This document shows positions 1-51,536 of a stretch of 51,536 nucleotides of DNA, piece by piece. A program made the translations under genes and the position numbers. The first letter of the stretch is position 1. Each line of letters starts with the position of its first letter. The notes under the pieces are model-generated. The model was not told where the DNA came from. It ran no database searches and worked only from the letters and a program-made list of their open reading frames with translations. Source of the DNA: Candidatus Uhrbacteria bacterium GW2011_GWF2_39_13 (GTDB lineage: Bacteria > Patescibacteriota > Patescibacteriia > UBA9934 > GWF2-40-263); NCBI GenBank assembly GCA_000993535.1, contig LBWG01000003.1, positions 1 through 51,536 on the forward strand. The letters run 5' to 3'.

Positions 1-2
1 TC

Positions 3-140
3 TTAAATTACTTTCCAGACCGACACACGAATGCCTCAGCTGAATCCTTCAATGCCAAGCTCAAAGGCTTTCGAGCACTCGTTAGAGGGGTGAGAGACAT
101 AAAGTTCTTCCTCTTTCGAGTTGCTAAGCTTTATGGGTAA
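3..140 (+). mobile_element. C-terminal end of a DDE transposase (ISL3/ISAon1-like), cut by the window edge
   Basis: The reading frame is open from the window edge and encodes about 45 residues ending at TAA 138-140. It contains NASAESFNAKLKGFRALVRG followed by RDIKFFLFRVAKLYG. I recognise this ending from ISL3-like/ISAon1-type insertion-sequence transposases (family recall, no search run); the conserved acidic residue of the catalytic triad normally lies in the ESFN-type segment. Just downstream, TACCCCAGCAAATTTACGC (148-166) may be part of the terminal inverted repeat, which is an inference. The rest of the element lies outside the window. Its insertion probably truncated the following ORF. 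Confidence 0.75.
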
Positions 141-166
141 CGGAGGCTACCCCAGCAAATTTACGC

Positions 167-574
167 TTGATCCGTAGCTTTCCCTTTGATGAAAAACAGG
201 AAGTCGTCTTTTTCTACGCCCATCACGGTGTGTGGCTTGAGAGTTTGTGGTCAAGGATCCAGAAGGAAGACCCGACCTGCCGTCAAATGCACACTGATCA
301 GTTGAAGACGTTTTTTTCCGAAAATGAGAGGATTTTGAATCTTTCTGGTTTTCCTCGACTCATCGGAATGCATTGTGCTGCGTGGCTCGTGATAGATACC
401 TATCTCCCTGAGAAACAGGTTTTTCCGGAAATAGGCAAGGAGGGTATTTCCTGTATCCCTGGCATTTCCAGGGAGGATCTTCCGGCAAAGTTGGCAGTTC
501 TGCGGGTGAATAGAATGATTGGTGACCACTTACCGATCCTCATCATGGCGATACGAGACATACGAGACAGTTGA
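167..574 (+). CDS. Hypothetical protein, probably 5'-truncated by the IS
   Basis: This 135-residue ORF has no recognised family. The frame is open upstream to about 128, inside the IS end, with no ATG. The first possible start is TTG 167, and the only SD-like run (GGAGG 142-146) is about 20 nt away, so a natural start is missing or uncertain. The composition looks protein-like: an aromatic-rich N-terminal third (VVFFYAHHGVWLESLW), then a mixed helical segment MHCAAWLVIDTYLPEKQ, then a C-terminal ILIMAIRDIRDS. The stop overlaps nothing functional. It is either the 3' part of a gene interrupted by the adjacent transposon or a non-coding frame; the complementary strand is also open for 92 codons. 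Confidence 0.4.
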   Translation: MIRSFPFDEKQEVVFFYAHHGVWLESLWSRIQKEDPTCRQMHTDQLKTFFSENERILNLSGFPRLIGMHCAAWLVIDTYLPEKQVFPEIGKEGISCIPGISREDLPAKLAVLRVNRMIGDHLPILIMAIRDIRDS

Positions 575-582
575 GTTTTTGT

Positions 583-617
583 GACGGCGACGGCCCTTTT
601 TCTGGGGTCGTTTTTTC
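583..617 (+). terminator. Possible Rho-independent terminator before the helicase gene
   Basis: CGACGGCCC, a short T-rich loop and GGGGTCG can pair with a 2-nt bulge and are followed by TTTTTT. It lies between the interrupted ORF and the helicase promoter. The stem is imperfect, so confidence is moderate. Confidence 0.4.
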
Positions 618-628
618 TATTCGTATGT

Positions 629-634
629 TAGAAT
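629..634 (+). promoter_or_regulatory. -10 box TAGAAT placing transcription start at the ATG (leaderless)
   Basis: TAGAAT ends 8 nt before ATG 643 and there is no Shine-Dalgarno sequence. The initiating A would therefore be at or within a nucleotide or two of the transcript start. The same arrangement recurs at 8444, 11802, 46813, 50043 (minus) and 51384. Confidence 0.5.
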
Positions 635-642
635 GTGCGCGT

Positions 643-2748
643 ATGCAAGAGTTCACCCTTCACGATAATTTTGATCTGTCAAAAGCTCGTATTGATTATC
701 AAAAAGAACTGAATCCTCAGCAATTAGAGGTTGTATTAAATGGGGAAGGGGCCGTGTTGGTTTTGGCGGGAGCTGGGTCTGGAAAGACACGAACGATTAC
801 TTACCGTGTTTCTTATTTACTTGAACGTGGGGTCAGTCCAGATAACATCTTGTTACTGACCTTCACCAACAAAGCGGCCAAGGAAATGCTTTCACGCGTG
901 GAAACTCTTTTGGGTTGGTATCCCAAGGGTCTTTGGGGAGGAACGTTTCACTCTATTGCCAATCGTCTTTTAAGAATTTATGCGCCTGAATTAGGGTATC
1001 CATCCAATTTTACGATTTTAGATCAAGAAGATACCAAAGCGCTCGTGAAGGTTTGTATAAAACTTCTTCAGGTAGATACCACATCTCGTCGGTTTCCTTC
1101 CCCTTCTAAAGTTCATAGTCTTATCAGTTACGTTCACAATTCAGGCAAGTCCATTTCAGAGGTGATTGAATCTAAATATCCTCAGTTGACTGAACTAACG
1201 GGGGTTATTGAGCGTATAGCGCAGTTGTATGCTCAACGAAAAAAAGAAGCAGATGCTATGGATTTTGATGATTTATTATTAAAATTAAGAGAACTGCTTT
1301 CAACCAATGAAGGGATCCGACGTCGTCTCTCGCAACAATTTGAATATGTTCTTGTGGATGAATATCAGGATACAAACGTGGTTCAAGCAGACCTTATTAG
1401 GTTTCTTTCAAGCGAACATGGGAATCTCCTGGTGGTGGGAGATGATGCGCAGTCTATTTATTCGTTTCGAGCCGCAGACATTAAAAATATTCTTGGATTT
1501 CCACAAACCTATCCAAAAACGAAGACGTTTCGATTAACGACCAACTATCGTTCCACTCCAGAAATTTTGTCTATTGCCAATGCCATCATTGCTCAAAATA
1601 AGAATCAATTTAAAAAAGAACTTGCCTCTGTCCAACCCTCTTCAGATCTTCCTCATCTTGTTCCTGCTAATAATTCTGCACAGGAAGCCCAGTTTATTTC
1701 TCAAAGAATTTTAGTTCTAAGAGAAGAGGGGGTTCCTTTAAAAGAGGTCGCTGTGTTATTTCGTGCGGCTTTTCATTCTCAAGCGCTTGAGTTTGAGCTG
1801 ATGAAAAGAGATATTCCTTATGAGTATCGAGGCGGATTAAAGTTTTTTGAACGAGCTCATATTAAAGATGTTATTTCTTATCTGCGTATCAAAACCAATC
1901 CCAAAGATGAAATGGCTTGGATGCGCGTTCTGGGATTGTTAAGCGGCGTGGGACTTGCCACAGCACAAAATATCGCTGTCCAAATGAAAAAGCTTAATTC
2001 ATTAGCTGATCTTTTTTCTTCGCCTATAAAAATTCCAAAACGAGCTCAATCAGGTTGGAATCTTTTATTAAAAACAGTGGAGGATCTCGTTGCTGGAAAC
2101 CTCCCTTCGGATCTTATACGAACTGTTGTTGCTGGTGATTATCGAAATTATTTAGAGGCCGAGTATCCAGATTTTATGGACCGTTTGGAAGATTTGGAAC
2201 AGTTTGCCTTGTTTGCTCAAGGCTATACGAGCCTTCAAGTTTTTTTGGATGAAATTTCATTAAGTTTGGATTATGGAGTTCTTCGGGAAGAAGATGGAAT
2301 TAGTGAAGAAGAAAAAATAGTTCTTTCAACGATTCATCAAGCAAAGGGGTTGGAATGGACCGCTGTTTTTGTCATGCATTTGATTGACGGAAAGTTCCCA
2401 AATGAACGAGCTCTTGAGGAAGAAGGCGGTCTTGAGGAAGAACGTCGACTTTTTTATGTCGCGACTACTCGCGCACGCAAACAGCTCTTTTTTACCTATC
2501 CAATAACGTCCGGGTACGATACACTTATGTTGAGTCAGCCCTCCATTTTTTTACAGGAATTACCAGATACATTGTTTGAGAAAATTCTTTTAAAGACGGC
2601 TGTCAAATCTTTTGCCTCTCATTCATCTTCAAATAAACAGTCATGGGACGATGAAGGTCCTACGATCGTATTTGATGAGTTGGGAGAGCGCGTTCAAAAA
2701 CAAATCCCAAAAGGAATGAGTTTTTTAAGAAATATCGATGAATTATAA
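643..2748 (+). CDS. uvrD: UvrD/PcrA-type superfamily 1 DNA helicase
   Basis: ATP-dependent 3'-5' DNA helicase of the UvrD/PcrA/Rep family, 701 residues with the start at ATG 643. The ORF track extends to TTG 571, but the -10 box at 629-634 lies inside that extension. Visible motifs in order: Q-motif region ELNPQQLEVV near residue 22, Walker A GAGSGKT at 43-49, TFTNKAAKEM near 71, DEYQDT (motif II) near 238, GDDAQSIYSFRAAD near 268, TNYRSTPEIL near 305, STIHQAKGLEW near 560, and LFYVATTRARKQL near 605. The family acts in nucleotide excision and mismatch repair and in clearing replication forks. The C-terminal tail after residue 640 is short and divergent. Its stop overlaps the next gene by 11 nt if that gene starts at 2738. 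Confidence 0.95.
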   Translation: MQEFTLHDNFDLSKARIDYQKELNPQQLEVVLNGEGAVLVLAGAGSGKTRTITYRVSYLLERGVSPDNILLLTFTNKAAKEMLSRVETLLGWYPKGLWGGTFHSIANRLLRIYAPELGYPSNFTILDQEDTKALVKVCIKLLQVDTTSRRFPSPSKVHSLISYVHNSGKSISEVIESKYPQLTELTGVIERIAQLYAQRKKEADAMDFDDLLLKLRELLSTNEGIRRRLSQQFEYVLVDEYQDTNVVQADLIRFLSSEHGNLLVVGDDAQSIYSFRAADIKNILGFPQTYPKTKTFRLTTNYRSTPEILSIANAIIAQNKNQFKKELASVQPSSDLPHLVPANNSAQEAQFISQRILVLREEGVPLKEVAVLFRAAFHSQALEFELMKRDIPYEYRGGLKFFERAHIKDVISYLRIKTNPKDEMAWMRVLGLLSGVGLATAQNIAVQMKKLNSLADLFSSPIKIPKRAQSGWNLLLKTVEDLVAGNLPSDLIRTVVAGDYRNYLEAEYPDFMDRLEDLEQFALFAQGYTSLQVFLDEISLSLDYGVLREEDGISEEEKIVLSTIHQAKGLEWTAVFVMHLIDGKFPNERALEEEGGLEEERRLFYVATTRARKQLFFTYPITSGYDTLMLSQPSIFLQELPDTLFEKILLKTAVKSFASHSSSNKQSWDDEGPTIVFDELGERVQKQIPKGMSFLRNIDEL

Positions 2749-4345
2749 ACCTATGAACGAAGGCAAAGGTGAATTATATACACCTTCTTTGAGAGGAGGT
2801 ATAAAAGAGAATCGGGAGGAATTAGATGCTGAAATACTCACACAGAAAAATGATGTATTGGAATTTTTAAAGATTCCTAAGACTCTTCAAGAGGCTTTGC
2901 CAAAAAGTATAGATAGGGAGCGCATAAAAATAGATGAACGTCATTTTAATGATTGGAGTAGGGCTTTTACAGAATTGATAAAGGAACTTGTCGCAGAAGA
3001 AGGACAACAGGAAAAGAAAGGGATCGGAAATATTTCTGCGATTCTTGCTCGACTTATGGAGCTGTCTGTTTTTGATAATCCCCGCATGATTCGCCCTAAA
3101 GATGAACCGCCTTATATCTGCATGACAACAAGAAGGGAAGATAGCGCTTTTGATCAAAAATCGCTGATGATTCGAAAGGGGACAGATGGAAAATTAAATT
3201 ATACTTGTTTTGTTTCGCGTCTTACGTCTGTCGTAAATCGATTGCCAAAGATCGAATCTGCAGGTGGAAATGTTACAGCGTGGATTGAACAGCTATTTGC
3301 CGATGTGAATGTTCACATTGGAGTCGAACATTCACGTCCAGGCGGGGTGAGTTTAGAGGGAGGAAATCCAGCACAGGTAGAAAAAATTTCTGTTTCTGCC
3401 CAGCCTTCTACCAAAGAACAAGCTTTCGAGCTTTTTCAGGCATTGAGACTGAGTCAGATATTTATGCGCGGCATAGAATCTGAAGTAGAACGCCGTACTT
3501 CAAAGGTATTAGATACGGATTGGAAAAGAAGCCGCGCGTATGTTACGGAGAATGAAACGTATCTGTATGACGTGATTCATGAAAAAGCGTTAGAAGCATT
3601 TAAAACATTTTTTGAAACAGTACAAGGAAAGGATCTCATGCGCACGATCGTTGATGTGAACGTTATTTTGAGAGAAGGTTCCATGACGCCTGTGATTCAT
3701 TATGAACAAACAGAAGCTATTCTTGGACAAGTATGGACTGTTCGTAAAACTCTTGAATTAGATTCTGTTGCTTTAGGTTTTCATATTCCAGAATTGCGTG
3801 TTGAATCCCTGGAACTTTCTCCTTTGCCGATATACGGACGAGAATCAACGGAGCATCGGCGTATTGAATTAACTGAGGATCAACAGTGTTCTATTGCCAT
3901 TCCTTTTTATCCAGCTATGGATGAACCGCATTTTGGACATCATCCAAAATTAGGGCTGCTCAATGCTCTTGGAAAATGGTTTAAAACTCAGAAAGAGCAG
4001 GAATCCAAAAAAGAGAGAAGGGAAAATAATTTGCAGGAAATAGAAAAATACTTAACGATATTAGGGATAGAGATGGATGATTTGCGCGGTAAAACAAAAT
4101 CTGAACAAGAAATTCTTTTAAAGAAAAAATATCGCAAGCTTGCGAGAGAGTTCCATCCGGATATGAATCCCGATGATTTGCAAGCAGAGGAACAGATGAA
4201 GAAATTAGCGCAAGCCAATCAATTCTTTTTTAAAGAATTCGGATTAGATCTTTTATTTAACATGAATGATGGAATAAATAGTCAAGATACGAGTGATGAT
4301 GAGACAGAAGAAAGATCCTCAGAGAGATTAAGATTTATATCCTGA
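2738..4345 (+). CDS. J-domain protein with a large uncharacterised N-terminal region
   Basis: 535 residues. The last 90 contain a DnaJ domain: YLTILGIEMDDL, then KKKYRKLAREFHPDMNPDD with the HPD tripeptide near residue 472, then KKLAQANQFFFKEF. J-domains stimulate the DnaK ATPase and recruit it to substrates. The first 440 residues match no family I can name; they are charged, lack membrane segments and contain a basic linker (KEQESKKERRENN) before the J-domain. C-terminal placement of the J-domain is unlike DnaJ itself and suggests a specialised co-chaperone. Two starts are possible: ATG 2738, overlapping the helicase by 11 nt, or ATG 2753, 4 nt after its stop. Neither has a good Shine-Dalgarno sequence, so translational coupling is likely. 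Confidence 0.8.
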   Translation: MNYKPMNEGKGELYTPSLRGGIKENREELDAEILTQKNDVLEFLKIPKTLQEALPKSIDRERIKIDERHFNDWSRAFTELIKELVAEEGQQEKKGIGNISAILARLMELSVFDNPRMIRPKDEPPYICMTTRREDSAFDQKSLMIRKGTDGKLNYTCFVSRLTSVVNRLPKIESAGGNVTAWIEQLFADVNVHIGVEHSRPGGVSLEGGNPAQVEKISVSAQPSTKEQAFELFQALRLSQIFMRGIESEVERRTSKVLDTDWKRSRAYVTENETYLYDVIHEKALEAFKTFFETVQGKDLMRTIVDVNVILREGSMTPVIHYEQTEAILGQVWTVRKTLELDSVALGFHIPELRVESLELSPLPIYGRESTEHRRIELTEDQQCSIAIPFYPAMDEPHFGHHPKLGLLNALGKWFKTQKEQESKKERRENNLQEIEKYLTILGIEMDDLRGKTKSEQEILLKKKYRKLAREFHPDMNPDDLQAEEQMKKLAQANQFFFKEFGLDLLFNMNDGINSQDTSDDETEERSSERLRFIS

Positions 4346-4350
4346 TAAAT

Positions 4351-5499
4351 ATGATTATGAATTACAACGAAAAGTCCCTTGAGTTACATAAACAAAAAAG
4401 AGGGAAGTTAGAAGTTATTTCCACTGTACCTCTTGAGACCAGGGAAGATTTATCCGTTGCGTACACTCCTGGAGTGGCAGCGGCGTGTTTAGCCATTGCA
4501 AAGGATAAAAATCTTGCCCAAGAGTTAACCATGAAAGGTCATATGGTGGCTGTGGTAACGGATGGGTCGGCTGTGTTGGGATTGGGCAATATTGGTGCGT
4601 TAGCGGGTTTGCCTGTGATGGAAGGAAAAGCGATTCTGTTTAAAAAATTTGCGGGAATCGATGCATTTCCTATTTGTTTAGATACGCAAGATGTCGATGA
4701 AATTGTAGAGACGGTCAAACGTATTGCTCCGGGATTTGGTGGAATCAACCTTGAAGATATTGCTGCTCCTGCTTGTTTTGAGGTTGAGCGTCGATTGATC
4801 GAAGACTTGGATATTCCTGTGATGCATGACGATCAACACGGGACAGCCGTTGTTGTCTTGGCAGGATTATTAAATGCTCTTGAAGTGGTAGAAAAAAAGA
4901 TGGAAGAAATTTCTGTTGTTATTTCTGGAGCAGGAGCAGGAGGAATGGGGATTGCTCATCTTTTATTTGAGGCAGGACTTAAGCGCCTTGTCATGTTGGA
5001 TTCAAAAGGAATCATTTCCCCAGGTCGTGAAAGAATGAATGTTTATAAAGAAGAATTAGCTGCACGTATTAATCCACAAGGACGCACGGGAACTCTTGTG
5101 GATGCGCTTAAGGGGACAGACGTGTTTATTGGAGTGAGTCAACCTAATCTCGTGACACGCCAAATGGTTCAAACGATGGCTCCAAAAGCGATTCTTTTTG
5201 CTCTCGCCAATCCCGTTCCTGAAATTATGCCTGAAGAAGCCCTTGCCGGCGGAGCTCTGGTTGTTGCCACAGGACGTTCTGATTTTCCTAACCAAGTAAA
5301 CAATGTTTTGGCATTTCCTGGAATTTTTAAAGGTGTTCTTGAAGGAGGATTAAAGAAAATTACCCCAAAGATGCGTGTGGCAGCAGCCCATGCTCTTGCT
5401 CACATGGTTGCTCATCCAACTCCTGAAAAAATTATGCCATCTCCCTTTGATCCAGGCGTTGCACAGACCGTTGCAGAGGCGGTAAAAGCAGCTGCTTAA
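4351..5499 (+). CDS. Malic enzyme (malate dehydrogenase, decarboxylating)
   Basis: Cytosolic oxidative decarboxylation of malate to pyruvate with NAD(P)+. It has 382 residues, the length of the short prokaryotic form. Visible signatures are LSVAYTPGVA (N-terminal malic domain), VVTDGSAVLGLGNIG, the metal and substrate segment with MHDDQHGTAVV, the dinucleotide-binding loop VISGAGAGGMG, and FALANPVPEIMPEEA. A second ATG at 4357 is an equally good start. It lies 5 nt after the J-domain gene and 2 nt before the next gene, so it is probably co-transcribed with them. It would link C4 acids to pyruvate and NAD(P)H supply in a fermentative cell. Confidence 0.95.
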   Translation: MIMNYNEKSLELHKQKRGKLEVISTVPLETREDLSVAYTPGVAAACLAIAKDKNLAQELTMKGHMVAVVTDGSAVLGLGNIGALAGLPVMEGKAILFKKFAGIDAFPICLDTQDVDEIVETVKRIAPGFGGINLEDIAAPACFEVERRLIEDLDIPVMHDDQHGTAVVVLAGLLNALEVVEKKMEEISVVISGAGAGGMGIAHLLFEAGLKRLVMLDSKGIISPGRERMNVYKEELAARINPQGRTGTLVDALKGTDVFIGVSQPNLVTRQMVQTMAPKAILFALANPVPEIMPEEALAGGALVVATGRSDFPNQVNNVLAFPGIFKGVLEGGLKKITPKMRVAAAHALAHMVAHPTPEKIMPSPFDPGVAQTVAEAVKAAA

Positions 5500-5501
5500 T
5501 T

Positions 5502-6056
5502 ATGGTGCGTTCAGGAGCAAAACAAACCACTCGTTGGGGATCAAGTATTGGAACAGGAGTTATTGTTTTATTTTTGTTTCTCCTTTTCATTTTGGCAGTT
5601 AAGTGGTTTCGTTCTGAACCTGTCGAAGAAAAAAGGACCGTTCCTTCTGTTGTGGATGTCCTCACTCCAGATCCTATTTCTCAGACTTTGGTGAATGGAT
5701 TTATCGATACGCAGAGTCGTGAAGCCAGACTGATTTGGCTTGCCACAGGAGGATCGATCGGAACAGCGTTACGAGGAGACAAAGACGGTAAGTATTATCT
5801 GGAATTAAAGACTAATTTACCTGAAATCGATCGAGAAAAAATATATTATCAAGTGTGGCTTCTGCGTCGGTTGCCTTATGATTTTTTCTCCTTGGGAGAA
5901 ATGACAACAGATGAAGAGGGATATTTTGTGCTTCAATGGGAAGCACTAGACGATGAAGATTATCTAGGTTATACCGAGATTATTATTACGAGTAATCAGT
6001 ATGCGGGCAGCACTGATCCTGGAACACATTTAGTTGAAGGACAGTTTGGAATGTAG
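5502..6056 (+). CDS. Membrane-anchored protein with an RskA-like extracytoplasmic domain
   Basis: 184 residues with a short basic N-terminus, one transmembrane helix (GVIVLFLFLLFILAVKWF, about residues 19-36) and an extracytoplasmic domain. The segment IYYQVWLLRRLPYDFFSLGEM followed by GYFVLQWEAL resembles the C-terminal domain of anti-sigma-K factors (RskA family), where YQVWL and a later beta strand are typical. No sigma factor gene is adjacent, so a role as anti-sigma factor is not supported and a generic beta-rich surface domain is as likely. The start is 2 nt after the malic-enzyme stop, which suggests coupling. Confidence 0.7.
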   Translation: MVRSGAKQTTRWGSSIGTGVIVLFLFLLFILAVKWFRSEPVEEKRTVPSVVDVLTPDPISQTLVNGFIDTQSREARLIWLATGGSIGTALRGDKDGKYYLELKTNLPEIDREKIYYQVWLLRRLPYDFFSLGEMTTDEEGYFVLQWEALDDEDYLGYTEIIITSNQYAGSTDPGTHLVEGQFGM

Positions 6057-6059
6057 ATT

Positions 6060-6308
6060 TTAGCCATCGGTGTACAATTCAACGAGTCGCCACTCGAGAA
6101 ATTCTGGATCCAGTTTAAGTTTAAAATAGTTGTTTAAATCCGATACAGAAAAATAGAAAACTCGTTTACGACCTTCACGAGAACTTTGAACAAGATTTAC
6201 TGTTTTAATAACATAATTTTGTTCATTCCAGCGCAGAGAACAAGGAAGAATACGATTGTCTTTAAATGAGACAATCACATCAATAGGATCATTAAGCAGT
6301 TCATGCAT
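6060..6308 (-). CDS. Small conserved protein, DUF6504-like
   Basis: 82 residues: MHELLNDPIDVIVSFKDN at the N-terminus, then LRWNEQNYVIKTVNLV and FYFSVSDLNNYFKLKLDPE. The I-V-F-x-W-x-x-x-x-Y-x-I pattern resembles small DUF6504-type proteins often found beside SOS and Y-family polymerase loci; this is family recall and was not searched. It is the last gene of the minus-strand unit headed by lexA. ATG 6308 overlaps the stop of the upstream 80-codon frame by 8 nt, which is compatible with translational coupling. Function is unknown; an SOS role is guilt by association only. Confidence 0.65.
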   Translation of the reverse strand: MHELLNDPIDVIVSFKDNRILPCSLRWNEQNYVIKTVNLVQSSREGRKRVFYFSVSDLNNYFKLKLDPEFLEWRLVELYTDG

Positions 6309-6543
6309 AAGAAAAGATGTTTATATATGAAAGAAGTTCACGGAATGTTCGTCTGATTTGACGACGGCTTGTATGAATACGTAATAGACGTAGACCCTTT
6401 GTTATTCGTTGATCGCGTTGACGTGGAAGGTAGCAAAAGGTATTGAAATGATGACGAAGCGTGGAGGTAGACATAGAAAAAGAGAGTTTAGGGTCATTTA
6501 TCGCAATTAAAAAACTGCCATACGTCTGGGACAACATTCCCAT
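6301..6543 (-). CDS. Possible small basic protein between lexA and the DUF6504-like gene
   Basis: 80 codons from ATG 6543; the frame stays open further upstream to a TGA at about 6597. The product is basic and rich in R, H and T (LRHHFNTFCYLPRQRDQR, TSRRQIRRTFRELL). I recognise no family. Support: it fills the gap between lexA and 6308 on the same strand and overlaps the next gene by 8 nt. Against: composition is odd and there is no Shine-Dalgarno sequence. It could be the C-terminal remnant of a gene once present in this SOS unit. Confidence 0.35.
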   Translation of the reverse strand: MGMLSQTYGSFLIAINDPKLSFSMSTSTLRHHFNTFCYLPRQRDQRITKGLRLLRIHTSRRQIRRTFRELLSYINIFSYA

Positions 6544-6608
6544 ACGTAACCGGTGGTATTTGAGTGAAAGAATACTGTCTTGTCTTGCCGGACGTCAGTG
6601 TTTTTTTG

Positions 6609-7223
6609 TTAGACAGGTTGAAATTTACGTATAACAGCTCTTACAACTCCTTGGATAATGCAGTCCTGTACATAAATAGGATCCATGGAGCTGTTTGCAG
6701 GTTGAAGACGGATTCTATTTTTTTCTCGGTAGAATCGTTTGAGTGTAGCAAACGCATTATCTAAGAGGGCCACGACGACCTCACCATTTCGTGGAGAGGG
6801 ATTGCGTTCGATTACGACAAAGTCTCCGTTTAAAATACCGTCTTCAATCATGGAACATCCTTTTACTCTCAACACGTAAGAGTTAGCTCCATCTAGGACA
6901 AAATCAGTTGGAACAGCCATAGCTTCATTGTCTTGTACTGCTTCGATAGGTTCTCCGGCTGTAATAAGGCCTAAGAGTGGGAGCATAATCGACGGACCAC
7001 AAACAGATGATTCTACCAGTTCGATAGATCGGGCTTCTCCATCATCACCATTTTTAATAAGGCCTTTTTCTATAAGCATTTGTATATGTCCATGTACGGT
7101 TGCAGGAGAAGATAAACCGAAATGGTTAGCTATTTCACGATAAGATGGGGCATAACTGTTATCGTTTAGATATTCACGAATAAACTCTAGAACCTCAGTT
7201 TGTTTTTTTGTAAGTGGTGGCAT
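6609..7223 (-). CDS. lexA: LexA repressor, SOS regulator
   Basis: 204 residues, close to the usual 200. The N-terminal winged helix-turn-helix is KKQTEVLEFIREYLN ... APSYREIANHFGLSSPATVHGHI. The C-terminal S24 autoproteolysis domain has the Ala-Gly cleavage site in LLGLITAGEPIEAV, the nucleophile Ser in KGCSMIEDGIL and the catalytic Lys in FATLKRFYREK. RecA-stimulated self-cleavage would inactivate it and derepress SOS genes. It heads a minus-strand unit with the two small ORFs downstream. A paired operator (7235-7276) lies in its own upstream region, so autoregulation is expected. Confidence 0.95.
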   Translation of the reverse strand: MPPLTKKQTEVLEFIREYLNDNSYAPSYREIANHFGLSSPATVHGHIQMLIEKGLIKNGDDGEARSIELVESSVCGPSIMLPLLGLITAGEPIEAVQDNEAMAVPTDFVLDGANSYVLRVKGCSMIEDGILNGDFVVIERNPSPRNGEVVVALLDNAFATLKRFYREKNRIRLQPANSSMDPIYVQDCIIQGVVRAVIRKFQPV

Positions 7224-7234
7224 AGGAGATTTTT

Positions 7235-7276
7235 GTTCGCCTTATGTTCGTATTGTATTGCGAACAAAAACCGAAC
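7235..7276. promoter_or_regulatory. Double LexA-type operator, two inverted GTTC-N7-GTTC boxes
   Basis: GTTC at 7235-7238 and 7246-7249 are separated by 7 nt (GCCTTAT). On the opposite strand the same box appears as GAAC 7262-7265 and GAAC 7273-7276, again 7 nt apart (AAAAACC). The two boxes face each other around a 10-nt centre. GTTC-N7-GTTC is the direct-repeat LexA box known from Alphaproteobacteria. It lies 12 nt upstream of lexA and about 110 nt upstream of metK, so lexA autoregulation is the simplest reading. Confidence 0.75.
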
Positions 7277-7385
7277 GCAAGGGTAAGATGTGGATAATTT
7301 TTTATTCACCAAACATCCCCAAGATTTGCGATGACAGGTGGGTGAAATTTTGTTACTCTGAGGCGGTATTTCTTTGGAGATTTTT

Positions 7386-8432
7386 ATGAAGAAGACCGTA
7401 GAATCTGTGACACAAGGCCACCCAGACAAAGTCTGCGATCAGATCGCTGATGCGATTGTGGATGAGTATTTGCGTCGAGATAAACAAGCACATGTAGATG
7501 TGAATGTATTGGGTTCCCACGGCATGGTCATGATCGGAGGAGAAGTGACTTCTACCGCGGATTTTGATATCGGTGCGCTTGCCAAAAAGGTGTATGAAGA
7601 GATCGGATATAAAGATGATATAGAGGTGTTTGTAAACATCGAAACACAATCGGATGAAATGAAACGAATTACCAATGGGGTAACGGATAATGTGGTGGTA
7701 AATGGATATGCGACAAACCAGACACGCGAGTTATTACCACGATCACTTGTATACGCTCACAATCTCGCTCGTCGCTTGGATGACTTGCGCAAAACAGATC
7801 CTGCTTTTTCTTGGCTCAAGCCAGATGGAAAAGTACAACTCAGTATGGAAGGTGATCGCGTGTGTGCTGTAACGATTCTTGCGTCTCATCATGTGAGTAT
7901 TCAGGAGAAGGAAGTGAAAACCGCGTTGCTAGATCGACTGTTGATTCCCGTAGTGGGAGAGGAGGGTGTTCAGATATATATCAATCCTATCGGTTCGTTT
8001 CATCAAGCAGGTTTTCGTTGTGACTCAGGAGCCAGCGGGCGCAAATTAACGGTAGACACCTATGGAGGTCTTGTGCCTCAAGGAGACAAATCTCTTTCTG
8101 GAAAAGATCCAAATAAAGTGGATCGCGCTGCAGCCTATATGGCTCGGTTTGCTGCTCGATTTCTTGTGGAAAAAGAGCTTGCGACTTCTGCCATGGTCAC
8201 GCTTGTTTATTCTCTGGGACAAGCGCAGCCGATTCATGTCCAGGCTTTAGGAATGGGAGAAAAGTCGCGAGGGAGTAAGATGGATCTTACAAATTTATTA
8301 AAACAGACATTCGATTTTCGTCCTCAAGCGATCGTGGAGTTTTTAGAACTCATTCAACCCGTCTATCGCGCGACGGCTTCGTATGGACATTTTGGAAGGC
8401 AAGGGTTTCCCTGGGAAGATAAAATGCTATAG
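7386..8432 (+). CDS. metK: S-adenosylmethionine synthetase, divergent short form
   Basis: Makes S-adenosylmethionine from methionine and ATP. The start is ATG 7386 with GGAGA at 7376-7380; the tracked TTG 7374 is too early. The 348 residues are shorter than the usual 380-400. Seen: the ATP-site motif SVTQGHPDKVCDQIADAI, the central QSDEM segment, GFRCDSGASGRKLTVDTYGG and SGKDPNKVDRAAAYMAR. The normally near-invariant glycine-rich HGGGAFSGKD is replaced here by QGDKSLSGKD, a clear variant of the phosphate-binding region. It diverges from lexA across the LexA boxes. A lineage-specific MetK form is likely. Confidence 0.95.
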   Translation: MKKTVESVTQGHPDKVCDQIADAIVDEYLRRDKQAHVDVNVLGSHGMVMIGGEVTSTADFDIGALAKKVYEEIGYKDDIEVFVNIETQSDEMKRITNGVTDNVVVNGYATNQTRELLPRSLVYAHNLARRLDDLRKTDPAFSWLKPDGKVQLSMEGDRVCAVTILASHHVSIQEKEVKTALLDRLLIPVVGEEGVQIYINPIGSFHQAGFRCDSGASGRKLTVDTYGGLVPQGDKSLSGKDPNKVDRAAAYMARFAARFLVEKELATSAMVTLVYSLGQAQPIHVQALGMGEKSRGSKMDLTNLLKQTFDFRPQAIVEFLELIQPVYRATASYGHFGRQGFPWEDKML

Positions 8433-8443
8433 TAGAATAAACT

Positions 8444-8914
8444 ATGGCAGGGAGGAAACAAAAGAAAAAAGAAGGTTGGTCAATCGCGATTGTTATTGCG
8501 ATTATTTTATTTGCAAGTTTATTTTTAATCATACGATCTGCCCCAGAACAAATCATTGCTTTTTCAGAAGATCGGGTTGTTCAAGTAGAAGGAGTCACAC
8601 GGTCTTCCGGGTTTATCGAAATTCAACGGCTCAACGGTATTGAAAAATCTGTTAGGTATCTCTTAAGTCCTGTGTATGAGATAAGTCTTATAGGTCATGG
8701 GACGATTCAAAATGGGGAATTGCGTTTTTTCTTTGAGAGAAAAGAGGAAAATAGCGCAGCACAAGACATCATTCTTTATACATTTAATAATGAGACGCTT
8801 GATTGGGAACCTATTGTTTCTTTCTTTGATTTTTCTACACAGACATTTACGGTTCCTCTGGAGTTTTCTGGCAGCCTTTTGGTTGCGGTGGGATCACGCG
8901 CTAAAGGTGAATGA
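8444..8914 (+). CDS. Single-pass membrane protein of unknown function
   Basis: 156 residues with a basic N-terminus (MAGRKQKKKEGW), one transmembrane helix (SIAIVIAIILFASLFLII, about 13-30) and a beta-rich extracytoplasmic part with no motif I recognise. It has its own promoter: TAGAAT ends 5 nt before the ATG, overlapping the end of metK, and there is no Shine-Dalgarno sequence, so translation is probably leaderless. The topology is N-in with the C-terminal domain outside. Confidence 0.65.
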   Translation: MAGRKQKKKEGWSIAIVIAIILFASLFLIIRSAPEQIIAFSEDRVVQVEGVTRSSGFIEIQRLNGIEKSVRYLLSPVYEISLIGHGTIQNGELRFFFERKEENSAAQDIILYTFNNETLDWEPIVSFFDFSTQTFTVPLEFSGSLLVAVGSRAKGE

Positions 8915-8968
8915 CGTTTTGTAAGGGTATCTTTTGTTCGTTGTTTGGTGGGTAGGAAAAACATGTGC

Positions 8969-8994
8969 TATAATTTGCTCAACAATTTTATAAT
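8969..8994 (+). promoter_or_regulatory. Two tandem TATAAT boxes upstream of the lysine-rich protein gene
   Basis: Perfect TATAAT hexamers at 8969-8974 and 8989-8994, 42-62 nt upstream of ATG 9036. No well-spaced -35 is obvious for either. The gene also has a Shine-Dalgarno sequence (GAGGGAG), unlike its leaderless neighbours. Confidence 0.45.
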
Positions 8995-9035
8995 GTTCTT
9001 TTTTCTCGAGGGGAAACCTGTCGAGGGAGAAACGT

Positions 9036-9542
9036 ATGCCAACCAAAAAACAAATAGATTTTGCAGGGTCTGAGATAAAAGCCGCCAAAAAACCAGCGGC
9101 CAAAAAGAATGTCGCTGTGAAAAAGAAATCGCCAGTCAAAAAAACAGCAAGCGCGACAAAACCATCTGTAAAGAAAGTTTCTCCAAAGAAGGTTACTTCC
9201 AAAAAGACGGCTGCTAAAAAGAACTCTCCTGTATCTGCTATTGAAGTCGATCAACCGATCATGTTCTCTGTTCCATCGGTTGCTATTTTGGAGAATGAAG
9301 TTCATCACGCGAACAAAGCTGTTGAAATTCAACGAAAGATTATTTTAGTTGGAATCTGCCGTAACTGCGATCATATGCCCATGGGAGTAAATAAGCTTGT
9401 CGCTGTCTTATCTCTTGCCATTGCCGTCCTCTCAGGAATGCTTATCTATTCTTCTTCTCCGATGCCGTTTAGAATGCCCTCGATTTCTATGAGTACTCTG
9501 ACAGATTGGGTGACTCCTGCCTCGCATGTCAAAAATTTGTAG
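9036..9542 (+). CDS. Lysine/alanine-rich histone-H1-like tail fused to a membrane anchor
   Basis: 168 residues. Residues about 12-65 are a low-complexity K/A/P/S/T tract (AAKKPAAKKNVAVKKKSPVKK and similar), like the C-terminal tails of histone H1 and bacterial H1-like proteins that bind DNA nonspecifically. Residues about 66-120 are ordinary sequence containing CRNCDHMP. One transmembrane helix (LVAVLSLAIAVLSGMLIYSS) follows, with a short tail. A DNA-binding tail on a membrane anchor would suit nucleoid attachment, or DNA capture if the tail faces outward; both are inference. Positive-inside logic favours a cytoplasmic tail. The start is supported by GAGGGAG 8 nt upstream. Confidence 0.7.
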   Translation: MPTKKQIDFAGSEIKAAKKPAAKKNVAVKKKSPVKKTASATKPSVKKVSPKKVTSKKTAAKKNSPVSAIEVDQPIMFSVPSVAILENEVHHANKAVEIQRKIILVGICRNCDHMPMGVNKLVAVLSLAIAVLSGMLIYSSSPMPFRMPSISMSTLTDWVTPASHVKNL

Positions 9543-9546
9543 ATAT

Positions 9547-10149
9547 ATGAAACAGTCGTTTCTTGCTCTCTTGAGTCTCTTTCTTCTTCTAGGATCTGGA
9601 TGCGCTCCAGTTGCACAGGAGGAATCTTCAATCACTTTTACTTATCCAGATTCTGTGGAACAAACAACTCAAAATCCAACCTGGACTTTTCCAGGAACTC
9701 TTCCAGAAGCGCAAATCCAGAATAAACAAATTCGTCTTTCCACTAGCAAAGGTGAAATCGTGTTTGAACTTTTTGGGGATACCGCTCCTCAAACCGTTTC
9801 AAATTTTGTCTACTTAACTCAAGGTGGATTTTATAATGGTCTGACATTCCATCGTCGTGAAGAAGGGTTCGTGATTCAAGGAGGAGATCCAAATGGAAAT
9901 GGAACCGGCGGACCAGGATATAAATTCCCAGATGAATTGAATGATTCTTACACCTACGAACGCGGGATTGTAGCTATGGCCAACAGCGGTTCTAATACAA
10001 ATGGCTCTCAATTTTTTATCATGTTGGACGACACACCCTTACCAAAAGCCTATTCCATTTTTGGTCGGGTGGTGCAAGGAATGGATGTGGTAAACGCTAT
10101 TGCGGTAGGGGACGTGATGACACAGGTGACAGTTGAAGATAAACAATAA
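9547..10149 (+). CDS. Cyclophilin-type peptidyl-prolyl isomerase, lipoprotein
   Basis: 200 residues from ATG 9547; the track start at 9526 is too early. The lipoprotein signal MKQSFLALLSLFLLLGSGC has a lipobox ending at Cys19, so the enzyme is anchored outside the cytoplasmic membrane. The cyclophilin domain begins at IRLSTSKGEIVFELFGDTAPQTVSNF. FHRREEGFVIQGGDPNGNGTGGPGY contains the active-site FHR and QGGDP, followed by GIVAMANSGSNTNGSQFFI. It probably assists folding of exported proteins. It starts 4 nt after the previous stop and ends in a terminator. Confidence 0.93.
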   Translation: MKQSFLALLSLFLLLGSGCAPVAQEESSITFTYPDSVEQTTQNPTWTFPGTLPEAQIQNKQIRLSTSKGEIVFELFGDTAPQTVSNFVYLTQGGFYNGLTFHRREEGFVIQGGDPNGNGTGGPGYKFPDELNDSYTYERGIVAMANSGSNTNGSQFFIMLDDTPLPKAYSIFGRVVQGMDVVNAIAVGDVMTQVTVEDKQ

Positions 10150-10159
10150 AAAGAAATCT

Positions 10160-10189
10160 AAAAACGCAGGAATTGATTCCTGTGTTTTT
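10160..10189 (+). terminator. Rho-independent terminator after the cyclophilin gene
   Basis: AAAAACGCAGGAA pairs with TTCCTGTGTTTTT around a TTGA loop, 13 bp with one G-U pair, ending in a T run. Confidence 0.8.
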
Positions 10190-10198
10190 GATTTAAGA

Positions 10199-10230
10199 AA
10201 AGAAAAACCACCAAAGAGTGTTTGGTGGTT
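10199..10230 (-). terminator. Terminator for the minus-strand gene at 10235
   Basis: AACCACCAAA (10206-10215) and TTTGGTGGTT (10221-10230) form a perfect 10-bp stem. On the minus strand it is followed by TTTTCTTTTC and lies directly after the stop codon at 10235. Confidence 0.8.
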
Positions 10231-10234
10231 AGAA

Positions 10235-11104
10235 TTATCTTGAGGACACTTCCATCCTCGCGGCGATTTTGCCGGAAAATTCACGAAGCTCTTCTTGATG
10301 CTTTACGATTTCGCTTAAGCGCCCGTCCATCGCATCGACTATTTCGTCTGCTGAACGGTTGGTCTCTATAGAAGTTCCAAGAGGTCCCTCCAAAAGCAGA
10401 CGCCGGGTATACTCCATCAGATCCATGAGATATTTCTCATCTGATCGCAGGTCAGTGATCAGTTTCGTAATATCCTCCAAAGGGATCAGCTTCAATTCCA
10501 CTTGGTCAATGAGCCGATTGGTTATCTTCACTGTCTGATCCCGGGCTTCCATGTTGTGGAAGAAGGAACACAAGGTGGGGAGACGCTCATCAAGTAATTC
10601 TTTTGGTTTTTCGATTTCCTGTGCTCTTAATTTGAGTGCTTGTGTGTATCGGTAGATCCAATGAAAGAATCCAAAAGTTCTCCACATTACTGAACTGAAA
10701 TGTGAAGATGGAATCCAATTTGTTTCCACGTTAGGGTAAATTAATTTTGGAACAATTAACACCTCCCCGATGTTATCGTCAGGTATGTATTTTTTTATCT
10801 CAAAATATCCATTTGCTACAATCTGAAGACACCAGAACGACCCTACAAGAATCCATGTCCATACAGGCAGACCAAGAAAAAAAATGAAAATCGGACCGAT
10901 CGCATTGACGAATAAGTAGAGAAATACAAGTCCTGCGAGGTCATTTACTTTGAAGTCTTCCCACTCTTTAACGCGTCTCTCTCGTTCTTTTTCTCTCTCT
11001 TGAGATGATTCAATGGTTTTCTTCGCCTGGATGAGATTCTGCGGTAGACGATCTTCAAGTTTTCTGAATTTTTCTGGAAGACTCAAGAGATGCCTCCATT
11101 TCAT
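10235..11104 (-). CDS. Membrane protein with N-terminal coiled coil, unknown function
   Basis: 289 residues from ATG 11104. The ORF track starts at 11176, but that extension contains the promoter 11136-11164. An N-terminal charged helix (KKTIESSQEREKERERRVKEWEDF) probably forms a coiled coil. Two hydrophobic segments follow (AGLVFLYLFVNAIGPIFIFFLGL and WTWILVGSFWCLQIVANGYF), resembling a hairpin of two TM helices, then a soluble C-terminal domain with predicted helices. No family is recognised. It has its own promoter and terminator and is separated from the next minus-strand gene by another terminator, so it forms a monocistronic accessory unit. Confidence 0.7.
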   Translation of the reverse strand: MKWRHLLSLPEKFRKLEDRLPQNLIQAKKTIESSQEREKERERRVKEWEDFKVNDLAGLVFLYLFVNAIGPIFIFFLGLPVWTWILVGSFWCLQIVANGYFEIKKYIPDDNIGEVLIVPKLIYPNVETNWIPSSHFSSVMWRTFGFFHWIYRYTQALKLRAQEIEKPKELLDERLPTLCSFFHNMEARDQTVKITNRLIDQVELKLIPLEDITKLITDLRSDEKYLMDLMEYTRRLLLEGPLGTSIETNRSADEIVDAMDGRLSEIVKHQEELREFSGKIAARMEVSSR

Positions 11105-11135
11105 TGGGGATGGTTGATGTAAAGAACGACCTTTA

Positions 11136-11164
11136 AAACTAGAATTAAATGTCGAAAATGTCAA
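11136..11164 (-). promoter_or_regulatory. Promoter TTGACA-N17-TAGTTT
   Basis: Minus strand: TTGACA (complement of 11159-11164), exactly 17 nt, then TAGTTT (complement of 11136-11141). The start site would fall about 25 nt before ATG 11104, which supports the shorter start of that gene. Confidence 0.65.
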
Positions 11165-11173
11165 TAGTTCTAA

Positions 11174-11210
11174 CAAAAAATCCGCCTTTCTCTTGAGAGA
11201 TTTGGGCGGA
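11174..11210 (-). terminator. Terminator of the minus-strand zinc-ribbon protein gene
   Basis: TCCGCC (11181-11186) pairs with GGCGGA (11205-11210), with inner CTCT/AGAG pairing. On the minus strand the stem is followed by TTTTTTG. Confidence 0.7.
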
Positions 11211-11231
11211 ATAGATCCTCCGACGTTCAGG

Positions 11232-11753
11232 TCACCTGTGATTGGTGCCTGTTTTTTTAAGAGCCGATGTTGTTGTTGCCACTGGTGGCGGCGTTGTCAC
11301 CAGTTTAAGTTTTTGTTCCCCCTTAATTTTTATGAGTATGTCCCGACATACACAATGACTATCAGGACAACGCTCCTCAGAACGAAGGATGTACCTTTCG
11401 CATTCCAAGCACTTCCACCCATCCCTAGAAGAGACTTTTTTTCGCTGACTCCACTCCATCCACCAAGCAGTAAGTATAAGGGTTTCTTCTATCTCTTTAG
11501 ATAGTTCCTTAAGTACATTTTCTTGAGGGATGAAACGATACCGAGAGGTTTGTTTGGGGGTCAGCTCAAACAGCTGGATCTCTCCTTCAAATAGACGCGA
11601 GACAAACGGGTGTAACCGTGTCCAAAGCGGATTCGGAAGTTCTCTTGGCGTGAGAACGTGCCCTATTCCACCATAGACGTGCGTGAATTCGATCCCGTCT
11701 TGGTCCATTTTGATTAGGAGAGGGAAAAGGGTGATACCGGTTCCAGTATTCAT
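11232..11753 (-). CDS. Hypothetical protein with a C-terminal Cys4 (zinc-ribbon-like) motif
   Basis: 173 residues from ATG 11753, which has AGGAGA just upstream. The longer ORF in the track runs back across the promoter and into the divergent nuclease gene and is rejected. The N-terminus MNTGTGITLFPLLI is not a clear signal. A helix-rich middle follows, then WKCLECERYILRSEERCPDSHC, where CxxC and CxxxxC could bind zinc. No family is recognised. It is divergent from the 11802 nuclease gene with overlapping upstream regions and ends in its own terminator. Confidence 0.65.
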   Translation of the reverse strand: MNTGTGITLFPLLIKMDQDGIEFTHVYGGIGHVLTPRELPNPLWTRLHPFVSRLFEGEIQLFELTPKQTSRYRFIPQENVLKELSKEIEETLILTAWWMEWSQRKKVSSRDGWKCLECERYILRSEERCPDSHCVCRDILIKIKGEQKLKLVTTPPPVATTTSALKKTGTNHR

Positions 11754-11789
11754 ATGTCTCCTGTTGCAGTGATGAGCCCAAGAACCTGC

Positions 11790-11795
11790 TATAAT
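11790..11795 (+). promoter_or_regulatory. TATAAT -10 box 6 nt before ATG (leaderless)
   Basis: A perfect TATAAT followed by ACTAAC and ATG 11802, with no Shine-Dalgarno sequence. The expected start site coincides with the A of the ATG. This is the clearest leaderless example in the window. Confidence 0.65.
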
Positions 11796-11801
11796 ACTAA
11801 C

Positions 11802-13202
11802 ATGCAAGGAACAATAAGTGAAAAAACATTCTATCAGTATCTGAAATGCCCAAATTGGGTTTATTTTGACGCATACGCACAAGCTGCCCGTCCGCATGAC
11901 GTGCTCATGGTCAAACTTCAAGATGATGGACTGATTGAAGAAAAAGAACGCGATCTTCTCACAGATCGTCAAGATTTGGTTGAGGTGACGGCGGAGGATC
12001 CTGATGAAGCGTTTGCTCAAACCCTGACGTTTATGCGGCAAGCGCGTCAAACCATTTATCATGGCGTGCTCGTTGATAAGCATTGGGTGGGACATCCTGA
12101 CATTTTAGAGAAAGTGGAAGGACGCTCTCACTTGGGCAATTATTATTATGTTGCAGCGGATATTAAACGGTCTCGAGAGGTTCGAGATGACTATAAGTTT
12201 CAGGGCTGTTTTTACGCTGAATTATTAGAACGCATTCAAGGCGTTAAACCGGTTCAGGGATATATTGTAACTCCTGAGAATCAGAGTCTCTCTTATTTAA
12301 TTGAAGAGTTTGAAGCCAAGTATGAATTAACTCTTACAGAAATCGAGAAGATTATTGCCGGCAAACGTCCAGCGCACTTTGTAACTTCAGGATGTAAGCA
12401 GTCGCCTTGGTATAAAGAATGCCGACACGAATCAGAACGCTGTGAAGATCTTTCTTTGTTGAATCGTGTCTGGCGCGAAGAGGTGTCTAAATTGGAAGAG
12501 GTAGGCATTCAAACGATTGGAGAGCTTGCACTCAAATCAATTCCAGAATTGGAAAAAATTGCCCCAGAGGTTAATTCCTCTCGTCTTGAAATGATGCGTG
12601 ACCAGGCTATAGCCATTAAAGAAAATCGTTACATTATTCGTGGAAATGTAGACTTGCCAGAGTCCAATATCGAACTGTATTTTGATATTGAAAGCGATCC
12701 ATTACGTGATTTTGACTATTTATTTGGTATATTGGAAGTAACTCCACAAGGGGAACAGTACCATTCTTTTTTTGCACAAACTCCTGAACAAGAAGGGCAG
12801 ATGTGGGCAGAGTTTGTTCATTTTATTGAACGTCATATTGACGCGCCTATTTACCATTACGGCTGGTTTGAAGAGGAGGTCGTTCATCGATTTGCGGCTA
12901 AGTATGGCATTGGAGAGATTGCTCGCGAGGCTCTGGAGACAAACATGATTGATCTTCTTTCTGTGATTCGTCCATCGGTTATTTTTCCTCTTTCTTTTTA
13001 TTCATTAAAGGATATTGCTGGATTTATTGGATTTGAATGGCGTAGTCATGATGCCTCTGGGGCTAATTCTGTTCTCTGGTTCGAAGAATGGCTTGAGAAA
13101 AAAAGTCCAAAACTTATTCAAAAGATTTTGGAATATAACGAAGATGATGTGCGTGCCACGTATCGGCTACAGCGTTGGGTGCGTGAACATGTGATCTTAT
13201 GA
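11802..13202 (+). CDS. RecB-family nuclease fused to an RNase H-like exonuclease domain (TM0106 type)
   Basis: 466 residues from ATG 11802, fixed by the promoter at 11790. The N-terminal half is a Cas4/RecB-like PD-(D/E)xK nuclease module with HPDILEKVEG ... YVAADIKRSREVRDDYKFQ. Cysteines follow (SGCKQSPWYKECRHESERC), possibly an iron-sulfur cluster site. A helix-hairpin-helix-like stretch (LEEVGIQTIGELALKS) comes next. The C-terminal half is a DEDD/RNase H-like domain starting at ELYFDIESDPLRDFDYLFG and ending in YNEDDVRATYRLQRWV. This matches the TM0106 family of putative nucleases, probably acting in DNA repair or turnover. Its stop overlaps the next start by 4 nt (ATGA). Confidence 0.88.
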   Translation: MQGTISEKTFYQYLKCPNWVYFDAYAQAARPHDVLMVKLQDDGLIEEKERDLLTDRQDLVEVTAEDPDEAFAQTLTFMRQARQTIYHGVLVDKHWVGHPDILEKVEGRSHLGNYYYVAADIKRSREVRDDYKFQGCFYAELLERIQGVKPVQGYIVTPENQSLSYLIEEFEAKYELTLTEIEKIIAGKRPAHFVTSGCKQSPWYKECRHESERCEDLSLLNRVWREEVSKLEEVGIQTIGELALKSIPELEKIAPEVNSSRLEMMRDQAIAIKENRYIIRGNVDLPESNIELYFDIESDPLRDFDYLFGILEVTPQGEQYHSFFAQTPEQEGQMWAEFVHFIERHIDAPIYHYGWFEEEVVHRFAAKYGIGEIAREALETNMIDLLSVIRPSVIFPLSFYSLKDIAGFIGFEWRSHDASGANSVLWFEEWLEKKSPKLIQKILEYNEDDVRATYRLQRWVREHVIL

Positions 13203-13543
13203 AACATGCGTTTCTTTTATTCGTTTTTCTCCTTCTTTTTGTTTTAGGAGTTTTCTTTTTGTGGAGAGGATCTTTTTCAGAAACTATTGATCAAGGTGTT
13301 GTGTCCACACAAGAGCCAGTCAGGATACCGCCTGCAGACGAATTAACTCCCGCAGAACTCTCGCAATCTTCTTGTGAAAATTCTGGAGGTCGTTGGAATG
13401 AATGCGGTTCGGCCTGCCGTACGCAGCCAGAGGCTCCTTGTATTGAGCTGTGTGTTCCTTATTGTGAATGTCAGACTTCTCAAGAATGTCCTAGTGGATT
13501 TTCTTGTGGGGATGTTATTCAAGAAGTAGGTATTTGTTTATGA
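13199..13543 (+). CDS. Small secreted or anchored cysteine-rich protein
   Basis: 114 residues with an N-terminal hydrophobic segment (AFLLFVFLLLFVLGVFFLW) and a Thr/Pro/Glu linker. A Cys-rich domain with 11 cysteines follows (SSCENSGGRWNECGSACRT, CIELCVPYCECQTSQECPSGFSC). The spacing resembles trypsin-inhibitor-like (TIL) or EGF-like disulfide modules and implies folding outside the cell. It starts in a 4-nt ATGA overlap with the nuclease gene and ends in another ATGA overlap with the C39-like peptidase gene, so the three are translationally coupled. A protease inhibitor paired with the adjacent peptidase is an attractive but untested idea. Confidence 0.75.
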   Translation: MKHAFLLFVFLLLFVLGVFFLWRGSFSETIDQGVVSTQEPVRIPPADELTPAELSQSSCENSGGRWNECGSACRTQPEAPCIELCVPYCECQTSQECPSGFSCGDVIQEVGICL

Positions 13544-14463
13544 CAACATTTCGAAAAGGTTCCATTATCTTTATTCTGATGATTGTTTTTGCTGCAGGGG
13601 TCTATACTCAACGCACACAGATTTTGGATTGGTATAGAACGTTCAGCAAGCCTGATCTTCCCGTTTCTTTGGAGTATCAACAAATGCTGATACAAGATCA
13701 AAAAGAAAAAGATGCTGCACAAGATTTGATTCCTAAACAAGAGGAAGAAATAAAAACAGATGAAGAAGAACCATCATTTGAGGAAACCGTGATTGTTGAG
13801 GAACCAACGTCTACACAGTCTCAAGAACCAGCTGAAGAACCTGTCATCCAACCAAAAGAGGAAACAATACCAGAACCGGCAACGGTTCCTTCTTCGCTTA
13901 ACTTGGCCGTGCCGTTTACCTCACAAGCTCCAGATGGAAATTGGGATGAGCCTTATCAGGAAGCCTGTGAGGAAGCGAGTTTGTATATGACTCAGCAATA
14001 TTATGCAGGACAGCCGGAAGGGAAGATCGATGCAGATCGTGCAAGTGAGGAGCTATTAAATATTGTTGCGTTTGAGCGTGAATTGTTTGGATATTATGAA
14101 GATACAACCGCTGAGCAAACAGGATTATTAGCGGAAACGATGTTTGGACTCACTGCACGACTCATTCAAAATCCTACGATCGACGATGTAAAAAATGAGC
14201 TTGTGTTAGGACATCCTGTCATTGTTCCCGCTGCAGGTCGATTATTGGGGAATCCTTATTTTACGGCTCCTGGACCCATCTATCATATGTTGGTTATTCG
14301 TGGCTATACAGAAAATGATCAATTTATTGTAAACGATCCTGGAACTTCCCATGGAGAGGCGTTCCTTTACGATTTTGATAAACTTTTTTACGCTCTGCAC
14401 GACTGGAACAATGGGGAGGAAATTACGCAAGGAGCAAAGACGGTATTGATCCTTTCTCCTTAA
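13540..14463 (+). CDS. Membrane-anchored C39-like cysteine peptidase
   Basis: 307 residues from ATG 13540, in ATGA overlap with the preceding gene; the tracked start at 13504 is too early. One TM helix (GSIIFILMIVFAAGVYTQ) is followed by a long acidic Glu/Pro/Thr linker and then a papain-like C39_2 domain. LAVPFTSQAPDGNWDEPYQEACEEASLYM holds the catalytic Cys in EACEEAS, YHMLVIRGY the His, and VNDPG the Asp. The domain sits outside the cytoplasmic membrane on its stalk. Likely roles are peptide or cell-wall processing, or peptide export without an ABC partner. Confidence 0.88.
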   Translation: MTTFRKGSIIFILMIVFAAGVYTQRTQILDWYRTFSKPDLPVSLEYQQMLIQDQKEKDAAQDLIPKQEEEIKTDEEEPSFEETVIVEEPTSTQSQEPAEEPVIQPKEETIPEPATVPSSLNLAVPFTSQAPDGNWDEPYQEACEEASLYMTQQYYAGQPEGKIDADRASEELLNIVAFERELFGYYEDTTAEQTGLLAETMFGLTARLIQNPTIDDVKNELVLGHPVIVPAAGRLLGNPYFTAPGPIYHMLVIRGYTENDQFIVNDPGTSHGEAFLYDFDKLFYALHDWNNGEEITQGAKTVLILSP

Positions 14464-14491
14464 TCCAGTTTTTTTAAATGGCTATAAGCGT

Positions 14492-14977
14492 ATGTTGATC
14501 AATTATGTTCTTGGAGGATCACTAGGGGGACTTGTTGCTTTTATGTTTGCCATACCAGCGATTCTTTTGGAAATCACTGAGTCTGGTAAGGTAAAAAATG
14601 TTCCTCTTCTTGTTGATGTGAAAACAATTTTTGGACTCAAGATTCGTCATAAGCAGGAAGTTTTTTTTATTGGACTGCTTCTTCATTTGATTTTTGGTTT
14701 TCTTTTTGGGTTTGTCTATGTCTTATTCGTTGAGCAAGGATGGCTTTTTATCACGCATGCCCCTTATACAATTTTTTCGTTGATTGTTTTTGCTTTTTTA
14801 AGTTGGGTCGTTGTAGGAGTGATCATTTATCCTCTGTTAGGTTTAGGGATGTTTGGATTAAAAGAAGGTCCTCGTGTCTGGCTTGAAACACTTACTTCTC
14901 ATTTCATTTTAGCTTTTTTTTTATGGCTTTTGGTGCAGTATTTTCAACCATTCTTTTTTAATCCTCCATTATATTAA
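14492..14977 (+). CDS. Four-helix integral membrane protein, unknown
   Basis: 161 residues and strongly hydrophobic, with about four TM segments: NYVLGGSLGGLVAFMFAIPAILL, VFFIGLLLHLIFGFLFGFVYVLF, FSLIVFAFLSWVVVGVIIYPLLG and HFILAFFLWLLVQYF. A conserved-looking loop (GLGMFGLKEGPRVWLETL) lies before the last helix. It is reminiscent of small DUF-type membrane proteins, but I cannot assign a family. TATAAG lies 4 nt before the ATG. xseA begins 2 nt after its stop, so it probably shares the transcript with xseA-xseB. Confidence 0.7.
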   Translation: MLINYVLGGSLGGLVAFMFAIPAILLEITESGKVKNVPLLVDVKTIFGLKIRHKQEVFFIGLLLHLIFGFLFGFVYVLFVEQGWLFITHAPYTIFSLIVFAFLSWVVVGVIIYPLLGLGMFGLKEGPRVWLETLTSHFILAFFLWLLVQYFQPFFFNPPLY

Positions 14978-14979
14978 AC

Positions 14980-16188
14980 ATGTCAACGCAGGTCATTTCC
15001 GTTGGTGAGTATTTAGAGCTCGTCAATCAAACACTCAAATATATTCCCTCCGCGACCCTTCAGGTAGAAGGGGAAGTTTCCGATTATCGGGTGGCTCAGG
15101 GTAAATGGGTGAGTTTTGATTTGAAAGATGAAACCACTGAGGCTGTCTTGAAGTGTTTTATGACCACTTGGCAGTTGAAGACACCTTTAGAGGATGGAAT
15201 GCGCGTACAGGTTAAAGGGTATCCGAAAGTGTATGAGCGTTTTGGAACGTTTAAAATGAATGTTCAAGACGTTGAACTTGTGGGTGAAGGAGCATTACGT
15301 CGTGCTTACGAACTTTTAAAAAAGAAACTTGAAACCGAAGGATTATTTGATATTTCTCGAAAACGATCCTTAACAAGATTTCCCCAGCGAATTGGTCTTA
15401 TTACTTCTCGCGATGCTGCCGCTTATGGAGATTTTATTCGTATTCTCAATAATCGTTGGGGAGGTGTTCATCTTCTCTTTGCTCATGTTCATGTGCAAGG
15501 CAAGGAGGCTGTTGGGGAAATAGTAGAAGCTTTTTCTTTTTTTAATAAACTCTCTTCAGAACAGCGGCCTGATGTGCTTGTCTTGACCCGAGGCGGAGGA
15601 GGTCTTGAAGATCTTCATGCGTTTAATGATGAAGACGTGGCACGTGCGATCTATGCTTCTGTTATTCCTGTGGTGTGTGCCGTTGGTCATGAGCGTGACG
15701 AATCGTTGGCAGATTTTGTGGCCGATGTTCGTGCCTCTACTCCTTCTAACGCGGCTGAGCGCGTGGTTCCTTCTCGTCAGGATGTTCTCTATGAGATTGA
15801 GACATTGACCCGACACATGGAATCTCGTCTTTCTGATGTGATTCAAGACTATAGTTATGTGATTGAACGAGCTACTCAGTTGATTGGTTTTATTCTGGAA
15901 CAACAAAAGCAGCGTCTTTTGCGTGCAACAGAGGGTATTCTTTTCGCAACTCAACAATGGTTTATGCGTATGAAAACCAAACGTGAAGCATACGAAAGGA
16001 TATTGCGACAAGTGGATCCAAAAAGAGTACTTTCCAGAGGATATAGTCTTGTTTTTTCCCATGGCACGGTTGTAAAAGAAGCAACACAACTTGAAGTTGG
16101 CGGTGAAATTACGGTACAATTTGCTTCAAGCCTAGCAGAAGCCCGAGTGTTAAGGATAAATGGAAAAGGACAGCAAAAACTGGTCTAG
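14980..16188 (+). CDS. xseA: Exodeoxyribonuclease VII large subunit
   Basis: 402 residues, slightly shorter than the typical 440-460. The N-terminal OB-fold is ISVGEYLELVNQTLKYIPSATLQVEGEVSDY. The catalytic core contains RIGLITSRDAAAYGDFIRIL, LTRGGGGLEDLHAFNDEDVARAI and VGHERDESLADFVADVRASTPSNAAE, followed by a C-terminal coiled coil. It degrades single-stranded DNA bidirectionally together with XseB. The small-subunit gene follows after 20 nt, confirming the assignment. Confidence 0.95.
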   Translation: MSTQVISVGEYLELVNQTLKYIPSATLQVEGEVSDYRVAQGKWVSFDLKDETTEAVLKCFMTTWQLKTPLEDGMRVQVKGYPKVYERFGTFKMNVQDVELVGEGALRRAYELLKKKLETEGLFDISRKRSLTRFPQRIGLITSRDAAAYGDFIRILNNRWGGVHLLFAHVHVQGKEAVGEIVEAFSFFNKLSSEQRPDVLVLTRGGGGLEDLHAFNDEDVARAIYASVIPVVCAVGHERDESLADFVADVRASTPSNAAERVVPSRQDVLYEIETLTRHMESRLSDVIQDYSYVIERATQLIGFILEQQKQRLLRATEGILFATQQWFMRMKTKREAYERILRQVDPKRVLSRGYSLVFSHGTVVKEATQLEVGGEITVQFASSLAEARVLRINGKGQQKLV

Positions 16189-16208
16189 ATCCTATAAATG
16201 AAAAACGT

Positions 16209-16418
16209 ATGAGCGTAAAGAAAAAGCCTATTCATTTCACCACAGCGTTTGAAGAACTGGAACAAATTACGAAGTGGTTTGATTCAGAACAACAGCTTGA
16301 TTTGGATATGGGGTTAAAAAAGTTTGAACAAGGACTTGAATTGGCAGATGCATTGAAGAAAAAACTTGTAGAAGTTGAAAATAAAGTCGAAGAAATTAAA
16401 ACAAAATTTGTAACCTAA
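16209..16418 (+). CDS. xseB: Exodeoxyribonuclease VII small subunit
   Basis: 69 residues with the typical helical-hairpin pattern: TTAFEELEQITKWFDSEQQLDLDMGLKKFEQGLELADALKKKLVEVENKV. It forms the helical collar on the XseA coiled coil. It lies directly after xseA. Confidence 0.92.
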   Translation: MSVKKKPIHFTTAFEELEQITKWFDSEQQLDLDMGLKKFEQGLELADALKKKLVEVENKVEEIKTKFVT

Positions 16419-16431
16419 TTTAATATCATCT

Positions 16432-16785
16432 ATGGCTTATATCCTTTTTCGATGGATCATTAATGCCGTGGCGCTCCTCTTGGTAGCTAATATTGTTCCT
16501 GGTTTCGCCATTGATTCATTTTATAGCGCTCTGATTGCCGCTTTAGTTCTTGGTCTGGTAAACGCTCTTGTTCGTCCTCTCTTTTTGATTCTGACCCTTC
16601 CTGTCACTATTTTGACTCTTGGTCTTTTTACTTTCGTGATTAACGCTTTCATGATTTGGTTAGTCTCCACCGTTGTCAAAGGTTTCACGATCGATGGATT
16701 TGTTCCGGCGTTGTTAGCGGCGTTGTTGCTCTGGGTTTGTTCTCTTCTTACCAATTGGCTTATTAAACAATCTAAAGAAAGTTAG
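16432..16785 (+). CDS. Four-TM membrane protein of the phage holin superfamily IV / YvlD type
   Basis: 117 residues with four TM segments and the typical N-terminus LFRWIINAVALLLVANIVPGF. Then come ALVLGLVNALVRPLFLILTLPVTILTLGLFTFVINA (with the NALVRPL signature), VSTVVKGFTIDGF and a last helix. This matches the widespread DUF360/YvlD group, whose physiological role is unclear; despite the name, no phage context is present here. It is followed by a strong terminator, so it probably closes the xse transcript. Confidence 0.88.
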   Translation: MAYILFRWIINAVALLLVANIVPGFAIDSFYSALIAALVLGLVNALVRPLFLILTLPVTILTLGLFTFVINAFMIWLVSTVVKGFTIDGFVPALLAALLLWVCSLLTNWLIKQSKES

Positions 16786-16789
16786 CATC

Positions 16790-16812
16790 GACGCCGGTGG
16801 GCGTCTTTTTTT
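16790..16812 (+). terminator. Rho-independent terminator
   Basis: GACGCC/GGCGTC stem with a short GC-rich loop, followed by TTTTTTT. It separates the xse operon from pyrH, whose ATG is only 6 nt further on. Confidence 0.8.
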
Positions 16813-16817
16813 AAACT

Positions 16818-17528
16818 ATGTCCCATCCAAACTCTCTCAAGCCTTCTACTCTGGTTATTTCTGTTGGCGGATCGCTGGTTGTTCCAAATGGTGGTATTGA
16901 TCATGTCTTTTTGAAAGATTTTAAACACATGGTGACAAAACATGTGAAAAAAGGTTGGAGATTTGTGATTGTAGTTGGAGGCGGGGGTACGGCTCGGGCG
17001 TATCAAGAAGCGTCTAGAAAAGTAGGGAAATTAACACGTGATGATCTTGATTGGCTTGGGATTCACTCTACACGTCTTAATGGTCATTTGGTGCGCACGA
17101 TTCTTCGTGACTTGGCTCATCCTGTGATGATTAAGGATCCCACGAGTAAGTTTAAACACTGGGAAAAACCGATTCTTGTGGCAGCAGGCTGGAAACCAGG
17201 ATGGTCTACCGATTATGTGGCGACATACTTGGCAAAACGATTAAAGAGTCCGTTGGTTGTGAATCTTTCTAATATTGATTATGTGTATGATAAAGATCCC
17301 CGCAAGCATGAAGACGCCGAAGTGATTTGTCATATTTCCTGGGAGGAGTTTCGCAAGATGGTCGGTAATGAATGGGATCCTGGCATGAACGTTCCATATG
17401 ATCCTGTTGCCTCACGTTTGGCTCATCATTCAGGGATTAATGTGGCTATTTTAAACGGAAAAAATATGAAGAATCTCGATAGCCTCCTCAAAGGAGACCG
17501 GTTTATTGGGACGATGATTGGAAATTAA
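16818..17528 (+). CDS. pyrH: UMP kinase, archaeal-type, amino acid kinase family
   Basis: 236 residues. Seen: LVISVGGSLVVPNGGID (first phosphate loop), FVIVVGGGGTARAYQEA (GGGG loop), GIHSTRLNGHLVRTIL, AAGWKPGWSTDYVATYLAK and VVNLSNIDYVYDKDPRKHEDA (the uridylate kinase signature). The STRLN and GWKPGWSTD segments are closer to archaeal UMP kinases than to the hexameric bacterial PyrH, as often noted for reduced genomes. It phosphorylates UMP to UDP in pyrimidine synthesis. The start immediately follows the upstream terminator. Confidence 0.9.
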   Translation: MSHPNSLKPSTLVISVGGSLVVPNGGIDHVFLKDFKHMVTKHVKKGWRFVIVVGGGGTARAYQEASRKVGKLTRDDLDWLGIHSTRLNGHLVRTILRDLAHPVMIKDPTSKFKHWEKPILVAAGWKPGWSTDYVATYLAKRLKSPLVVNLSNIDYVYDKDPRKHEDAEVICHISWEEFRKMVGNEWDPGMNVPYDPVASRLAHHSGINVAILNGKNMKNLDSLLKGDRFIGTMIGN

Positions 17529-17566
17529 AAAAGAGCGTGTAAACAACAACATTGCAGTATAAATTT

Positions 17567-17782
17567 ATGGAATTTTTACGGAGAGATTTTAATTCTGAAC
17601 ATGAGTTTCTGTCTCGTTTGGAAAGTGATCAGACTAATATAGAACACAGATCGTTTGAAATGAAAGATGCAAATGGCGAAGTTCGTTTGCGTTCACAGGT
17701 TGAAACGAAAGAAGTAAATGGAGAGCAACATATTATTACCTTGCGTTTAGAGTCAAAAGACGGTTCAGAAGAAAATTTTTGA
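17567..17782 (+). CDS. Small acidic hypothetical protein
   Basis: 71 residues from ATG 17567; the tracked TTG 17552 overlaps the TATAAA box at 17558-17563. It is a charged, soluble protein: MEFLRRDFNSEHEFLSRLESD, then beta-like VRLRSQVETKEVNGEQHIITLRLESKDG. No family is recognised. It lies between pyrH and another small soluble orphan on the same strand. Confidence 0.55.
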   Translation: MEFLRRDFNSEHEFLSRLESDQTNIEHRSFEMKDANGEVRLRSQVETKEVNGEQHIITLRLESKDGSEENF

Positions 17783-17807
17783 ACGGTATAAGAGTTTATG
17801 TTATAGT
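17779..17807 (+). promoter_or_regulatory. Promoter TTGAAC-N17-TATAGT
   Basis: TTGAAC 17779-17784, exactly 17 nt, TATAGT 17802-17807, about 35 nt before ATG 17843. Confidence 0.6.
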
Positions 17808-17842
17808 ATCTTTCTACGCTTAATTATTTAAGAAGAAAATTT

Positions 17843-18121
17843 ATGTCAGAAGTAAGAGATTCACTTCCACCTGAGGAACAAAAGGAAAGAGAAAGAATAA
17901 CCATCACGGAGGCACAAATTTTTGAAAAAGATGAAACTTTATCAGAATATGACTACTTAGCTGTACGGGCGGATGGTTCCGTTTTTGAAGAAGTTGCCGG
18001 TGATTCTAGAGAGACTCATTCGAAGTTTATAGGACAAGCAGATCGAAAACTCGGTTGGTCAGACGAATTTAAAGCAAAGTTGCGTGCACAACAAGAAGCT
18101 CGAGGAGTGAAGTTTGAATAA
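17843..18121 (+). CDS. Small soluble hypothetical protein
   Basis: 92 residues with the charged N-terminus MSEVRDSLPPEEQKERERITI, then ADGSVFEEVAGDSRETHSKF and GWSDEFKAKLRAQQEARG. No membrane segment and no recognised domain. It has its own promoter (17779-17807) and a terminator just after the stop, so it is monocistronic. Confidence 0.6.
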   Translation: MSEVRDSLPPEEQKERERITITEAQIFEKDETLSEYDYLAVRADGSVFEEVAGDSRETHSKFIGQADRKLGWSDEFKAKLRAQQEARGVKFE

Positions 18122-18135
18122 TTTTTTTCAACCAA

Positions 18136-18168
18136 AAATTCTCTGATCACAGAGGATTTTTTATTTTT
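18136..18168 (+). terminator. Rho-independent terminator before the rplJ promoter
   Basis: ATTCTCTG and CAGAGGAT pair around ATCA (one G-U pair), followed by TTTTTTATTTTTTTT. Confidence 0.8.
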
Positions 18169-18172
18169 TTTC

Positions 18173-18201
18173 TTGACACAAACTCTTTCTTTTTCTATAC
18201 T
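18173..18201 (+). promoter_or_regulatory. rplJ promoter TTGACA-N17-TATACT
   Basis: A consensus -35 at 18173-18178, 17 nt, and TATACT at 18196-18201. This is the best core-gene promoter in the window, consistent with high ribosomal-protein expression. It feeds the L10 leader. Confidence 0.85.
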
Positions 18202-18220
18202 TTTCCTCGAACTGAAGATT

Positions 18221-18312
18221 TACCGTAGACCACAGGCGACTCTGTTGAAGAGTAGAAGTCCCGTGCAGGTGAGCATCTTTCCTTTTTAGAAGGGAAAACA
18301 AGTGTTCTACGG
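18221..18312 (+). ncRNA. Ribosomal protein L10 leader RNA
   Basis: The 5' region of the rplJ-rplL transcript. CCGTAGA (18223-18229) pairs with TCTACGG (18306-18312), closing a domain that contains ACAGGCGACTC and GTCCCGTGCAGGTGAGCATC, the latter resembling the conserved CAGGUGA-type L10/L12 binding core of the L10 leader family. Binding of the L10(L12) complex would cause autogenous repression. Position and structure agree; a covariance-model search was not possible. Confidence 0.75.
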
Positions 18313-18338
18313 CGTAAAATCCGTAGTTTATTTATTTT
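18307..18338 (+). terminator. Attenuator hairpin competing with the L10 leader closing stem
   Basis: CTACGG (18307-18312) can pair either with the 5' strand of the L10 leader or with CCGTAG (18321-18326), which is followed by TTTATTTATTTTT. Mutually exclusive pairing with a T-rich tail is the expected layout for termination control by L10 binding. Confidence 0.6.
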
Positions 18339-18352
18339 TAAAGGTCGAACAA

Positions 18353-18480
18353 AGATCTTTCAAAAAATCATGATCTTACGGTTTACGGGCGCCCGTCGAT
18401 CCCACTCTCCCTATTCTAAATAGGGTTCGCGGGACTCGACAGCCCGTGCGCCGTAATCTCATTGATTTTTTGAAAGATCT
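18353..18480 (+). repeat. Structured element E1, copy in front of rplJ
   Basis: A 128-nt near-complete dyad. The outer stem AGATCTTTCAAAAAATCA pairs perfectly with its complement (18 bp). An internal loop TGATC/TCTCAT follows, then stem TTACGG/CCGTAA, stem ACGGGC/GCCCGT, stem GTCGA/TCGAC, stem TCCCAC/GCGGGA (one mismatch) and an apical hairpin CCCTATT-CTA-AATAGGG. GCCCGT occurs twice, so ACGGGC has two possible partners. It ends 11 nt before the rplJ ATG and leaves no room for an ordinary ribosome-binding site. See E2 and E3 for the homologous copies. Confidence 0.85.
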
Positions 18481-18491
18481 CGATATTCATT

Positions 18492-19016
18492 ATGCCAAAA
18501 ACACGTGCACAAAAATCTGAAATTATTGATGAGCTTGCTGACAAACTTGCTCACATTAAATCCGCGGTATTTACCAAAGTGTCTGGCTACACCATGGAAG
18601 ACGCAAATAGCCTTCGAGAAAAAGGACGTGCTGTAGGAGTCGAGGTTATTGTGGCTAAAAAGACTCTTCTTGTCCGAGCTCTGGAGAATAATGGTTTCAA
18701 GATCGATCGAAAGGATCTCGAGGGCAGTATTCTTACCACGTTTGGATTCAACGATGAGGTGGCGGCTGCCAAACTCATTGCTGATTTTGCCAAAGAGCGT
18801 GAGCAGATGGTTATTGTCGGAGGAATTCTTGAGGGGGCGTTTGTCGGATCTTCTGCCATAAAACAATTAGCCACACTTCCAAGCAAAGAACAATTGCTCG
18901 CGCAACTGGTGCGAACCATCAATGGACCTTTGTCTGGATTCGTCCAAGTCCTTGCAGGTAATCTACGCAATTTCGTTTCTGTCCTTAATGCGATTAAAGA
19001 CACAAAAGGAGTTTAA
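18492..19016 (+). CDS. rplJ: 50S ribosomal protein L10
   Basis: 174 residues. N-terminal MPKTRAQKSEIIDELADKLAHIKSAVFTKVSGYTMEDANSLREK and AKKTLLVRALENN, then a C-terminal helix (LAQLVRTINGPLSGFVQVLAGNLRNFVSVLNAIK) that carries L7/L12 dimers in the ribosomal stalk. It is followed by rplL as expected. Expression is controlled from the L10 leader; element E1 is inserted between leader and ATG. Confidence 0.96.
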   Translation: MPKTRAQKSEIIDELADKLAHIKSAVFTKVSGYTMEDANSLREKGRAVGVEVIVAKKTLLVRALENNGFKIDRKDLEGSILTTFGFNDEVAAAKLIADFAKEREQMVIVGGILEGAFVGSSAIKQLATLPSKEQLLAQLVRTINGPLSGFVQVLAGNLRNFVSVLNAIKDTKGV

Positions 19017-19043
19017 TTTATTCATTTCAATTTAAAAAAGAAT

Positions 19044-19457
19044 ATGTCAGAAGAAACAACCACCAAAGAGGCCGTTGTCGTTCCAGAAAAGTTTAAGAGT
19101 TTAGTAGAGACCATTGAAAAAATGTCTGTATTGGACCTTGCAGATCTTGTAAAGGTTCTCGAAGATAAGTTCGGAGTAAGCGCTGCTGCTCCTGCCATGA
19201 TGATGGCTATGGGTCCTGCTGCCGGCGCCGCCGTTGTTGAAGAACAAACAGAATTTACGGTTGAAATTACCAGTTCTGGAGCCAACAAAATCAATGTGAT
19301 CAAAGCGGTTCGCGCGATCACAGCCCTTGGACTTAAAGAAGCAAAGGATCTTGTCGATGCCGCCCCTTCTGTTGTAAAAGAAGGTCTTTCAAAGGAACAG
19401 GCTGCAGAAATGAAGAAACAGCTTGAAGATGCTGGTGCAACGGTTACTCTCAAGTAA
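19044..19457 (+). CDS. rplL: 50S ribosomal protein L7/L12
   Basis: 137 residues. N-terminal dimerisation domain [29 protein letters not shown], an Ala/Met/Gly hinge, and the C-terminal domain [45 protein letters not shown], which recruits translation factors. The N-terminal extension and 137 residues are slightly longer than the usual 120-130. A terminator follows. Confidence 0.97.
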
Positions 19458-19466
19458 ATCAGAAAA

Positions 19467-19503
19467 TAAAAAATCCCAGAGTTTTCACTCCGGGATTTTT
19501 TAT
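19467..19503. terminator. Bidirectional terminator between rplL and the minus-strand gene
   Basis: AAAAATCCC and GGGATTTTT form a 9-bp stem with A/T runs on both sides, so it can stop transcription from either direction. Confidence 0.85.
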
Positions 19504-19892
19504 TTTATACGATTGAGTTGAACGCCTTCTAAAAAGAGGATGTCAGGATTATCTGTTGTCCTGATGACCATGACGTACGTCTTTTGATTGTTATCAAATG
19601 TTTTTTCTACCTCGATGGAGCCATCCAAGTAGCGTTGAGTTATTCGATAGGTTCCTTCTTCTTTATAGTCTGTTCCCGTTTTAAGATTATAGGAACCGTT
19701 AGAAAATTCATACTCCATAAACCATTCAAAACCATCTGCACTGGTTCCTCCTGCGTGCCAACGACCTGTCAGCTCATCTTCTACGACAAGAGTAATCGTT
19801 CCTTTTTCAGAATGAATTTTTGGCCACAAGAACAATCCTCCCACGACGAGAATAGTTACAACAAAAACAAGGATGTGATGGTGTCGTTTCAT
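19500..19892 (-). CDS. Small anchored extracytoplasmic protein
   Basis: 130 residues with an N-terminal anchor or signal (ILVFVVTILVVGGLFLWP, about 7-24) and a beta-rich domain. LTGRWHAGGTSADGFEWFMEYEFSNGSYNLKTGTDYKEEGTYRI has a lipocalin-like look, common in small extracytoplasmic proteins. ATG 19892 overlaps the stop of the 740-residue phosphatase-propeller gene by 4 nt, so it is translationally coupled to that gene and may be its partner. Confidence 0.65.
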   Translation of the reverse strand: MKRHHHILVFVVTILVVGGLFLWPKIHSEKGTITLVVEDELTGRWHAGGTSADGFEWFMEYEFSNGSYNLKTGTDYKEEGTYRITQRYLDGSIEVEKTFDNNQKTYVMVIRTTDNPDILFLEGVQLNRIK

Positions 19893-22111
19893 AATGATTT
19901 GATATGGCTGGCAGCAATGGAATAAAGTTTTGACCCCGCAAGAAGATAGATGGTATAGCCCGCTTCATCAGCAGTGAAATCAGTGAGTCCGATAAAGGCG
20001 TCTGAACGGTATTGAACGACAAACAGTCCTGTTTGTTTATCAAAAACAATAACGCGTTGTGTAGAGGGTTCTAGAATATAGATAAACGGACTCTGAGCAC
20101 TTGTCCAAATTTTTGTTGCAGAACTGATTCTTGGATCTACCGTTCCCGTTTTCCATTCTTCTTCATTTCCATTTGAAAATTTAACCACAGATCCATCTTT
20201 TATAAGAACGAAAATATTTCCGTCGATGGTCAGAGAAACAGCTTGTTCCAATGAAGAGATTTTTGATTTAATCCAAGAAGATTCATCGGTAAAAGAAGAT
20301 CCACTGTGATTAAAACGAATAATTTGACCTTCTATTTCTGATAGATCTGGTTTCAAAAGATAGAGTCTATTTGCGTAGGCTTCCAGATCGACCCATTGGT
20401 CATCCGCGATAGGAAGGGAGCTTACTTCTTTTTTTTCTAGAGAGATTCCATAGACGGATCCGTTTTCACTCAAGACAGAGAACTGACCGTTTTCTTCGTT
20501 TGTTGTGGCTATAGAGGATGACAATCCTTCTGTTGATGTCACAGCAACATCAAATCGTTTTTGAGAAGAATTATAGGTATACACGCGACCATCTGAAGCA
20601 ATGACAGAAATAATTCCAGCATCAAATACAAGATTATTACCGAAAACCCCATCTGCGACGTTTTCTAGATCAGCGAGTAAGGGAGGATTGGGAACTGTAA
20701 TTAAATGACGAATCTCATTGAGCGCGGTCTGAAGATTCTGATTTAATTCTTGATTTTTTTCTTCTCTTGCAGGGGTATTTACAGGGAGAATTTCAATCAA
20801 TGTTTGAGCGTTAACATAAAGGCTGCGTGCTTGATTCTCGTCTTTATAAATGACTGCACCCGCTGCACGTTCCATAATATCTTCAATTTGGGCGAGTTTT
20901 TCTTGATAAGCGGTTTCTTCTTGTGAACGAGCTTGTGACTTTGCCATTGTGGAGATTCCTAGGATGAGAATGAGAATACCAATCACCACGCCTCCTGTGA
21001 GATATTTTGTCGATTGAGGTAGATTGCGCATTCGTTCAGATAAAGATCGCAGTTTCCCTCGTAGGTGGACATGTTTTATTTCAACCTTTTTTTTCAACAT
21101 TTCTCGTTCGTCTTTATTTTTTAAGACAAATATTGTACGTGATACATATTTCAAGACGATTTTTAGGAAAAATAAAAGAAGTTTCCATAAACTCCTTCCT
21201 GTTCGTTTGAGAAAATCTTTAAGGGTTCCTTGATTTTGAAGATCTTTTAAAATTCGTGATCGGGAATCTGTTTTAGATTGAATGAAACTAAAAAGTTTTT
21301 TTAACCAATGAAAGATATTAGGACGTTGATCGTCTAAAAGCCATTCAGTTGTTTGTTCCGTGGAGTTCATTTTTTCTACGGAGAGATTTGATTGTGGAAT
21401 GGCCGTTGATGATTTTTGTTCGTTTGTGGGTTGGGAGGTTTCTTCTCCAATTTTGATAATAGTAAGAAGCATTCCATCATTATGTGGAAAATATTGACGA
21501 ATTTTTTCAACAGAACTGATAGGGGGAAGGGTAGAAAGAATTTCGTTGAGTTCATCAACGGGGAGTGTTCGTTGGAGATCTTTATCTGTGATGCAAAAAA
21601 TATCACCTGGATGAAAATCTCCATCCAGAACCACAGCAAATGTTTTTTCCCATGTTGGAAGAGATTGTTCTGTTTGTAAACCGCGAAAAAGATTAAAGAC
21701 TTGGTATCGCTGAGAAGATTTCTTGTGAAGAAAAAGAGCAACGAGTTCTCCTGTCCCAGAGAGATACATTTCTTGGGATGAAGCAATTCCTACAACAGCA
21801 TGAAGTTGTTCTATAGGAATACTCCAATGACCTTCTCGCACGTGTTTCGCTAAGATTTCATTTAATGCACCCAGGAATTGTTCAAAACGATGTTGGGTAT
21901 TTGCTTCCTTTCCAAAAGATTCAGCAAGTCTGTGTATTTGATCTCCCAGAACCTCTAAAAGTAATTCAGAATCTGCATTCTCTTTTTTGGTGTAGGCGAG
22001 AAGGAAGACAAATCCACTCCGTTCCGCAACGGGAAGAAGTAATGAAATTCCCCGGATACGTTCATCTGGGGTTTGGGGATTATAAGACGCGCCTTTGATC
22101 TCACCTGTCAT
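19889..22111 (-). CDS. Putative membrane protein with PP2C-like phosphatase domain and C-terminal beta-propeller
   Basis: 740 residues. The N-terminal 230 residues resemble a PP2C/SpoIIE-like fold (GFVFLLAYTKKENAD, MYLSGTGELVALFLHKK, FCITDKDLQRTL), but I do not see the full set of metal-binding aspartates, so it may be inactive. A basic cytoplasmic linker comes next, then one TM helix near 370 (YLTGGVVIGILILILGISTMA), an extracytoplasmic coiled region (about 385-450) and a repeat region typical of beta-propellers (DGRVYTYNSSQKRFDVA, GNIFVLIKDGSVVKFSNG). An inside-outside architecture suggests signalling or surface sensing. The domain calls are by eye; the small coupled gene downstream may belong to the same complex. 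Confidence 0.65.
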   Translation of the reverse strand: MTGEIKGASYNPQTPDERIRGISLLLPVAERSGFVFLLAYTKKENADSELLLEVLGDQIHRLAESFGKEANTQHRFEQFLGALNEILAKHVREGHWSIPIEQLHAVVGIASSQEMYLSGTGELVALFLHKKSSQRYQVFNLFRGLQTEQSLPTWEKTFAVVLDGDFHPGDIFCITDKDLQRTLPVDELNEILSTLPPISSVEKIRQYFPHNDGMLLTIIKIGEETSQPTNEQKSSTAIPQSNLSVEKMNSTEQTTEWLLDDQRPNIFHWLKKLFSFIQSKTDSRSRILKDLQNQGTLKDFLKRTGRSLWKLLLFFLKIVLKYVSRTIFVLKNKDEREMLKKKVEIKHVHLRGKLRSLSERMRNLPQSTKYLTGGVVIGILILILGISTMAKSQARSQEETAYQEKLAQIEDIMERAAGAVIYKDENQARSLYVNAQTLIEILPVNTPAREEKNQELNQNLQTALNEIRHLITVPNPPLLADLENVADGVFGNNLVFDAGIISVIASDGRVYTYNSSQKRFDVAVTSTEGLSSSIATTNEENGQFSVLSENGSVYGISLEKKEVSSLPIADDQWVDLEAYANRLYLLKPDLSEIEGQIIRFNHSGSSFTDESSWIKSKISSLEQAVSLTIDGNIFVLIKDGSVVKFSNGNEEEWKTGTVDPRISSATKIWTSAQSPFIYILEPSTQRVIVFDKQTGLFVVQYRSDAFIGLTDFTADEAGYTIYLLAGSKLYSIAASHIKSL

Positions 22112-22169
22112 AGAGTTGCCCTCATATGCTCATTTGTGTACATTATACCTATATGTTTGGAGGGTGCAA

Positions 22170-22784
22170 ATGAAGAATATGAACAAAAAACCTTTTAAAC
22201 TCGAACAGATGTTTGGCTCTAAGACACGAGCCAGGCTTATGGCGTTGTTTCTTCAACAACCTCAGGACACTTTTTTTGTTCGAGAACTGACACGTAGAAT
22301 AGATGCACAACTGAATTCTGTCAGGCGTGAGCTTAAAAATTTGGTTCAATTAGGTTTTTTATCTGAAAAACAAGGTTTACAAAAAGAGTCAAACCGACTT
22401 TCAGATAAAAAGAAGTATTATTGTGTGAATCAAGATTTTATTCTTTTTGAAGATCTCCGATCACTTTTTCAAAAAGTTCAAATTCTTCTGAAACAAAATC
22501 TTGTCCAAGATATTCAGGAAAGAGGACATATTGACTACTTTGCGTTTACAGGGAGGTTTGTTGATGCCTCTGATATCGCTACGGATATTTTTATTGTGGG
22601 TTCCATTGCACAGGAAGATTTAGAAAAAATGATCAGTAAATTTGAAGAAGAGATTCCTTATGAAATTAACTACACGTTGATGACGAAAGAGGAGTTTCTG
22701 GATCGCCGTCAGGTTGCCGACCGTTTCCTCCTCTCCATTTTAAATGGGGAGCGAGTGGTGATGATCGACCGTATTCGTTCTTAA
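22170..22784 (+). CDS. HTH transcriptional regulator with a C-terminal nucleotidyltransferase-like domain
   Basis: 204 residues from ATG 22170, which has GGAGGG 7 nt upstream; the tracked start at 22095 is too early. N-terminal winged HTH: MFGSKTRARLMALFLQQ, FFVRELTRRIDAQLNSVRRELKNLVQLGFLSEK. The C-terminal half has YFAFTGRFVDASDIATDIFIVGSIAQEDLEKMI, which resembles the MNT-type nucleotidyltransferase fold found behind ArsR-like HTHs; catalytic GS/DxD residues are not convincing. It is divergent from the 740-residue membrane protein gene and adjacent to tsaB, so it may regulate either side. Confidence 0.75.
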   Translation: MKNMNKKPFKLEQMFGSKTRARLMALFLQQPQDTFFVRELTRRIDAQLNSVRRELKNLVQLGFLSEKQGLQKESNRLSDKKKYYCVNQDFILFEDLRSLFQKVQILLKQNLVQDIQERGHIDYFAFTGRFVDASDIATDIFIVGSIAQEDLEKMISKFEEEIPYEINYTLMTKEEFLDRRQVADRFLLSILNGERVVMIDRIRS

Positions 22785-22787
22785 TCT

Positions 22788-23192
22788 ATGTTTCTTGTTA
22801 TTTGCGCTCAGGATATTCAGGCTATTTCTTTTGGGATCCTTCAGGAAGGTCATCTTGTAAAACAGAAACGGTTTGATGCTTTGCCTGAGAAGTACCTTCA
22901 TTCATTAGATGAAACATTGAAAGAATGGGGAGTGATAGATAAGCAAGAATTTGAAGGGGTGATCGTTGTAACAGGTCCTGGTTCTTTTACAGCTAGTCGA
23001 GTCAGTACCACGATTGCTAACGGTTTTGCTTTTACGAGATCTATTCCAGTCATCGGTCTTTCCAATCCAAATCATCTAGATTTAGAATCACTGTTGTCTT
23101 TAAATGATGAGGTGAATACGGGTGTTCATTTTGTTATCCCGACGTATAATCGTCCACCAAGTATTACTGTAGCAAACCATGAGAATTTTTAA
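22788..23192 (+). CDS. tsaB: TsaB-like protein, short form (tRNA t6A modification)
   Basis: 134 residues. The ASKHA-fold N-terminal half is present: GVIVVTGPGSFTASRVSTTIANGFAFTRSIPVIGLSNPNHLDL, the region that in TsaB contacts TsaD in threonylcarbamoyl-adenosine formation. Normal TsaB has about 220-230 residues, so the C-terminal lobe is absent. The stop is followed by a gap and then an unrelated gene, so this looks like a natural short form rather than a local frameshift. A role in t6A synthesis needs TsaD, TsaC and TsaE from elsewhere in the genome. Confidence 0.75.
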   Translation: MFLVICAQDIQAISFGILQEGHLVKQKRFDALPEKYLHSLDETLKEWGVIDKQEFEGVIVVTGPGSFTASRVSTTIANGFAFTRSIPVIGLSNPNHLDLESLLSLNDEVNTGVHFVIPTYNRPPSITVANHENF

Positions 23193-23219
23193 TCCCTTTA
23201 TTTTTTTAAGTTATTTTTT

Positions 23220-23900
23220 ATGTCTTTTACCCAACAAATTTTTCAAGGACCTCTCTTAGAGCTTTGGGAGACGATTGTAGCTTATTTGCCAAATCTTATC
23301 GGTGCTCTTTTTGTTTTTTGTATTGGTGTCACCATCGCATTGGTGTTATGTCGTGTTGTTGTGAAGATCATCGCCCTCTTGCGTGTTGACGAGCTTTCAA
23401 AACGTCTTGAGATTACCAGTCAATTTCAACGATTTGGTTTGCGTTTGCATATAGGAGAATTATTGGGTTGGATTGTAAAATGGTTTTTTATTATTATTGC
23501 TCTTATTGCTGCCACAGACATTCTTGGATGGGATCAAGTGACGAATTATTTGCAAAGAGTCGTGTTATTTATTCCAAACGTTATTATTGCCGTGATTATT
23601 CTATTAGCTGGTATCCTGTTAGGGAATTTTGTTCAACGTGTGGTGAAAACAGCCGTAGAAGCAGCACATCTTGCCTCTGCAGATCTTCTTTCTGGAATGG
23701 CAAAATGGGCTATCCTCGTTTTTAGTTTCATGGCGGCACTTGTCCAACTTCAGATTGCTCCAGAGCTTATACGCGTATTATTTACGGGTCTCATTGCCAT
23801 GATCTCTATTGCTGGAGGTTTAGCCTTTGGTCTTGGTGGTAAAGAACACGCTCATCGGTTTTTGGATCGACTTAAAAACGATATTTCTTCAGATCAATAA
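23220..23900 (+). CDS. Small mechanosensitive-channel-like protein (conserved TM helix family)
   Basis: 226 residues with about five TM helices: LPNLIGALFVFCIGVTIALVLCRVVVKIIALL, WIVKWFFIIIALIAATDILGW, VVLFIPNVIIAVIILLAGILLGNFVQRVVKT, MAKWAILVFSFMAALVQL and LIAMISIAGGLAFGLGGKEHAHRFLD. The repeated PN-x-I-G/A pattern and final GLGGKEHA are typical of MscS-related proteins with the conserved TM helix (PF05552-type). It lacks the MscS beta domain. The GT2 gene starts immediately after its stop (0-nt spacing), so it heads the envelope operon. Confidence 0.8.
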   Translation: MSFTQQIFQGPLLELWETIVAYLPNLIGALFVFCIGVTIALVLCRVVVKIIALLRVDELSKRLEITSQFQRFGLRLHIGELLGWIVKWFFIIIALIAATDILGWDQVTNYLQRVVLFIPNVIIAVIILLAGILLGNFVQRVVKTAVEAAHLASADLLSGMAKWAILVFSFMAALVQLQIAPELIRVLFTGLIAMISIAGGLAFGLGGKEHAHRFLDRLKNDISSDQ

Positions 23901-25385
23901 ATGCATAAACCTTATCGTTACGGTCAGTTACGTTTTTGGGAAATGTTCCCCGGTCTCTTGGTTTGGGGGACTTTTTCCATTGCATTAATACTGACGTTCA
24001 TTAAACCTCTCTGGTTAGTGGTTTTTATTTTAGTTTTTGACCTTCTTTGGTTGTATCGGGTTATTTATTTCAATATTTTTGTCCTTATTTCTTGGAGACG
24101 TTATAAAAAGGTCCAGAAGAAAGATTGGCAGGCTCTCTTGCCATCGCTTCCTGGAGCGAAGAATATTTATCATCTTATTTTTTTACCGACCTATAAAGAG
24201 AGTTACGAGATCGTTCGATCAACTCTTCGTGCGTTAAAGGAGAATGATTTTCCAAATGAACGATTGATGATTTTGTTGGGAGGGGAGGAAGCAGATAAGG
24301 AAGTTTTTGAGAAAGTGAGTCATCGAGCTGAACAAGAATTTGGTTCAACGTTTAAATATTTTGGTGTGACGATTCATCCTAAAGATCTTTCTGGCGAGAT
24401 TCCAGGTAAAGGTTCTAATTTAAATTGGATGGGACATAAAATGGAGGAAAGACTCAAAGAATATTTTTCTGAAATTCCAGATGAAGACATTGTGGTTTCG
24501 GCGTTTGATATTGATACAGTTGCTCATCCGTCCTATTTTTCTTATCTCACCTATCTTTACTGTACGGTTCCCAATCCTACGCACTCTTCCTATCAACCGA
24601 TCGCTCTTTTTTCGAATAATATTTGGACGGCTTCTGCACCCGTTCGTATCGGCGCCTTTGGTACAACATTTTGGCTTTTTGGAGAACTGGCTCGGGCGGA
24701 TCGTCTTTGGACATTTTCATCGCACTCGATGCCATGGAAAATGTTAAAGGATGTACGCTTTTGGCAGAAAGATATCGTCAGTGAAGATTCGCGTATTTTT
24801 ATGCAGGCTTTTTTGCATTATCATGGGGATTATCGTGTGACTCCTATGTTTTTACCGGTCTCTATGGATGCTGTGGCAGGAAAATCTTACCTGGGATCTC
24901 TTAAAGGATTGTATATTCAAATGCGCAGATGGGCTTGGGGGGTTGAGCATCTTCCTTATATCATTGATGGGTTTGCTCATGATAAGCAGATTCCTTTAGG
25001 CAAAAAGATTCGTTATGTCTTTAATCATATTGAGGGAATGTATACTTGGGCTACGGCTCCAATTATCATGTTTGTTCTTGGATGGCTTCCTTTGACTCTT
25101 ACAAGAGGACAAACAAATGTTCTGATCCAATCAGCTCCATTTACCCTTGAACAACTTATGCAATTGGCCATGATCGGTATTTTTACTTCTGCGAGTATTT
25201 CTCTGACTCTCCTTCCGAGACGTCCTGAGAGGGTAGGAAAACACACATGGCTTATTATGGGTTTACAATGGATCTTACTTCCTGTGACCTTTATCTTTTT
25301 TGGTTCCTTTCCAGCTATTGATGCTCAAACTCGTTTGATGTTAGGAAATTATTTAGGGTTTAACGTAACGAAAAAAAATAGATAA
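23901..25385 (+). CDS. Membrane-bound family 2 glycosyltransferase
   Basis: 494 residues. Two N-terminal TM helices (FPGLLVWGTFSIALILTF, LVVFILVFDLLWLYRVIYF) are followed by a GT-A catalytic domain: YHLIFLPTYKESYEIVRSTLRAL, LMILLGGEEADKE, VVSAFDIDTVAHPSYFSYL with a DxD-like motif, and a QMRRWAWGVEHL segment like the (Q/R)xxRW motif of processive synthases. More TM helices lie at the C-terminus. It likely polymerises or exports a surface glycan. It is followed after 12 nt by two more GT2 genes. Confidence 0.85.
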   Translation: MHKPYRYGQLRFWEMFPGLLVWGTFSIALILTFIKPLWLVVFILVFDLLWLYRVIYFNIFVLISWRRYKKVQKKDWQALLPSLPGAKNIYHLIFLPTYKESYEIVRSTLRALKENDFPNERLMILLGGEEADKEVFEKVSHRAEQEFGSTFKYFGVTIHPKDLSGEIPGKGSNLNWMGHKMEERLKEYFSEIPDEDIVVSAFDIDTVAHPSYFSYLTYLYCTVPNPTHSSYQPIALFSNNIWTASAPVRIGAFGTTFWLFGELARADRLWTFSSHSMPWKMLKDVRFWQKDIVSEDSRIFMQAFLHYHGDYRVTPMFLPVSMDAVAGKSYLGSLKGLYIQMRRWAWGVEHLPYIIDGFAHDKQIPLGKKIRYVFNHIEGMYTWATAPIIMFVLGWLPLTLTRGQTNVLIQSAPFTLEQLMQLAMIGIFTSASISLTLLPRRPERVGKHTWLIMGLQWILLPVTFIFFGSFPAIDAQTRLMLGNYLGFNVTKKNR

Positions 25386-25397
25386 TATAGAAGGTGT

Positions 25398-26450
25398 ATG
25401 AATGATCCACTGATGAGTATCCATATTGTTACTTGGAATTCGATGAGATTTCTTCCAGAGCTATTGAAATCGATTACAGAACAGACCTTTAAAGAGATAA
25501 ATGTTCTTATTATTGATAATGCTTCAAGTGATGGTGTTGAGAATTTTGTCAAAGAGCATTATCCAGATATTGTTTTTATACGCAATGCCAGAAATCTTGG
25601 TTTTTCAGCAGCTCATAATCAAGGTATCCGCTACGCCATTGAACATTGGTCTGAGGGAGCGTTACAAAATCGATTTATTCTCTTAACCAATCCAGACATC
25701 ATTTTTACTCCTACGTATCTTGAGGAATTAATGAATGCGACACACACACATCCTCACGTTGCGAGTTTTGGGGGCAAACTTCTGAGGGCTTTTGGAGAAA
25801 ATACGGGCGATGAGGTGTTCAAGCAAACCGTTCGTTCTGACCGTTTAGATTCCGTGGGACTTCATCCACACAGAAATTGTACAGTGACTGATCGTGGAGC
25901 TGGAGAATTAGATCAAGGTCAGTATGACGAAGAAACCTTTGTCTTTGGTATTTCTGGAGCTCTTGTCTTACTTCGCGCTGCCTCTTTGGAGGATGTTCGT
26001 TATGAAGATGAAATTTTAGATCACGATTTTTTTGCCTATAAAGAAGATGTAGATCTTGCTTGGCGTCTACAACAAGCAGGTTGGGATGCTCTGTATGTTC
26101 CTCGTGCGGTTGCCTATCATTATCGTGGAATGTATGGTCCAGAAAAAAGCGGTCTTTGGCAGCGTTTGCGTAATCATCGCACAAAATCTTCTTTGCGAAA
26201 TTTTTTTTCAACAAGAAATCACTGGCTGATGCTGATAAAGAATATACGTACTGGTCATTTTTTCCTTGCTCTTCCTTGGATAGGATTGTACGAAGGAGGA
26301 AGGTTTTTCTATGTTTTGTTTTTTGAACATTCAGGTTTTCGAACCATAAAGGAGACGATTCTGTTGTTTCCGGTGATGTTAAAAAAACGTACACAGTTGT
26401 TTAAAAAAGCAAAACGTTCTGCGAAAGAACTTCGTCATTGGTTTGTATGA
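25398..26450 (+). CDS. Family 2 glycosyltransferase (rhamnosyltransferase-like)
   Basis: 350 residues. The GT-A fold starts at SIHIVTWNSMRFLPELLKSITEQTFKEINVLIIDNASSDG. NLGFSAAHNQGIRYA and LLTNPDIIF follow (the DxD equivalent is NPD), then VFGISGALVLLRAASLEDV and FFAYKEDVDLAWRLQQAGWDALYVP. This is the arrangement of non-processive GT2 enzymes that add sugars to wall or O-antigen-like glycans. The last codons overlap the next GT2 start by 4 nt. Confidence 0.88.
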   Translation: MNDPLMSIHIVTWNSMRFLPELLKSITEQTFKEINVLIIDNASSDGVENFVKEHYPDIVFIRNARNLGFSAAHNQGIRYAIEHWSEGALQNRFILLTNPDIIFTPTYLEELMNATHTHPHVASFGGKLLRAFGENTGDEVFKQTVRSDRLDSVGLHPHRNCTVTDRGAGELDQGQYDEETFVFGISGALVLLRAASLEDVRYEDEILDHDFFAYKEDVDLAWRLQQAGWDALYVPRAVAYHYRGMYGPEKSGLWQRLRNHRTKSSLRNFFSTRNHWLMLIKNIRTGHFFLALPWIGLYEGGRFFYVLFFEHSGFRTIKETILLFPVMLKKRTQLFKKAKRSAKELRHWFV

Positions 26451-27280
26451 TTGACGTTTCTATTCTCATTGTTCACCACAATACTCCAGGGTTATTGCGA
26501 CAGACTCTCAAAGGAATTCGTCGGGTTGCCCCTCACCTTTCTTATGAAGTGATTGTCGTTGATAATAATCTTAAGATGCCTGTTGGTCAGATGATCGCCC
26601 AAGAATTTCCAGAAACCATTTATCTGATTCAAGAAGACAATGTTGGTTTTGGCCGTGGGATGAATGCGGCAATGAAAGTTGCCAAGGGGACGTATTTCTT
26701 TATTTTTAATCCGGATATGATCCTGATGCCAGAGGCTCTGGAACATCTGAGAGCCTTTATGGATTCTCATCCAACGGTTGGAATGCTGGGGCCACGACTT
26801 TCTCATCCAGACGGATCGTTACAATATAGTGCCTATCGATTCATGGATCCTTTGGTTATTCTTTATCGTCGTGTTCCATTTTTAAGATCATTGTCTTTTG
26901 CTAAACGCTGTGTTGATGCTTATTTAATGGTTGAAGAAGATCGTGAGAAAACGCGTGATGTTGATTATCTTTTGGGAGCTGCTTTGTTTGTTCGTTCTCA
27001 GGTCGTAAAGGAAGTGGGAGGATTTGATCCCGTTTTTTTTATGTATTTTGAAGATCAAGATTGGTGTCGTCGTTTTTGGGAGGCTGGTTGGAGAGTCGTG
27101 TATTATCCTCGCGTGAGTCTGATTCATTATCATCGTCGTGAGACAGCGGAAGGGGGATTTTTAAAACAGCTTTTAAACCCGTTGACCTGGATCCAGATGA
27201 AAAGTGCTCTTTATTACTATAAGAAGTATCATAAGAGACATGTCGCACACAACAAATTTTCTTCATTCAATAGAGACTGA
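26447..27280 (+). CDS. Family 2 glycosyltransferase (rhamnosyltransferase-like)
   Basis: 277 residues from ATG 26447, in ATGA overlap with the preceding GT2; the tracked start at 26438 is less likely. Seen: VSILIVHHNTPGLLRQTLKGI, VIVVDNNLKMPVG, EDNVGFGRGMNAAMKVAKGTYFFIFNPDMILM, VDYLLGAALFVRSQVVKEVGGFDPVFFMYFEDQDWCRRFWEAGWRVVYYP. It is the same family as its neighbour; tandem GT2 genes imply stepwise assembly of a heteropolysaccharide. The next gene starts 41 nt inside its 3' end. Confidence 0.88.
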   Translation: MIDVSILIVHHNTPGLLRQTLKGIRRVAPHLSYEVIVVDNNLKMPVGQMIAQEFPETIYLIQEDNVGFGRGMNAAMKVAKGTYFFIFNPDMILMPEALEHLRAFMDSHPTVGMLGPRLSHPDGSLQYSAYRFMDPLVILYRRVPFLRSLSFAKRCVDAYLMVEEDREKTRDVDYLLGAALFVRSQVVKEVGGFDPVFFMYFEDQDWCRRFWEAGWRVVYYPRVSLIHYHRRETAEGGFLKQLLNPLTWIQMKSALYYYKKYHKRHVAHNKFSSFNRD

Positions 27281-29258
27281 TACCATAAAACAAAAAAAGA
27301 GACGGACACGTCTTGTCCGAATTATTTTTTTATTCTTTTTCTTTGCGATTCTTTTTTGGATCATGTCTCTTCTTGTTGCTTGCGCCTTTGTCGCTGTCCA
27401 AATACTCGATGCAAAAGAGGATATGCTTAAAGCAAAAGCGTTTGCTCAAGAGCTGGTTTTTGAAGACGCACAAACGTCTTTGCAAGAAGCTGTTGATTCG
27501 TTTGACTCTGCAAGAGGAGGTTTGATGGTGATTGATTCTGTGAAGTGGGTTCCTGTTGTTGGGCATTCTATTGAATTATTTGCCGATAGCATTGATTCCA
27601 GCCGGTTATTTATTGAAGCCTTGGTTCCTTTGTTTGAATTAGGAACTGATCTGATGCGTTTGGCAGGTCTTTCAAAGGAGGAACTCGCACAGATTCAAGA
27701 GGGGATTACTCCAGAGATTACCTTTGATGATCTTTCTTCAGAAACCAAACAAGCTATTTTGGCACGGTTAAGTGCTTCTGCGGAAGATTTAGATTTGCTT
27801 CTTGCGCGCATGGATATTGTAAATGAAGAAATTGTTTTGTTATCACAAAATGTCCAGATAGAACCCTTTCTCGTTTTTTTGGATCCAATAAAAAAACAGA
27901 TGGATCAAATGCGAGAATCACTTGGTATCCTTTCTATTGGGGCTCGTCTTCTGCCGGATTTTGCTGGATTAGATCAACCAACTACCTTGTTACTTCTTTT
28001 TTTGAATAATACAGAATTGAGACCTGCGGGAGGATTTATTGGATCTTACGGTGTTCTTGAAACATTTGCCGGAGACATTACTCAATTAGAAACAGCAGAT
28101 ACTTACACGCTTGATGATGCAGCCGCATCTGAGATTGTGCGAATACCTCCCGTGCCTTTACAAACTTACAATGCGACAACTAAATGGTTTTTTCGAGACG
28201 CAAACTGGTCGCCAGATTTTGCGGTTTCTTCACAACAAGCGATTTCTTTGTTTCTTGAAGAAGTAGGTTTTATTAAAGATCTCACAGACATCCCTTCAGC
28301 AGCCCTGTTTCATGGGGTGATTGGAGTCACACCAACATATCTGTCCGATCTTTTGGCTATAACAGGTCCAATCACGGTTGGATCTCAGACATTTACGAGT
28401 GAAAATATTATTGACACGCTCGAATATCAGGTTGAATTTGGATATCAGCTACAAGGGATCCCGGTTCATCAACGAAAAGCTCTTTTGGCTGATTTAGTGA
28501 ATGAGCTTAAAACACGCCTCTATCAACTCCCGTCTAAACGTTGGGAAGAGGTGCTTGCAATCACCCAAAAAGCATTCAAGGAGAAACAACTTCTTCTCTA
28601 TAGTGCAAACCCTCAAACACAAGAGATATTAGTGAATGTAGGCTGGGCTGGTTCTGTCTCTTCTTCTACGAGTGATACCCTTATGGTCGTGGATGCCAAC
28701 CTAGCCAGTTTAAAGTCGGATCCAGCCGTTGAACGTTCTACACAATATGAGGTGTTTAAAAATGCTTCAGATCAGTGGATTGGAAGAATCTCTATTGCCT
28801 ATAATCATAAAGGAACTTTTGACTGGAAAACCACTCGTTATCGAACGTATACTAGAGTCTATCTTCCTTTAGGGTCTAAGCTTATTCGATCTAGTGGAAG
28901 TTGGCTAAATGATAAAACACAAAATCCAACCAAGACTATAGGTTCCGTAGATCAGATGGATGAATTAGGCTTTACTTCTTTTGGTGTGTTTACCTCTGTA
29001 GAGCCGGGTGAACAAAATAATCTTGTATTCGAGTTTCAGCTTTCTCCTCAGGTTATTGAACAGATTGAAACAGGTCAGTATGATTTAACTGTTCTGAAAC
29101 AGGCTGGATCTCAAAATAATGCGTTGACGATTGACCTTGATTTTGATAAGAATGTGACACACGCGAGACCTTCAGAAGATGCTCAAGAATGGGGAGATGA
29201 TATCTATCGATTGAACACCATTTTAGATCACGACCTAGAAATTTACATCTCGCTGTGA
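27240..29258 (+). CDS. DUF4012-family membrane-anchored protein
   Basis: 672 residues from ATG 27240. This overlaps the upstream GT2 by 41 nt in another frame; the track start at 27204 overlaps more. N-terminal basic patch KQKKRRTRLVRII, TM helix FLFFFFAILFWIMSLLVACAFVAVQI, a helical extracytoplasmic region, then the DUF4012 core TLLLLFLNNTELRPAGGFIGSYGVLE with later YLSDLLAITGPITVGSQTFTSEN. DUF4012 proteins are surface-exposed, often sit beside glycosyltransferases and resemble LytR-like domains distantly; the reaction is unknown. Its stop codon is the first base pairs of element E2. Confidence 0.85.
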   Translation: MSHTTNFLHSIETDTIKQKKRRTRLVRIIFLFFFFAILFWIMSLLVACAFVAVQILDAKEDMLKAKAFAQELVFEDAQTSLQEAVDSFDSARGGLMVIDSVKWVPVVGHSIELFADSIDSSRLFIEALVPLFELGTDLMRLAGLSKEELAQIQEGITPEITFDDLSSETKQAILARLSASAEDLDLLLARMDIVNEEIVLLSQNVQIEPFLVFLDPIKKQMDQMRESLGILSIGARLLPDFAGLDQPTTLLLLFLNNTELRPAGGFIGSYGVLETFAGDITQLETADTYTLDDAAASEIVRIPPVPLQTYNATTKWFFRDANWSPDFAVSSQQAISLFLEEVGFIKDLTDIPSAALFHGVIGVTPTYLSDLLAITGPITVGSQTFTSENIIDTLEYQVEFGYQLQGIPVHQRKALLADLVNELKTRLYQLPSKRWEEVLAITQKAFKEKQLLLYSANPQTQEILVNVGWAGSVSSSTSDTLMVVDANLASLKSDPAVERSTQYEVFKNASDQWIGRISIAYNHKGTFDWKTTRYRTYTRVYLPLGSKLIRSSGSWLNDKTQNPTKTIGSVDQMDELGFTSFGVFTSVEPGEQNNLVFEFQLSPQVIEQIETGQYDLTVLKQAGSQNNALTIDLDFDKNVTHARPSEDAQEWGDDIYRLNTILDHDLEIYISL

Positions 29259-29383
29259 TGATGACGAAACTCGCGATCTTTGCGTTCACGGGCGCCCGTC
29301 GACCCCGCTCTCCCTACGGTGAGTAGGGTTCGCGGGGCTCGACAGCCCGTTCACGCAAATCTCATCGAGTTTCCTCATTCATC
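29257..29383 (+). repeat. Structured element E2, copy in front of mreB
   Basis: A 127-nt dyad homologous to E1. The outer stem GATGATGACGAAACTCG pairs imperfectly with CGAGTTTCCTCATTCATC, followed by internal loop CGATC/TCTCAT, stem TTTGCG/CGCAAA, stem ACGGGC/GCCCGT (GCCCGT present twice), stem GTCGA/TCGAC, stem CCCCGC/GCGGGG and apical hairpin CCCTAC-GGTGA-GTAGGG. It begins within the DUF4012 stop codon and ends 14 nt before the mreB ATG, filling the whole intergenic space. Confidence 0.85.
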
Positions 29384-29397
29384 ACTTTCTGTAGCCT

Positions 29398-30402
29398 ATG
29401 TTTCAAAGAAAAATTGGTATTGATTTAGGAACAACGACGGTTCTTGTTTATGTTCCTAAACGGGGAATTATTATTCACGAGCCTTCTGTGGTTGCTGTTT
29501 CGTGTATAGATAAGAAAGTGTTAGCGGTAGGAAAAGAAGCTAAAGACATGTTAGGTCGTACTCCTGATACGATCGTTGCTCGTCGTCCTCTTAAAGATGG
29601 GGTTATTGCAGACTATCGAACCACGGAGGCCATGTTGCGTTATTTTATTAACAAAGCTTTGGGTGGTGTTCGATTATTTCGTCCTGAGGTAATGGTAGCG
29701 GTTCCAGGTGGTATTACCTCAACAGAACGTCGTGCCGTGATTGATGCCACGTTGGCGGCGGGTGCCAAAGCTGCGTACATTATTAAAGAACCCATCGTGG
29801 CGGCTATTGGAGCGAACATTCCGATTGGTTCTCCTTCAGGGCACATGATTATAGATATCGGAGGAGGGACTTCTGAAATGGCTGTGATTTCTCTTGGAGG
29901 GATTGTGGCATCAGAATCCGTCCGTATTGGAGGAGTAAAATTTGATTCTTCTATTTCTGAGTATATTCGCAGAAAGTATGGACTGGCTGTAGGAGAACGC
30001 ACAGCCGAAGACATTAAGATCCAAATTGGAGCTGCCATGTATTTACCAGACAAATTAGTGATGGAAGTTAAGGGTCGTGACATGGTTACGGGACTCCCAA
30101 AAATTATTGAAGTCACATCAGATGATGTTACAGCTGCCATTCAAAATGAACTTGAGGGAATTATTAACACAGTCAAAGAAGTGCTTCATAAGACTCCGCC
30201 TGAACTTTCAGCGGACGTGATGGATAAAGGAATTGTTCTCTCTGGTGGATCTTCCCAGTTGCGAAATTTAGATATGCTGATTGCTGAGGCCACCGGTGTC
30301 CCAACCTTTTTGGCTGAGGACCCACAACAGTGTGTTGCAAAGGGAACAGGAATTGCTCTTGAAAACCTTGAAGCCTATAAACGATCCATTTTTACTTCGT
30401 AG
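29398..30402 (+). CDS. mreB: Rod-shape-determining protein MreB
   Basis: 334 residues, actin fold. Phosphate-1 motif KIGIDLGTTTVLVYVPKRGIIIHEPSVVA, then RRPLKDGVIADYRTTEAML, VMVAVPGGITSTERRAVIDA, IKEPIVAAIGANIPI, phosphate-2 GHMIIDIGGGTSEMAVISLGGIV and the adenosine motif GIVLSGGSSQLRNLDMLI. It forms membrane-associated filaments that organise wall synthesis. mreC/mreD do not follow. Position after GT2/DUF4012 genes fits an envelope block; element E2 occupies its leader. Confidence 0.96.
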   Translation: MFQRKIGIDLGTTTVLVYVPKRGIIIHEPSVVAVSCIDKKVLAVGKEAKDMLGRTPDTIVARRPLKDGVIADYRTTEAMLRYFINKALGGVRLFRPEVMVAVPGGITSTERRAVIDATLAAGAKAAYIIKEPIVAAIGANIPIGSPSGHMIIDIGGGTSEMAVISLGGIVASESVRIGGVKFDSSISEYIRRKYGLAVGERTAEDIKIQIGAAMYLPDKLVMEVKGRDMVTGLPKIIEVTSDDVTAAIQNELEGIINTVKEVLHKTPPELSADVMDKGIVLSGGSSQLRNLDMLIAEATGVPTFLAEDPQQCVAKGTGIALENLEAYKRSIFTS

Positions 30403-30427
30403 CAGTATTTTTTAAATTCTTTTTATA

Positions 30428-30510
30428 CCCTGAGCTTGTCGAAGGGGCAAAGTATTCTTTACTGTTCACCCTTCGACTCCGCTCGCGTTGGTCGCTTCGC
30501 TCAGGGAATA
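30428..30510. repeat. REP-like palindromic repeat R1
   Basis: CCCTGAGCTTGTCGAAGGG and, 22 nt later, the inverted arm CCCTTCGACTCCGCTCG ... CGCTCAGGGAATAT. This is the TTCCCTGAGC...GTCGAAGGG motif repeated between 30.4 and 37.2 kb. It lies between mreB and a GT4 gene. Confidence 0.8.
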
Positions 30511-30520
30511 TTCACATTTT

Positions 30521-31684
30521 ATGGATTCAGAATTAAATTTTCTTGATTCAAAAGCTTCTGTCGTATATGGCATTGATGCTCTTTCTGCAAATATGCAGAA
30601 ACGAACAGGTGTAGAAAATTACAGTCGCTCTTTGATTCAAGCATTAAAAAACCACCCGCTTCAAAACGATGAACGGGTGGTTTTGTATTCACTTTTTCCA
30701 CTTGACGAGGAATTAAACAAGTTCCCTCAAGGATGGTCTTCGAAGATTCTTTCTTGGTTTTTAAAACGCGGATGGATGCCTGTGCGGATGAGTTGGGAAA
30801 TGATCCGTCATGCTCCAACGGTTCTTTTTGTCCCCGGTCAGGCTCTGCCTTTTTTTTGTCCGCGTAAAGTTCTTACCACTATCCATGACATTGCCTTTGT
30901 TCGCCGTCCTGATCTGTACCAACCTGCTGTACGAAAGCGCCTCATGAGAATGACAAAGCAAGCCTTAAAAAAAGCTACGAGACTTTTGGTTCCTTCACAA
31001 ACAACCAGAGATGACTTGATTGAACTTTACAAGGTTAATCCAGATCGGGTGGTTGTGGTGCCGTTGGCAGCAGATACAACATTGTATCGTCCCTACACCC
31101 AACAAGAGGCTGCACCTGTGTTGCAGAAGTATCGGCTTGGAACCAACTTTTTTCTTGTTGTTGGCCGATTAGAAAAAAAGAAAAATATCACCACACTTAT
31201 TCGAGCTTTTGAATTGTTTAAAAGTCGTCGTGGTATCGGGGATCCATTTGAGCTTGTCTTTGCCGGAGAGCCGGGTTATGGCTATGAAAAAATGAAACCC
31301 TATTTTGATCTTTCCTCTGTTAAATCTCATATTCGCCAGCTTGGGTTTATTCCAGATGAGGATTTGGCTCCTTTGATGAGTCAGGCAACAGCTTATCTTT
31401 TTCCCTCTTGGTACGAAGGATTCGGCATTCCAAGTCTTGAAGCCATGGCCTCTGGAACTCCTGTTCTAGCTTCCTCGATAGCTGTTCATAAAGAAGTGAT
31501 TGTTGATGCAGGAATGTTTATTCCACCGGGAGAATCAGAAGCATGGGCACAAGCCATGGCTGAGATTGTTCATAATACCGTTTTAAGAACGGATTTGATT
31601 ACCAAGGGAAAAGAACGTGTTAAAAATTTTTCTTGGGAAAAAACCGCACAGCAAACATGGGATGTTTTGAGAAATTTGGTATAA
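30521..31684 (+). CDS. Family 4 glycosyltransferase
   Basis: 387 residues from ATG 30521; the tracked start at 30488 lies in the REP repeat. GT-B fold: VVYGIDALSANMQKRTGVENYSRSLIQAL at the N-terminus, LTTIHDIAFVRRPDLY, LLVPSQTTRDDLIELYKVNPDRVVVVPLA, FFLVVGRLEKKKNITTLIRAFELF and the donor-site region AYLFPSWYEGFGIPSLEAMASGTPVLAS with the EGFGxxxLEAMA signature. It is probably a retaining sugar transferase of the envelope block. Unusually, a perfect terminator-like hairpin lies inside codons 43-55. Confidence 0.9.
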   Translation: MDSELNFLDSKASVVYGIDALSANMQKRTGVENYSRSLIQALKNHPLQNDERVVLYSLFPLDEELNKFPQGWSSKILSWFLKRGWMPVRMSWEMIRHAPTVLFVPGQALPFFCPRKVLTTIHDIAFVRRPDLYQPAVRKRLMRMTKQALKKATRLLVPSQTTRDDLIELYKVNPDRVVVVPLAADTTLYRPYTQQEAAPVLQKYRLGTNFFLVVGRLEKKKNITTLIRAFELFKSRRGIGDPFELVFAGEPGYGYEKMKPYFDLSSVKSHIRQLGFIPDEDLAPLMSQATAYLFPSWYEGFGIPSLEAMASGTPVLASSIAVHKEVIVDAGMFIPPGESEAWAQAMAEIVHNTVLRTDLITKGKERVKNFSWEKTAQQTWDVLRNLV

Positions 31685-31721
31685 TAAAGACGTATTAGCT
31701 TGTAGCAAGTTTCTCTCAATA

Positions 31722-31816
31722 TTCCCTGAGCGAGGAGTCATCGACGAGTCGAAGGGCACAGATACGCTTAACCCTTCGACTCCGGTTTGTCGAACAAACC
31801 TCCGCTCAGGGAATAT
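31722..31816. repeat. REP-like palindromic repeat R2
   Basis: ATTCCCTGAGCGAGGAGTC ... GAGTCGAAGGG followed by the inverted arm CCCTTCGACTCC ... CCGCTCAGGGAATATA. Same family as R1, between the GT4 gene and the TrmB-type regulator. The right end abuts the regulator's promoter region. Confidence 0.8.
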
Positions 31817-31845
31817 ATAGTGTGATAGTACTTAAATTAAACTCC

Positions 31846-32634
31846 ATGATGAATTCTATGGACGAGTTGAAAAAACAATTAGAACACTTAGGTCTTTCAG
31901 ATAAAGAATCCAAAGTGTATTTAGCTGCTCTTGAACTAGGACCTACACCTGTTCAAGATATTTCACACAAGGCGCATGTGAACCGTGCGACCACTTATGT
32001 GATGATCGAGTCCTTGTCAGCACGTGGACTCATGTCTACGTTTCAGAAAGGAAAAAAGCGCTTTTATGTTTCAGAAAGTCCAGAACGGCTCATGGCTATT
32101 ATTCAGACTCAACAAAAAGAGCTTTCTGAACGTCAGGTGGAACTTGAGGGGATGATGCCGCTGTTGAGCGCTTTATATAATGCCGAAGGAGCCAAACCAC
32201 AGATCCGTTATCTGGAAGGCGTAGAAGGAGTCAAGACTGTTCGGGCATTATTTGAAAAGTTGAGCGGAGATTTTGTCGAGATTGCTCCTTTGGATGACGT
32301 CCATCAAACCAGTGAGTTGATGGGGGAAGAACGCAACCAACATCATGCGGTTTTGCGAACGCGCGGAACCAGTTATCGAGTGCTTGCCATCACGAAAAAT
32401 CAAGATCCAAAATGCTTGCCTGAAATGGGGGATGGTCAATGGCGTATGTTGCCTCCTGAAAAGTTTCCGATTCATGCCAGTATTGTCGTGCGCAAAGATC
32501 ATGTCTTTTTATTTTCTTACCGATCAGCCATTTTGTCGGTGGTCATTCGAAGTCAGGAAATCGCTGATGCCTTGAGAGCTCTTTTTGAACTCGCCTGGGA
32601 TGGAGCAAAAAGTTATCCGTCTAAGGGATGTTAA
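31846..32634 (+). CDS. TrmB-family transcriptional regulator
   Basis: 262 residues from ATG 31846; in-frame ATGs at 31849 and 31858 and the tracked GTG 31822 are alternatives. N-terminal winged HTH: LKKQLEHLGLSDKESKVYLAALELGPTPVQDISHKAHVNRATTYVMIESLSARGLMST. A coiled segment IIQTQQKELSERQVELEGMMPLLSAL and a ligand/effector domain follow (IRYLEGVEGVKTVRALFEKL, HASIVVRKDHVFLFSY). TrmB proteins control sugar metabolism genes in archaea and some bacteria; targets here may be the adjacent glycosyltransferases, which is inference. Confidence 0.85.
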   Translation: MMNSMDELKKQLEHLGLSDKESKVYLAALELGPTPVQDISHKAHVNRATTYVMIESLSARGLMSTFQKGKKRFYVSESPERLMAIIQTQQKELSERQVELEGMMPLLSALYNAEGAKPQIRYLEGVEGVKTVRALFEKLSGDFVEIAPLDDVHQTSELMGEERNQHHAVLRTRGTSYRVLAITKNQDPKCLPEMGDGQWRMLPPEKFPIHASIVVRKDHVFLFSYRSAILSVVIRSQEIADALRALFELAWDGAKSYPSKGC

Positions 32635-32636
32635 AA

Positions 32637-32663
32637 GAAAAAAAGGACCCGTGTGGTCCTTCT
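32637..32663 (-). terminator. Terminator on the minus strand
   Basis: AAGGACC/GGTCCTT stem. On the minus strand it is followed by TTTTTTTCTTTT, whereas on the plus strand there is no T run. It implies a short minus-strand transcript coming from about 32.8 kb. Confidence 0.65.
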
Positions 32664-32683
32664 CAGAAGTGATGGGGGAAACG

Positions 32684-32800
32684 TTAGCTTCCCCCTGGGC
32701 AGTGGCAACAAGGTTGGATCCTTCGAGGATTTTCATCGACCGAATGTCGACGTCCTTTTGCCAAAGTCAAAGCGTTTTTCGTTTTTTGCAAATCGTTCAT
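32684..32800 (-). CDS. Possible 38-residue peptide with a Cys/His cluster
   Basis: ATG at 32800 preceded by AAAAGGTGAACC; the stop at 32684 is just upstream of the minus-strand terminator. The product begins MNDLQKTKNALTLAKGRR and ends IQPCCHCPGGS. It is too short for the ORF track. A Shine-Dalgarno-like sequence, closed frame and terminator argue for a real short transcript; composition and size do not exclude a small RNA instead. No family recognised. Confidence 0.3.
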   Translation of the reverse strand: MNDLQKTKNALTLAKGRRHSVDENPRRIQPCCHCPGGS

Positions 32801-32953
32801 GGTTCACCTTTTAAGACACGGGATTCCTCCTTATAATTGGCAGGTCCTGTCTACATATCGTTTCCCCTTTAGAAACGATACTAAAATTTAGCAGTAAAAA
32901 CCCTCCAAGTCAATCCATATTTGTTGTAGAGGTTAGACAAAAACCCCACATCA

Positions 32954-32991
32954 TATTCCCTGAGCGAGGAGTCCTCGACGAGTCGAAGGGG
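32954..32991. repeat. REP-like palindromic repeat R3
   Basis: TATTCCCTGAGCGAGGAG and TCCTCGACGAGTCGAAGGGG. It is the exact inverse of R5 (37139-37175); the pair brackets island A. Confidence 0.8.
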
Positions 32992-33010
32992 CAAAAAATT
33001 TGGTTCAAAC

Positions 33011-33040
33011 AAAAAATCGCCTTCGATGAGGCGATTTTTT
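33011..33040. terminator. Bidirectional terminator ending island A
   Basis: AAAAAATCGCC and GGCGATTTTTT form an 11-bp stem with an 8-nt loop. On the minus strand it would end the island-A transcript that starts near 36.9 kb. Confidence 0.8.
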
Positions 33041-33152
33041 ATTCTCGATTTTTAGGAGAGAGTCGGGTCGTTTAAACCCTCAAAGGGTACGATAATTCTA
33101 GGGGATACGCTTTTGACGCAATAGAATCGTCTTACCATTTGAGCGTTACCTA

Positions 33153-33198
33153 AATTCCTTGGCAGCCCACCATCTCTTTGATGATGTTCTCTCAAGGT
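33153..33198 (-). repeat. Repeated structured 3' element, copy A
   Basis: 46 nt almost identical to 34651-34695 (AATTCCTTGGCAGCCCACC ... GATGATGTTCTCTCAAGGT), differing by one indel. CCTTG/CAAGG close it, with an inner ATC/GAT hairpin. On the minus strand it follows the 33359-34492 gene, and a different but perfect hairpin (GGATGAGA/TCTCATCC, 33199-33246) lies next to it. The surrounding 32885-33150 holds only the REP, the terminator and AT-rich sequence without convincing ORFs. Confidence 0.75.
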
Positions 33199-33358
33199 TG
33201 GATGAGACAGAGATGATGTGCGAAATTGCAATCATTCTTTCTCATCCGCGTTTAGCACAGTTTTTATGGAGAGTTTGTGCAAGTCTCTCCAACTCACTTC
33301 CTTTTCAGGATTTTCGTTTCAGGTTAACGATAGGACTGTGAGTGCCCTCGGTTGTGGA

Positions 33359-34492
33359 TCAGGCTGCCTTCCTGGGAAGGTTGTTGAACAGGGAGCCGAG
33401 CTCCCCGAGTGATCGGGCCGTCGGAGCGGAGAATCGAGCCTCGTATGCGGCATACGTGTCCTGCCACGCCTGACCCGGCATCTTGGCTCGATTTCCGGCC
33501 GTCTTGCCGGTCGAGCGGGTGTGGTTCCGCTTCGCCTCGGCGAGCTTCCTCGCCTCGGCCTGGAGGCGGATCGACTCGCGTCGCTCCTGCTCGGCGCGGT
33601 ATTCGGCCTGGCGACGGGCGGTCTCGGCCTCATATTCCTCCATCTTGGCTCGTGTATCCACGAGCTTGAAGCTCGGGAGACCGTAGACACATGCCGGATT
33701 GAAGGCGTGCCGCCAGAGATCGACGACCTTGACTCGGTCGCCACCCTGGCGATCCCGCATGTCATCAAATCCCGGTACCCGAGCGAACTCGGGCTTCATG
33801 GACTGCCCACACCCGCACGCGCAGGTGTAACCCCAAACGCCAGGTGCGAGTTCGATCTGACCCAGGTGGTTGGACCCTTCCGGCTTCTCGCTGGGAGCGG
33901 CCGGGATCTGTCGCGGGGTCTGGGCGACGGACTGGCGACGGGGGATGCTGCTGGTCATCTTCTTCCTCTCCTCTTCTTTCTTTTTTTGATTTTCGATCTC
34001 GACGATTCGGGCCGCAATCAGCGTCCCTTTGAAAAATAGAACCTTGCCGATTGAGGGCAGGGTCTGATCCTTATCCTCGATCCCGAGAACCTTGAAGGTC
34101 TCGATCCGACCGAGGGCGGTTGCAAACTCGCAGGCCTCGACCCACACCGACAGGATCGTCGCGTCGATGGGCTTCGGGTTCTCGTAGTCGCTCTGGTCGA
34201 TCAGCTGATCCGGGGCGAAGCCCCACTCGCGTACCAGCTCGTGACCCCCGACGCTTTCCAGCGCCGCATCCAGACGGGAGTAATGGTCCTCGATCTGCGA
34301 CTCCTCCCGAGTCTCGAACACCTCATCGGTGTTCAGACGCGGGGTATTCTGCGCTATCAACACGTCGAGTGCGATCACTCCCCACTGGATAGTCTGCCCT
34401 CGTCCACCACCTCGTCGCCCAAGAGTGGCTGGTAGAATGGGGGGTGAAAAGCGAGAGAAGTTGAGAGCAGCGCGATTTAATGACTTTGACAT
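33359..34492 (-). CDS. Island A protein 1: unknown, with a CxCxC zinc-binding-like motif
   Basis: 377 residues, unrecognised. The sequence is clearly richer in G+C than flanking genes. A strong Shine-Dalgarno sequence (AAAGGAGACGAA) precedes ATG 34492. N-terminal Arg/Pro-rich start with GRRGGGRGQ, a helical region near 60-170, a linker rich in K/E, then GVWGYTCACGCGQSMKPEF (possible metal site, CxCxC) and a long C-terminal coiled coil (AKMEEYEAETARRQAEYRAEQERRESIRLQAEARKLAEAKR). No TM segment. The combination could be DNA- or RNA-binding, but this is unsupported. It is the last gene of the island-A transcript. Confidence 0.7.
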   Translation of the reverse strand: MSKSLNRAALNFSRFSPPILPATLGRRGGGRGQTIQWGVIALDVLIAQNTPRLNTDEVFETREESQIEDHYSRLDAALESVGGHELVREWGFAPDQLIDQSDYENPKPIDATILSVWVEACEFATALGRIETFKVLGIEDKDQTLPSIGKVLFFKGTLIAARIVEIENQKKKEEERKKMTSSIPRRQSVAQTPRQIPAAPSEKPEGSNHLGQIELAPGVWGYTCACGCGQSMKPEFARVPGFDDMRDRQGGDRVKVVDLWRHAFNPACVYGLPSFKLVDTRAKMEEYEAETARRQAEYRAEQERRESIRLQAEARKLAEAKRNHTRSTGKTAGNRAKMPGQAWQDTYAAYEARFSAPTARSLGELGSLFNNLPRKAA

Positions 34493-34850
34493 TTCGTCTC
34501 CTTTCGATCGGCTCTATTTTTCACCGATCGATCTTCGATTTCGTTATCCATTCATTGTGGCTCCTTTCGGGGCCCCTGTCAGAACTATTCCGACACAGGA
34601 CATTGGTGGCATATACCCTCAATGTTCTGGGACGGAAAGTTATTTTTCTTAATTCCTTGGCAGCCCACCATCTTTTGATGATGTTCTCTCAAGGTAAGGG
34701 AAGACATTTTCGTTTTGTCTTCCCTTGCGTGGCCTTCTGGGCATGGAGGTTCTGCTTCCTCTAGGCTCACCACTTACGTCAGGTGACTACGACCGCGTTT
34801 GACCAGGCTTGGTTTTCGCCTGAACTACCTTGCGGTAGGGGGTGTTTCGA
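34493..34850 (-). other. Structured spacer between island A genes 1 and 2
   Basis: No convincing gene. On the minus strand: hairpins GCCT...AGGC, AAGGGAAGAC/GTCTTCCCTT (34695-34725), the repeated 45-nt motif, ACATTG/CAATGT, CCTGT/ACAGG and CGATCGG/CCGATCG (about 34499-34540), then the Shine-Dalgarno sequence of gene 1. A second SD-like AAAGGAG precedes a 3-codon ATG-AAT-GGA-TAA frame, a possible mini-leader. Confidence 0.55.
34651..34695 (-). repeat. Repeated structured 3' element, copy B
   Basis: 45 nt matching copy A at 33153-33198. It follows the 34851 gene on the minus strand and is adjacent to a perfect 10-bp hairpin AAGGGAAGAC/GTCTTCCCTT whose sequence is unrelated to the hairpin beside copy A, although it occupies the same place. 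Confidence 0.75.
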
Positions 34851-35549
34851 TTAGCAGGCGACGGCCACCTGCTCATCGGTCTCGACGCTGGATGAGCGAG
34901 CCGCGGCCAGCTGCGCCTTGAACTCCGAATCGTACGTCTCGTTGCCGAGGAATGTACGGATCAGGTTCAAGGCGAACCGCTGGTAGGCGCCCTGGCGACC
35001 GATCACGACCCCACCGAGTTCTTTCTCGAGCGGGGTTCCCTCTGGAACTGCGAAGGCTGATGCCAGCGTCTCGATGACCAGACGCCGCTCGGCTCGGTTG
35101 AGAACCACCACCGTACCCTCGGGGATTCCCCTCAGGACACGGGTATTGGCGGCGCGTATGGCCTCAGTTTTCGCTTTCGCGTTGGCCTTGCCGTCCATAG
35201 AGTGAGCCTTCCGCATGGCTTCCAGATCCGCGGCCTCAGCCTCGTTCATCGCCCGGTTGAAGGCATTGAACTTTGCATCGGCCTCCCGGATCTGACCCTG
35301 GAGTTTCATTTCCGCTACGTAGCAGCGGACCATGAATACCGTATAGTCGATTAACGCCCATGCGGTCATCACCGACTTTTCCGAGAACTCCACGATGGAC
35401 TTCGTCCAGGTCTTGTCCTGACCCAGGAGTTCGGACAGGGTAGCGGAGGCGTGCTCCACCATCCCACGGGTGGGCGGTAGGACTGCCTGACGAACGGGGG
35501 TGGAGGTGGTCTTGGGGGCGGACGGGGCAACACGAGTGGGAATACCCAT
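34851..35549 (-). CDS. Island A protein 2: unknown, helical
   Basis: 232 residues from ATG 35549, with AAAGGAGATCGACC immediately upstream; the tracked start at 35612 lies before this site. Ser/Thr/Pro-rich N-terminus (RVAPSAPKTTSTPVRQAVLPP), then mostly helical with Ala-rich stretches (KFNAFNRAMNEAEAADLEAMRKAH, KANAKAKTEAIRAANTRVLRG) and a C-terminal LGGVVIGRQGAYQRFALNLIRTFLGN. No TM, no catalytic motif and no family recognised. Base composition and SD use match the other island genes. Confidence 0.65.
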   Translation of the reverse strand: MGIPTRVAPSAPKTTSTPVRQAVLPPTRGMVEHASATLSELLGQDKTWTKSIVEFSEKSVMTAWALIDYTVFMVRCYVAEMKLQGQIREADAKFNAFNRAMNEAEAADLEAMRKAHSMDGKANAKAKTEAIRAANTRVLRGIPEGTVVVLNRAERRLVIETLASAFAVPEGTPLEKELGGVVIGRQGAYQRFALNLIRTFLGNETYDSEFKAQLAAARSSSVETDEQVAVAC

Positions 35550-35997
35550 GGTCGATCTCCTTTCAAAGAGATTGTGGAGTTTTGTCGTGTGCTGGCGACC
35601 AAGCCCTTGCACGACTCCGGGTGACTAAAACTTACTGGAACCTCCTGACAAGGGAGGTTTTGTCTAAACTGACACCGAAAATTCGGCGCAGGAATCCGGA
35701 GAAGATGGTTTTAGTGACCAAAATTGGTATAAAACCTAGATTATCAGGTGTATGAATCAAGTAAGCGAACGGGGAAACCCCGTGCCTAGTTGAATCATTT
35801 GATAATCTATTTCTCTCTCCCCCGAGTTCCTGCTACGAATCCTTATCTCCTCAAAACCTCTGAATCTTTTCAGAGACTTAGTTGGAGGGAGATGAAGTCG
35901 TTTCATCTCCAGTCGCGTTACCCGGTTGGTTGTCCCGGGTCGTTGTGCCAGAGTTTATTTTTCATCCCCTCTGGCGTTGTGGGATTAGCTCCTGTGC
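35550..35997 (-). other. Structured spacer between island A genes 2 and 3
   Basis: 448 nt without a credible gene but dense in perfect stems: AACCTCC/GGAGGTT (35639-35659), GGTTTT...ACCAAAATTGGT...AAAACC (35708-35736), a nested long hairpin 35738-35808, CTCTGAA/TTCAGAG, GAGATGAA/TTTCATCTC (about 35888-35910), ACCCGG/CCGGGT, and GCCAGAG/CTCTGGC (about 35949-35976). Such a series suggests a structured RNA or processing region. Confidence 0.6.
35738..35808. ncRNA. Long nested hairpin in island A
   Basis: AGATTATCA/TGATAATCT (9 bp), ATGAATCAA/TTGAATCAT (one central mismatch) and CGGGG-AAA-CCCCG apical stem, all nested within 71 nt. It could be a structured RNA or a processing signal; orientation is unknown. 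Confidence 0.5.
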
Positions 35998-36390
35998 CTA
36001 GGCGGCGAGGAGCTGGCGGAGCTCGGCCTTGATCCGTTTCTGCGCGGCCGGGGCCCGAAAGTCGCGATGGCTCAGGAGTCCCTGGAGCTCTGCGATTTTT
36101 TGGGCCTGAGCGCGAGCCTCGTCATTTTTTTTGCAGGCTTTGATCATTTCCTCAGCTCTGCAGACGAGAATCCCCGCGTCGGTCAGCCGGGACGCGATCG
36201 GGCGGGCGACGAGCTTCGTCAGCTCTTCGCCCGTCTTCACATCCTTCCGCTCCCTGGCTGCCATCAGCCGACCTGCGGTGTCCGCCAGGTCCCAGGCATC
36301 GTTCGCGAGACGCAGGGCCTCGATCGAGCCCAGGGTGGAGGCGGCGGCAACTGCGGTCTGGGCGCGAGCGATCAGAGTGTGAGTGTTCAT
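35998..36390 (-). CDS. Island A protein 3: small helical, unknown
   Basis: 130 residues. ATG 36390 is preceded by GAAGGAG. Alanine-rich helical protein (MNTHTLIARAQTAVAAASTLG, LRLANDAWDLADTAGRLMAARERK) ending in a basic stretch (HRDFRAPAAQKRIKAELRQLLAA). No TM and no family recognised. It is the first gene after the island-A promoter, about 500 nt downstream of it. The composition resembles small phage or plasmid proteins, but nothing more specific can be said. Confidence 0.65.
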   Translation of the reverse strand: MNTHTLIARAQTAVAAASTLGSIEALRLANDAWDLADTAGRLMAARERKDVKTGEELTKLVARPIASRLTDAGILVCRAEEMIKACKKNDEARAQAQKIAELQGLLSHRDFRAPAAQKRIKAELRQLLAA

Positions 36391-36896
36391 GCGAACTCCT
36401 TCGGGACTCGGCTTGTGCCTGTCCCATCAAGTTGGTGTGACCGCATCGACATTCGACACGGTCACGATTTCCAGTAATTCTTTTCTATTTCTTCACCCTT
36501 ATGGAGGTAATGAAGCAGTGATCCGGGACAAGTCCCTGATATGCTTCGTGATCGCAATTGGTGTGGAATGAGTAAGTCCGGCGACAAGCTCAGGACCTAG
36601 TCATCCACTTAGCGATCCACGCTTGAGTTCCTCTTACGAGGTTCTCAGGACGTGTGACTCTCTCCTCCATGAGGCTGAAGAAATTGGTGATGCAAAAACC
36701 GACTGGTTTTATGCATGTGTTCCTGGGTGAGGGAAGTAGCATCGTACCAATCGGTTTTTGATGTGCGCCAAACAGTGACTACTGTATGGTGTACCTCTTT
36801 GACCGTGTATCGTGGTCTAACGAACTCTCTCCCCAGAAAGTTTTTTGTTTTGTTGTGATGTGCGATCTCGTTTGCTTGTGTGATCTTGATAGTCAC
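36391..36896 (-). other. Long structured 5' leader of island A
   Basis: About 500 nt between the promoter and the first gene. Contains paired arms AAAAACCGA/TCGGTTTTT enclosing about 50 nt (36714-36768), ACAGT/ACTGT, and further inverted segments such as CTTGAG/CTCAGG. The 83-codon frame 36645-36896 starts with a GTG touching the -10 box, so it cannot be translated from that start; I read this region as leader RNA. Confidence 0.5.
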
Positions 36897-36925
36897 AGAA
36901 TATCATTTTTTGACAACTTTGTCAA
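36897..36925 (-). promoter_or_regulatory. Island A promoter TTGACA-N17-TATTCT with palindromic operator
   Basis: On the minus strand TTGACA (complement of 36920-36925), 17 nt, TATTCT (complement of 36897-36902). The -35 is part of the 16-bp palindrome TTGACAAAGTTGTCAA (36910-36925), i.e. TTGAC-N6-GTCAA; the same format occurs at the island B promoter. Confidence 0.75.
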
Positions 36926-36950
36926 GACCTCCACCTAGATAAAATACATT

Positions 36951-36972
36951 ATTTATCTAAATTTAGATAAAT
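36951..36972. promoter_or_regulatory. Perfect 22-bp palindrome upstream of the island A promoter
   Basis: Half-site ATTTATCTAAA with its exact complement; a third TATCTA half-site lies at about 36936-36941. Located 26-47 bp upstream of the -35, a usual position for an activator or repressor site. Confidence 0.6.
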
Positions 36973-37020
36973 TGTATAGTACATATTTTGTTTACAAGTA
37001 CGGACATAGATTCGAATATG

Positions 37021-37064
37021 CCCCTTCGACTCCGCTCCCCTGGGTCGCTCCGCTCAGGGAATAT
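37021..37064. repeat. REP-like palindromic repeat R4
   Basis: CCCCTTCGACTCCGCTCCCC, TGGGTCGCTCCGCTCAGGGA, ATAT. Same family as R1-R3. Confidence 0.75.
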
Positions 37065-37138
37065 GATGTTTTATGTACTGTTCGTACATCAATACTGGCT
37101 CAGTGAATATAGTGTTTTATGATTCATACAGCAGATAG

Positions 37139-37229
37139 CTCTTCGACTCGTCGAGGACTCCTCGCTCAGGGAATATTTATTTTTATATTCCCTGAGCACA
37201 GGCTCGTTCGACGAGCCGGAGTCGAAGGG
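37139..37229. repeat. REP-like repeats R5 and R6, head to head
   Basis: R5 CTTCGACTCGTCGAGGAC ... GCTCAGGGAATAT and R6 TATTCCCTGAGC ... GAGTCGAAGGG face each other across about 10 nt. R5 is the exact inverse of R3. holB begins 31 nt after R6. Confidence 0.8.
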
Positions 37230-37242
37230 TTCATTGTCGTGG

Positions 37243-37248
37243 TATAAT
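37243..37248 (+). promoter_or_regulatory. TATAAT box upstream of holB
   Basis: A perfect TATAAT 11 nt before ATG 37260, directly after REP R6; no clear -35 and no Shine-Dalgarno sequence. Confidence 0.5.
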
Positions 37249-37259
37249 CTCTAAAGTCT

Positions 37260-38216
37260 ATGTTTCCAAGTATTATTGGGCACAATCGCATTCAAGAGGT
37301 TCTTTTGCGCATGCTTGAGCACGGCACATTGCCGCATGCTTTGTTGTTTGTGGGCTCACAAGGTCTTGGGAAGACAACGATGGCCCAAGCACTTATTCGT
37401 CACCTTCTTGGTTCTTCGACTCAAGTACAAAACCATCCAGACTATCAAGAAGTACATCGTCTTGTTGATGAAAAGACAGAAAAACGTAAAACGTCCATTT
37501 CTGTAAAGCAAATTCGAGAAGTGACCGCACGTCTTGGACTTACCTCCTTATCTGGAGGATGGAAGATCGTTTTTTTTGAGCAAGCACAGTTTTTGTCACA
37601 AGGGGCAGCGAATGCGTTATTGAAAACACTCGAAGAACCTAAAGGAAAGACCTTGTTTATTTTTTGCACTGAACATCTGGAGCAAATTCCTGCAACCATT
37701 GCTTCCCGTTGCCAGGTAATGCGCTTTAATCAGGTTTCACGTCAGGAAATAGGGGATACTCTTGTGCGTTTGGGATTTAGCCCTGTTGATGCCGCGCTTG
37801 CTGCCTCAATGTCGTTGGGACGACCTGGAAAAGCTTTGCGTTTTTTGAAAGAGAGTCTGTATCGCTGCCAATGGGAGACAAACGTTGGACAAGCTTTAGC
37901 CTTTTTTTCAGCCAGTCTTCCAGAGCGTCTGGCACAGGTGATGACATTGATTCCAAAAACAGACACGCAAAAAAATGAATCTCTCTTAGACCTGCTGGAT
38001 CACTGGGAGCTTGTGTGTCGGGATGTGCTTTTTAAACAGTTACATCTGGAAGAAATTCAGGTTTTTTCTCAAGATGTGCGAATCAACTCCCTTGTCCATC
38101 ATCTGCCTCTGCCTTCATTATTGTCTATCTTTGAACGTCTCAACCAGGTGCGACGGGCGATCCCGCGTCATGTAAATCCACATTTAGCCTTAGAACATAT
38201 TACTATCGGCTTTTAA
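37260..38216 (+). CDS. holB: DNA polymerase III delta-prime subunit
   Basis: 318 residues, AAA+ clamp-loader subunit. N-terminal FPSIIGHNRIQEVLLRMLEHGTLPHALLFVGSQGLGKTTMAQAL has the Walker A variant GSQGLGKTT. ISVKQIREVTARLGLTSLSGGWKIVFFEQAQFLSQGAANALLKTLEEP contains the typical sensor region, then IASRCQVMRF. The usual zinc module (four cysteines) between Walker A and the switch is missing here, shortening the protein. It works with DnaX and HolA to load the sliding clamp. It starts a run of housekeeping genes reaching the tRNA cluster. Confidence 0.92.
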   Translation: MFPSIIGHNRIQEVLLRMLEHGTLPHALLFVGSQGLGKTTMAQALIRHLLGSSTQVQNHPDYQEVHRLVDEKTEKRKTSISVKQIREVTARLGLTSLSGGWKIVFFEQAQFLSQGAANALLKTLEEPKGKTLFIFCTEHLEQIPATIASRCQVMRFNQVSRQEIGDTLVRLGFSPVDAALAASMSLGRPGKALRFLKESLYRCQWETNVGQALAFFSASLPERLAQVMTLIPKTDTQKNESLLDLLDHWELVCRDVLFKQLHLEEIQVFSQDVRINSLVHHLPLPSLLSIFERLNQVRRAIPRHVNPHLALEHITIGF

Positions 38217-38227
38217 TAATCATTATT

Positions 38228-39280
38228 ATGAAACGTTTTAGTCTTATTGCCTTATCTCTTTTGCTTCTGGGTGCTGGATGTTTTGGTGGTGGAAAAACCA
38301 ACACGGGAAGTGACGGAGGTGTTTTTAAAACAAGCAATGCTGGTCAGGAATGGGGACAGACCGCTGTTGTCCCTACCGCAGCAGGTATTGGAACTCTTGC
38401 GACGACCGATGTGTTGAACATGGAGATGGATCCGCAGGATAAGTCTTATCTTTATCTAGGAACTCGTCAGAACGGAATGCTTTATTCAGAAGATGGGGGA
38501 GTCTCATGGCGTCAACCTCGTTATGACGCTTTTAAAGAAGGTCTGATTTTCGATATTGAGGTAGATCCAAAAGATGTCTGTACGCTCTATATTGCAAAGG
38601 ATTCACGTCTTTATCGGACAACGGATTGTATGCGTTCGTTTAATAACGAAGCGTATGTAGAAAATCGTGCGGGAGTGAGTGTGATCCAGGTGGCTATTGA
38701 TTGGTATAATCCAAAGACGCTTTATGTCGGACTTAGTAATGGGGACGTACTCAAAAGTGAAGACGCTGGAAAAACGTGGCGTACGGTCTTAAAGACAGGA
38801 GCGGAAATTTCAAATTTTTTGATTCATAACACTGACTCTCGACAAGTGCTTGTTTCAACCTTTAAAAAAGGTCTTTGGAAAACGACAGACGCTGGATCTA
38901 CTTGGGAGCAGATTGATGGTGGGTTAAACGATCTTAAAAAATCCGAGTCTATTTTTACTCTTGTTCAATCGGAAGATTCTGGGGTGGTTGTTTCTGCCTC
39001 TGAATATGGTCTGATTCGTTCAAACGATTTTGGTTCAACCTGGAAACCTATCAAACTTTTGACGGCTCCTGGACAAGTATTGATCCGTGCTGTGGCAATA
39101 GATGCACAAAATCCCAATACCTTGTATTACGCCTCTAATGCAACGTTTTATCGATCAACAGATGCAGGTACAACATGGGATACGGAAAAATTTCCGTCCT
39201 CTCGTGTTCCGCGCGTCATGTTGGTTGACCCAGATAATGAATCCGTGTTGTATATTGGTGTAGCAGCAGCAACAGAATAA
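38228..39280 (+). CDS. Lipoprotein with BNR/Ycf48-like beta-propeller repeats
   Basis: 350 residues. Lipoprotein signal MKRFSLIALSLLLLGAGC with the lipidated Cys at 18. Repeats of SxDxGxTW type run through the rest: MLYSEDGGVSW, LKSEDAGKTW, LWKTTDAGSTWEQ, LIRSNDFGSTWKP, FYRSTDAGTTW, the hallmark of BNR/sortilin/Ycf48-like propellers. Likely a surface-exposed binding protein; photosystem assembly, the role of Ycf48, is not implied. It lies between holB and frr. Confidence 0.88.
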   Translation: MKRFSLIALSLLLLGAGCFGGGKTNTGSDGGVFKTSNAGQEWGQTAVVPTAAGIGTLATTDVLNMEMDPQDKSYLYLGTRQNGMLYSEDGGVSWRQPRYDAFKEGLIFDIEVDPKDVCTLYIAKDSRLYRTTDCMRSFNNEAYVENRAGVSVIQVAIDWYNPKTLYVGLSNGDVLKSEDAGKTWRTVLKTGAEISNFLIHNTDSRQVLVSTFKKGLWKTTDAGSTWEQIDGGLNDLKKSESIFTLVQSEDSGVVVSASEYGLIRSNDFGSTWKPIKLLTAPGQVLIRAVAIDAQNPNTLYYASNATFYRSTDAGTTWDTEKFPSSRVPRVMLVDPDNESVLYIGVAAATE

Positions 39281-39297
39281 TCCAATCACTTTTCCCT

Positions 39298-39852
39298 ATG
39301 CATTCCATCCTTTCACAAAAAAAACCTGCTTTTGAAGCAGCTCTTGATTATCTTCACAAAGAATTTAATCAGCTTCGCACGGGTCGTGCCACTCCTGCTC
39401 TTGTCGAGGATATTTCGGTGAACGCCTATGATGCCACCATGGAAATTAAAGGTCTTGCTTCTATCCAAACGCAGGATGCAAAGACCATTGTGATTGAACC
39501 TTGGGATAAGGGACTGATGAAGAATATTGAAAAAGGGATTCGTGATGCGGGAGTGGGACTGAGCCCTGTTGTGGATGGGCATGTGATCCGTATCGTGATG
39601 CCTCCGATGACAGAAGATAATCGTAAATCGATGGTGAAAAGAATGAAAGAATTTTTGGAAGATGCGCGTATTCGTGTGCGTCAGGTGCGTGAAGACGCAC
39701 GTGAGCTCATTCTCAAAATGGAAAAAGAAAAAACGGTTTCTGAAGACGAAAAATTCAAACTGTTTGATGAAATCGATAAAATGACCAAGGAGTATCAGGA
39801 TCAAATTGAAAGGATGGGTGATGGTAAAGAAGAGGAGATCATGACCGTATAA
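39298..39852 (+). CDS. frr: Ribosome recycling factor
   Basis: 184 residues, standard length. LDYLHKEFNQLRTGRATPALVEDISVNAYDATMEIKGLASI, IVIEPWDKGLMKNIEKGIRDAGVGLSPVVDGHVIRIVMPPMTEDNRKSMVKRMKEF and RVRQVREDARELI are family signatures. It dissociates post-termination ribosomes with EF-G. glyS follows after 4 nt. Confidence 0.97.
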   Translation: MHSILSQKKPAFEAALDYLHKEFNQLRTGRATPALVEDISVNAYDATMEIKGLASIQTQDAKTIVIEPWDKGLMKNIEKGIRDAGVGLSPVVDGHVIRIVMPPMTEDNRKSMVKRMKEFLEDARIRVRQVREDARELILKMEKEKTVSEDEKFKLFDEIDKMTKEYQDQIERMGDGKEEEIMTV

Positions 39853-39856
39853 AGAT

Positions 39857-41194
39857 ATGTCCAATACAACAACCGTAACGATGGAAAAACTGGTGGCTCT
39901 TTCGAAACAGCGAGGATTTGTGTATCCAGGTTCAGATATTTATGGAGGTCTTGCGAACTCTTGGGATTACGGTCCGCTAGGAACAGAACTTAAACGCAAT
40001 ATCATGAATGCCTGGTGGCATCACTTTGTGAGTTCGCGTGGGGATATGGTTGGAATTGATGCAGCGATCATCATGAATCCAAAAGTCTGGGAAGCCTCAG
40101 GTCACGTGGAAGGATTCACAGACCCTTTGGTTGAATGTAAAAAATGTCATGAGCGCTTTCGTGCGGATCAGATTGATACTTCTAAACCTTGTGCACGTTG
40201 TGGAAACAAAGATAGCTTTACAGATCCAAAGAATTTTAACCTTCTTTTTAAAACGTTTCTTGGTTCTACAGAAGATTCTTCTTCGGTTGCATACTTGCGA
40301 GGAGAGCTTGCTCAGGCAATGTTTGTGGATTTACCGCAGGTTTTAATGAGCAGTCGCAAACGTTTACCGTTTGGAATTGCCCAACAGGGAAAATGTTTTC
40401 GCAACGAAATTACCCCAGGAAATTTTATTTTTCGTACACGAGAATTTAATCTCATGGAATTTGAATATTTCGTCCATCCATCCGAATGGGAAAAGTGGTT
40501 TGAATATTGGCTTGAACAAATGAAATCTTGGTTGGATTTTTGTGGAGTCAAACGCGAGCATTTGGTTTTTCATGAAATTGAAGATGGCGAGCGCGCTCAT
40601 TATTCTAAGAGGACGGTTGATATTGAATACCTTTATCCTTTTGGTCAGAAGGAATTGTATGGTCTTGCCTATCGCACAAATTTTGATTTGATGCGTCACA
40701 TGGAAAAATCGGGTGCGGATATGCATTACACAGATCCTAAAACGCAAGAAAGATATATTCCACATGTCATTGAACCAACATTCGGTATTGATCGAACAGT
40801 TCTTATGACGCTTTTGGAAGCGTATTGTGAAGAAGAAGCGCCTACTTCAGAAGAAGGGGAGACATCCACACGCGTTGTGTTAAAACTTCCTAAGATTCTT
40901 GCTCCTTTTAAAATTGCTATTTTACCGCTCTCAAAAAAGGAAGAGCTTTCTACCCTCGCGGGACCACTCGCCGATCGTCTGCGTCAGCGATGGGCAACGG
41001 ATTACGACGAAACCCAATCCATCGGCAAACGCTATCGTCGTCAGGATGAGATTGGAACGCCTTATTGTGTCACTGTTGATTTTGATTCATTAAATGATCA
41101 GTCTGTGACTGTTCGAGATCGTGACACCATGCAACAGGTTCGTATCCCTATTGATGTACTGGAGAGCTGGTTTGAAGAGAAATTGTCACACTAA
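39857..41194 (+). CDS. glyS: Glycyl-tRNA synthetase, alpha2 type
   Basis: 445 residues, class II. MEKLVALSKQRGFVYPGSDIYGGLANSWDYGPLGTELKRNI begins the catalytic domain. A zinc-ribbon-like insertion CKKCHERFRADQIDTSKPCARCGN follows, then FRNEITPGNFIFRTREFNLMEFEYF (motif 2) and HVIEPTFGIDRTVLMTLLEAY (motif 3), and a C-terminal anticodon-binding domain (FKIAILPLSKKEELS). This is the homodimeric form of archaea, eukaryotes and some bacteria, not the alpha2beta2 GlyQ/GlyS. Confidence 0.96.
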   Translation: MSNTTTVTMEKLVALSKQRGFVYPGSDIYGGLANSWDYGPLGTELKRNIMNAWWHHFVSSRGDMVGIDAAIIMNPKVWEASGHVEGFTDPLVECKKCHERFRADQIDTSKPCARCGNKDSFTDPKNFNLLFKTFLGSTEDSSSVAYLRGELAQAMFVDLPQVLMSSRKRLPFGIAQQGKCFRNEITPGNFIFRTREFNLMEFEYFVHPSEWEKWFEYWLEQMKSWLDFCGVKREHLVFHEIEDGERAHYSKRTVDIEYLYPFGQKELYGLAYRTNFDLMRHMEKSGADMHYTDPKTQERYIPHVIEPTFGIDRTVLMTLLEAYCEEEAPTSEEGETSTRVVLKLPKILAPFKIAILPLSKKEELSTLAGPLADRLRQRWATDYDETQSIGKRYRRQDEIGTPYCVTVDFDSLNDQSVTVRDRDTMQQVRIPIDVLESWFEEKLSH

Positions 41195-41211
41195 CCCTCT
41201 TAGTATTTCCT

Positions 41212-42489
41212 ATGTCAATAAAACAATACACGCTTGATAATGGTTTACGGGTTATTCTTGCTCCTGTTGTTGGAACAGATACGGTTTCTGTCCTTACCTT
41301 TGTTCGAGTTGGATCTCGTTATGAATATCAAAAGATCAACGGTTCCTCTCATTTTATTGAGCACATACTTTTTAAAGGAACCAAACGTCGACCTACCGCC
41401 CAGCATATTTCACGAGCACTCGACGCCATCGGAGCTGATTACAATGCCTTTACTGGGAAGAACCTTACAGGATATTACGTAAAAGTAGATAAAAGCCATT
41501 TAGAACTCGGGATTGATATCATCGATGACATGCTTTTTGCCTCTAAGATGGATGCGGACGAAATGAATCGTGAGCGCGGAGCCATTGTTGAAGAGATCCA
41601 TATGTATGAGGACAATCCGATGATGCATGTAAGTGATATTTTGGAGGAAGTCATGTTTGAAGGAAGTAGTCTTGGATGGGAAATCGCAGGAACTCCTAAA
41701 ATCATTCAAGAAGTTGATCGAGATGAAATACATACCTTTTATAAAAAGTACTATCAACCTTCCAACATGGTGCTGGTTGTTTCAGGAAATATTGATCGCA
41801 AGGTTAACACTTGGATTGAAGCTCGTTTTGGAAAAAGAAAAAATTCAAAAGAAGAACTGACCGGATTTGAGTCTTTTATTCAACACGCTCCACATAACAA
41901 ACCTCTTGCTCGTGTTCAAAACAAAGAAACAGAACAGATTCAACTAGCCATAGGTTTCCCTTCCTTTGGCATTCAGGATCCTCGCAACCCAGCGCTTTCT
42001 TTGTTCGGGATTATTCTAGGAGGAAATATGAGCTCACGTTTGTTTGTGGAAGTTCGTGAACGCAAAGGACTAGCTTATTTTGTTCGAGCCGTGAATGATG
42101 CCTATGAGGAAACGGGAAATTTCATGATTCGTGCTGGACTTGATAAGAAACGATTAGATGTGGCAACAACAACGATCATGAAGGAATTGCGCAAAATGGT
42201 TCGTGATGGAGTAACCTCCGCTGAGCTCAAAGCAGCCAAGGCTTATGTTCAGGGACAAATGGCTATTCGTCTTGAGGACAGCTTTGAACGTGCTCAATGG
42301 TTTGCCCGTGAAAAATTATTTCATACGAGTGTCCGAACTCCAGAAATGTATCTGAAAGACATTCAGACTGTGACTGTAAAACAAGTGGCTGAGGTTGCCA
42401 AAGCCGTGTTGGATTTTAAACAAATGAGTGTGGTAGCCGTAGGTCCATTTAAAAATGGGGAAGAGCTAATAAAACAGGCAGGTTTATGA
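41212..42489 (+). CDS. M16-family zinc peptidase
   Basis: 425 residues. The inverted zinc site is HFIEH in NGSSHFIEHILFKGTKRR (HxxEH), with the distal Glu in the segment containing RGAIVEEIHMYEDNPMMHV. The second half has LFVEVRERKGLAYFVRAVNDAYEETGNF, the usual R/Y substrate-binding pair. It acts as a processing peptidase, probably on short peptides. It ends in an ATGA overlap with tpiA. Confidence 0.93.
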   Translation: MSIKQYTLDNGLRVILAPVVGTDTVSVLTFVRVGSRYEYQKINGSSHFIEHILFKGTKRRPTAQHISRALDAIGADYNAFTGKNLTGYYVKVDKSHLELGIDIIDDMLFASKMDADEMNRERGAIVEEIHMYEDNPMMHVSDILEEVMFEGSSLGWEIAGTPKIIQEVDRDEIHTFYKKYYQPSNMVLVVSGNIDRKVNTWIEARFGKRKNSKEELTGFESFIQHAPHNKPLARVQNKETEQIQLAIGFPSFGIQDPRNPALSLFGIILGGNMSSRLFVEVRERKGLAYFVRAVNDAYEETGNFMIRAGLDKKRLDVATTTIMKELRKMVRDGVTSAELKAAKAYVQGQMAIRLEDSFERAQWFAREKLFHTSVRTPEMYLKDIQTVTVKQVAEVAKAVLDFKQMSVVAVGPFKNGEELIKQAGL

Positions 42490-43262
42490 AAACGTTGATT
42501 GCCAATTGGAAAATGAATGTGGGTATTCGCGAAAGCGTCGCTCTTGCACGTGGAACTCTTTTAACGTTACGAGGTCGTAAACTCATTCCAGAATTGGTGA
42601 TTTGTCCTTCTTTTATTGCATTAAGCGAAGTCAGAAAAATTGTGGCAAGAAGTTCTGTTTCTTTAGGGGCTCAAAATGTGTTTTGGGAGCCTTCTGGCGC
42701 GTACACAGGAGAGACTTCTACTAGAATGTTACAGGAGGTTGGTGTGTCTTACGTGATTTTGGGTCATTCGGAACGTCGACAGGAACTTGGTGAAACAGAT
42801 GAGATGATTCATAAAAAAGTACTGCACGTTTTATCTGAACAAATGACGCCTATCGTGTGCATTGGCGAGAGCAAACAGCAGCATGAAGCAGGGCAGACGC
42901 AAGAAGTGATTCGCACTCAACTTATCAGTGCGTTATCTCAGGTTTATTTGCGTGGGTCAGAGAGAGTGCTTATCGCCTATGAACCTCTTTGGGCGATTGG
43001 TTCGGGTGTCGTTGCTTCTGTGGGGGAGGTGATAGAAGTTCATCAATTTATTCGTTCTCTTCTTCAAGAGCTGTTTGCGGGAGTTTCTTCCCAACAGATT
43101 CCTCTTTTATATGGAGGAAGTGTTGATGGAGAGAATGCCTATGGATTTTTGCGAGAAGAATTGATTGACGGATTATTGGTTGGAGGAGCAAGTGTAAAAA
43201 TTAACCAATTTAAGGATATTGTTGAGGCTTGTGGAGAGGTTTTAGAAGCCCAAGGAATTTAA
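42486..43262 (+). CDS. tpiA: Triosephosphate isomerase
   Basis: 258 residues. Catalytic Lys in LIANWKMNVG, His in VILGHSERRQELGETDE, and Glu in VLIAYEPLWAIGSG; the phosphate loop is LLYGGSVDGENAYGFL and GLLVGGASVK. It interconverts dihydroxyacetone phosphate and glyceraldehyde 3-phosphate. Start overlaps the M16 peptidase stop by 4 nt. Confidence 0.97.
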   Translation: MKTLIANWKMNVGIRESVALARGTLLTLRGRKLIPELVICPSFIALSEVRKIVARSSVSLGAQNVFWEPSGAYTGETSTRMLQEVGVSYVILGHSERRQELGETDEMIHKKVLHVLSEQMTPIVCIGESKQQHEAGQTQEVIRTQLISALSQVYLRGSERVLIAYEPLWAIGSGVVASVGEVIEVHQFIRSLLQELFAGVSSQQIPLLYGGSVDGENAYGFLREELIDGLLVGGASVKINQFKDIVEACGEVLEAQGI

Positions 43263-43264
43263 AT

Positions 43265-44104
43265 ATGTTCAGTTGGATTTTGATCATTTTGATTCTTATT
43301 TGTCTGGGAATTGTTAGTTTGGTTTTTTTTCAAAAAATTCCGCAGCTTCGTGTGATGGATGTCAGTACTCTTTCTAAAGAACGAGAACGTCAAGTAAAGG
43401 AACAAATTATTCTTTCAAAATTACAACGAACAAGTGCAGCAAAATTGATGCGTGTGGCTCGAGCTTCTTCTGGAGTCGTTAAACTTGTTTCAAAACAAGG
43501 ACGACGTGCGGTACAAAAGTTGTACAGAATCGAACAGTATTATCAAAAATTGAAGCGTTCTTCACAAGAGGGTGATCATAGTTATTCTGAAGAAACCATT
43601 CGACAACGACTCGAAACAGCTGCCGAGTTTATTCGTCAAGATGAATTTATTCCAGCAGAAAAGATTTTTATTGATATTATTGGTCATAATCCAAAGAGTG
43701 TTCAGGGATATGAGGCTTTAGGGAACATGTATTTGGCTAGTGATCAGTTGGATCAAGCGCAAGAAACATTTATGTTTGCTTTACGACTTTCTTCAGATGA
43801 CGCGAGTATCAATGTCTCACTTGCAGAAATTGAAATGAAACGAGGTAATGCCAAACAAGCATTGCCTTATATGCAGAGAGCGATAGAAAGACGTCCAAAG
43901 AATCCTCGTTATCTGGATTATTATATAGAGGTTTCCCTTCAAACGGGCTCGTTGAAAGATGCTCGAGCCGGTATTCAAACGTTAAGGGAAGTAAATCCAG
44001 AAAATAAGAAAATTGTTGAATTTGAAGAACGTCTTCAAGAGAAGAAAGCCGAATATATCAGTAAAACATCCTCAGATTCGGATGAGTCTTCACAAGTTGA
44101 ATAG
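43265..44104 (+). CDS. Membrane-anchored TPR protein
   Basis: 279 residues from ATG 43265, 2 nt after tpiA; the tracked start at 43229 is inside tpiA. N-terminal TM helix MFSWILIILILICLGIVSLVFF, a basic helical region and TPR-like repeats: AAEFIRQDEFIPAEKIFIDIIGHNPKSVQGYEALGNMYLASDQLDQAQETFMFALRL, then AEIEMKRGNAKQALPYMQRAIERRPKNP. TPR domains scaffold protein complexes; N-in topology leaves orientation of the TPRs uncertain. It ends just before the tRNA cluster. Confidence 0.8.
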   Translation: MFSWILIILILICLGIVSLVFFQKIPQLRVMDVSTLSKERERQVKEQIILSKLQRTSAAKLMRVARASSGVVKLVSKQGRRAVQKLYRIEQYYQKLKRSSQEGDHSYSEETIRQRLETAAEFIRQDEFIPAEKIFIDIIGHNPKSVQGYEALGNMYLASDQLDQAQETFMFALRLSSDDASINVSLAEIEMKRGNAKQALPYMQRAIERRPKNPRYLDYYIEVSLQTGSLKDARAGIQTLREVNPENKKIVEFEERLQEKKAEYISKTSSDSDESSQVE

Positions 44105-44136
44105 GTTTTGTTATTATTTGCGAGCTTTTATATAAT

Positions 44137-44212
44137 GCCGCAGTAGCTCAGCTGGTAGAGCACCACCATGGTAAGGTGGGGGTCTCGGGTTCGATTCCCG
44201 ACTGTGGCTCCA
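44137..44212 (+). tRNA. tRNA-Thr (anticodon GGT)
   Basis: 76 nt. Acceptor GCCGCAG/CTGTGGC (one G-U pair), anticodon stem CCACC/GGTGG with loop ATGGTAA (anticodon GGT), T-loop TTCGATT, encoded CCA at 44210-44212. Confidence 0.95.
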
Positions 44213-44219
44213 TATATAT

Positions 44220-44304
44220 GGGTCGGTACCCAAGCGGTCAACGGGGGCAGACTGTAAATCTGCTGGCATTGCCTTCGAAGGTTCGAATCCTTCCCGGCCC
44301 ACCA
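44220..44304 (+). tRNA. tRNA-Tyr (anticodon GTA)
   Basis: 85 nt, type II with a long variable arm. Acceptor GGGTCGG/CCGGCCC, anticodon loop CTGTAAA (GTA), T-loop TTCGAAT, encoded CCA at 44302-44304. Confidence 0.95.
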
Positions 44305-44558
44305 CCCTACGCTTCAACAGTATTATTTAGTGTTGAAGCGTAGGGTGTCACCCATAGCCTCCGAGGCGACGGGTGACGTATTGTTTCCTGTTGAAGCTTC
44401 GGGTGGCCTGTGGCACCTAACTTTACAGGCGACGGGTGGCGTATCTTGCTCATGTCGCTAGAGCTTCCACCTTCGCTAACCGTTCCGCCATAGTGGCTAC
44501 GCGACGGCGAGAGCTACGGTGGACAGGTCGGGTGGTCTCTGGCCAAACAAGTTAACCT
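44305..44558 (+). other. Spacer between tRNA-Tyr and tRNA-Thr with hairpins and short repeats
   Basis: No gene. The 14-bp perfect stem CCCTACGCTTCAAC/GTTGAAGCGTAGGG starts inside or at the end of the tRNA-Tyr CCA. Then GTCACCC/GGGTGAC and two direct repeats of GGCGACGGGTG(A/G)CGTAT (about 44364-44381 and 44430-44447). It may be involved in tRNA precursor processing or be a repeat-expanded spacer. Confidence 0.5.
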
Positions 44559-44634
44559 GCCGAGATAGCTCAGTTGGTAGAGCAACGGTTTTGTAAACCG
44601 TAGGTCACGGGTTCGAGTCCCGTTCTCGGCTCCA
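44559..44634 (+). tRNA. tRNA-Thr (anticodon TGT)
   Basis: 76 nt. Acceptor GCCGAGA/TCTCGGC, anticodon stem ACGGT/ACCGT with loop TTTGTAA (anticodon TGT), T-loop TTCGAGT, encoded CCA at 44632-44634. Element E3 begins at the next base. Confidence 0.95.
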
Positions 44635-44756
44635 GATTGTTTCAAAAATCGCGATCTTTCGTTTCATGGGGCCCCATTGGCTCGTCACCGTATCTGAATA
44701 CGGCTCTGTCGCCAATCACCCCATTCAACGAAATCTCATCGATTTTTGAAACAATC
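44635..44756 (+). repeat. Structured element E3, copy between tRNA-Thr and rpmG
   Basis: A 122-nt dyad homologous to E1/E2. Outer stem GATTGTTTCAAAAATCG with its perfect complement (17 bp), internal loop CGATC/TCTCAT, stem TTTCGT/ACGAAA, stem ATGGGG/CCCCAT (CCCCAT present twice), stem TTGGC/GCCAA, and apical hairpin CCGTAT-CTGA-ATACGG. It begins directly after the tRNA CCA and ends 65 nt before rpmG. Arms differ from E1/E2 in sequence but keep pairing. Confidence 0.85.
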
Positions 44757-44821
44757 TTTCAAATCGGGTCTATTGACTTTTTTTCTTAGAATCGTTACGC
44801 TTTTGTCGAAATTATCCTATT

Positions 44822-44977
44822 ATGTCTCAAGACAATCTTATCGGTCTCGAATGTACGATGTGCAAACGAGTGACAAATCACAGCAAAAAGAACAAAAAGA
44901 AGCTCAAAGAGCGTCTTGAACTGAATAAGTTCTGCAATTTTTGTAAAAAACATACAGTACACAAAGAAACCAAGTAA
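44822..44977 (+). CDS. rpmG: 50S ribosomal protein L33
   Basis: 51 residues, too short for the ORF track. [51 protein letters not shown] contains two CxxC pairs (zinc-binding form of L33), the [10 protein letters not shown] core and the HxxHKETK end. ATG 44822; a TTGACT lies at about 44772 but a matching -10 is unclear. A terminator follows the stop. Confidence 0.95.
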
Positions 44978-44983
44978 TCAGAG

Positions 44984-45005
44984 CCGCCTCCCAAGGGCGG
45001 TTTTG
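44984..45005 (+). terminator. Terminator after rpmG
   Basis: CCGCC/GGCGG with a 7-nt loop, followed by TTTTG. Confidence 0.65.
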
Positions 45006-45009
45006 ACAT

Positions 45010-45040
45010 ACAAAAAAGCGAGCCTGTTTCCAAGCTCGCT
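45010..45040 (-). terminator. Terminator of island B
   Basis: AGCGAGC (45017-45023) and GCTCGCT (45034-45040); on the minus strand followed by TTTTTTG. It ends the OmpA/MopE-like operon. Confidence 0.8.
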
Positions 45041-45059
45041 CGTGGGACGGATTTGAGAG

Positions 45060-45623
45060 TTACTCGCACCCGCCGTCTTCCGGATTGACGTCCGGATCTG
45101 TGTCATCACAATCCCCGTCATTCTCCGTGAACCCGTCCCCGTCGTTATCGGCGTCAGCGCAGGATAGGTCTTGCCCGTCACAGTCCTGGTCAACACCATC
45201 GGAGCACACCTCGTGCCCTTCTGGGTTGACGGCGGGGGCCTTGTCATTGCAGTCGAGCTCCTCGTAGATCGCGACTGCAAACGGTTCCTCGCAGGACGAA
45301 ACGGGAATTCCGTACCCGTCTTCATCGGCATCTGCAAAAAAACTCTGCTGACCCGTGACCGAGGGGTCTTCGTCATCTACCAGATCGTCGCAGTCGTCGT
45401 CGATCCCGTTACAGATCTCGACAGCGATCTGACTGACCTCTGGATTATCCGGGTCGCAGTCATAGGCGTCATCAATCCCATCTCCATCCCCATCAGGATT
45501 TGGAGTTTGAGTGACAACGACAACCGCACTTTCCCAATCGCCTTGGGCGATTATCTGACGGTTGCCTTCACATCCGATCTCCATCAGAGAGATGACAAGG
45601 AGAACGATTGTTATCAATTTCAT
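45060..45623 (-). CDS. Secreted protein with repeated MopE-like metal-binding motifs
   Basis: 187 residues. N-terminal signal MKLITIVLLVISLMEIGC, possibly a lipobox (imperfect). The rest consists of Asp/Cys-rich repeats: NPDGDGDGIDDAYDCDPDNP, EICNGIDDDCDDLVDDEDP, FFADADEDGYG, EVCSDGVDQDCDGQDLSCADADNDGDGFTENDGDCDDTDPDVNPEDGGC. This matches the putative metal-binding motif (PF11617, MopE-like) and thrombospondin-3-like calcium repeats, common in Myxococcota and other large-genome bacteria and rare in reduced genomes. Shine-Dalgarno GGAGG precedes ATG 45623, which overlaps the OmpA gene stop by 4 nt. Confidence 0.85.
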   Translation of the reverse strand: MKLITIVLLVISLMEIGCEGNRQIIAQGDWESAVVVVTQTPNPDGDGDGIDDAYDCDPDNPEVSQIAVEICNGIDDDCDDLVDDEDPSVTGQQSFFADADEDGYGIPVSSCEEPFAVAIYEELDCNDKAPAVNPEGHEVCSDGVDQDCDGQDLSCADADNDGDGFTENDGDCDDTDPDVNPEDGGCE

Positions 45624-46609
45624 CGTGAACCTCCATTATTTCCAAAGGTAATATTGAAGCTGCCATCGGCTGCGCGCCAAACATGGCCGGTAAACCAGAA
45701 CGTTCCCGCGAATCCACCGGCGAACCCAGCTCCAGCAGCGATGAATTCAGGTATGTCGACATCCCGGTAACTTTCATAATGACCTCCACCGGAGGTCCTT
45801 ATATCCTCGTTATGAACATCCGCGAGGTATGTCACCCCGGCAGATCCTGAGGCCGTTACCAGTCCCACGATTGTGGAAGCAAGAATTCGCTGACCCAGGG
45901 TCCAGGAACGATCCTTGACTTCCATTCGAGGAGGTTCAGTAGTGAGATCGGTATGCGACCGCGTACACGTGGGAGGACGCGACATCTGATACGTGTTCAC
46001 GGATATGTCCAAGTCCAATATGTCCAAATCCAATGTGCGTTCTTCCTGGCAAAAATTTTTTCCTTCAGCCTCAGATGAGTCACACATAGGTGGAGGAGAT
46101 CCGTTCTCAATGATGAAGTACCCTCCATCAATGTAGAACCGGACCGTCATGTATTCTGGCCCCCTACCCATGTCGTATTCGCCACTGCCCGCAGCCTTAA
46201 CTCTGATCTTCGACAATTTCTTGCCGTTGTTGTAGGTCTTGTTGAGCAGATAGGCAACAACTGTCTTTGCCCGTCTTTGTGACAGGTCAAGGTTATCAAG
46301 GTCAGGTCCAACTTCGTCGGCCGTTCCCCAAGCGACGATGTTTAGACGAGGATACTCGATCAACGTCAAAAAGACTTGATCAAGTTGCGTTTTCGCTGCG
46401 TCATCCAGGGTTGATGACCCCTGTTGGAAATGAATCACCTGATCCAGACGCACGACTCGTACATGCGGGTCATTATTGATCGTCGTGGATGGTGAAGATT
46501 TTTCCATCACCTCCTCTGTGATCACCGCTTTCGCTTCCTCAGCGCGGATCTGGTTCGAGAACAAACAACCAACCAACAGGGTGAGAACAAGAACAGCTCG
46601 TTTCATCAT
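45620..46609 (-). CDS. OmpA-domain secreted protein
   Basis: 329 residues. Signal peptide MMKRAVLVLTLLVGCLFSNQIRA. OmpA-like peptidoglycan-binding domain: VIHFQQGSSTLDDAAKTQLDQVFLTLIEYPRLNIVAWGTADEVG, then NLDLSQRRAKTVVAYLLNK. The family binds meso-DAP peptidoglycan; the Asp and Arg of the site are recognisable in DEVGPDLDNLDLSQRRA. The C-terminal half has a hydrophobic stretch (LASTIVGLVTASGSAGVTYL) and a Gly-rich end. Shine-Dalgarno AAAGGAG precedes ATG 46609. Unexpected in a lineage thought to lack an outer membrane; higher G+C and SD usage suggest acquisition. Confidence 0.85.
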   Translation of the reverse strand: MMKRAVLVLTLLVGCLFSNQIRAEEAKAVITEEVMEKSSPSTTINNDPHVRVVRLDQVIHFQQGSSTLDDAAKTQLDQVFLTLIEYPRLNIVAWGTADEVGPDLDNLDLSQRRAKTVVAYLLNKTYNNGKKLSKIRVKAAGSGEYDMGRGPEYMTVRFYIDGGYFIIENGSPPPMCDSSEAEGKNFCQEERTLDLDILDLDISVNTYQMSRPPTCTRSHTDLTTEPPRMEVKDRSWTLGQRILASTIVGLVTASGSAGVTYLADVHNEDIRTSGGGHYESYRDVDIPEFIAAGAGFAGGFAGTFWFTGHVWRAADGSFNITFGNNGGSR

Positions 46610-46749
46610 TTGCCGTCTCCTTTTTCAGGATGAATTGTGAATAGAACAGAAAGCTAAAACGTATTTTTGCCTCCTATAGGCAAGAACAACGTCTGCGCAA
46701 GTTCAGGACGCCTGAATTCGCGTAGAGGTTTTTCAGAAAAGAACAGATG

Positions 46750-46778
46750 AGCATACTGTATTTTGACGAAAAAGTCAA
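46750..46778 (-). promoter_or_regulatory. Island B promoter TTGACT-N17-TATGCT with palindromic operator
   Basis: Minus strand TTGACT (complement of 46773-46778), 17 nt, TATGCT (complement of 46750-46755). Plus strand 46763-46778 is TTGACGAAAAAGTCAA, i.e. TTGAC-N6-GTCAA, the same 16-nt format as at the island A promoter. Confidence 0.7.
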
Positions 46779-46798
46779 GGTAAAACGTCTAAATATGG

Positions 46799-46804
46799 TA
46801 AAAT
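46799..46804 (+). promoter_or_regulatory. Extended -10 (TGGTAAAAT) for the dehydrogenase gene
   Basis: TGG precedes TAAAAT (46799-46804), 8 nt before ATG 46813. GGAG at 46805-46808 could also serve as a weak Shine-Dalgarno sequence if transcription starts earlier. Confidence 0.5.
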
Positions 46805-46812
46805 GGAGTCCT

Positions 46813-47991
46813 ATGGAACATATGCCCGTCGTGATTGTCGGGGGTGGATTTGCTGGAGTTTTTACAGCAAAGTACCTTCTTTCTCGAGGAATTTCTGTTG
46901 TTTTGATTAGTGAAACCAATCATTTTACGTTTATTCCTTTGCTTCACGAGGTCGCCACTGGGGCTTTGATTAGCCATGACGTTACATTCGAGTATAAACA
47001 GTTTTTTCGATCCAAGCTGTTTCGATTTATTCGTGGACGAGTTACATCTATTGATCGGGAACACAAGCAGATTTTGATAGGAGATAAGAAGTTAGCCTAT
47101 GATTTTTTAATCATTGCCACAGGTTCTATTACTCATTTTTTTTCGATGAAAGGGGTGGAACACGCGTTTGTCTTGAAGAATATGGATGATGCGATTGCTC
47201 TTAAACGTGCGATTTTAACAAAGGCTCAGGATGTCGATCGTCATGTTTGCGTTTCGGTTGTTGGGGGTGGTCCTACAGGACTTGAATTGATTTTTGATAT
47301 TGATAAAATGCTTCGTTCATTGAAGAAAAAAGATCCCGAAACCAATTATGATTTGAGACTTATTCACGCGACGGATATTTTTTGTCGAGGTGAAGTAGAT
47401 GCAGTCCAACAGTACATTGTTCACGCTTTTCAAAAAGCTGGGATAGAGGTTTTGTGCAGTGTTACGGCTCTTGGCGTGACTCCTTCTGAAGTTCAAACAA
47501 CAATCGGATCTTTTCATTCCGATGTTACGGTGATGTGTACGGGAGTCAAACCCAACACAGACGTTTTTAAGGAGACTCTTAAACTTGATGAACGGGGACA
47601 TATCCCGGTCTATAACACCCTTCAGAGTGTGGAAGATCCTTCCGTGTTTGCTCTTGGGGATGTGATTTCCATCAATAACGAACCTGTTCCAAAGCTGGCT
47701 CAAACAACTGTTCGCGAAGCGTCTATTCTGGCAGAAAATATTTCAAGACTGATTCTTTCTTCAAAAGCTCAACTCGAATCCTATCAACCAAAGATTGTCG
47801 GCATGTTATTTTCTTTGGGATATGGAGACGGGGTTGGAACCATTGGTCCTGTGATGGTGAAGGGGATTCTTGCCTGGTATCTTTGGCGCACAATTTATTT
47901 ATTTAAAATACCTGGCTTGAATAATAAACTTCGCGTGGCCTTTAGTTGGACTATGGATTTATTTCAGGGCAGGAATTTAACAGAATTTTGA
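46813..47991 (+). CDS. ndh: Type II NADH dehydrogenase-like FAD/NAD oxidoreductase
   Basis: 392 residues from ATG 46813 (the tracked start at 46747 lies before the promoter). FAD site VVIVGGGFAGVFTAKYLLSRG, TNHFTFIPLLHEVATGAL typical of NDH-2, second Rossmann VSVVGGGPTGLELIFD, FALGDVISIN and PKLAQTTVREASILAENI near the C-terminus. NDH-2 oxidises NADH with a quinone, anchored at the membrane surface. Residues after 360 (LAWYLWRTIYLFKIPG) form the amphipathic membrane-anchoring region. Followed by a YceI-type lipoprotein whose fold binds polyisoprenoid quinones. Confidence 0.88.
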   Translation: MEHMPVVIVGGGFAGVFTAKYLLSRGISVVLISETNHFTFIPLLHEVATGALISHDVTFEYKQFFRSKLFRFIRGRVTSIDREHKQILIGDKKLAYDFLIIATGSITHFFSMKGVEHAFVLKNMDDAIALKRAILTKAQDVDRHVCVSVVGGGPTGLELIFDIDKMLRSLKKKDPETNYDLRLIHATDIFCRGEVDAVQQYIVHAFQKAGIEVLCSVTALGVTPSEVQTTIGSFHSDVTVMCTGVKPNTDVFKETLKLDERGHIPVYNTLQSVEDPSVFALGDVISINNEPVPKLAQTTVREASILAENISRLILSSKAQLESYQPKIVGMLFSLGYGDGVGTIGPVMVKGILAWYLWRTIYLFKIPGLNNKLRVAFSWTMDLFQGRNLTEF

Positions 47992-47997
47992 TATTCT

Positions 47998-48816
47998 ATG
48001 TTTAAGCAATTATTTCCGGTTCTTTTAGTTCCAATGATTCTTGTGGGTGCAGGTTGTACACAACCACAAGAAACTCCAGAACCTCTCACAGAAGAAGGTA
48101 CTTCCGAAATCCATTTTGTTGATGGGACGTATCTATTAGATCTTCAAACAGGATTGATGAATTGGGAAGCGGCAAAAATCGTTACCAAACACAATGGAAC
48201 CATTCAAGCACAAGACGGATCTCTACAGATTGAAAATAGTCAGGTTGTTTCAGGAACATTGTGGGTCTACATGAATTCTATTAAAAATTTGGATATAAAG
48301 GATGAAAAGATGAATACCACGCTTGTTAAACATTTAGAGTCTGAAGATTTTTTCTCTGTTGCAAACAACCCTATAGCAATGTTTTCCCTCTTAGAGGTTG
48401 TCTCTGTTGAAGGACTTTCAGGGGTGACTCATCGCATAACAGGAAACATGACGATTAAAGGAATAGAAAATAAGATCTCTTTTCCAGCCAAGATTGAAAC
48501 CAGTCAAGAAGGGATTCATTTAGCCGGAACGATGGAATTAGATCGAACGCTTTGGGATATTAAATACGGATCTGAAAAATTTTTCGATAATCTGGGAGAT
48601 AACTTGATCAATGATATCTTTATGCTCAAGGTAGACATGCTCTTCAAATCATACGTGGAGGATTACGAGTATGATGACTCAACGGAACGAGTCTGTTTTT
48701 ATCAAGACAAGATGCTTTTGGCAGGTGAAAGTTATGACGACGGTTGCAATACCCACACATGCCAAAGAGATGGAACCATTTTCAGTACAGAAAAAGCTTG
48801 TGAGACAGATAAGTAA
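47998..48816 (+). CDS. YceI-family lipoprotein with C-terminal Cys-rich tail
   Basis: 272 residues. Lipoprotein signal MFKQLFPVLLVPMILVGAGC (lipidated Cys 20). YceI-like lipocalin domain: WEAAKIVTKHNGTIQAQDGSLQIENSQVVSGTLWVYMNSI, LVKHLESEDFFSVANNPIAMFSL, HRITGNMTIKGIENKISFPAKI, WDIKYGS, the polyisoprenoid-binding fold. A tail of about 50 residues has four Cys (RVCFYQDKMLLAGESYDDGCNTHTC ... KAC), possibly two disulfides. It lies 6 nt after the NDH-2 gene, same transcript. Confidence 0.85.
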   Translation: MFKQLFPVLLVPMILVGAGCTQPQETPEPLTEEGTSEIHFVDGTYLLDLQTGLMNWEAAKIVTKHNGTIQAQDGSLQIENSQVVSGTLWVYMNSIKNLDIKDEKMNTTLVKHLESEDFFSVANNPIAMFSLLEVVSVEGLSGVTHRITGNMTIKGIENKISFPAKIETSQEGIHLAGTMELDRTLWDIKYGSEKFFDNLGDNLINDIFMLKVDMLFKSYVEDYEYDDSTERVCFYQDKMLLAGESYDDGCNTHTCQRDGTIFSTEKACETDK

Positions 48817-48832
48817 GAAAAAATAATTTATA

Positions 48833-48856
48833 AAAGAGCCGTTTGGCTCTTTTTTG
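48833..48856. terminator. Bidirectional terminator
   Basis: AAGAGCC/GGCTCTT stem with GTTT loop and T run on the plus strand. It separates the ndh-yceI unit from the converging minus-strand gene. Confidence 0.85.
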
Positions 48857-48865
48857 TTATAACTA

Positions 48866-49390
48866 CTAGGCAGCAAGTTTTTCTTGTCTTTGATATGTTC
48901 GTACGAATTCTTCAAATTGCTTGCAGCTTTCTATTCCTTCCTCGATCGTTGTCGGATAGATGAGTTTTGGCCATTTCATTTGGGTTTGGTATTCGAACTC
49001 TTCATCAAAGAAGAGTCCTTCTTTGTCATACCGATCACGAATGGCATCCAGTGCTTTAAACAGAGCTTCACCAAATCGGTTGTCCCAAAATTGTTCTTCT
49101 TGTTCATCTCTGCGATATTTTTGTTGATAGTAGATACGATCCCATAACTCATCGATTTTTCTTAACACACGATAACGTTCAAGGCGTTTTTCAATATTTA
49201 ATCGTGATCTTTCTTCGTTAAAGTGTTCCGAGTTTTTCTTTTTTGCGGCTTCCAAAAGAGCTCGAGCAAGACGCTGCTCGTCAAAGATAGCTGTTTCAAT
49301 GAAAACTCCTTTTGTCGTTTGGGTGGGGGAATGTTCTGTCGGGATATAGTTTACTTCTGCGTGAACTGGAATCACTCCGGCATTTACCAT
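48866..49390 (-). CDS. C-terminal part of an orphan protein, probably split by a frameshift
   Basis: 174 residues from ATG 49390. The same frame is open without a stop back to the A7 tract at about 49450, where it joins the upstream ORF 49432-50043 if one A is added. The extra stretch reads KRIWFINKIHETYPDTDVERM, which looks like normal protein. Content: VNAGVIPVHAEVNYIP, charged coiled region (LLEAAKKKNSEHFNEERSRLNIEKRLERYRVLRK), then WDRIYYQQKYRR and a helical end. No family recognised. Confidence 0.65.
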   Translation of the reverse strand: MVNAGVIPVHAEVNYIPTEHSPTQTTKGVFIETAIFDEQRLARALLEAAKKKNSEHFNEERSRLNIEKRLERYRVLRKIDELWDRIYYQQKYRRDEQEEQFWDNRFGEALFKALDAIRDRYDKEGLFFDEEFEYQTQMKWPKLIYPTTIEEGIESCKQFEEFVRTYQRQEKLAA

Positions 49391-49431
49391 TCGTTCAACA
49401 TCGGTGTCGGGATAAGTTTCATGAATTTTGT

Positions 49432-50043
49432 TTATAAACCATATCCGTTTTTTTCTCTTGAATATAAATCCGAATGAATAAATCTTCGAATATCGAGATG
49501 TTCTCCAAATGAATCTATCATTTCTGTGTCATGTGTCACCCATAGCATGAGTTCATTGTAACCATCTTTAGCTCCCACATAAACTCCTCGATCATCATGG
49601 ATTCGTTGTTCCCAAGTAAGATCATAGACAGGATCCATCATCGCATCGCGTTTAGCTCTGAGCTCTGGATTTCCCTTAACATTTTTTGCAAGGGTTACAG
49701 GACGGCCTGCTTTGAAGTCAAATGAGGAGCCGTCTTTTTTCATTCGAGGGTCATAAGACGTTTCGATCCGCACAACAAGATCAGGAAGAGCGTCGCTTAT
49801 GAGTCGAGATTCATAAGAGATCACTTTGTGCCAAAAAGGGGAGACAGACGTTTTCCATTCGCTTGTTTCAGAATATCCAGGACCTGTTTTATGAGATTCC
49901 CGATAATGTCTTGAGCGCCACTTTTTAGCAAAATAGCTTTCATTGTTTAGGGTGATTTTGTGGAGCGTTCCCTCCTCACCGATCTTTTTTTGTTCTGTTT
50001 TTTCTTCAATCCGTCGATAGATTTCTCCAGGAAGTCGTGGCAT
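49432..50043 (-). CDS. N-terminal part of an orphan protein, probably split by a frameshift
   Basis: 203 residues ending SREKNGYGL at a stop 9 bases after an A7 run (GAGAAAAAAACGG). Restoring one A would continue into the 48866-49390 frame and give about 392 residues. N-terminal features: LNNESYFAKKWRSRHYRE and VISYESRLISDALPDLVVRIE, faintly kinase-like (a Lys followed by a Glu helix), but no catalytic HxD/DFG is seen. ATG 50043 is preceded by TATGAT 8 nt away (leaderless layout). Confidence 0.65.
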   Translation of the reverse strand: MPRLPGEIYRRIEEKTEQKKIGEEGTLHKITLNNESYFAKKWRSRHYRESHKTGPGYSETSEWKTSVSPFWHKVISYESRLISDALPDLVVRIETSYDPRMKKDGSSFDFKAGRPVTLAKNVKGNPELRAKRDAMMDPVYDLTWEQRIHDDRGVYVGAKDGYNELMLWVTHDTEMIDSFGEHLDIRRFIHSDLYSREKNGYGL

Positions 50044-50051
50044 AGATAACT

Positions 50052-50057
50052 ATCATA
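50052..50057 (-). promoter_or_regulatory. -10 box TATGAT for the split orphan gene (leaderless)
   Basis: On the minus strand TATGAT ends 8 nt before ATG 50043; no Shine-Dalgarno sequence. Confidence 0.4.
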
Positions 50058-50163
50058 ACATGAAAAATCAGTTAAAATGGAAGCTACCTGTGTAAAAAAG
50101 ACCAAAGAAAGGGTGTTTTCAAATTAGATTTTTCATGTATAATGCCAGCGGAAATTGATTTAG

Positions 50164-50364
50164 GGGCGTGATCCCGCTCATGGTCTAAGACGTCTTTCTG
50201 AACATCATCAAGGGAAGGTTTATTACACAAAACGATATCGACCATGGATTCTTGTATATTACGAAGCTTATCTTGATGAGGTCCAGGCAAAGAAACGTGA
50301 ACGGAAGTTGAAACAGTACGGTGCGTCTTATTGTCAGTTATTGAAACGTCTTGGATACAAATAA
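50164..50364 (+). pseudogene. GIY-YIG endonuclease remnant (C-terminal two thirds)
   Basis: The frame runs from an in-frame TAG at 50161 to TAA at 50362-50364 with no start codon. LRRLSEHHQGKVYYTKRYRPWILVYYEAYLDEVQAKKRERKLKQYG is the typical GIY-YIG superfamily core after the YIG strand (RRxxEH, RPWxLVYYE, EAxxRExxLK pattern). The GIY and YIG strands are missing. The upstream 10 bases AGGGGCGTGA repeat the first bases of the following tRNA-Trp gene, suggesting insertion or recombination there. Confidence 0.75.
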
Positions 50365-50368
50365 ATAT

Positions 50369-50443
50369 AGGGGCGTGATGTTAATGGTAGCATGCAGGTC
50401 TCCAAAACCTGTCGTCAGGGTTCGAATCCCTGCGCCCCTGCCA
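50369..50443 (+). tRNA. tRNA-Trp (anticodon CCA)
   Basis: 75 nt. Acceptor AGGGGCG/CGCCCCT, anticodon stem CAGGT/ACCTG with loop CTCCAAA (CCA), T-loop TTCGAAT, encoded CCA at 50441-50443. A terminator begins at its 3' end. The likely original promoter TATAAT is at 50138-50143, upstream of the GIY-YIG remnant. Confidence 0.95.
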
Positions 50444-50483
50444 TCTCAAAAACTCCAGATATCGTTCTGGAGTTTTTGAGATG
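50442..50483. terminator. Bidirectional terminator after tRNA-Trp
   Basis: CATCTCAAAAACTCCAG pairs perfectly with CTGGAGTTTTTGAGATG (17 bp, 8-nt loop). Confidence 0.8.
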
Positions 50484-50500
50484 GCAATGAAAAGAAACAA

Positions 50501-50552
50501 CCCCGCGAGACAGCGAGCCATCCGTTGGGGATGTTTCTCGCTGACCACGGGG
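50501..50552 (-). terminator. Nested hairpin directly after the island C gene
   Basis: CCCCG/CGGGG, AGCGAG/CTCGCT and ATCC/GGAT nested within 52 nt, abutting the stop codon; on the minus strand followed by TTGTTTCTTTTC. It can act as terminator and resembles the structured 3' ends of island A. Confidence 0.55.
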
Positions 50553-51092
50553 TCAGAGTTCGTTTCGAGGCTTCATGTTGACCGAGAATGTGCCATTCTC
50601 GAACGAGAGTATGGGCAGCACATTGGGATCACCGCTGCTTGCCACATACGCTCGATAGGCCTTGATAGCCTCGAGTGCGACGTTGGCGCACAGGTCGGCC
50701 TCGGTCTGCTGGGTGTGAAATTCGCCATCGAGGTTGAGATGGCGTTCCAACTGCCCTTCGGGTCGGGCTTTGTTCGTCCATGCGTCGTAGGCTTGATCGC
50801 CGTCGTCGTCACTTTGCTCGACATCATCGCGTTCGAAAGGGTATTCTCCCTCCTCCCACCACCCAAAGGTCGTGAGGTTTCGGACGAACACCTCTTCAGG
50901 TGTTAGGTTTTTGTTGAGAGTGGACATGATTTTATCGAACAGAAACCAGTCGTACATCTGATCGCGCGTAAGCGGATTGGAGATGTACTTGGCAACCTGG
51001 CTGTCCCACAGTCGATAGCGCTCGCCTTCAGGGGTGTCGAGAAGATGCCAGCTTGACTCGCCACTGTTAAACACATGTCGGGTAATGGTCAC
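50553..51092 (-). CDS. Island C protein: unknown acidic soluble protein
   Basis: 179 residues from GTG 51092, preceded by AAAGGAGATCAAA. MTITRHVFNSGESSWHLLDTPEGERYRLWDSQVAKYISNPLTRDQMYDWFLFDKIM, a very acidic middle (ERDDVEQSDDDGDQ), then a helical ANVALEAIKAYRAYVASSG and a C-terminal tail. No family recognised, no TM. Higher G+C and SD use match islands A and B. It lies immediately downstream of tRNA-Trp, converging with it. Confidence 0.65.
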   Translation of the reverse strand: MTITRHVFNSGESSWHLLDTPEGERYRLWDSQVAKYISNPLTRDQMYDWFLFDKIMSTLNKNLTPEEVFVRNLTTFGWWEEGEYPFERDDVEQSDDDGDQAYDAWTNKARPEGQLERHLNLDGEFHTQQTEADLCANVALEAIKAYRAYVASSGDPNVLPILSFENGTFSVNMKPRNEL

Positions 51093-51204
51093 TTTGATCT
51101 CCTTTTGTGTAGGGGTTATAAATGAAGATGCCCTAAAAATCGAGCTGTTGCTGCGTTCTCATTTTTTAGGGCACCTCCATTTCCTCCTTCGAATTCAAGA
51201 TAGA
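51093..51204 (-). other. Leader of the island C gene with an 11-bp stem
   Basis: No gene. TGCCCTAAAAA (about 51130-51140) and TTTTTAGGGCA (about 51162-51172) enclose a 21-nt loop. It lies between the promoter and the Shine-Dalgarno sequence. Confidence 0.5.
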
Positions 51205-51233
51205 AAAATATCACAAAATAGGGCTTTTGTCAA
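51205..51233 (-). promoter_or_regulatory. Island C promoter TTGACA-N17-TATTTT
   Basis: On the minus strand TTGACA (complement of 51228-51233), exactly 17 nt, TATTTT (complement of 51205-51210). Confidence 0.7.
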
Positions 51234-51236
51234 GCT

Positions 51237-51277
51237 ATTGATGTAATGTTATTGATGTAATGTCCATCGATGCAATG
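51237..51277. repeat. Three direct repeats upstream of the island C promoter
   Basis: ATTGATGTAATG at 51237 and 51251 and ATCGATGCAATG at 51266, at 14-15 bp spacing, just upstream of the -35. Likely an activator site or a small iteron set. Confidence 0.6.
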
Positions 51278-51383
51278 ATTGGTCGATCGTAAACAAACGC
51301 ATCATTCATTGCAGTACAATCGTTCGCACGTCGAGTACGAGTGGCAAGGCAAGATCTAACTTTATTGGTAGAATATCGATATT

Positions 51384-51479
51384 ATGCAACAAACGAAAAC
51401 TATTCTCGTGTTTGGTCCACCTGGGTCTGGGAAATCGGGAATAAAGGACAAAAACGTCGTGATAAAAAAGCAAATTTAA
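51384..51479 (+). pseudogene. Truncated P-loop kinase ORF (adenylate kinase-like start)
   Basis: 31 codons with TAGAAT ending 9 nt before the ATG. MQQTKTILVFGPPGSGKS is the start of an adenylate kinase-type P-loop protein (GPPGSGKS), but the frame ends 13 residues later. In the next frame NKGQKRRDKKANLKLK reads to a TAA within the terminator, as a gene C-terminus would. Promoter, first codons, last codons and terminator remain, so it looks like a gene collapsed by internal deletion. Confidence 0.55.
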
Positions 51480-51517
51480 AACTAAAATAACCGCAGAAAT
51501 GCGGTTATTTTAGTTTT
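51478..51517 (+). terminator. Strong terminator after the truncated kinase ORF
   Basis: A perfect 17-bp stem AAAACTAAAATAACCGC with its complement around AGAAAT, with T-rich 3' end. Confidence 0.85.
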
Positions 51518-51536
51518 ATCTGTAAGATTGAAGGTC

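Follow-up and report, generated by a model that had tools for sequence, protein, structure and literature searches.

The hairpin that fills the space between a DUF4012 gene and mreB in Candidatus Uhrbacteria bacterium GW2011_GWF2_39_13 is almost certainly a mobile insertion. The data as a whole are best explained by a family of non-autonomous, MITE-like elements, which are probably moved in trans and may be recognized through their folded minus strand. The window that was analysed is a stretch of 51,536 nucleotides (contig LBWG01000003.1) and holds three copies, designated E1, E2 and E3 (Table 1). In the following, G000 is the genome of the window, G005 is that of the nearest species, and all other G numbers denote relatives in the same order.

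E2, the copy in front of mreB, is a near-perfect hairpin with G29255-C29385 as its outermost pair, at most 2 nt off the limits given in the initial annotation. Its plus strand (29250-29397) folds with -76.2 kcal/mol (z -7.8; none of 200 shuffles reached this value), and the minus strand folds better (-86.9 kcal/mol, z -10.2). A covariance model built from 12 aligned G000 copies, E2 included, matches it with an E value of 1.1e-24. The stop codon TGA of the DUF4012 gene (PF13196), at 29256-29258, sits within the 5' arm, and only 12 nt are left between the end of E2 and the ATG of mreB (PF06723) at 29398. With a fold far beyond chance, this confirms the earlier description of a structured element filling the gap. 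E1 and E3 share the architecture of E2 by fold and covariance model, and the outer stem of E2 contains a bulge and mismatches which theirs lack, both as annotated. On the minus strand, the conserved cores of E2 form a bulged A, a U.G pair and a tandem G.A/A.G loop. An Rfam search of the window returned tRNAs only; for E2 there was no credible match, and no family gathering cut-off was passed.

Table 1. Coordinates in the window of the three element copies and of the parts and flanks of E2
Feature	Position	Strand	Basis
E1, copy between rplJ leader and rplJ (PF00466)	18352..18481	-	covariance model; common to G000 and G005, absent in other relatives read
E2, copy of mobile hairpin element	29255..29385	-	strand chosen by better fold and wobble bias; covariance model match, empty sites in relatives
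E2 5' outer arm GTGATGATGACGAAACTCG, source of present DUF4012 stop	29255..29273		sequence
E2 3' outer arm CGAGTTTCCTCATTCATCAC, complements 5' arm imperfectly	29366..29385		sequence, fold
E2 5' conserved core AAACTCGCGATCTT	29267..29280		copy alignments, pattern scan
E2 3' conserved core AATCTCATCGAGTTT	29358..29372		copy alignments, minus-strand fold
Left copy of likely eroded target duplication, TCGCTG	29250..29255	+	sequence compared with relatives
Right copy of likely target duplication, TTTCTG	29386..29391	+	sequence compared with relatives
CTGTAG, probable remnant of original DUF4012 Leu-stop end, now apart from the gene	29389..29394	+	relatives end in Leu-TAG/TAA a few nt before ATG
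E3, copy between tRNA gene and rpmG (named from its reading frame)	44633..44758	-	covariance model; divergent copy after same tRNA in G005

A whole-genome DNA search of G000 yielded some 20 dispersed copies. With the covariance model, the number for G000 came to about 25 distinct copies; the model also gave 75 matches in G005 and detected the family in 30 of the 38 relatives of the order. Among 286 genomes of the phylum, searched with strict filters, a match was obtained in G000 only. With ordinary filters, 38 genomes of the class were searched; apart from G000, a single genome matched, which belongs to the same order, and other families gave no match. To date, the hairpin family is known only from a single order of ultra-small bacteria from groundwater, Candidatus Uhrbacteria. 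Carriage by phages was rejected, as none of three pattern matches in viral contigs was upheld by the covariance model. A subfamily with arms TAGGACTTTCTCATTTGG (G005 contig C15, 48210-48348 and 54396-54522) has the same architecture on the minus strand and is found only weakly by the model; the family is thus probably larger than counted. In versions of about 160 nt (loci L069, L071, L072 and L076, on G000 contigs C11, C7 and C1), the loop itself contains a further palindrome, GCCCGAACGAACGTTCGACGGTCGGGC, so that one hairpin is nested within another.

Evidence for insertion was collected from 172 copies with flanks, drawn from G000 and its relatives. Watson-Crick pairing between the ends is 95% and 89% inside the element and 66% at the last position, and falls to 24%, the background level, one base further out. 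The element therefore has defined ends, which are terminal inverted repeats of 18-19 paired bp with a sharp boundary and without a fixed sequence. Direct repeats of at least 6 nt surround 30 of the 172 copies, compared with about 4 expected from shuffled flanks. In the 54 copies with GAGA-type ends, many exact flank repeats of 4-6 nt were found (taaac, catct, aggga, attca, tcaat, cataag), and the in-register flank identity over 4 nt is 0.51 vs 0.33. Target duplications are short, variable and often eroded; that of E2 retains 4 of 6 matches. Over 50 kb, the window is syntenic with contig C15 of G005, and elements present in only one of the two account for many of the alignment gaps. The cleanest filled/empty pair is at window 14958-14962; in G005, TTAAT stands on either side of an element at this site. 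The insertion part of the earlier proposal, an element that inserts just upstream of start codons, is supported by copy number, target duplications and the precise empty sites in relatives. The restriction to start codons proved too narrow, as the element also occurs within genes and in the space between convergent ones.

The idea that the arms are derived from the target arose at a G005 site (window 7378-7385) that resembled an inverted copy of the target, but it was rejected since other empty sites hold unrelated target sequence. A composite transposon was likewise rejected for G000 contig C1, 94716-96766, where two inverted copies enclose ordinary genes, without any sign of a transposase. 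On contig C11 of G000 (36433-38096, loci L070 and L071), two inverted copies surround a gene of 388 aa without a Pfam match; in G005, no more than about 110 nt separate the flanks of this block. The appearance is that of a composite insertion, with no transposase seen in the block. A second, BIME-like palindromic family, CCCTTCGACTC...GCTCAGGGAATAT, also occurs in the window (30469-30511, 31719-31817, 32953-32990, 37022-37064 and 37134-37231). Its pair at 31719-31817 is missing from the matching G005 site (C15 71664); further members lie at G005 C15 77020 and 80753, and the G005 element at mreB harbours a related piece within it.

The initial annotation had proposed to compare the mreB upstream region in close relatives, and this comparison came out in favor of a mobile element. 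Eleven relatives have an empty site without a hairpin: their DUF4012 stop either adjoins the mreB ATG or precedes it by no more than about 35 nt. Four other relatives have unrelated spacers at the junction; those of G002, G010, G015 and G016 (loci L100, L098, L095 and L097) are unrelated inverted-repeat spacers, so that palindromic inserts seem to be tolerated at, or attracted to, this junction. In G005, which has the same MreB protein as G000, an element of different sequence and opposite orientation occupies the same stop codon; it shows a likely duplication TTGTA and contains a nested repeat. This G005 copy is independent of E2. Loss of E2 from G005 before the present copy inserted at that place is possible, but needs more events. 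In G000, the junction reads TCGCTG, then the element, then TTTCTGTAGCCTATG, which suggests that the DUF4012 gene formerly ended in CTG TAG, that TCGCTG and TTTCTG are an eroded duplication, and that the stop codon TGA is now probably supplied by E2.

The copies in the window differ in their distribution. E1 is found in G000 and G005 (with the duplication AACAT in G005) and not in the other relatives read at rplJ, and E2 is absent from G005 and from every other relative read. Since E1 is common to both genomes and E2 is not, E1 is most likely the older insertion. E1 has a perfect stem, and the imperfect stem of E2 is thus without bearing on age; the earlier suggestion that E2 is an older or degenerating copy is contradicted by this distribution. 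In most relatives, rplJ is preceded by a conserved, structured-looking leader ending in AAAGGTCGAAC (window about 18210-18350; loci L106-L120), which has no Rfam match; E1 is inserted between this leader and the rplJ start.

All three copies in the window have the same orientation just upstream of genes and form a stable hairpin, as would be expected of an ancestral cis-regulatory RNA in the 5' UTRs of mreB, rplJ and rpmG, the first of the functions considered in the initial annotation. We regard this explanation as highly improbable. No element precedes mreB in 11 relatives, the copy at this gene in G005 has the opposite orientation, and the rplJ copy occurs only in G000 and G005 among the relatives read. 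For 161 copies, the orientation of the flanking genes relative to the element is near random, with 62 copies ++, 45 --, 31 divergent and 23 convergent; these counts are approximate, as genes were called mechanically as longest ORFs. Some copies are part of proteins: a membrane protein of G000 is extended by 44 residues, absent from its G005 orthologue, through an in-frame copy (C12 7022-7152), and one G005 copy lies inside the reading frame of a P-type ATPase. The strand that is kept foldable (see below) is moreover antisense to mreB, rplJ and rpmG. As a general function, cis-regulation is refuted by the orientation and empty-site data. A stable intergenic hairpin could also be a bidirectional transcription terminator between genes, but base frequencies reveal no T run after the stem on either strand, and the element is therefore not an intrinsic terminator. 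Copies are also frequent between co-directional genes and occur inside genes, and a terminator is scarcely credible.

The two strands of the element are not equivalent. In the outer stem, read on the plus strand, A.C mismatches outnumber G.U mismatches by 62:16 (p 1.5e-7), and by 56:7 and 24:5 in the two inner helices; counted per element, A.C predominates in 68 and G.U in 9 (p 2.4e-12), these p-values being indicative only as the copies are related. When distinct sequence contexts were counted only once, 74 A.C and 22 G.U remained. The A.C cells of the plus strand are G.U wobbles on the minus strand. Both conserved internal loops, UC/UC on the plus strand, become tandem GA/GA on the minus strand (exact in 109 and 84 of the 172 copies), and a C/AU asymmetry corresponds there to a U.G pair and a bulged A (128 of the 172). 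The minus strand is the more stable one in 168 of the 172 copies. The covariance model was trained on the plus strand, so that any bias is expected to act against this result. These data show that the strand kept foldable is the minus strand, the complement of the one folded in the initial annotation. Given the near-random gene orientation, the need for folding more likely stems from the element's own cycle than from host mRNA. As an alternative, the asymmetry might be a mutational bias, C-to-T or A-to-G on the minus strand, that acts during mobilization.

The arms change in a coupled manner. The 12 aligned copies share a helix of 34 bp which is 96.3% paired even though both partners have changed in 20 of the 34 pairs. 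Its covariation score is 0.581; shuffled alignments give 0.151, and shifting the partner by 1-3 columns gives no more than 0.093. Among the 172 copies there are 148 distinct outer arms of 12 nt, with the weak consensus GAGACCTTTGC. At five sites that are filled in the same orientation in G000 and G005, both partners have changed in 20 pairs and only one partner in 8; at one of these sites (C10 21551), the two copies differ by a single one-sided change in those pairs. Many of the double changes at these common sites are transversions, without G.U intermediates. Coupled changes at common sites indicate correction of the arms in place, or selection, after insertion; the arms could be kept matched by template-switch correction between them or by selection. 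At the two most divergent of the common sites, replacement by another copy is possible.

According to the explanation we favor, a non-coding element of about 130 bp inserted at the DUF4012 stop codon just upstream of mreB, duplicating a few target bases. Copies would be moved in trans by a putative enzyme, and this enzyme or an intermediate would recognize the folded minus strand, as RNA or single-stranded DNA, and not a fixed terminal sequence. We infer this mode of recognition from two observations: pairing and internal loops persist despite free variation of the arm sequences, and the mismatch spectrum picks out the minus strand. Taken by itself, recognition of a folded single strand comes close to an even chance. 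More tentatively, the family may represent a structure-defined class of mobile elements, in which one folded strand is recognized, a target duplication of 4-6 bp is made, and the arms are constantly re-matched, their letters drifting together. The structure recognized would then be an arm of about 19 bp, a bulged A and two tandem G.A loops 7 bp apart, as RNA or single-stranded DNA.

The main competitor is a DDE-type MITE whose inverted ends are recognized as double strands, with arm pairing kept by template-switch correction and an asymmetry of mutational origin. It fits the 4-6 bp duplication, inverted ends, size and intergenic location, as well as the coupled transversions without G.U intermediates. 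We nevertheless consider it somewhat unlikely: the ends have no fixed sequence, given the many distinct outer arms, and the conserved tandem G.A loops and the mismatch bias single out one strand. In addition, scans of four genomes (G000, G005, G004 and G017) with the core motifs found that nearly all ends pair within short elements, and they revealed no autonomous relative and no IS with matching ends, although a distant IS could escape such scans.

Palindromes of the REPIN/REP type, moved by a Y1 (RAYT) transposase via a single-stranded DNA hairpin, are also dispersed and intergenic with one preferred folded strand, and REPINs are non-autonomous (PMC3116915). Such an origin is very improbable here. 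The element is 130 nt long, compared with REP units of 20-40 nt (PMC3733652), and it has target duplications. G017, G018 and G021 (8-16 copies; genomes 93-97% complete) are without a PF01797 match, whereas the copy-free G010 and G016 have 7-8 matches. The distributions of Y1 transposase and RVT_1 do not track copy number, in a test limited by incomplete genomes. A reverse transcriptase was rejected as mobilizer, as G005 has 75 copies without an RVT_1 match.

MITEs are as a rule shorter than 200 bp, non-coding and present in many dispersed copies, and their ends are usually shared with an autonomous IS, though such an IS is not known for most bacterial MITEs. The element, of about 130 bp and with many copies, terminal inverted repeats, target duplications and empty sites, is classed here as a variant of the MITE kind, outside RPE (compared by description only), ERIC, Correia, YPAL and REPIN. 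Integron attC sites occur in arrays with cassettes and are recombined by the integrase without target duplication; the copies of the element are dispersed and single with target duplications, which does not fit an attC site. REP units are tagged GTAG or CGTC; neither tag is present in the base frequencies of the element ends, and the element is one 130-nt hairpin. REPINs resemble it as non-autonomous palindromes in which structure matters, and differ in length, target duplications and the distribution of Y1 genes, which does not match that of the element. ERIC measures about 127 bp, and both ERIC and the Correia/NEMIS MITEs (Correia 107 or 155 bp) are similar to the element in size, stable transcript hairpin and intergenic location. 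They have TA ends, and Correia a 24-bp terminal repeat (PMC2229807), whereas the element has neither a TA rule nor a fixed terminus.

The element resembles Rickettsia palindromic elements (RPE) and YPAL of Yersinia as reviewed (PMC2229807, PMC10969869); the lack of a fixed end sequence, the order-wide co-variation and the strand asymmetry set the element apart from the reviewed systems. RPE are stem-loop palindromes of 105-146 bp in many dispersed copies that also lie in frame in proteins (PMC2229807), as the element does in the membrane protein mentioned above, with another copy inside the ATPase reading frame. RPE belong to another phylum, and, compared by description, differ in that the arms of the element co-vary over a whole order; target duplication is marked '?' for RPE in the review (PMC2229807) and is demonstrated here. 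YPAL/RU-2 is likewise palindromic and intergenic, without TA ends and with filled and empty sites and target duplications of variable length. It measures 168 bp, its inverted repeats are internal, and its duplications span 3-26 bp (PMC2229807) compared with about 4-6 in the element.

Full-text searches of a literature library gave no paper on such an element, and a review of prokaryotic MITEs makes no mention of Patescibacteria, a group for which little is recorded about small mobile elements. Covariation is usually taken to prove a regulatory RNA, but here the co-varying arms mark a mobile element, a trap that matters for RNA discovery pipelines. The strand asymmetry turns the transposition intermediate into a testable question. 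For the organisms themselves, the family is abundant in streamlined genomes, where it lies between adjacent essential genes, lengthens proteins in frame and, at mreB, appears to have replaced the stop codon of the DUF4012 gene.
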